From the IMG/VR virus record IMGVR_UViG_3300035698_016065, positions 1 to 26,439 of that record: a stretch of DNA of 26,439 nt; one strand, given 5' to 3'. Below are positions 1 through 26,439 of the stretch, piece after piece. The notes under the pieces are model-generated. The model had not been told where the DNA came from. It saw only the letters and a program-made list of their open reading frames with translations, and did not search any database. This DNA is from a virus. Positions within the stretch are counted from its first letter, which is position 1. Each line of letters starts with the position of its first letter. Made by a program: the position numbers and the translations under genes.

Positions 1-225
1 CCTCCGGTAGCACCTCCTACACCTACTCCTCCACCAATGCCTCCGGTAGCACCTCCTCCACCAATGCCTCCGGTAGCACCTCCTACACCTACTCCTCCAC
101 CAATGCCTCCGGTAGCACCTCCTACACCTACTCCTCCACCAATGCCTCCGGTAGCACCTCCTCCACCAATGCCTCCGGTAGCACCTCCTACACCTACTCC
201 TCCACCAATGCCTCCGGTAGCACCT
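1..225 (+). repeat. Coding tandem repeat, 39- and 27-nt units
   Basis: In-frame units begin with ATG at 37, 64, 103, 142, 169 and 208. The spacings are 27, 39, 39, 27 and 39 nt, and a 36-nt remnant of a 39-nt unit occupies 1-36. The units are almost identical at the DNA level, which points to recent expansion or contraction by slippage or unequal recombination. The repeat probably continues upstream of the window. Confidence 0.9.
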
Positions 226-444
226 GGAATTCCCCCAACAATGCCTCCACCTCCACCGGTCCCAGTATCTCCTGTTTCTAGTGTGCCCCCACCTCCTGCC
301 CCAATGCCTCCGGTAGCACCTCCAGTAGCACCTCCGATTGCTCCTGCTCCCACATCTGCTCCACCTCCTACTGCTCATAATCCATCAGCTGCAGATGCTG
401 CCCTGGCAGATCTGCAGGCATCGATAGGCGCACTTAAATCATAG
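1..444 (+). CDS. Proline-rich repeat protein, C-terminal part (partial)
   Basis: The frame is open from the first base, so the true start lies upstream of the window. The visible 147 residues are mostly Pro, Ala, Val, Thr and Met in tandem units of 13 residues (MPPVAPPTPTPPP) and 9 residues (MPPVAPPPP). A looser Pro/Ala/Ser stretch follows, then a short non-repetitive tail (AADAALADLQASIGALKS) that could form an amphipathic helix. Such low-complexity, extended segments occur in virion linkers, tail-fibre stalks and surface proteins, but no family can be named. The function is unknown. The C-terminal helix may be an anchoring or oligomerisation point (inference). Confidence 0.75.
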   Translation, partial: PPVAPPTPTPPPMPPVAPPPPMPPVAPPTPTPPPMPPVAPPTPTPPPMPPVAPPPPMPPVAPPTPTPPPMPPVAPGIPPTMPPPPPVPVSPVSSVPPPPAPMPPVAPPVAPPIAPAPTSAPPPTAHNPSAADAALADLQASIGALKS

Positions 445-478
445 GATTATCAGTGCTAATATAACAAAATATAAGAGA

Positions 479-506
479 GTCCCTGGTTTTTCACGAGACC
501 AGGGAC
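479..506 (+). terminator. Hairpin between proline-rich gene and recA
   Basis: A perfect 9-bp stem pairs GTCCCTGGT (479-487) with ACCAGGGAC (498-506) around a 10-nt loop. It lies in the 79-nt gap after the stop codon at 444. The downstream run ATCTTTCT is only moderately T-rich, so termination may be partial. It separates the proline-rich gene from the recA operon. Confidence 0.6.
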
Positions 507-523
507 ATCTTTCTAATTCTATT

Positions 524-1654
524 ATGACTATAACCGACGAGATGAAGAAGCTAGGAGTTACTACTCTCGCTTCCGGTAAATACGAAGGAAATGCTAAGGG
601 GTGGATTAAGTCAGATATCTCATCTCTTAATCGCATTCTTGGGGGAGGTCTACCTCATGGTAGGCTTATTGAGATTTATGGCGCAGAAGCTGGGGGTAAG
701 ACCTCGTTTGGGTTAGAATATGCTGCCCAACTCCAGAAAACGGGAGGAATAGTAGTCTTCATAGACGCAGAACATTCAGCGAGTCCTGCATGGTTTGCTA
801 ATCTAGGAGTAGACATCAGTAATATGTTGTACATACAATCTACTCCAGAGATGCCACTAGCTCTGGAAGATGTATATGAGAAGATAGAAAAGATAGTAAA
901 GCTTTTACATGAGAAACATCCTAAAACTCCTGTCCTAGTCATTTGGGATTCTGCCACTGCCACTCCTTCCAGAGCTCGTCTGAATGGAGCATATGGAGAT
1001 TCTCTTATGGCAGATGCAGCAAGAGCCAATTCCCAAGGTCTTCAGAAGTTGATTCAAGTAATAGGATCTACAAATTGTTGTCTCCTTATTATCAACCAGA
1101 TGAGAGATGGAGTTGGGCCTTATGCGGGAGGTTCTAAGCCTACTGGTGGTAAAGCATTCAAATTCTATGCATCGATTAGAATAAAAGCGTCTAAGAGTTA
1201 CGGAGTGGAATACAAGAATGAGATAACTGGAGAAATAATAGGGCATGGGTTAGAATTCTATGTGGAGAAGAACAAAGTTGGAATTCCTTATCGTAGAGCT
1301 AAGATTGACATGTTCTTTGATTCTAGAGGACTTGACGGTGTGAATTCAGTCTACCATTCTCTCAATGAACTAAAGATACTTCTCCCTGCAGGTTCGGCCG
1401 GCAAGAAACTCATTCTCCCAGGAGGAACTGAGCTGAAATTCAAATTAGATGACTGGAGGAAGATCTACGAGGAGAATAAGGAGGTAATCGATCACATCCT
1501 AGAAGAATACATAGACGATTCTGAGGGAGAGACCAAGCCTCCTGATATACCGGAAGAACAACCTACCGGAGTAGACACAACGGACGTCTCTAAAGGCACT
1601 TCCAGGACGTACAAAATAACTCCTGCAAAAAAGAACGTTAAGAAGTCTAAATGA
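524..1654 (+). CDS. recA: RecA/UvsX-type recombinase
   Basis: A strand-exchange ATPase of 376 residues, near the usual RecA length. It has Walker A GAEAGGKTS (53-61), the catalytic Glu in FIDAEHS (E83), Walker B VLVIWD (137-142), and the block INQMRDGVG followed by GGKAFKFYASIRI (about 189-220). This last block corresponds to the RecA L2/ATP-cap region. The motifs are closer to bacterial RecA than to T4 UvsX. The C-terminus is a hydrophilic Asp/Glu- then Lys-rich tail. It is first in an operon with a Cas4/RecB-like nuclease and a RuvC-like resolvase, which supports a role in recombination-dependent replication or repair. No Shine-Dalgarno sequence is seen; the start is preceded by TTCTATT. 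Confidence 0.95.
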   Translation: MTITDEMKKLGVTTLASGKYEGNAKGWIKSDISSLNRILGGGLPHGRLIEIYGAEAGGKTSFGLEYAAQLQKTGGIVVFIDAEHSASPAWFANLGVDISNMLYIQSTPEMPLALEDVYEKIEKIVKLLHEKHPKTPVLVIWDSATATPSRARLNGAYGDSLMADAARANSQGLQKLIQVIGSTNCCLLIINQMRDGVGPYAGGSKPTGGKAFKFYASIRIKASKSYGVEYKNEITGEIIGHGLEFYVEKNKVGIPYRRAKIDMFFDSRGLDGVNSVYHSLNELKILLPAGSAGKKLILPGGTELKFKLDDWRKIYEENKEVIDHILEEYIDDSEGETKPPDIPEEQPTGVDTTDVSKGTSRTYKITPAKKNVKKSK

Positions 1655-2451
1655 GTTCTATTTCGATGAAGATGGCCGATATGGCCTGGAGCTGGTCTCG
1701 ACTTGATGTCATGAGACAGTGTCCATACCGATTCTATCTTCAGTTTATCACCAAGCAGCCAATTGAAATAGATTCTATCTGGATGGACATAGGAGGAGAG
1801 GTTCATCAGTTAGCTGACTGGCTCGTCAAGAGTTCTGGAGTAACGAAAAAGGTGTCTACTCGAGAACAAATCCAAGACAAGATACAAGACCTTCATACTA
1901 GGTATCCGGATCAAGTGTCATTAATCGATAGGGCGATTGATACTCTTCTCTCTAAGATAACCGTTGATACTTCTTCTATCACAGAATCTGAACTATCTGT
2001 TTCATTAGATGACAACCTATTAATAGTTCCATGGTTTTCTAGGCAGTCGTTTTTCAGGATAAAGGTAGATTATATTCGGCTCCATGTGGATTCTGAGAAT
2101 TCTCAGCTGCATATTCATATTATGGATTGGAAGTTGGGTAAGAAGTTCGTAGGGTGTGATCAACTAGAGGTTTATTGTAGTTTTGTGATTAACAAAATCC
2201 TAGAAGACTTTCTATCCAAGCATCCAGGATATGTGATGCCGGTAGATAACATTACCCTGGAAGTTGTATATCTCTCTTCTGGGGAATCTGAGAAAAGAGT
2301 TGTTTCTTTTGATGTTTTAGAAGAAACTAGGAAAAGAATTCTTGACGAGATCTCGGTGTACTCTCGACTTCCAGAGTTGGATCCTACACCATCTCCAGAA
2401 AAATGTTCTAAATGTTTTTATCCAACTATCTGCAAGTATTCTATGACGTAA
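1651..2451 (+). CDS. PD-(D/E)XK nuclease, Cas4/RecB-like with Fe-S cysteines
   Basis: A 266-residue nuclease of the PD-(D/E)XK superfamily. Visible motifs are the N-terminal S-x6-C-P-x2-F signature with C24, G-E-V-H (49-52), D140 in KVDYIRL, the catalytic D-W-K at 159-161, and the Q-x3-Y helix (Q171, Y175). C252, C255 and C261 near the C-terminus together with C24 form the spacing expected for a Cas4/AddB-type 4Fe-4S cluster. Members act as ssDNA or dsDNA end-processing exonucleases. Its ATG overlaps the recA stop (ATGA), so the two are probably translationally coupled and act in the same pathway. No CRISPR array is present, so a recombination role is favoured over spacer acquisition. Confidence 0.88.
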   Translation: MSSISMKMADMAWSWSRLDVMRQCPYRFYLQFITKQPIEIDSIWMDIGGEVHQLADWLVKSSGVTKKVSTREQIQDKIQDLHTRYPDQVSLIDRAIDTLLSKITVDTSSITESELSVSLDDNLLIVPWFSRQSFFRIKVDYIRLHVDSENSQLHIHIMDWKLGKKFVGCDQLEVYCSFVINKILEDFLSKHPGYVMPVDNITLEVVYLSSGESEKRVVSFDVLEETRKRILDEISVYSRLPELDPTPSPEKCSKCFYPTICKYSMT

Positions 2452-3105
2452 ATGGGAAGAAAGAAATCGTATGATTCGTATTTAAATCACCGATATGTAT
2501 TGGGAATGGATGTTAGCCAACGTAATTGTGGCTTGTATCTCTTCCCACTTTCTGGTCTCATTTCTAATTGTAAGTTTGCTTCTTATGATCTAGGGGGATT
2601 CAATCTTAAGGATGAATCTAGAAATTCGTTTAATGAACAATGTTTATACAGGCTTAAGTCTCGTATTGTTTCGTTTGCAGCTGAATATCATGTTGTCCTA
2701 GCAGTTATAGAGGAACATGCGTTTAGCCGATTACATCGAATAGCCTGGGGAGCAGAGAGAGTTGGAGTAGCTAAGGTAACTGCCGCGTTCGAACTAGGGA
2801 ATAATATCCCAGTTATTGATGTAGCTCCTACTTCTCGTCAGAAGTATATAACAACTATTGCCAACAGTAAGAAAGACAAGGATGTTGTTCAACGTAATTT
2901 AACTAATCTCGGGTATCCATATTCAACTGAACATGATGCAGATGCTGCAGTGTTAGCAATGATAGGAACCTTTTGTATACGACCAAATAAGTTTCTCCCT
3001 CCTAGATCCGTAGAAGTTGTAGAATCTGTAAAAGAGAAAAATAAGAAGAAGTTACAACAGGTAATCCTCAAACCAGATTGCTCACTATGGCCTACAGACC
3101 TATAG
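2452..3105 (+). CDS. RuvC-like Holliday junction resolvase (RNase H fold)
   Basis: A 217-residue protein with RuvC-type acidic residues: D20 in VLGMDVS, E87/E88 in VIEEHA, and the C-terminal HDADAAVLAM motif (D162, D164). The middle motif DVAPTSRQKY, followed by a Lys-rich segment, fits the substrate-binding part of the fold. The family cleaves branched DNA such as Holliday junctions, which a phage needs before packaging recombined DNA. It starts directly after the stop of the preceding nuclease. The last ~45 residues are Lys-rich and unlike canonical RuvC; they may bind DNA. Confidence 0.85.
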   Translation: MGRKKSYDSYLNHRYVLGMDVSQRNCGLYLFPLSGLISNCKFASYDLGGFNLKDESRNSFNEQCLYRLKSRIVSFAAEYHVVLAVIEEHAFSRLHRIAWGAERVGVAKVTAAFELGNNIPVIDVAPTSRQKYITTIANSKKDKDVVQRNLTNLGYPYSTEHDADAAVLAMIGTFCIRPNKFLPPRSVEVVESVKEKNKKKLQQVILKPDCSLWPTDL

Positions 3106-3830
3106 GAAAATTATTTGCTGCTAAAGAGACTGAAGAGTTCTTTGAAGAGCTCAGACAATTTGAAACTCTTGAAGATATCCATATCACAGATCACCTGGCG
3201 TATCTCCTGTCTATCATGATTGAGATTGTTATGATCAAGAATAGGTGGTTAGATCCCAAGGGAGTCAATGGAATCGCAGAAGATACTATCCAGGAGATCT
3301 ATATTCAAGTCCCTAGACTACTACGGAATGTTTGGAAGAGAATGCAGAGCCCTGAAAGACATATCGAGAATCTCTATTCATATCTCTTCAGGGCTCTACA
3401 ATCCCTGGGATGTAATGTATTCGCGAAACGTAATAACAACCTAGAATTTATTAGTGAGATAGAAGATTATGTCGATGACCAGCAATCTAAGGGGGAATTG
3501 ATTGACCATATTCCCTGTGTATATTCAGAAATATCAAATCATGAAATAGAACATCTTCTGGAACAAGTTATCGATGCACTAGACTTCCCATATAATGGGA
3601 AAAATTTGTTAGCGTGTTTCGTCCTATGTGAACGATACAAAGATAACCTTCAACTAGACTACGACGAAGACGTCAAGATAATATCTCAAATAGTAGATGC
3701 AAATGAACGATGGTTACTATGGTGTAAAGTTAACGCACTGATTCTCAATTCAATCTCCAGCTTATATGAGACAATCCACAAACAAGCTACTCCCCAATAC
3801 AGAGAACAGTTTATCGGATCATTTTCTTAA
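3087..3830 (+). CDS. Possible sigma-factor-like protein (region 2-like)
   Basis: An upstream ATG at 3078 is also possible; I prefer 3087, which shortens the overlap with the resolvase gene. With this start (247 residues), positions 64-110 contain AEDTIQEIYIQV, a basic helix, and LYSYLFRALQSLGCN. This resembles sigma-70 region 2 (E-D-x-x-Q-E ... Y-L-x-x-x-x-x-N). The rest of the protein has no clear region 4. Phage late sigma factors such as T4 gp55 and SPO1 gp28/gp34 are similarly minimal. If correct, it could direct host RNA polymerase to the TATAAG-containing elements at 10449 and 20431. The similarity is weak and the call is tentative. Confidence 0.4.
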   Translation: MAYRPIGKLFAAKETEEFFEELRQFETLEDIHITDHLAYLLSIMIEIVMIKNRWLDPKGVNGIAEDTIQEIYIQVPRLLRNVWKRMQSPERHIENLYSYLFRALQSLGCNVFAKRNNNLEFISEIEDYVDDQQSKGELIDHIPCVYSEISNHEIEHLLEQVIDALDFPYNGKNLLACFVLCERYKDNLQLDYDEDVKIISQIVDANERWLLWCKVNALILNSISSLYETIHKQATPQYREQFIGSFS

Positions 3831-4224
3831 GATCTACCAACGAACACTCTTTCCGGAGCTTGTTGAGATTCTTGGGTATAGCACAGCCATAAAATTGATC
3901 AATTCATTGGGAGGTCGAAGCATCTACATCCCTTCTCAATCGGATCTCTCCATTATATTGAGAGATCATGATATCTTTACCTCTCTCTTCGGTAAAACTG
4001 GAGAAACTGCTAAGAAGATGAGATCAAAGATGAGTAATAAATACAATATTCGAGTCAATGAGGTGAGAGCTGTATTCAGAATACAGAGAGAAGTGAGTGA
4101 GAATCCCATGAAGTCCAGGGGAGGTAGGACTAGAAACGAAATCAAACAGCTTGCTAGAGACATACGAGATTGTGGATATAATTTGAGAGATCTAACAGTC
4201 AAGAAATACAAAAGGCTGACATAA
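3766..4224 (+). CDS. Mor-like transcription regulator
   Basis: A 152-residue protein. Residues about 30-56 (LFPELVEILGYSTAIKLI, then NSLGGRSIYIPS) match the dimerisation core of the Mu Mor/C activator family: two helices, then G-G-x-x-x-Y-I-P. A basic helical segment follows (about 75-110) and could be the DNA-binding part. The C-terminus is Arg/Lys-rich. The ATG at 3766 overlaps the previous gene by 65 nt, and I see no later ATG before the Mor core. It lies beside the possible sigma-like gene, so the pair may control a later transcription phase (inference). Confidence 0.5.
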   Translation: MRQSTNKLLPNTENSLSDHFLKIYQRTLFPELVEILGYSTAIKLINSLGGRSIYIPSQSDLSIILRDHDIFTSLFGKTGETAKKMRSKMSNKYNIRVNEVRAVFRIQREVSENPMKSRGGRTRNEIKQLARDIRDCGYNLRDLTVKKYKRLT

Positions 4225-4862
4225 TGGCAAAGTCTAAGATATCTCCAGAAGAAGCTAAGGCTGCTATTGATGCTCAACTTAGGAGTATAGCTATATCTGC
4301 GTCAGAAGAAGATATCGAGATGTCTATCCTGGATAGACAGGCTCGTAAAGCAGTTACTAATGTGTTTCTTGATGGGCATGTTAGACTTCAAAATTATCTA
4401 CTAGCTTCTGCTACAAATAAGATGCAGATGGCTGACAAGTTCGTGACCACTCTTAACAAGATTCACGACAGGCTATTCTCGGATGAGATAATAAACTCAG
4501 TAAGTGATGTTTCTAAGCTATTGGAGATGTTCGAATCTGTATTCGACAGACTTCTATCTCTATCTTCTTCAATAGATACTCATAGGAATGAATTGAAAAC
4601 AATGTTGGAAGAGGGTCTTCTTACCTCTCCAACTGTTACTGACGGAGATATAGAAAAGGATCCAACAATTACCGATTCTACTATCAATAATATCTCCCGG
4701 AAAAAGATTCAAATGGCTTATAAGGTTATTATCGAAACTCTTATGAAGCATGGAGAAGACAGTTCTTTTGTAAAGGACATGGAATTGCACAACCAGATGT
4801 CTAATACCAAAAAAGCAAATGCTTCAGTAGTAGATGTAGAAGACACAAGCGATGTCAGATGA
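4224..4862 (+). CDS. Unknown protein upstream of TerL; candidate small terminase
   Basis: A 212-residue, mostly alpha-helical, hydrophilic protein with no recognised motif. Its start shares one base with the preceding stop (TAATG), and its end overlaps terL by 11 nt. The position directly before the large terminase gene, the size and the helical character are typical of TerS, the DNA-recognition subunit of the packaging motor. The sequence itself gives no proof of this. Confidence 0.55.
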   Translation: MAKSKISPEEAKAAIDAQLRSIAISASEEDIEMSILDRQARKAVTNVFLDGHVRLQNYLLASATNKMQMADKFVTTLNKIHDRLFSDEIINSVSDVSKLLEMFESVFDRLLSLSSSIDTHRNELKTMLEEGLLTSPTVTDGDIEKDPTITDSTINNISRKKIQMAYKVIIETLMKHGEDSSFVKDMELHNQMSNTKKANASVVDVEDTSDVR

Positions 4863-7035
4863 ATTAGACATTATAGATCCTCAGCAGATTAGAGAACATC
4901 TTAAGGGATATAACTTATCTGCAAGTGAGACTAGAGTCCTTCTCCAAGCATTAGAAGAGACTCAGTCTCATGGTGTTTCACGAACCTTGAATAGTCTTCA
5001 ATCTCTTGATTGGAAGGAGGAGCCTGTAAGTGCCCGTGAGTTCATTTCTAATCCTCATTATCTTGGATTTCTAAAAGACAGTGTCTACCCAGGTGTCCTA
5101 GAAGATTTCATATCTACGATAGATCGTCCAATTCCAATCCTAGAGCTCATCCTTTCCGGATCGTTACGTTGGGGTAAGTCTTATCTTGCAGCTCTTGTTA
5201 TCTGTTATCATCTGTATCGACTGGGATGTATGAAGAATCCCCATGCGTGGTTAGATATTTCTCCAGGGACTTCTATCTATATTATCAATCTCTCTGTCAC
5301 CGGGGATCAAGCTGAGGAGGGTATCTTCTCCGATGTTCGTAATATGACGGATAACTCTCCATGGTTTACTCAGAAATTTCCTAGGAATAAGAGAAAATCA
5401 TCTGTTCTTCTATTTCCAAATAATATCATCTGTAAAGCAGGCAACTCCTCGGAATTCTCAGCCATTGGTAAGAATGCTTATATTGGAGTTGTAGACGAGT
5501 CTAACTTCTTCGGTATCAAGAAGAAGTCTCAACGATCATTAGATGCATCTGGTGAATTTGACCAGGCTAAAACCTTGTATGAAGCGTTGATCAAACGTAT
5601 TCGACTTACGTATACCAGTAATGGTATCCAACAAGGTCTTGGAATTCTAGCATCTTCTGCCCGATATCCCCAAGATTACATCGAGAGAAAGGTGGAATTC
5701 CTCAAGGGTATGAAAAGGAAGAAAATGTTTGACGGAACTACACTGGTTCTCAGACATTCTTCGTGGGAGGTCAATCCTGCCAAGTTTATCCAGGCGAAGT
5801 TCAGAGTAGAAGTTGGAGACCGAACTAAGAGATCTAGGATCATTGATGAGGACAAACTCAAGACAGATCCAATGTATGAAGAGATCCAGGGGAGGATCAT
5901 CGAAGTTCCTGGGGAGTTGCGTACATTCTTCGAAGAGGACATTGATGGAGCTCTCAGAGACTTAGCAGGTATCTCTACTGCTTCTATTACTCCGTTTTTC
6001 AAGAATCGAGAAGCTATTGCAGCTGCTTTCACTTCAGATATTCAATTCTATGTTCATCCGATCTCTCGAGAAATCTCTTTGGACCTAGAAGAACCTCTGA
6101 ATATCAAAAATCTATGTGTTACAGACAGAGCAGGAAGACAGTTCCCCAGATTCAACCCAGGTATGCCCAGGGGAGTAGCAATCGATTTCTCTAAAGCTGG
6201 TGAGAAGAATGACCCAACAGGCATTGCTATTGGACATGTATCCGGATATAAAGAGGTCAAGATTATAGATCCTCAGACATTGAGAGAGGATAAACTGGTA
6301 AGACCTATTATTTGGATTGATTATGTGTGTCGAGTCAGAGCCCTAGAGACTGGAGAACTTGACCAGGATAGAGTTCTTAATCTTATATTCAAGCTCCGGA
6401 TATTCGGGTTTAATATCGCATTTGCAATTGCTGATCAATATCAATCCCATGGAATGCTTCAAACTATCCGTAAGAAGGGGATAGATGCACGAGTAAAATC
6501 ATCTAGAGAGAAGAAGTATAAACCTTACGATGTCTGGAAACGAGCTGTTTATGAGGGACGGTTTAACTGTTACCCGTACGAACCTCTTTTGGAGGAAATG
6601 GCAGACCTACAAGACGAAAAGGGGATCATCGACCATCCCCCAGGAGGAACAAATGATTTATGCGATGCAGTTGCTAATCTAGTAGATGAGTTAAGTAATC
6701 GGTATTTTGAATCTGATAATAAAGCAATTCCTTACATAGTAGAACCTACTGGAGGTCTTTCTGATACAGATGTGGACCATGCTATTCTTACTCAGGAGTT
6801 AGAAGTGGATATCTCTACTTCAGAAATCCGAGAAGATCTCATAATGCCTGTTAATCTGTTTGTGACTCAAAACCGAAGAATTGAATGGGACAGATATTCT
6901 AGGGAAGATGCTGCTATTGTCCTATATGTGCTGAAAGAGAAAGCTAAAGAACTGGGGAATCTTAATCGATATGGACAGGCTCAGAAGTGTGTAAACCTGA
7001 TTCAACAGCGAAAACAACAGACATTGGTAAAATAA
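4852..7035 (+). CDS. terL: Terminase large subunit
   Basis: DNA-packaging motor of 727 residues with both domains. The N-terminal ATPase has a variant Walker A, GSLRWGKS (103-110), with the Arg usual in terminases, and Walker B with the catalytic Glu, YIGVVDESNFF (D215, E216). The C-terminal RNase H-fold nuclease shows VAIDFSKAGEKND (D445), FAIADQYQSHG (D528) and GGTNDLCDAV (605 region). An extra ~100 residues at the N-terminus and ~110 after the nuclease make it longer than the common 450-600. It docks at the portal encoded by the next gene, cuts concatemers and pumps DNA into the prohead. Confidence 0.93.
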   Translation: MSDELDIIDPQQIREHLKGYNLSASETRVLLQALEETQSHGVSRTLNSLQSLDWKEEPVSAREFISNPHYLGFLKDSVYPGVLEDFISTIDRPIPILELILSGSLRWGKSYLAALVICYHLYRLGCMKNPHAWLDISPGTSIYIINLSVTGDQAEEGIFSDVRNMTDNSPWFTQKFPRNKRKSSVLLFPNNIICKAGNSSEFSAIGKNAYIGVVDESNFFGIKKKSQRSLDASGEFDQAKTLYEALIKRIRLTYTSNGIQQGLGILASSARYPQDYIERKVEFLKGMKRKKMFDGTTLVLRHSSWEVNPAKFIQAKFRVEVGDRTKRSRIIDEDKLKTDPMYEEIQGRIIEVPGELRTFFEEDIDGALRDLAGISTASITPFFKNREAIAAAFTSDIQFYVHPISREISLDLEEPLNIKNLCVTDRAGRQFPRFNPGMPRGVAIDFSKAGEKNDPTGIAIGHVSGYKEVKIIDPQTLREDKLVRPIIWIDYVCRVRALETGELDQDRVLNLIFKLRIFGFNIAFAIADQYQSHGMLQTIRKKGIDARVKSSREKKYKPYDVWKRAVYEGRFNCYPYEPLLEEMADLQDEKGIIDHPPGGTNDLCDAVANLVDELSNRYFESDNKAIPYIVEPTGGLSDTDVDHAILTQELEVDISTSEIREDLIMPVNLFVTQNRRIEWDRYSREDAAIVLYVLKEKAKELGNLNRYGQAQKCVNLIQQRKQQTLVK

Positions 7036-7056
7036 CCGACACTTTTTTGGATAATT

Positions 7057-8856
7057 ATGGCTAAATCAACTAATGGCGGATTCTTGAGATTTCTGGACAA
7101 TCTTTTTGTCTCTGGAGATGAAGGTAGACTCCCTGGAAAGACCACTGAGACCGCTGTTAATGGCTCCGCGAGCTCTCAGAATGGTTCTTCTGGGGACTTT
7201 ATGGATTTCATCAAGAATGAATTATCTGTAAAAGGAAGCAGAAAAGCTAAGTATAGTGACTTCGACGAATTGGATCAATCCCCTCTTCCTTCCCAGGCAT
7301 TGAATATCTACGCTTCTCTTGTAACGCAGGGAGAAATCGAAGAAGGAGAAGAGTCTTCTACGTATCGAGTAGTTACTAAGAATCAGAAGCAGAAAGAGAT
7401 TTTTGAAGACATGGAGAACCGGACAGATATCAAACGACAGCTGTTTGGTAAGGTTCGATCTGCATGTAAATATGGAATAAGTCCTCAGGAGGTGGTCTTT
7501 AAGCAATTCCATGGGATTACTAAGTTCCAACTAATCAAGCCTTCTAGTTTTCATTATACTAATCCAGATGGATCTACTGATACAGAATATCCATATAGTC
7601 AACGTGGACCAATGGGGGAAGAGCTTGCTAAATTCAAGAAATTTCAGGTCTGTAACTTTGTAATCGATGGAGATGAGAGTCGTATCTATGGGAAGTCTGT
7701 CCTTGAGACTATTCGTAAGACTTCTAAGATAATTGATCTTCTCGAGACTTCGATGGCATTTCGAGAATTGCATAAGGCAATGCAGAGATGGCTGTGGAAG
7801 ATTGATTCTACTGGGTTAGATCCTCAGTCTGCATTTGAGTATTCTCATAAGGTAATGGCTAGGCATAACAAGCCTAGATATATAGATGCTAATGGAAATC
7901 TAAATCTCGCCAGGACTCCAATAGCGGATCAGTCAGATATTGCTCTTCCAACCTACAAGGATGGGGCTGATGTTGGAATTGAAGGACTCCCTCGGGATAA
8001 TGTAGCTCCTTCTCTTGAAGTTCTTCAACACTTCATGTCCAAGTTCTTCGGAGGTATTGCTATCCCGAATTACTATTTCTCATTCGAAGGTAAAAGGCAG
8101 ATCCGTTCAGTCTCTGCTCTTACCTACACAGATATTCTCCTAGCTCGAATTGTATTTAGACTTCAGTCTGCTATTACATCTCCGATGTGGGATGTATACA
8201 ATAATGAATCTCAATTTCACGGGATCGAAGACGATGACTTCAAACTAGTCTTTCCAGTTATTGGAACAGTAGACGAACTCATTCGTTATCAGATTCTGAA
8301 TCTCAAGGTTACTATTGCTAATCAGCTTAGAGTCAACATGAGAATGGTGGATGATGACTGGGTCTATAGTTTCTTGAAATTCAGTGAGCAGGATGCTACT
8401 CGATTGAAAGGTTTCCGTGAACTGGTTAAGAAGAACGAGAATCAGATGATTCAAGATGCTGCTGATGGCGTCTTTATTCAGCCTGTTACCACCTGGGGAG
8501 TAGAAGGAGAAGACTCAGCATTTGACGTCATTACTCCAGCTATTCGACAGATGATAGATTCTGGTCAACTCGGAGAAGGCCAGAAGGAAATCATTCGAGC
8601 AGTTCCAGGTAAGATCCCAGCTGGAATTAATGAGAAGGATAGTATTCTTCCTCGTCACAAGGAGGTCATAGATGCAGCAAGTCACAAAGTTGAAGCAGCT
8701 CAGATGAGACTCATCCAAGAGAGGATGAATTCCGAGAGAACGTTTCAAGCTCTATTGGCTGACTCTAAGATTTCTAAGGCTCTGGAAGATATCAATGAAC
8801 TTGCCAAGATGAGACTGGGTCATGACGATCCATTCAACACAGGAGAGATACATTGA
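7057..8856 (+). CDS. Portal protein
   Basis: A 599-residue portal-family protein forming the ring at the DNA-entry vertex. It lies directly after terL. The segment LPRDNVAPSLEVLQHFMSKF (about 311-330), followed by GGIAIPNYYF, fits the clip/stem part of gp20-like and SPP1-like portals: a Leu-Pro stretch, then a helix, then a small-residue loop ending in Pro. The N-terminal ~45 residues are Gly/Ser/Asn-rich and probably disordered. The C-terminus is a long, charged helix. There is no Shine-Dalgarno; the leader is TTTTTTGGATAATT. Confidence 0.85.
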   Translation: MAKSTNGGFLRFLDNLFVSGDEGRLPGKTTETAVNGSASSQNGSSGDFMDFIKNELSVKGSRKAKYSDFDELDQSPLPSQALNIYASLVTQGEIEEGEESSTYRVVTKNQKQKEIFEDMENRTDIKRQLFGKVRSACKYGISPQEVVFKQFHGITKFQLIKPSSFHYTNPDGSTDTEYPYSQRGPMGEELAKFKKFQVCNFVIDGDESRIYGKSVLETIRKTSKIIDLLETSMAFRELHKAMQRWLWKIDSTGLDPQSAFEYSHKVMARHNKPRYIDANGNLNLARTPIADQSDIALPTYKDGADVGIEGLPRDNVAPSLEVLQHFMSKFFGGIAIPNYYFSFEGKRQIRSVSALTYTDILLARIVFRLQSAITSPMWDVYNNESQFHGIEDDDFKLVFPVIGTVDELIRYQILNLKVTIANQLRVNMRMVDDDWVYSFLKFSEQDATRLKGFRELVKKNENQMIQDAADGVFIQPVTTWGVEGEDSAFDVITPAIRQMIDSGQLGEGQKEIIRAVPGKIPAGINEKDSILPRHKEVIDAASHKVEAAQMRLIQERMNSERTFQALLADSKISKALEDINELAKMRLGHDDPFNTGEIH

Positions 8857-8857
8857 A

Positions 8858-10180
8858 ATGTATTCCGAGAATGTTGATCTCTACGCAATCCGAGCTTCTG
8901 CAAGAAGTCTAGAGATACTAGACTTCTATTTCCGTCCTACTCCATATTCAGTTACCTCTCTCCACAAGTATTCCCCTAATCTATTAGAGGAAATACTAGA
9001 TGAGAGTAAAGAGGTCAAAGATCTCAAGATAGATGGCGGTCGTCGAGCAGTCATTGATACGTTTCAAGATACTGCTAACCAGACCAAATTGTCTCTCACT
9101 GCTTACGCCAAGATACAAGAGGACTATGTCAAGGCTCTCAAGAGTCTTCTCACAGCGTCCAAGGGATTAACCGGTAAGAAGCTGACGGCTAACCAGAAAA
9201 GCATCTCAGATGCGGTAGAGTCGAACTTCCTGAAGGCTTATATTGCTGGTCGATCAAGCACTGGTAGTTCTTTCCTTAAGAATTTCAAGATGACAAAGGA
9301 AGAAGAAGCTTTTGTCAAGGCTGCAGCTAATCAGGAGATAGGATTTGCTCAACGATTTCTAGGCCAGGTTGCTGGATCTGAATCTGGGAAGTTTTCAGAC
9401 CATAGAGCCGATATGTACGGAAGAACTCTTGAGTCTATGTTCACAAATGGGTGGATTGGGACTCTACCTGAAGACTCATTAGTTTATTGGACACTAAACG
9501 CACGTGAAAGTTGTCCGGATTGTATTGCCCTTGCTGCGAAGAGTCCTTATTCAGTTGGAAATAGTGGAAAATATAGGAGACTTCCTACTGTTCCAAGAGC
9601 AGGTAGTTCAAGGTGTTTGAGTTCCTGTCGCTGCACATTGCGTATCATTCTCCCAGATGAAGAGGGGAATGCTCAAGAACCTCAGGGTCCAGTATTCAAA
9701 GAACCTTCTATTGTCACTAAGAAGGATACAGTTCAGGATGATATCTACCATGCAGTAGAAGGTAAATACACTGAGATGAATAGGGTGAGACACCAGATCT
9801 CCCTGGAGGATGATCTAGCTTCGAAACAGAGGCTTATGCTGCGGAGGACTCAACTGAATCAAGAGATTATCAATATCCAAGAAGCTACAGGAAGATCATA
9901 TATCCCTTCTTTCTCTGTCGCTGATGTTACTCAGACTTCTAAATCTCTGTCAGGATTAGCTCGCGTTTCGTATTCACAACTTACCAAGAATCAAAATGTG
10001 GTTATTGTTCGTAATACTTTCTCTGTGCCTTCTGTCGTTCTCGAAGTAGCTCCTACTTCGGTGAGAGTCACAACTCCTTATGGAGATTTCAAGATCTCTC
10101 CAGATGAGGATTTCTTGTACTTTCAGGATCAGCAGACAATCACAAATTTCGAGGATCCATTTTCTACGTTCCGGCAATGA
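8858..10180 (+). CDS. Phage minor head protein, MuF-like (SPP1 gp7 family)
   Basis: A minor head or head-morphogenesis protein of about 440 residues. The start at 8858 lies just after the portal stop. An in-frame ATG at 8822 would overlap the portal gene by 35 nt and cannot be excluded. The family mark is W-T-L-x-A-x-E-S-C-P-D-C (cysteines about 219 and 222), then L-P-x-V-P-R-A and C-L-S-S-C-R-C (about 253-259), a probable zinc site at the end of the MuF domain. The ~180-residue extension beyond it is unknown and ends in a beta-rich segment. MuF proteins ride inside the capsid near the portal and are encoded beside it, as here. Confidence 0.85.
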   Translation: MYSENVDLYAIRASARSLEILDFYFRPTPYSVTSLHKYSPNLLEEILDESKEVKDLKIDGGRRAVIDTFQDTANQTKLSLTAYAKIQEDYVKALKSLLTASKGLTGKKLTANQKSISDAVESNFLKAYIAGRSSTGSSFLKNFKMTKEEEAFVKAAANQEIGFAQRFLGQVAGSESGKFSDHRADMYGRTLESMFTNGWIGTLPEDSLVYWTLNARESCPDCIALAAKSPYSVGNSGKYRRLPTVPRAGSSRCLSSCRCTLRIILPDEEGNAQEPQGPVFKEPSIVTKKDTVQDDIYHAVEGKYTEMNRVRHQISLEDDLASKQRLMLRRTQLNQEIINIQEATGRSYIPSFSVADVTQTSKSLSGLARVSYSQLTKNQNVVIVRNTFSVPSVVLEVAPTSVRVTTPYGDFKISPDEDFLYFQDQQTITNFEDPFSTFRQ

Positions 10181-10404
10181 AACCTAAGAAGAGAAAACCA
10201 ACAGCTATATTGATATCTCTCCTAGGTAAGAAGGGAGCCCAGGAGTACGAGGATGAGGTAGTTGTTCAGAGCAAGAAGAAGGGATTAAATTCTCAAGGAG
10301 CAGCGTTAATGGCTGCTAGGAAAACTTTCCTCAAGGGGACAAGATCCACAGATGTCTCAGCGAAGGAAGTTATTACTCAGTCTGCTGTTACCAAGTCAAT
10401 ATAA
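10177..10404 (+). CDS. Small basic protein of unknown function
   Basis: A 75-residue protein rich in Lys and Arg, with a Lys/Arg cluster at the N-terminus (KPKKRKP). Its ATG overlaps the minor head gene stop (ATGA), so it is probably translated with it. I do not recognise the family. Placement in the head operon and the basic character suggest a DNA-associated virion or head-assembly factor (inference only). It is the last gene before a promoter-like element. Confidence 0.6.
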   Translation: MKPKKRKPTAILISLLGKKGAQEYEDEVVVQSKKKGLNSQGAALMAARKTFLKGTRSTDVSAKEVITQSAVTKSI

Positions 10405-10448
10405 GATATTTGCTTTTTCTACTTTACTTTCATTCCAATATAAGGCAT

Positions 10449-10493
10449 AGTATAAGTGTTGTTAGGGCTGTTAGTTGTTAGAAAATTGTTGTT
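10449..10493 (+). promoter_or_regulatory. Repeated promoter-leader element, copy 1
   Basis: AGTATAAGTGTT at 10449-10460 begins a block that recurs at 20431 almost unchanged up to the start codon. The copies share AGTATAAGTGTT, AGGGCTGTTA and GTTAGAAAATTGTT, ending in TTATG. Copy 1 has an extra GTT after the first part. The TATAAG core lies 43 nt before the ATG and recalls the T4 late -10 box (TATAAATA). Two more TATAAG hexamers occur just upstream (10400 and 10439). There is no Shine-Dalgarno in the leader. Confidence 0.65.
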
Positions 10494-10706
10494 ATGTCAA
10501 ATACAGATAAGAATCCATTTTTACCAGTAAAAGGTCAAACGAGCGAGTACAACGAGACCAAGGAATTGATGGAAGATAAATATAACGTAGTTCATGATCA
10601 TCCAAAAGCAACTCGATTATTTGAACTGGCCTGGGAATTTGGCCACTCTGGTGGGGTTTCTGAAATCGAGAATTATTATATGGACCTTGTTGATCTCATT
10701 CAATAG
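10494..10706 (+). CDS. Hypothetical protein
   Basis: A 70-residue acidic protein with no recognised motif. It is the first gene behind promoter-leader copy 1 and uses the shared TTATG start context. The C-terminal half contains a predicted helix pair (FELAWEFGHSGG, then EIENYYMDLVDLI). The function is unknown. Confidence 0.6.
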   Translation: MSNTDKNPFLPVKGQTSEYNETKELMEDKYNVVHDHPKATRLFELAWEFGHSGGVSEIENYYMDLVDLIQ

Positions 10707-10711
10707 ATATT

Positions 10712-11125
10712 ATGGATACTAGAGTTTGTAATTCGTGTAATGGATCAGGTAAGAATCAGTATATAAACAAAGATTCTAGTTGTAACTCCTGTGGAGGGAG
10801 TGGCTCATATCCTGAAATTAACCGAGAGGATGTTCTCAACCTTATTATCTCTACGGGAGGGGATAAATCCCTCAAGAAAAGTTATTCCAGTAATGGATGC
10901 TACGGTAATCCTCTCAAGGCTAGAGCGTATTTCGTTTGGAGGCTTGCTAGGTTCCATGGAGGACTTGATACATCAATGCCTTCAACCGCCTATCTCTGGT
11001 CAGGTAAGGATCCCTATAAGAAAGAACTGGAAGAGTTTGCGGATGATGTAGCAAAGACTTATCTCGGAACATCTAGTGCTGCTGTCATTAAATGGGGACA
11101 TGTAATGGGAATGATAAGAGGATAA
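10712..11125 (+). CDS. DnaJ-type zinc-finger protein
   Basis: A 137-residue protein with two C-x2-C-x-G-x-G motifs at the N-terminus (C6/C9 and C24/C27), the arrangement of one zinc site of the DnaJ cysteine-rich domain. No J domain is present. The rest (about 40-137) is an unknown, probably helical domain. Such stand-alone DnaJ-like zinc modules are common in large phages, where they may bind nucleic acid or partner proteins. The exact role is unknown. Confidence 0.6.
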   Translation: MDTRVCNSCNGSGKNQYINKDSSCNSCGGSGSYPEINREDVLNLIISTGGDKSLKKSYSSNGCYGNPLKARAYFVWRLARFHGGLDTSMPSTAYLWSGKDPYKKELEEFADDVAKTYLGTSSAAVIKWGHVMGMIRG

Positions 11126-11132
11126 GAATATC

Positions 11133-11387
11133 ATGAACGACGACGAAATACAAATTCTAAGAGACATACTTAACAACCACCAGAGACTAGGATGGTCGTA
11201 TGATCCCACCGAACCTCTCCAAATAGTCAAGAAACTAGGATCTCACCCAGAGGAAGAAGATGATGAGGTATTATGTGCCCTTTTTGAAAGCGGGAAATAT
11301 GTGGCATTGCACAAGTGTGAACATTACCAATTTGCCATCATGTGCCCGGTATTTGATGAAGACGGAGGATGTATAAACTATGAATAA
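11133..11387 (+). CDS. Hypothetical acidic protein
   Basis: An 84-residue, strongly acidic protein (EEEDDE at about 50-55) with several cysteines and histidines in the second half. No family is recognised. It starts with an ATATC leader before the ATG and overlaps the next gene by 8 nt. Confidence 0.55.
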   Translation: MNDDEIQILRDILNNHQRLGWSYDPTEPLQIVKKLGSHPEEEDDEVLCALFESGKYVALHKCEHYQFAIMCPVFDEDGGCINYE

Positions 11388-11628
11388 CCTACTAGACATA
11401 ACTTGGACAAACAATTGGCCTACTACTGTAGACTCTCTACTCCACGGAGAAGGATGGTATGTTACCAAGAAACGACCAAAATCTAATGATCCAATAGATT
11501 TTCAATTCTTGTATCTAGAAATCGCAGAGGGTGAGCTTATCTATTGGGATAATGAAGGAACGCTAATAGACCCAAAAGATAACGAACACACCATGATCAG
11601 TCTAAAGCCTGTAATTTTGGTAAAATAA
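11380..11628 (+). CDS. Hypothetical protein
   Basis: An 82-residue protein with alternating hydrophobic and polar residues that suggest beta structure, and many Trp residues at the N-terminus. No family is recognised. Its start overlaps the preceding gene by 8 nt, so the two are probably co-translated. Confidence 0.55.
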   Translation: MNNLLDITWTNNWPTTVDSLLHGEGWYVTKKRPKSNDPIDFQFLYLEIAEGELIYWDNEGTLIDPKDNEHTMISLKPVILVK

Positions 11629-11643
11629 CGATAAAAATTCAAT

Positions 11644-12609
11644 ATGGACCAACGACCAATTGTGGTAGTAGACGGGAACAATCTTGCAGCAAGATGCAAT
11701 TATGTTCTAAAGGATCTCCAGGATGCTACTGGAAAATTCTCGGGAGTCATATTCGGAGTTCTCAATTCCCTTGAAGGTTATATCCGTGAGTGGAAACCTC
11801 AGGAGATTGTAGTTGCCTGGGACATGGGGAGATCATTCTGGCGATTAGAGGTATTCCCTCAGTACAAAGCTGGTCGGGACAAGAAGAGGAATTCTTCTGA
11901 GGAAGAGAAGAAGAATTATGAGGACTACAAGAGACAGCTCGGAATCGTCCACGAAATCCTAGATCTCCACCCAGTTAAGAATATACGAATAACCGGATGT
12001 GAAGCAGATGATATTGCTGCATACGCTCTTACTCATTACAAGCCTGAGGTCCCTAAGATCATAGTATCTAATGATCATGATTTCTGGCAATGTGTATCTC
12101 CTACAGTCAGTGTCTGGTGCCCAGGAAGGGAGAAATTTGTAACTCCTGAATCTCTTTATAACGATCTACAGATTACTCCTCAGGAATTTCTAATTGTCAA
12201 GTGCTTTGTTGGTGATGACTCTGACGAGATTCCTGGATATATGGGGATTGGTGAGAAGACTGCTGCTAAGTTAGTAGCTAAGGTAAGAGCATCTGGAAAG
12301 GACTCCACACAGATCGAGTCTTATTGTGATGAGGAAGCTCTGGCCTTATACGCAAAAACTAAGAGGACGTCTGTTATCACCCAGGAGAATCTTTATATCC
12401 TCAAGGGTAATTATGTTATTATGAATCTCGCATGGGGTGCTCATCGTCTGACGAGGGACAGAGGCGAACAGACACAAGAACAATTCTCTAAGCCTCTCCA
12501 GTTTGATGAGGCAGTAATACGAGATGCTTTTGGAAGATTCTCACTGAATAAATTCTTAACTAAATTTCTAGAATACCAACGAACATGGCAGACACTACTC
12601 CTAAGCTAA
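11644..12609 (+). CDS. 5'-3' exonuclease / flap endonuclease (FEN-like)
   Basis: A 321-residue structure-specific 5' nuclease like T4 RNase H and T5 D15. Metal ligands are visible: D10 in VVVDGNN, D60 in VVAWDMG, E120 and D122/D123 in GCEADDIAAY, D144/D146 in SNDHDFWQ, and D191/D194 in VGDDSDEIPG. The helix-3-turn-helix follows (GYMGIGEKTAAKLVA, about 198-212). It removes RNA primers and 5' flaps during lagging-strand synthesis. The C-terminal ~90 residues are less conserved. It lies upstream of the SbcD/SbcC genes, as replication and repair genes often cluster in T4-like phages. Confidence 0.92.
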   Translation: MDQRPIVVVDGNNLAARCNYVLKDLQDATGKFSGVIFGVLNSLEGYIREWKPQEIVVAWDMGRSFWRLEVFPQYKAGRDKKRNSSEEEKKNYEDYKRQLGIVHEILDLHPVKNIRITGCEADDIAAYALTHYKPEVPKIIVSNDHDFWQCVSPTVSVWCPGREKFVTPESLYNDLQITPQEFLIVKCFVGDDSDEIPGYMGIGEKTAAKLVAKVRASGKDSTQIESYCDEEALALYAKTKRTSVITQENLYILKGNYVIMNLAWGAHRLTRDRGEQTQEQFSKPLQFDEAVIRDAFGRFSLNKFLTKFLEYQRTWQTLLLS

Positions 12610-12893
12610 TTCCTCCTATCGAGGGAATGACAGTTATCCCATTGGGTATAAAGTGTGGGTATGATGCATGGGTGGGATTCTGTGTTCTTATGCTTTCTGA
12701 TAAGGAAGCTTTGAAAGAATTCAAAGAAACTAGTGGGGTAAATCTAGAGGCTCTGAATATTCCTCCTAGGACTGGATTAGAACAACTAATAGATAAAGCA
12801 TCTGGATATGATGAACATGTGAGAATGTGTTTCGTAAAATGGTTAGATTTTGCGACGATAAATTATTGGGGAATAGAAGAAACAGAAAACTAA
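12585..12893 (+). CDS. Hypothetical protein
   Basis: A 102-residue protein overlapping the end of the nuclease gene by 25 nt. No recognised motif is seen. Met15 would be a later start that removes the overlap. The sequence mixes helical and hydrophobic parts, with no signal peptide or clear membrane segment. Confidence 0.5.
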   Translation: MADTTPKLIPPIEGMTVIPLGIKCGYDAWVGFCVLMLSDKEALKEFKETSGVNLEALNIPPRTGLEQLIDKASGYDEHVRMCFVKWLDFATINYWGIEETEN

Positions 12894-12896
12894 ATT

Positions 12897-13961
12897 ATGC
12901 CTAAAATAGCTGTATTAGCAGATGTCCATTTTGATGAGTATGAATCATTCTCTGCAGTTCGAGATGAGAATGGTATGACTCCTCGTCTCAAGGCTTGTGT
13001 AAATGCTTTCAACTACGTGTTGGATTATTGTTATCACAATACCATCTCAACTCTTATCATAGCTGGAGACTTATTCGATAGGAAGTCTCAGACAAGCACA
13101 TTCACTCTCCATACATTTCGGGATAAGTGTCTCTCTCGCCTCGAAGAATTAGATATCTGTATCATTAATGTAGCAGGGAATCACGATTTCATAGATAAAG
13201 GGAATACGAGATCTCTTGCTACTATCTTCTCGTCTTTACGTTTCGTTGATGTAACTATTCCCACAATCACCGAAATAGGCTCCTATGAAATAGCTATGGT
13301 TCCAGATGTAGAAGATCCTCAGAAAGCATTCAGAGAGATAGCGATTAAACTGGGTAACTCTGTGGCTCCTAAGTATCTAATAGCTCATGTAGGAGTTGCA
13401 GGAGCTCGAATGACTACTTCTATGAAGTCTACCTCTAATGTTTCAGTAGTAGATCTTCTTCCGGAGAATTATGCTAAATGTTTTCTAGGTGACTACCATA
13501 TGAGACAAGATCTAGGGAGTAATACCTTCTACGTTGGTGCCCTGCTTCAGAAGACATTTGGAGAAGAGGAGAATCCTCAAGGGTTTGCTGTATTGGACTT
13601 AGCAACTGGACAACATCTATTCGTTGATCTCCCTGTTGATTTTCCCGTGTTTAGAACTATTTCGTCTAAGGATCAGATTACTGACGAAGACAGATCAAAT
13701 TACATTCGACTAAGAAGTGATACTCCTGTGTCTGCCAAGGAGCTCGAAAAGACTATGGACAAGCTTACTGAAGTAGGAGCTAGTAAGGTTGTAATTGATG
13801 TCCCTTCTAAGATCAACATCGAGACTAGGATAAATTTTTCGGAATGTAAATCTCTTTTAGAACAAGGTGAGAAATATATTGATAAAGTGGCTACAGAAGG
13901 GTATGATCAACTTCGTCTTAAGAAGCTACTAGCCGACTATTTGACAGCTAGTAGCTCATAA
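12897..13961 (+). CDS. sbcD: SbcD/Mre11-like nuclease subunit (T4 gp47 type)
   Basis: A calcineurin-type phosphoesterase of 354 residues. The metal motifs appear in order: D-V-H (9-11), G-D-L-F-D (57-61), G-N-H-D (94-97), A-H-V-G-V (H164), and L-G-D-Y-H (about 197-201), where the usual G-H-x-H varies. With the SbcC-like partner at 14854 it forms a Mre11-Rad50-type complex (T4 gp46/gp47) that resects DNA ends and opens hairpins. The usual adjacency of the two genes is broken here by three small genes (13986-14842). Confidence 0.9.
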   Translation: MPKIAVLADVHFDEYESFSAVRDENGMTPRLKACVNAFNYVLDYCYHNTISTLIIAGDLFDRKSQTSTFTLHTFRDKCLSRLEELDICIINVAGNHDFIDKGNTRSLATIFSSLRFVDVTIPTITEIGSYEIAMVPDVEDPQKAFREIAIKLGNSVAPKYLIAHVGVAGARMTTSMKSTSNVSVVDLLPENYAKCFLGDYHMRQDLGSNTFYVGALLQKTFGEEENPQGFAVLDLATGQHLFVDLPVDFPVFRTISSKDQITDEDRSNYIRLRSDTPVSAKELEKTMDKLTEVGASKVVIDVPSKINIETRINFSECKSLLEQGEKYIDKVATEGYDQLRLKKLLADYLTASSS

Positions 13962-13985
13962 ATACTATACAACTAGCTGGCTATT

Positions 13986-14282
13986 ATGACTGTTCAACAG
14001 ATACGAATCTCCATTAAAGAAAATAAGATTAGATCATTTTTTCAATTCCTGAAACTGTCTATCAAATGCTTATTCAACTCAGAAATAACTATCAGAAATT
14101 CAGGAGGATCTACGATAGAGATTCAAAGTTTTCAGAATCTTCAAATTATAATGACTTCTATCCTTGAACAGAATCGAGAATACGAAGATCTAATAGACGA
14201 GGTCTTGGATGGAGAAGATAAGAAATACCTAGAAATTACATATAAAGCGATAAAGAAGAAATATGAGCAAGAAGATGTATAA
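13986..14282 (+). CDS. Hypothetical protein between sbcD and sbcC
   Basis: A 98-residue, Lys/Glu-rich, mainly helical protein with no recognised family. It starts 24 nt after sbcD behind a CTATT leader and overlaps the next gene by 20 nt. Its position inside the sbcCD pair makes a role as accessory subunit worth considering, but the sequence does not show it. Confidence 0.5.
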   Translation: MTVQQIRISIKENKIRSFFQFLKLSIKCLFNSEITIRNSGGSTIEIQSFQNLQIIMTSILEQNREYEDLIDEVLDGEDKKYLEITYKAIKKKYEQEDV

Positions 14283-14655
14283 GACAAAGTTGGTAGAACT
14301 TCCCTCTGTTTCTGGGATAGTTTCTATCATATCCTCTGTAGATTCTAAGTTGTGTAGTGTGTGTTCTATCGACAACCGACCATATCTTGTAGTATTCGCA
14401 GAAGAGATAGACGAAGGGGATCCAACTAAATCATACCATCTTCTACTTCAACGATCAGAAACAACTATCACATTCCCAGAGACACTAGATGGTTCTCCAT
14501 ATTCTGTTGTGAATCAGATCAAGTACATCGGTTCCCCGCCAGTTATTTCTGAAGATAAGCAAAAAATATCCATCCTTCATGTCTATCATATCGAGAGCCC
14601 TCGACTCTTGACTACTATTCACCAAGAAGGAAAAGACGTAATAGGAATTAATTGA
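14263..14655 (+). CDS. Hypothetical protein between sbcD and sbcC
   Basis: A 130-residue protein with alternating hydrophobic residues, probably beta-rich. There are two cysteines in LCSVCS near residue 31-36 and no known domain. The start overlaps the previous gene by 20 nt. The function is unknown. Confidence 0.5.
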   Translation: MSKKMYKTKLVELPSVSGIVSIISSVDSKLCSVCSIDNRPYLVVFAEEIDEGDPTKSYHLLLQRSETTITFPETLDGSPYSVVNQIKYIGSPPVISEDKQKISILHVYHIESPRLLTTIHQEGKDVIGIN

Positions 14656-14656
14656 T

Positions 14657-14842
14657 ATGGAAGAAGATGCTAAGAAATGGGAAGAACAAGAACTGAATAG
14701 GATTGTAAAGATATCTAAGTCTGGCTACGGAGGTGTTCTTTACACAGGTGAAATTGTTGATCGCAGAGAACATCCTGATGCTGTGCCTATTCCTGAGAAT
14801 ACATTATTCGAGATTCCAGAACCCATTGATATTACGCAGTAA
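14657..14842 (+). CDS. Small hypothetical protein
   Basis: A 61-residue protein beginning with a charged helix, then a Gly-rich turn (SGYGGV) and a Pro/Glu-rich C-terminus. No family is recognised. It is placed tightly between its neighbours. Confidence 0.45.
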   Translation: MEEDAKKWEEQELNRIVKISKSGYGGVLYTGEIVDRREHPDAVPIPENTLFEIPEPIDITQ

Positions 14843-14853
14843 GATTTATAATT

Positions 14854-16785
14854 ATGTTCACTAGACTCACAATCCAAAATTTTCTATCAGTTGAAAAAGC
14901 TGATATTCCTCTAGCTAATCTCGGAATTGTCCTGATTGATGGAGTTAATCAGGCGACTGACGGAGCTAGTTCCAATGGAGCCGGCAAATCAACCCTCTTT
15001 GAAGCGATTCTGTGGTGTCTTTATGAGAAAACGGTAAGAGGCTACTCCAAAGATGAAGTCATTCGTAGAGACTCTTCTGGAGGATGCTCCGTGTCTCTCC
15101 AGGCAATTATCGAAGGACGGGAATACACATTTACACGAACCCGGAAACATTCTGAATACCAGAATTCATTTACCATCACCGGTGTAGACTGCGAGAAAGG
15201 TAAGGAACAGGAAATTGTTGAAGCTCTACTAGGAGTAGACCACAAGACCTTCCTGTATATTATCATGATGGGTCAGAATTCTGGGATGATGTTAGGGGAA
15301 GCTAATGACAAGGATCAGAAGAGCTTGTACGAAAAGGTATTGATCTCTGATGATTTTGATTCTATACTGGCTCATATCCAGGCAGATATTCAAGTTCTAA
15401 ATGGAAGTATAGCTGAGGTAACTCGGAATCGAGATACACTCATCACAAATATACAGACAACTGAGGCAAATCTAGCTGCGTCTATTCCTCTTTCTCAGTC
15501 ATTCGAAGAGACTAGAGCTTCTCGTCTTCTTGAGGTAGATTCAACTCTAGTGAAACTCCAAGAGGATAAGAAAACATTAGAAGATACTCTATCAACCTAT
15601 GAGAAAAAGAGATCTGCTCTTTCCTCTCAAATTCCTCCGATAGAAGAACAGAAAGCTAGAATCTCCGTTGATGCTGTGGAACTTCAACGGGAAAGAGCTG
15701 AAAATGAATCACTCCATCAAGCTACTCAACGAGAGATAGCAGTCTCTACTTCTAAGATACGAACAATAACAGACAAGATCACCAAGCTTCAAACACTTGG
15801 AGAAGGAGAATGTCCCAAATGCTTTCAAGACATTCCTTCAGAATTTAAGGAGACCTTGGGAGTTGAATTTGAGAAGGAACACCAATTAGCCTTAAACGAA
15901 AAGAGAGAATTGGAAACCAAGCTAACAGACCAACGAACTTCTCCAGAATACCTAGGGATTATTACTAGAATTACAGAGACTTCAACAGTCCTCCAGGGAT
16001 TAGATTCAAAGATACGAGAAATTCGTTCAGAGATGGATAAGGTTGGTTCAGAAGAGAGTCAAGTGAATCACTCTCTGCGGACAGTCGATCAAAATATAGC
16101 TACTTCAACCCATCAAAGAACAACAATAGAACAAGAGACAAATCCTTACGACCTCACTGCATATGAAACCTATCTTATACGAGCTCGAGAAGAGAAAGTC
16201 ACTAATGAAGAAATACTCCAAGGTTACCAAGATAAGATATTCCATTGTGAGTTCCTCGCTGACATGTTCTCCTCAGGAGGACTGAAGAATTACATATTTG
16301 AATCTATTGTTGGTCCTCTTAATGCACGAGTAGAACAATACTCTCGGGAGTTAACCGGAGGTCAGCTTCAAATCGAGTTTTCTACTATCAAGGTTTTGAA
16401 GAATGGCAAGGCTAAAGAGAATTTCAATATCACAGTAACCAACTCCACAGGGAGTAAAGATTACAAAGGGTTGTCTGGAGGTGAGAAGAAGAGAGCCAAC
16501 ATTCTCATCCTCAGAGCTGCTCGAGATATCCTTAGTGAACGAGCTCATTACCCAATTGGATTTTGTGCCTATGATGAATTCACAACCGACCTGGATAATG
16601 TTGGAAAGGAGCTTGTCTTCCAGTTGATTGAGAAGGAAGCTGAAGAACGAGGGACTGTATTTGTCATCACTCATGATCCTGAATGGAAGTCTCGATTTGA
16701 AGACAAGAATCGAAAAGTGATTACAGCTACTAAGAAATTGACTGGGGTAACGTCCTACGAATTAAGCTGGGATGAGAAAAATTGA
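14854..16785 (+). CDS. sbcC: SbcC/Rad50-like ATPase (T4 gp46 type)
   Basis: An SMC-like ATPase of 643 residues. It has Walker A G-A-G-K-S-T (42-47), two coiled-coil arms (about 180-310 and 330-460) meeting at a zinc hook C-P-K-C (320-323), the ABC signature L-S-G-G-E-K-K-R (540-547), Walker B C-A-Y-D-E-F (571-576) and the His switch in VITHDP (H607). The arms are short compared with bacterial SbcC (about 1000 residues), as in T4 gp46. It pairs with the phosphoesterase at 12897 to process double-strand ends, which would feed the RecA at 524. Confidence 0.93.
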   Translation: MFTRLTIQNFLSVEKADIPLANLGIVLIDGVNQATDGASSNGAGKSTLFEAILWCLYEKTVRGYSKDEVIRRDSSGGCSVSLQAIIEGREYTFTRTRKHSEYQNSFTITGVDCEKGKEQEIVEALLGVDHKTFLYIIMMGQNSGMMLGEANDKDQKSLYEKVLISDDFDSILAHIQADIQVLNGSIAEVTRNRDTLITNIQTTEANLAASIPLSQSFEETRASRLLEVDSTLVKLQEDKKTLEDTLSTYEKKRSALSSQIPPIEEQKARISVDAVELQRERAENESLHQATQREIAVSTSKIRTITDKITKLQTLGEGECPKCFQDIPSEFKETLGVEFEKEHQLALNEKRELETKLTDQRTSPEYLGIITRITETSTVLQGLDSKIREIRSEMDKVGSEESQVNHSLRTVDQNIATSTHQRTTIEQETNPYDLTAYETYLIRAREEKVTNEEILQGYQDKIFHCEFLADMFSSGGLKNYIFESIVGPLNARVEQYSRELTGGQLQIEFSTIKVLKNGKAKENFNITVTNSTGSKDYKGLSGGEKKRANILILRAARDILSERAHYPIGFCAYDEFTTDLDNVGKELVFQLIEKEAEERGTVFVITHDPEWKSRFEDKNRKVITATKKLTGVTSYELSWDEKN

Positions 16786-17035
16786 TATCAAGAAAGCATT
16801 AGAAACACTTCAGGAAGACTTAGATAATCCTGAAGGATTCAAGATATGCAAGGGAAGATATGGAGACTATGTTACATTGACAACAGACAAATCTGTATAT
16901 CTTATTCGGCCAATTACTCCTCAGACATGGCAGATTAAATTTCCATGGAAGGGAGTAACTAAGCGTTCTACCATTTCATATCTCGTAGCTACTGATAAAT
17001 TGTTAGAAGATATAGAAGAGAAACTAAAGAAATGA
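16772..17035 (+). CDS. Hypothetical protein
   Basis: An 87-residue basic protein overlapping the end of sbcC by 14 nt. The sequence suggests an alpha-beta-beta-beta-alpha fold, but no family is recognised. The ATG of the next gene lies within its last codons. Confidence 0.5.
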   Translation: MRKIDIKKALETLQEDLDNPEGFKICKGRYGDYVTLTTDKSVYLIRPITPQTWQIKFPWKGVTKRSTISYLVATDKLLEDIEEKLKK

Positions 17036-17340
17036 AGACATATAGATTCAAAGTAGAGTTCACTCAAACTTATGAAATACTAGCAAAGAATTCAGAAGAT
17101 GCTAATAACAAAATTAAGGATGTAATAGATGTAGACGAATTTGCTATGTCTGGAAGTCCAGAAATAGAATATTATGGAGTTGAGGACGAACCTATTAAGT
17201 GTCCTGATTACAAGGGAGAAGGAACGATTCCTCAATTATCCACAAATAGGGAAGACGATTTGTATGATATGTGTCCTCGTTGTAAGGGAGATGGGGAGAT
17301 AATACCTGAAGAATACTTTGACGAACCGTTCCATGTATGA
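17032..17340 (+). CDS. Zinc-finger-like protein with DnaJ-type motifs
   Basis: A 102-residue protein. The N-terminal ~50 residues may form a small alpha/beta domain. The C-terminal half has two C-x-x-C-x-G-x-G-like motifs. The second is complete (C81, C84, G86, G88), but in the first the second Cys is Tyr (C57-P-D-Y60-K-G-E-G). The Tyr codon TAC is one base from TGC. This may be a decayed or re-purposed zinc site. It is coupled to both neighbours by 4-nt overlaps. Confidence 0.5.
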   Translation: MKTYRFKVEFTQTYEILAKNSEDANNKIKDVIDVDEFAMSGSPEIEYYGVEDEPIKCPDYKGEGTIPQLSTNREDDLYDMCPRCKGDGEIIPEEYFDEPFHV

Positions 17341-18299
17341 GTGATCTAACTACACCAGAATGGATTGGATTTATTGAGTTCTTAGAAGCTCGCCAAGAGG
17401 TCACCTACAATCGCCACTTCCTCCAGAAACCTGCTCCGTGGACAGAAGACCCAATCCTAAAGAACTACCATTTCACCAATCTCTATCGGGAATTGGATGC
17501 TGTTACTATTGAAGAGTTGGAAGCTGTAGCAGTAATGGATTCCTCGTCTCCAAATCGAAAGGTAAATATCTTCATGTATGTCCTTATGATGAGGATATTC
17601 AATAGTCCTAAGCTGACCAAATATTTCTGGAGATTGAAAGATACATTCCAAAATACAGAGGAGGAATGGCATGAATTCCAAGAAGAGGTAAGAAATTTAG
17701 AACACGGAGATGGGAGATGGGATTACTTCATCAGTAATGCAATTCTCTTTGTCCCCTTGAGAGGATATAATCGAGTATCATTTGCTTGGTTCTTATTCAA
17801 GAAATGGAAGGAATTGTTTGATTCTCTTCTTTCGAAAGTATCCACACACTCGTCTCAAGAACTTATCTTCAAATCCTCAGCAAAAGAGTTTCTCTCGTTT
17901 GTAAGGGAGTTGTTCCCGAGAGTAGGATGGTTTATGGCTTACGAAGTATTCACATCTATGTCATATTTCCAATGGTTCCCTTATTCAGAGAATGACCTAG
18001 TCGTTGTGGGACCAGGAGCTAAACCCACTGTTCAGAAACTAGCCATTTCTCCAGTTAAGGATAACGACTTAGAGCAATGGGTATTAGATCATTATCAAAA
18101 GGTGAGAGAAACTCTGCTCAAACGAGGGAAGTTCAAATGGATACCAGAAGGCCACCAAGATCATCTTTTCGAAAATTCTAAATATGAATATCCTAAGTTT
18201 ACTGCACGAACATTGGAACACTCTTTGTGTGAGTATAGAAAATACTGTAGGATAAGAGAAACTGGAAAAGCTAAACGACGATTTAGAAAGGGTGGATGA
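17337..18299 (+). CDS. HMUDK / alphaGPT-PPlase family protein (thymidine hypermodification)
   Basis: A 320-residue protein with the hallmark blocks of the family described with 5-hydroxymethyl-dU DNA kinases and alpha-glutamyl/putrescinyl-thymine pyrophosphorylases. These are WIGFIEFLEARQ (9-20), PWTEDPIL (34-41), FTNLYRELDAVT (46-57), a helical core (about 76-100), GWFMAYEVF (197-205), VVVGPGAKP (222-230), and near the C-terminus LEHSLCEYRKY with a basic tail. In phages such as ViI, SP10 and M6, related enzymes replace thymine methyl groups with larger adducts. The exact reaction here cannot be read from the sequence. It is first in a four-gene block with a P-loop kinase, nucleotidyltransferase and deaminase. 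Confidence 0.8.
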   Translation: MSDLTTPEWIGFIEFLEARQEVTYNRHFLQKPAPWTEDPILKNYHFTNLYRELDAVTIEELEAVAVMDSSSPNRKVNIFMYVLMMRIFNSPKLTKYFWRLKDTFQNTEEEWHEFQEEVRNLEHGDGRWDYFISNAILFVPLRGYNRVSFAWFLFKKWKELFDSLLSKVSTHSSQELIFKSSAKEFLSFVRELFPRVGWFMAYEVFTSMSYFQWFPYSENDLVVVGPGAKPTVQKLAISPVKDNDLEQWVLDHYQKVRETLLKRGKFKWIPEGHQDHLFENSKYEYPKFTARTLEHSLCEYRKYCRIRETGKAKRRFRKGG

Positions 18300-18870
18300 T
18301 CATATCTCAATAGTTTCTAGAAAGCTTCTGATCAACTTGTTCGGGGGTCCAGGCTCTGGCAAAAGTACAGCAGCTTATAGCTTATTTTCAGTATTGAAAA
18401 AGAAAGGGATGAATGTGGAAGTTGTCCCGGAACTTATCAAATCAAAGGTATATAGAGCAGAGAAGCTAACTATCTATGATCAATGGGTAAATGTAGCCTC
18501 TCAAGCCAGAGAGGAAGACTCTCGTATTTCGAAGTGTGACATCGTTATCTGTGAATGTCCAGCCAAGCTCTCTGCGTGTTATACAGAGTTCTACAATGAC
18601 TCAGAGGTTATTGATGGGACCTGTTTTAGATTCCTTGAATGGCACCACAAAAAACTCAATAAGAAATTTCCTGGGTTATATGTCTACAATATCTTCCTGG
18701 AACAACCTCCGAAAAGCATATATCAATCTGCTGGAAGAATAGAAGATTATGATTCCGCTAAACAAGTCTCCCAGTTCATTCGACAAATCTGTCAAAAGGA
18801 TGATATAGAGATATTGCCTTTCGGTAGTGATATTGAACACCTTGGAGCAATACGACGAAGTGTAATATGA
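18292..18870 (+). CDS. P-loop kinase (AAA-type nucleotide or base kinase)
   Basis: A 192-residue ATP-binding protein with Walker A F-G-G-P-G-S-G-K-S-T (17-26), a Glu/Lys-rich lid-like middle, and a D-I-V-I-C-E-C segment fitting Walker B. The length and layout resemble small AAA_28-type kinases found next to base-modification genes in phages. The 5-hmdU DNA kinase that phosphorylates hydroxymethyl-uracil in DNA is one candidate role; a deoxynucleotide or metabolite kinase is another. It overlaps the preceding gene by 8 nt and the next by 4 nt. Confidence 0.75.
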   Translation: MDDHISIVSRKLLINLFGGPGSGKSTAAYSLFSVLKKKGMNVEVVPELIKSKVYRAEKLTIYDQWVNVASQAREEDSRISKCDIVICECPAKLSACYTEFYNDSEVIDGTCFRFLEWHHKKLNKKFPGLYVYNIFLEQPPKSIYQSAGRIEDYDSAKQVSQFIRQICQKDDIEILPFGSDIEHLGAIRRSVI

Positions 18871-19367
18871 TGGTAAATTATAGCTGGCAACGGAAGGTGA
18901 TAAGTGTTTCCGATTTGCAGGAACTCGCTAAGAAGAGAGGATCAGAATTGTGGTGTATGACTAATGGGTGTTTCGACATAATTCATTCAGGACATGTTGC
19001 CTTCTTACAACAATCGAAATTCTATGTAGGTTCAGTGGGAAAATTGATAGTATGTCTAAATACGGATAGATCAGTTCGTGAGATAAAGCCAGGAAGACCT
19101 TACAATTCATTCCCAGAAAGATCTACCACTCTCTCAGCTCTAGAAGGAGTTGATTACATAGTTCCTATAGAGAGTTCTGATGATTTGTGCAAGATCGTTA
19201 AATCTGTTAAGCCGGAGTATTATACTAAGTCTGGGAAGATGTCAACTGATAAACCTTTTCAAATGGAGAAAGAGGAGATAGAAAAAGTAGTAGATAGGTA
19301 TCTTTTCGTTCCCCAAATGTTTTATACATCAACTTCAGCTCTCGTAGATAAAATAAAGACCTCATGA
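18867..19367 (+). CDS. Nucleotidyltransferase, HldE/TagD-like (cytidylyltransferase fold)
   Basis: A 166-residue protein with the nucleotidyltransferase signature T-N-G-C-F-D-I-I-H-S-G-H (32-43), containing the H-x-G-H motif. It also has the NTDRSVREIKPGRP loop (65-78), E84-R85 in the F-P-E-R turn, and T-S-T-S-A-L (154-159) as the second nucleotide-binding motif. Closest in style to the ADP/CDP-heptose branch (HldE C-terminal domain). Such enzymes join a phosphorylated small molecule to a nucleotide. In this cassette it may activate the group to be attached to modified bases (inference). Its ATG overlaps the previous stop. Confidence 0.82.
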   Translation: MMVNYSWQRKVISVSDLQELAKKRGSELWCMTNGCFDIIHSGHVAFLQQSKFYVGSVGKLIVCLNTDRSVREIKPGRPYNSFPERSTTLSALEGVDYIVPIESSDDLCKIVKSVKPEYYTKSGKMSTDKPFQMEKEEIEKVVDRYLFVPQMFYTSTSALVDKIKTS

Positions 19368-19804
19368 ATCTAGACATAGCCCAACGGATGTTAGAAGAAG
19401 GAATTAAGAATGCGTATTGTCCGTATTCCAATTTCCCAGTTTCATGCCTTATTAGATCAGCCAAGACTGAGAATTATTATGTAGGGGCAAATGTTGAGAC
19501 TTCTCATTACAAAGGACTTCATGCGGAAGAAGTAGCTATCTCTAGAATGGCAATGAACGAAGGGACTCTTGGTAAACTGGAATGGGATTTAGTAATTGTG
19601 TATTCACCACTTGAGAGGATTACTCCATGTGGAAATTGTCTTCAAGTATTGAGTGAATTCGTCATTACTACTCAGATTACTGAACCGGAACCTCTTGTTA
19701 TGTCTATGTATTTGATACCGGACAAAACTACAGTGTTTGAGAGTTTCACATTTCTAGAACTATTACCGAATCCCTTTACTTTCGACAGAAATAAAGTAAA
19801 GTAA
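19364..19804 (+). CDS. cdd: Cytidine/deoxycytidine deaminase (Cdd-like)
   Basis: A 146-residue enzyme of the zinc-dependent Cdd family. It has YCPYSNFPVSC (18-28), N-V-E (43-45), the catalytic H-A-E (53-55) as in E. coli-type Cdd rather than C-A-E, and P-C-G-N-C (88-92), with C89 and C92 as zinc ligands. LELLPNPF (131-138) matches the C-terminal Cdd motif L-L-P. It turns (deoxy)cytidine into (deoxy)uridine and so could feed a uracil- or thymine-derived base pathway. The 4-nt overlap with the nucleotidyltransferase supports joint expression. Confidence 0.88.
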   Translation: MNLDIAQRMLEEGIKNAYCPYSNFPVSCLIRSAKTENYYVGANVETSHYKGLHAEEVAISRMAMNEGTLGKLEWDLVIVYSPLERITPCGNCLQVLSEFVITTQITEPEPLVMSMYLIPDKTTVFESFTFLELLPNPFTFDRNKVK

Positions 19805-19815
19805 ATTATAATATT

Positions 19816-19998
19816 ATGGGTAACAAAGGGTCAGGCAGAAAGAAAGAAGTAGAACCTTCTGAGAAGAACCTCGATATTTTGAGGCAGCTCAGAGAAGGTT
19901 CCAGGGGAACTCAGGCCAATCTTTCAAGGGAATTGGGTATAACTCCCCAGGCACTCTATGCTTTGAAGAAGAGATGGGCACACTATAAGATACCATGA
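19816..19998 (+). CDS. Small helix-turn-helix protein
   Basis: A 60-residue basic protein. The segment GTQANLSRELGITPQALYAL (31-50) fits a helix-turn-helix: a helix, a turn at G-I-T, and a recognition helix beginning P-Q-A. The N-terminus (GNKGSGRKK) is a flexible basic arm. It is likely a small DNA-binding regulator, possibly of the flanking operon. Its stop overlaps the next ATG (ATGA). Confidence 0.6.
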   Translation: MGNKGSGRKKEVEPSEKNLDILRQLREGSRGTQANLSRELGITPQALYALKKRWAHYKIP

Positions 19999-20396
19999 GC
20001 CCAGATATAATTGAACTTCTATTTTCAGAATTTGGTGTTCCTGGAGAATTCCAACCCTCTGTCTTTTATGATAAGGATTCTGATTGTATTCGAGTCATCT
20101 TAGAAGATTGTAGTATGTACGAAGAATGTCTTCATGTCTCTAATCTGATAGACATCATGAGAGACAATTATAATGATAAGAAGATAGTAGGAATTGCTTT
20201 TCACACGTCTAAGGATCTTCTGAAGAAAGTGTACAAAGTATCCATAGGAGATGTAGATATCAAGATCAATGCTCACGAGTTGGTTACTCGGTTGTTAGTC
20301 AATATAGTGTCTCCTCCAGATTTCTCTCGGGAGATGATTCAATTTCTACATGAAGTGTTAAATTCTCGTCTTATTCTTGAGATCAAAAAAGATTAA
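19995..20396 (+). CDS. Unknown protein, distantly like the one at 25852
   Basis: A 133-residue acidic alpha/beta protein with no named family that I recognise. The patterns FYDKDSDCIRVILED (about 24-38) and KKIVGIAF (about 61-68) recall DUF2283-type beta layouts. The order of segments, including a C-terminal helix (SREMIQFLHEVL), parallels the minus-strand protein at 25852-26259. It closes the operon with the base-modification genes. The function is unknown. Confidence 0.55.
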   Translation: MSPDIIELLFSEFGVPGEFQPSVFYDKDSDCIRVILEDCSMYEECLHVSNLIDIMRDNYNDKKIVGIAFHTSKDLLKKVYKVSIGDVDIKINAHELVTRLLVNIVSPPDFSREMIQFLHEVLNSRLILEIKKD

Positions 20397-20403
20397 TCTT
20401 TTT
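20386..20403 (+). terminator. AT-rich palindrome with T-run at operon end
   Basis: AAAAAGATT (20386-20394) is followed at once by its exact complement AATCTTTTT (20395-20403), overlapping the stop codon of the preceding gene. The hairpin would be weak (A-T rich, tight loop) but ends in a T-run just before promoter-leader copy 2. It could be a weak, perhaps bidirectional, terminator. Confidence 0.35.
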
Positions 20404-20430
20404 CCTTTAGTTTCCTAATTTCCCGCCGAT

Positions 20431-20472
20431 AGTATAAGTGTTAGGGCTGTTACTAGTTAGAAAATTGTTATT
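20431..20472 (+). promoter_or_regulatory. Repeated promoter-leader element, copy 2
   Basis: Second copy of the element at 10449. AGTATAAGTGTT (20431-20442), AGGGCTGTTA and GTTAGAAAATTGTT are identical in both copies, and only the short spacers differ. TATAAG begins 40 nt before the ATG at 20473. The identity continues into the untranslated leader up to the start codon, so the RNA as well as the promoter appears to be under selection. It sits at the start of the internal-protein and capsid block. Confidence 0.65.
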
Positions 20473-20703
20473 ATGACCGTTACTGAAACATCTAAAATCT
20501 CTCATCTGGCTCAATTCTCTTCTCTTAGTGAGTTGAAGACTGCTGCTATCGAAGAAGGTTATCTATTCATCTCTGAAGTCGGAGAAAATTATATCCAGAG
20601 AGAACACAGTTCTACTCGGTTTACCTGGATGTTTAGTGTTCCTGCTGGTGCTCCTCCTTTCTATACATTGTTAGAGTGGGATACTGATGAATATGTGGGA
20701 TAA
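20473..20703 (+). CDS. Hypothetical protein behind promoter copy 2
   Basis: A 76-residue protein with no recognised family. The N-terminal half is helical; the second half looks beta-rich with aromatic residues (FTWMFSVPAGAPPFY). It is the first gene after promoter-leader copy 2 and is separated from the next gene by a 72-nt gap in which I see no clear signal. Confidence 0.55.
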   Translation: MTVTETSKISHLAQFSSLSELKTAAIEEGYLFISEVGENYIQREHSSTRFTWMFSVPAGAPPFYTLLEWDTDEYVG

Positions 20704-20775
20704 TTGAGATTTCTGACTTTGTGGTGTTAAGTTGACGTTTATTTGGACCGAAAAGTTTAGATAACTCAGCACATC

Positions 20776-21315
20776 ATGCAAGAAATTTATATCCCTGTCT
20801 TAAAAGGCTCAGTAGAGAAGTTCAGAGAATTGGTCTCAGAAGCTGTTTCCTCAACATATTTCCATGGTAAAGACTATGGTCCTTGGAGTATACTTGCTAC
20901 ATTTTCAGATCATGTATTAGTACGGGTGTGTTGTGACAAAGAGACTGGAAATCTAATTACCTCGTATGATGATGATGATCGACCTGGTGGAGTTGACCGT
21001 GACCGATCTAAACAAGTGAAGAAGATCTGGAAGATCACATTTACCGCTGGAGATAATGAGGAGATTGAGCTTGGAGAACCAACGGAGGTAGAATTTACCG
21101 TCAAAGAATTGGAAGAGTCTCTTATTGCTGAGGGAGGTCTTCCTGAGATGACGATGGTTCTCGATGAAGGGGTTGACCCTTCTGTTTTTCACCTAGCTAA
21201 GAATACTTTCTATTCTACTGTAACAAATCGAATTGAAGAATCTAATTCACAGAAAGAAGAGAAGAGATCTCGCATCTCCAAGTCCCTCTCCAGTATTCTT
21301 CGGAAATCTAAGTAA
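20776..21315 (+). CDS. Hypothetical protein
   Basis: A 179-residue protein with an acidic middle (a run of four Asp at about residues 65-68, and an EEIELGEPTEVEF segment) and a basic Lys/Arg/Ser-rich C-terminal tail (about 155-179). No family is recognised. It stands directly before the three tandem basic proteins and may belong to the head-assembly set by position. Confidence 0.55.
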   Translation: MQEIYIPVLKGSVEKFRELVSEAVSSTYFHGKDYGPWSILATFSDHVLVRVCCDKETGNLITSYDDDDRPGGVDRDRSKQVKKIWKITFTAGDNEEIELGEPTEVEFTVKELEESLIAEGGLPEMTMVLDEGVDPSVFHLAKNTFYSTVTNRIEESNSQKEEKRSRISKSLSSILRKSK

Positions 21316-21325
21316 TTTCTACACT

Positions 21326-21685
21326 ATGAATATCATAGAAGCCCTTAATTCAAATTCTCAACGAAAAGCTTTCTTTGCTTCTAAGGGGAAGGGGCGCCGT
21401 GCTAGTAAAACTGGAGCCAAGATCAGTTCTAGGATTCATGTGTCTACAGCGTTGACTCGAACTCCTCTAGCAGTACAAAAATCACTTTCTACTCGAGGAT
21501 CAGAATTGAGAAATCTTGTGGCCAAGGCATTGAAGAAATCTAGAAAAAATAAAACAGGGTTTACTAAAAGTTCTGGTATTCTTCAAACGAAAGCAAAAGA
21601 TAAAAAGGTGATAGCTAGTAATGTATCCATACAAGGAGTAAAGACGAGGACATTAGTTAGAATTGCAGATAAGGGGGTAAGATAA
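21326..21685 (+). CDS. Tandem small basic protein 1; putative internal head protein
   Basis: A 119-residue, Lys/Arg/Ser-rich protein. I chose the ATG at 21326, not the longer frame from 21233, because it begins the block shared by all three paralogues (EALNSNSQRKAFFAS) and follows the previous stop by 10 nt. A second shared block, S-T-R-G-S-E-L-R-N-L-V-A, lies at about 54-66. The N-terminus M-N-I-I-E/A fits the T4 prohead protease consensus (I/L-x-E before Ala/Gly). By analogy with T4 internal proteins it may be packaged in the capsid with the DNA and trimmed (inference). Confidence 0.65.
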   Translation: MNIIEALNSNSQRKAFFASKGKGRRASKTGAKISSRIHVSTALTRTPLAVQKSLSTRGSELRNLVAKALKKSRKNKTGFTKSSGILQTKAKDKKVIASNVSIQGVKTRTLVRIADKGVR

Positions 21686-21686
21686 G

Positions 21687-22010
21687 ATGAATATAGACAT
21701 TCTAGAAGCCATTAATTCAGATTCCCAGAGAAAAGCTTTCTTTGCTTCCATGAAGAGTGGTAAGACAAGTGGTAAGAAGGGGAAGAAAATCACTACTCAG
21801 AAGGAAAAGGGTCGAAAAGATTCTGTTATTCTCAAGACCAACAAGAACTCAGCTGGGATTCGAGTTGGTTCTGATAAAGCTAACGTAAAGGCTGCCAAGA
21901 AAGAACTCACCACTAGAGGTTCTAGATTGAGAAATATGGTTGCTGCTTCTACTAAAGCTATGAAAGCTAAGGCCAAGGCGAAGAAAGAACAGATGAGTAA
22001 GTTCAAGTAA
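21687..22010 (+). CDS. Tandem small basic protein 2; putative internal head protein
   Basis: A 107-residue, very Lys-rich paralogue. The N-terminus is M-N-I-D-I-L-E/A followed by INSDSQRKAFFAS, nearly the same as in the preceding gene. The second conserved block is LTTRGSRLRNMVA (about 73-85). The region between is Lys/Gly/Ser-rich and low in complexity. It starts one base after the previous stop codon. The charge suggests DNA binding inside the head. There is no other functional clue. Confidence 0.65.
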   Translation: MNIDILEAINSDSQRKAFFASMKSGKTSGKKGKKITTQKEKGRKDSVILKTNKNSAGIRVGSDKANVKAAKKELTTRGSRLRNMVAASTKAMKAKAKAKKEQMSKFK

Positions 22011-22019
22011 CTTTCACTC

Positions 22020-22292
22020 ATGGATCTTATAGAAGCATTAAGATCAGAAGGGCAGAGAAAAGCTTTCTTTGCTTCTATCAAACGACCTACTCGAGTAACT
22101 ACAACTAGTACGAGTAAGAACACTCATAGTCAACTTCAAAAACGGGGATCGTCTCTAAGAAAAGTGGTAGCAGAGATGATCAAAGACATCAAGAAATCCT
22201 CCAAGCAGTCAAAATCAAAGATCACATTCGCCATGAAGGGTGGAAAAGTTCTTAAGCCTGCTGGAGCTGGATTTTCTCTTTCAGATTTTTAA
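22020..22292 (+). CDS. Tandem small basic protein 3; putative internal head protein
   Basis: A 90-residue third paralogue: M-D-L-I-E/A, then LRSEGQRKAFFAS, a shorter variable part, QKRGSSLRKVVAEM (about 40-53), and a C-terminal tail unlike the other two (GGKVLKPAGAGFSLSDF). The C-terminal hydrophobic end could dock on capsid or portal (inference). It is followed by a 165-nt gap with a strong hairpin before the protease gene. Confidence 0.65.
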   Translation: MDLIEALRSEGQRKAFFASIKRPTRVTTTSTSKNTHSQLQKRGSSLRKVVAEMIKDIKKSSKQSKSKITFAMKGGKVLKPAGAGFSLSDF

Positions 22293-22372
22293 CTAAATCT
22301 GTATAGCTGGGGGGAGAGTTCTCTGTGAGTGTTCATTTCCCGCTTTACTTTTAATCTTCAATATCTTCTCAT

Positions 22373-22407
22373 AATTCCCTCATCTACTCACCCTAGATGA
22401 GGGAATT
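22373..22407. terminator. Perfect 14-bp hairpin before the prohead protease gene
   Basis: AATTCCCTCATCTA (22373-22386) pairs perfectly with TAGATGAGGGAATT (22394-22407) around a 7-nt loop (CTCACCC), 51 nt before the ATG at 22458. It is the strongest inverted repeat I noticed in the window. No T-run follows on either strand, so it may act as an RNA-processing or stability element, or as a protein-binding site, rather than as a classic terminator. Confidence 0.6.
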
Positions 22408-22457
22408 CATCATTTACAATCAGATCTGACTATTCTTTTGAAATTGATGAATCTATC

Positions 22458-24017
22458 ATGGATCCTGAAATAGAAAAACTAGAAGCTCAACTTGAATCTG
22501 CGGAAGTGATTGACGAGACCTCAGATGTGTCTCTCGTTGAAGTTTTCGAAGGAGATTCTGGTAAGATCGAAATCTTAGAAGAGGCAACTGTCTCAGCACT
22601 TAAGATTGAGGGTCTCCCTGCTAAAGAAGACCGAGAGATGGTTCTTCGAGCTAAGGTAGGACAGGCTGGTAAGATGAATCGTAACGGCCGAGTCTACCCT
22701 ATGGCAATTATGCAGAGAGAGGTAGCCTCTCTTTCTGAAAAGATCGAGAGCAGATCTGCATTTTCTAATGATCAACATCCCAGACGAAAGAAGTCCGCTG
22801 ATGGCAAATCTGTTGAGATGGTTGATCTTCCCACTTTTGGATCTACCACTTTCATTCCCTACAAGATTGAGATGAATGAAAGTGGAGAGGTCTTCTCAAC
22901 TGGAGTCATTCCCAAGACTGACTCTGGTAGAAACTTTGCTGCAGTTATTCGTGCAGGTGGTAAGCCTGGGTTCTCCACTAGAGGTGGTGGAACTGTCAAG
23001 AAGCAGAAAATTCAGATCGATGGTGTTCTGCGGGAAGCTCTTGTTGTTCAGGAGAATTATCGTATGAAGACTTTCGATACTGTGATCGACCAGTCCGTTG
23101 AAGATGCTAAGATTCTGGAATTAACAGAATCTCAGGATCCAGACAAAGGACAGACCGTAGAAGAAAATAGAGAGTCTATTATTGTTATGAAATACTCAGA
23201 TTGGGCAAAGAAGTATCCTGAAGCTGCCTCTGATCTAAGTGAAGCAATCGAAAGCTTGAATGCTGATACCGTGAAGTCTAACTTCCCAGTTCTACATGAA
23301 AGCATTCGTAAAGTTACTGCTAAATCACTTGAAGAGGAAGTACAGGAGAAGTTGATTAAAGGTCAGGAAGAATACCTAGATGGCGTTCGTTCTGAATTGA
23401 TCGAAAATGAGAAAGAAGATCTGAAGGCTCAGGCTATTGTTGAATTCTGCGAGGAGCTGGGAATTGAGAACGGTGACGAACTCAAAACTCTGGTCGAATC
23501 GCAAGGTCTCAGCATTCCTGAACTTCTGAAAATGGTCTTGGAAGAGTCTGCAAAACATGAGGACGAAACTCCTACTGACGAGTCTACCGAAAACAACACA
23601 GAAGATACCACTATGAACATTGATGAGGCAATTGCTAACAACCCAGCAATTAAAGAACTCATTGATAGCAACAAAAAGCTGACTGCACTTCTTGCCGCAT
23701 CTCAGAAGAAAGAAGCCATCAATGAATGTCGTGTCAACTTCCCTTATGGCAGCAAGATCCTGGATGAGAACATTGTTCCTCTCCTTGAGAAGGCTGACAC
23801 TGCGGAAGAGGTCAACGATTTGTATGAAAATCAAGTCACTCTCCTTAAGGCAGCTGGTGCCAAGGAAGTTGCTAAAGGTTCGGCTAAGTTTCTTGCTACT
23901 GATGAGGACAAGAGCATAGACGAAAGTGCCGAAGAGAATGAGCCTGTTGATGAGGCAACTTCACTGATCAATTCTGCTGCTTCTTCGTTTGCAGTTGAAG
24001 AGACTGTTGGAGCTTAA
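22458..24017 (+). CDS. Prohead maturation protease fused to scaffold (T4 gp21-like)
   Basis: A 519-residue protein. The N-terminal part is a T4 gp21-like serine protease: GKMNRNGRVYPM (71-82), the catalytic His in NDQHP (H107), and the catalytic Ser in PGFSTRGGGTV (S173). The C-terminal ~300 residues are acidic, helical and coiled-coil-like, as expected for a scaffolding core. Several Phi-x-E/A sites (for example I-D-E/A near 390) could allow self-digestion. In T4 the protease and scaffold are separate genes; here they are one chain. It processes the capsid protein and perhaps the three tandem basic proteins. An in-frame ATG at 23613 could yield a scaffold-only form. Confidence 0.85.
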   Translation: MDPEIEKLEAQLESAEVIDETSDVSLVEVFEGDSGKIEILEEATVSALKIEGLPAKEDREMVLRAKVGQAGKMNRNGRVYPMAIMQREVASLSEKIESRSAFSNDQHPRRKKSADGKSVEMVDLPTFGSTTFIPYKIEMNESGEVFSTGVIPKTDSGRNFAAVIRAGGKPGFSTRGGGTVKKQKIQIDGVLREALVVQENYRMKTFDTVIDQSVEDAKILELTESQDPDKGQTVEENRESIIVMKYSDWAKKYPEAASDLSEAIESLNADTVKSNFPVLHESIRKVTAKSLEEEVQEKLIKGQEEYLDGVRSELIENEKEDLKAQAIVEFCEELGIENGDELKTLVESQGLSIPELLKMVLEESAKHEDETPTDESTENNTEDTTMNIDEAIANNPAIKELIDSNKKLTALLAASQKKEAINECRVNFPYGSKILDENIVPLLEKADTAEEVNDLYENQVTLLKAAGAKEVAKGSAKFLATDEDKSIDESAEENEPVDEATSLINSAASSFAVEETVGA

Positions 24018-24061
24018 TCTTTATTCAGGAATTCAACCAATAGAAAACTAGAAATAAGATT

Positions 24062-25246
24062 ATGAATCCTAAATCATTACTCGCTCAGGGTTTGGCATAT
24101 CGCTCCTACCGGCATGAAGTTCCTGCCCGTGCAGCTAAGTATGCGAAACTAACTGGTCACATTAAAGATGCGGCCGATCGTCGGATTACTGAAGTTCTTT
24201 GCGAACAACAGTTGGATCACATCCAGGGAATGGATGAGGCAACCTCTACTGGGGATGTCGCATTGTTCAAGAAATTCGCTCTGCGAGTTATCCCTCGTGT
24301 GTATCCTCAGATGTTCGTTAAGAATCTGGTAAGTGTTCAGCCTATTCCACTTCCGACCGCGAAGGTGTTCTATAAGGACTTCCTCCGTGATCCTGCTGGG
24401 ACTCGTCTGGATGACACTGGAAGCTTCTCTCGCACCTACGCTAACCGTGGTGACTCATCTGTTCAACAGCCTGTGGCAACTCCTCCTGCGTCTAGTGGAC
24501 CTACCCTGGTTACCACTAACGAGGGAACTGCTCCTGCTAAGATCAAGATGACTCTTACTGCTGCTGATATCTCAGCAGACAGCAAGGCACTTCAGTATGA
24601 GTTCTCTGCTGAATTGAATCAAGATCTCATGGCATATCATGGTATCTCTGCTGATGCTGAACTCGGTGCTGAAGCAGCTAGCGAGATTCAACGTGAGATT
24701 GAATACGACATTATCGAGACTCTTATGGCAGAAGCCGGAGCTGGTAATGTGAACTGGTCTGCGACTCCTCCTGCTGGGGATCAAGGCACGACCCTTAACA
24801 CTAATGCATACAATGCTACGATCTTCCACGCTATTTCGGATGCTCGTAATTTGGTGTTCAAGAAACGATATGCCTATCCTAACTGGATGGTTTGTCATCC
24901 GGACTTCGCTGTTCGCCTTGAGAAACTTGCCGGGTTCGAATATGATCCTAGCTTCAATGCTTCTCAGGTGATGCAGGGTCGTCAGTTCTTCGGAACTCTT
25001 CGTCGCCAGATTCAAGTCATGGTGGATCCATGGGTGAGCAATTCCTCGAAAGCCGTACTTGGCTATAAAGGCCAACAGGACTTCGAAGTTGGTTTGGTAT
25101 ATTCCCCCTATATTCCATTCTATGCGACTCAACAATTCCAGAATCCTGCAACTCTGCAGACTTCTCGTGCGTTGCTCTCTCGGCAATGCATCAGTATGTT
25201 GGTCCCGGATCAGTACTCGACAGTCACTTTGACTAATGCTAGTTAA
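24062..25246 (+). CDS. Major capsid protein (T4 gp23-like)
   Basis: A 394-residue HK97-fold major capsid protein of the gp23 type, placed right after the protease. VIPRVYPQMFVKNLVSVQP (about 76-94) matches the gp23 segment leading into the N-arm, and YKDFLRDP follows. Residues 57-60 read M-D-E/A, a T4-type cleavage site at about the place where gp23 is cut (65/66). The first ~59 residues are thus a likely removable delta domain. The mature protein would be about 335 residues. C-rich synonymous codons (CGT, CTC, ATC) are more common than in the neighbours, as in a highly expressed gene. An intrinsic terminator follows. Confidence 0.9.
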   Translation: MNPKSLLAQGLAYRSYRHEVPARAAKYAKLTGHIKDAADRRITEVLCEQQLDHIQGMDEATSTGDVALFKKFALRVIPRVYPQMFVKNLVSVQPIPLPTAKVFYKDFLRDPAGTRLDDTGSFSRTYANRGDSSVQQPVATPPASSGPTLVTTNEGTAPAKIKMTLTAADISADSKALQYEFSAELNQDLMAYHGISADAELGAEAASEIQREIEYDIIETLMAEAGAGNVNWSATPPAGDQGTTLNTNAYNATIFHAISDARNLVFKKRYAYPNWMVCHPDFAVRLEKLAGFEYDPSFNASQVMQGRQFFGTLRRQIQVMVDPWVSNSSKAVLGYKGQQDFEVGLVYSPYIPFYATQQFQNPATLQTSRALLSRQCISMLVPDQYSTVTLTNAS

Positions 25247-25280
25247 TAACTAGTTCTACTTAAAGTCACTTGGTCTTCAC

Positions 25281-25312
25281 AAGACTCCCTTTTAATCGAT
25301 GGAGTCTTTTTT
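25281..25312 (+). terminator. Intrinsic terminator after the major capsid gene
   Basis: AAGACTCC (25281-25288) pairs with GGAGTCTT (25301-25308), followed directly by a T-run (25305-25312). The 12-nt loop is CTTTTAATCGAT. This is a standard rho-independent shape, 35 nt downstream of the capsid stop. It overlaps the 3' end of the minus-strand frame, so it may also act between convergent genes. Confidence 0.75.
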
Positions 25313-25684
25313 GTCTTCTTGTTCTACTAATTTTTTAGCAATGATATTTTTGTACTTAGTAACTGCTAAAAATTTCCCCTCTTTCTTCTTCAACTCTATC
25401 AATTGTTTCACTTCCTCGATAGACATAGCATTCTCTCGTGCTTTCTGAGTTGCTGAGCCTCTCTTAGCAGCGTTACTCTGACTTTCTCGTAGCTTCTCCC
25501 GTTCTTCTACAGAAGCTTCTTTAAATCGGTTATAGAAGCCTCCTGGCTGTCTGCTGGCTTCGTGAGCATCTTTTATAGTTTCTTTAGAAATATGAGATTG
25601 AACCCCTGCCCGTAGTTGATCATATCTACCTCCAGGTTCTCTACATTTCTCAATGGCGTGTTTTATAGTTTCTTTAGAAATATG
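25292..25684 (-). CDS. Truncated minus-strand gene with 30-codon repeats
   Basis: The minus strand is open from 25693 down to a stop at 25292-25294 (TAA), with no plausible start before the junction. The protein is hydrophilic. It has two repeats beginning HISKETIK, each with a PGG-x-Y turn, 30 codons apart (25571 and 25661 on the + strand). A charged helical part and an IEEVKQLIELKKKEGKF segment near the end follow. Ser-Lys-Glu-Thr repeats recall DNA-binding NUMOD-like repeats of phage homing endonucleases, but no nuclease motif is visible. The frame stops being phage-like where the flanking sequence changes, so the 5' part is missing. Confidence 0.55.
   Translation of the reverse strand, partial: HISKETIKHAIEKCREPGGRYDQLRAGVQSHISKETIKDAHEASRQPGGFYNRFKEASVEEREKLRESQSNAAKRGSATQKARENAMSIEEVKQLIELKKKEGKFLAVTKYKNIIAKKLVEQEDKKDSID
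25571..25684. repeat. 24-bp direct repeat ending at the junction
   Basis: The same 24 bases, TTTTATAG then TTTCTTTAGAAATATG, occur at 25571-25594 and 25661-25684, 90 bp apart. They encode the repeated HISKETIK on the minus strand. The second copy ends exactly where the sequence character changes. Confidence 0.85.
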
Positions 25685-25718
25685 GGTAGTGTCCTAATTT
25701 GAAATGGAGGTGAAATCC

Positions 25719-25817
25719 GTGCCCATGAACTGGTACACCCATACGGAAGGGGCGCCGCCGATCAACTCACCAAGGGAGGCAGTTCAAGCGGCGATTGCCA
25801 GCGGCAGGTTCAGATAA
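25719..25817 (+). CDS. Possible small ORF with canonical Shine-Dalgarno
   Basis: A 32-residue frame starting GTG at 25719 (an ATG is at 25725), 7 nt after GGAGGT. The peptide includes WYTHTEGAPP and ends AIASGRFR. The ribosome-binding site is unlike the phage genes. It may be a real micro-protein, or the intact start of a gene later truncated. No function can be given. Confidence 0.3.
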   Translation: MPMNWYTHTEGAPPINSPREAVQAAIASGRFR

Positions 25818-25851
25818 TGAATGACAAATACGGCACGATCTGCCGAAATTT

Positions 25852-26259
25852 TCAGGCGGTCTGGTAGGGGTTGTTCCTCACTGGGATTTTGAGGTGATTC
25901 ATCGTTTCTGTTTCCCGGTATAACTCCCGCAAGACGTTGATCGCCTCCTGTGAGGCGTGAGGAAATCTCTCCGCTAAAAGAACCGATACGTGGATTTTTG
26001 AAGCGGAGATGTTGAATTCGATCTTATCCTCAAGCCGTTTAAGTTCCTTGATGATTCCCTTCAGCTCAAATCCGATCACTTGTTTGGTTTCAAATGACCT
26101 GTAAACAGTCAGAAGATCGTCTATTCTCTCAGAAAAATGGTCATCATTTTTGAGCAGGATCGAGAGCGAATCATCGTCGAAATCGAAGACCGGTCGAACC
26201 TGAAATTTTTCAGATGGTCGGTCTTTTCTCCCATTAAAAAAATCTGTCAGGTTTTCCAT
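25852..26259 (-). CDS. Unknown protein in foreign flank, distantly like 19995-20396
   Basis: A 135-residue, charged alpha/beta protein with no named family that I recognise. VFDFDDDSLSILLKND (about 24-39) and KQVIGFELKG (about 59-68) recall DUF2283-like strands. A C-terminal helix (SQEAINVLRELYRE) follows. The same order of segments appears in the phage protein at 19995. There is no Shine-Dalgarno before its ATG. It is the only convincing gene in the flank. Confidence 0.5.
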   Translation of the reverse strand: MENLTDFFNGRKDRPSEKFQVRPVFDFDDDSLSILLKNDDHFSERIDDLLTVYRSFETKQVIGFELKGIIKELKRLEDKIEFNISASKIHVSVLLAERFPHASQEAINVLRELYRETETMNHLKIPVRNNPYQTA

Positions 26260-26439
26260 AATAAATGGTCAAATTCATGGGTTCTTGGAACAGTATCGTC
26301 CTGCATCGCCGCCTCTGTCCACTTCCATTTGATTATTTGAAAGGAGTCGGAAACGAACACACAAAACACAAATCCCGGAACAGCGTCCATCTGGCATCCG
26401 GTAACGCCATATCGGCACAAAGGGCGCGAAACATAACAA

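Follow-up and report, generated by a model that had tools for sequence, protein, structure and literature searches.

Organization of the locus

The window analysed here, that is, the whole stretch of DNA under study, is a complete IMG/VR record of 26,439 bases, and from its predicted gene content it looks like a piece of a large T4-like phage. Among the phage-type genes encoded in it are those for a UvsX-like recombinase, a RuvC-like resolvase, a terminase, a portal protein, an SbcCD-like nuclease, a prohead protease and a gp23-like major capsid protein. Our interest centred on four consecutive genes of the plus strand: gene 1 (17337..18299), coding for a divergent HMUDK_hel protein (PF18723, formerly aGPT-Pplase1) of 320 aa with a predicted HhH DNA-glycosylase-like fold; gene 2 (18292..18870), which has a GTG start and codes for a P-loop nucleoside/nucleotide kinase of the phrog_2107/AAA_28 type of 192 aa; gene 3 (18867..19367), coding for an HldE/HldC-like nucleotidyltransferase of 166 aa; and gene 4 (19364..19804), coding for a cytidine deaminase of 146 aa. 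The four open reading frames, their coordinates and strand, and the overlaps of 8, 4 and 4 nt that join them are all as described in an earlier sequence-only reading of this DNA, which took them for a coupled cassette possibly building a hypermodified thymidine.

The chain of overlapping genes to which these four belong begins three genes upstream, with an SbcC-like gene (14854-16785) followed by genes at 16772-17035 and 17032-17340, and the boundaries drawn around the proposed cassette are therefore functional guesses rather than structural ones. Across the whole window 18 of the 36 adjacent same-strand gene pairs overlap, so that overlap is no mark of a dedicated pathway, and we rejected it as evidence of coupling. 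The short gene immediately upstream (17032-17340) overlaps gene 1 by 4 nt and displays a DnaJ/zinc-ribbon-like CxxCxGxG pattern, with weak Pfam matches.

Single-protein scans of IMG/VR with the hel protein, the nucleotidyltransferase, the capsid protein and the terminase recovered no close relative of this phage, and hence none that displayed conserved linkage of the four genes. Several human faecal contigs labelled 'Bacteriophage sp.', which were matched by the nucleotidyltransferase, the deaminase or UvsX, were rejected as relatives, each of them having one protein in common only; the two among them matched by the nucleotidyltransferase and the deaminase look bacterial in their gene content.

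A divergent member of the PF18723 family

The product of gene 1 matches the PF18723 (HMUDK_hel) profile with 120.3 bits (E-value 1.3e-34) against a cut-off of 25, over positions 7-275 of the 281 in the profile, and blastp aligns it end to end with gp55 of phage M6 (3e-19, residues 4-316, 26% identity). The earlier placement of this protein with the HMUDK/aGPT-Pplase1 families was thus right, and by these comparisons it is a genuine but highly divergent PF18723 member. An AlphaFold2 model (pLDDT 82) gave no significant match with Foldseek alone. The HhH match comes from realignment with VIA-align, in which the model paired with a queuosine-salvage glycosylase (Z 9.8), the 5-PmdU glycinyltransferase 8z2n (Z 9.2) and 8-oxoG glycosylases (Z ~9), against Z ~3 for unrelated folds. 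These relationships point to an HhH DNA-glycosylase-like architecture suited to the handling of bases.

Most of the residues that are near-universal in PF18723 (e.g. R19, F46, R51, D54, the GPG motif at 225-227, the CE pair at 298-299 and K302) are retained in gene 1, with two conspicuous replacements, D207 by serine and G231 by threonine. In the redundant set of 112 homologues, position 207 is occupied by aspartate in 111, and the remaining one, from a ViI-type phage, is a local misalignment in which the sequence reads VDF; position 231 is glycine in 111, with a single gap. There are 37 positions at which 90% or more of the non-redundant homologues agree; gene 1 keeps 27 of these and departs from the consensus at the other 10. 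The presence of S207 and T231 in place of a near-universal aspartate and glycine suggests that the activity of the protein may have been altered or lost. In the tree of hel proteins the window protein is placed weakly, on a branch of length 4.31 and with a bootstrap of 76.

The kinase, nucleotidyltransferase and deaminase

Gene 2 matches phrog_2107 (3.2e-13) and AAA_28 (3e-7) and bears the Walker A motif GGPGSGKST. Its AlphaFold2 model (pLDDT 82) is closest to the kinase domain of NadR (five structures, Z 17.6-18.0; for 8x7f, Z 18.0 and rmsd 2.1 with 167 aligned), a ribosylnicotinamide-kinase fold, followed by thymidylate kinases (Z ~15.6) and deoxynucleoside kinases. Since this fold is common to the TMPK and dNK proteins, the NadR-type fold of gene 2 is not specific. 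In a profile-profile comparison with PF18748-type kinases the P-loop alone aligns, over 27 columns, and on this alignment and blastp we rejected the possibility that gene 2 is a homologue of M6 gp54. It is best read, as a prediction, as a nucleoside or nucleoside-monophosphate kinase and not as a member of PF18748, the known 5-hmdU DNA kinase partner family. Relatives of gene 2 occur in jumbo and other phages, and none of the 23 fetched viral loci and none of the 4 phage regions containing them has PF18723 nearby; in GAP32 a member of the family lies close to genes for a dCMP deaminase and an anaerobic ribonucleotide reductase.

The top NCBIfam match of gene 3 is TIGR02199 (rfaE_dom_II, domain II of HldE) at 1.6e-26 and 92.8 bits, against a curated cut-off of 181.5, which makes it a relative of HldE rather than an equivalog. 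Other matches are to PF01467 (CTP_transf_like, 8.5e-14), phrog_7878 (6.7e-22) and PDB 5x9q (1.2e-13 over residues 6-164), and both the HxGH motif (FDIIHSGH, H40-S-G-H43) and the C-terminal S/T-rich TSTS motif (YTSTSAL) are intact. No match to the NMN-adenylyltransferase families (NadR/NadM/NadD) was obtained at E-values up to 1.

Gene 4 is recognized by PF00383 (dCMP_cyt_deam_1; 2.7e-13, 50.1 bits, cut-off 25) and by TIGR01354 (cyt_deam_tetra; 5e-24, 84.9 bits), in the latter case under the equivalog cut-off of 113.65, and it also matches the cytidine deaminase structures 1zab and 1mq0. A complete zinc site can be read from its sequence, comprising H53-A-E55 and P88-C89-x-x-C92, with H53, C89 and C92 as ligands and E55 as the catalytic residue. 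The motif in gene 4 (19364-19804) is H-A-E-E; tetrameric cytidine deaminases usually have C-A-E-R at this point, and the form seen here is a natural counterpart of the zinc-ligand variants studied in the Bacillus subtilis CDA. Profile searches with the four proteins thus bore out the earlier calls of a gene 1 inside PF18723, a P-loop kinase, an HldE-like nucleotidyltransferase and a deaminase, with the qualification that genes 3 and 4 fall below the NCBIfam equivalog cut-offs.

Genomic contexts of PF18723 proteins

We surveyed 80 related viral loci with PF18723, of which 42 are flanked by 6.5 kb or more on either side. A thymidylate-synthase homologue is found near PF18723 in all 42 of these well-flanked loci, which makes a link of gene 1 to 5-hmdU DNA reasonable, and a thymidylate synthase is carried by 7 of the 7 named phage records tested. 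Two architectures recur among the 80 loci: one combines ADDT, a PF18748-type kinase, hel and thymidylate synthase, and the other combines hel, a TAGT glycosyltransferase and thymidylate synthase without the kinase. A further group of loci has hel and thymidylate synthase only. In a ViI-type phage the thymidylate synthase and the PF18748 kinase adjoin each other, 50 kb from hel.

PF18723 is either paired with the PF18748 kinase, as in M6, where gp54 matches PF18748 and gp55 matches PF18723, or fused to it, as in the Bacillus phage SBSphiC, beside a thymidylate synthase. The window resembles M6 in that gene 1 is homologous to gp55 over its full length and adjoins the gene of a P-loop kinase. However, this kinase is of another family, the order is hel-kinase rather than kinase-hel, genes for thymidylate synthase, ADDT, radical SAM and PLP enzymes are missing from the vicinity, and S207 and T231 are unique to the window. 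SBSphiC shares the same helical domain and falls, weakly (bootstrap 76), in the same part of the tree, but there the domain is fused to a canonical PF18748 kinase and has thymidylate synthase as a neighbour.

Among the other PF18723 loci surveyed, 104 from viruses and genomes, not one shows the four-gene arrangement of the window. Individual components of it do meet elsewhere. A phrog_7878 nucleotidyltransferase occurs together with hel in 5 of the 80 viral loci and in 2 of the 20 whole records. These five loci (L011, L077, L079, L086 and L088) are pelagiphage-like and resemble the window in having PF18723 and a PHROG 7878 nucleotidyltransferase in one region; they differ from it in that the nucleotidyltransferase is 25-30% identical to that of the window and lies 4-6 kb off beside the DNA polymerase, in the presence of a TAGT glycosyltransferase and a thymidylate synthase, and in the lack of the kinase and the deaminase. 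Conversely, hel was found near the HldE-like phrog_7878 nucleotidyltransferase in 0 of the 80 sampled phage loci fetched with this enzyme, on which count we rejected the nucleotidyltransferase as a marker of PF18723 loci; as far as these gene neighbourhoods indicate, the association of the two is weak.

The thymidine-modification cluster of phage SP-15, which is concerned with dihydroxypentyl-uracil, has a proposed UTP-glucose-1-P uridylyltransferase and a proposed CDP-glycerol glycerophosphotransferase (PMC5977210). It is akin to the window in containing a nucleotidyl/uridylyltransferase within a proposed thymidine-hypermodification cluster, although its enzymes, judged from the description in that paper, are other than those of the window. 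A nucleotidyltransferase in such a cluster is thus not without precedent.

Two further occurrences of PF18723 were noticed in metagenome-assembled genomes, where the neighbouring genes were identified by eye. A Nanoarchaeota MAG contig that also encodes transporters and metabolic proteins has the family near a divergent thymidylate-synthase-like gene (L200:7923-10116). In a MAG contig from Bacilli the PF18723 gene comes right after a radical-SAM-like one (L205:1016-2978), no thymidylate synthase having been found in the fetched locus.

Possible roles of the four genes

With respect to the enzymes expected of thymidine hypermodification, a search of the 26-kb fragment confirmed that a thymidylate synthase is missing from the window, and it yielded neither a match to the PF18748 (HMUDK_HMUD1) kinase at E-values up to 10 nor the adduct transferases ADDT (PF18724) and TAGT glycosyltransferase (PF20691). 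As thymidylate synthase and PF18748 lie 50 kb from hel in a ViI-type phage, their absence from a 26-kb piece says little, and the absence of ADDT and TAGT likewise says little.

The reading that we favour, and to which we give about an even chance, is that the four genes form part of the nucleotide- and DNA-modification region of a large T4-like phage and do not constitute a self-contained new pathway. Gene 1 would be related, at some distance, to the helical subunit that handles the base in the 5-hydroxymethyl-dU DNA kinase system of phages, and its family and fold suggest that it flips out a modified thymidine within the DNA and holds it there for a partner. The kinase and the deaminase most likely serve the free pyrimidine pool, for instance by the conversion of dC to dU and then to dUMP, and gene 3 probably makes an NDP-activated phospho-compound, destined for a DNA base or for something else. 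Should the phage possess the usual hydroxymethylase, PF18748 kinase and adduct transferase, their genes would lie outside the window; in a ViI-type phage those of the hydroxymethylase and the kinase are likewise remote from hel. The modification of thymidine by this phage is plausible, and most likely it belongs to the thymidine-modifying phages.

A serious rival, though on the whole we think it rather unlikely, is that the function of gene 1 has been altered or lost: the protein would be repurposed or decaying, the phage would be devoid of thymidine hypermodification, and the four genes would represent ordinary accessory nucleotide metabolism. The loss of both D207 and G231, unique to this protein, the change of 10 of the 37 conserved positions and the very long branch all speak for this, as does the absence of other hypermodification genes from the 26 kb. 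Yet the 320-aa frame is intact, the other 27 conserved positions are kept and the score is well over the PF18723 cut-off, and a fragment of this size is too small for absence to be judged, given the 50 kb that separate hel from thymidylate synthase and kinase in a ViI-type phage.

Distinctly unlikely, in our estimate, is the original proposal of a single pathway formed by the four genes, in which 5-hmdU in DNA would be activated and would then receive a group that the nucleotidyltransferase provides, resulting in a new thymidine adduct. It draws on the contiguity of the genes with their overlaps of 4-8 nt, on the tie of the PF18723 family to 5-hmdU, on the pelagiphage-like loci in which nucleotidyltransferase, thymidylate synthase and TAGT accompany PF18723, and on the precedent of SP-15, for which a uridylyltransferase and a CDP-glycerol-type transferase have been proposed (PMC5977210). 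Against it stand the uniqueness of the arrangement among PF18723 loci, the commonness of HldE-like nucleotidyltransferases in phages without PF18723, and a kinase which is not of the PF18748 family and whose relatives elsewhere have no link with PF18723. Moreover, the overlaps are ordinary for this DNA, S207 and T231 set gene 1 apart, and no transferase that could move an activated group onto DNA was found in the fragment. A more specific version, which we regard as a long shot, would have an altered HMUDK_hel protein act with a NadR/TMPK-fold kinase that replaces PF18748, the HldE-like enzyme then joining a nucleotide or an NDP-activated polyol or sugar phosphate to phosphorylated 5-hydroxymethyl-dU to give a new nucleotidylated or sugar-phosphate-linked class of thymidine. 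Finally, it is very improbable that genes 2 and 3 are a split NadR-like pair for NAD+ salvage (nicotinamide riboside kinase and adenylyltransferase), perhaps directed against NAD-depleting defences, because, even though NadR structures head the matches of the gene 2 model and its gene adjoins that of an HxGH nucleotidyltransferase as in NadR, gene 3 matches HldE/RfaE domain II and no NMN-adenylyltransferase family, and the kinase fold is one that dTMP and deoxynucleoside kinases also have.

Implications for the PF18723 family

If the phage does modify thymidine, as in our preferred reading, it would do so with a set of partners unseen beside the other sampled PF18723 members and with an altered base-handling protein, and this would widen the known chemistry by which phages shield their DNA against restriction. 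The pelagiphage-like combination of PF18723, TAGT and thymidylate synthase, without the 5-hmdU DNA kinase, suggests that the helical domain is used in a pathway of glycosylation as well. Its occurrence in two settings, with a kinase and an amino-acid transferase on the one hand and with a glycosyltransferase on the other, suggests a general module for the presentation of 5-hmdU rather than a part of any one enzyme.

The survey also brought to light an annotation problem in this family: PHROG 800, labelled 'terminase small subunit', is the PF18748-PF18723 5-hmdU DNA kinase family (L004:4053-5963, the SBSphiC fusion, at 3.6e-248, and L003:5426-5989), and the record of M6 gp54 bears the same misannotation.
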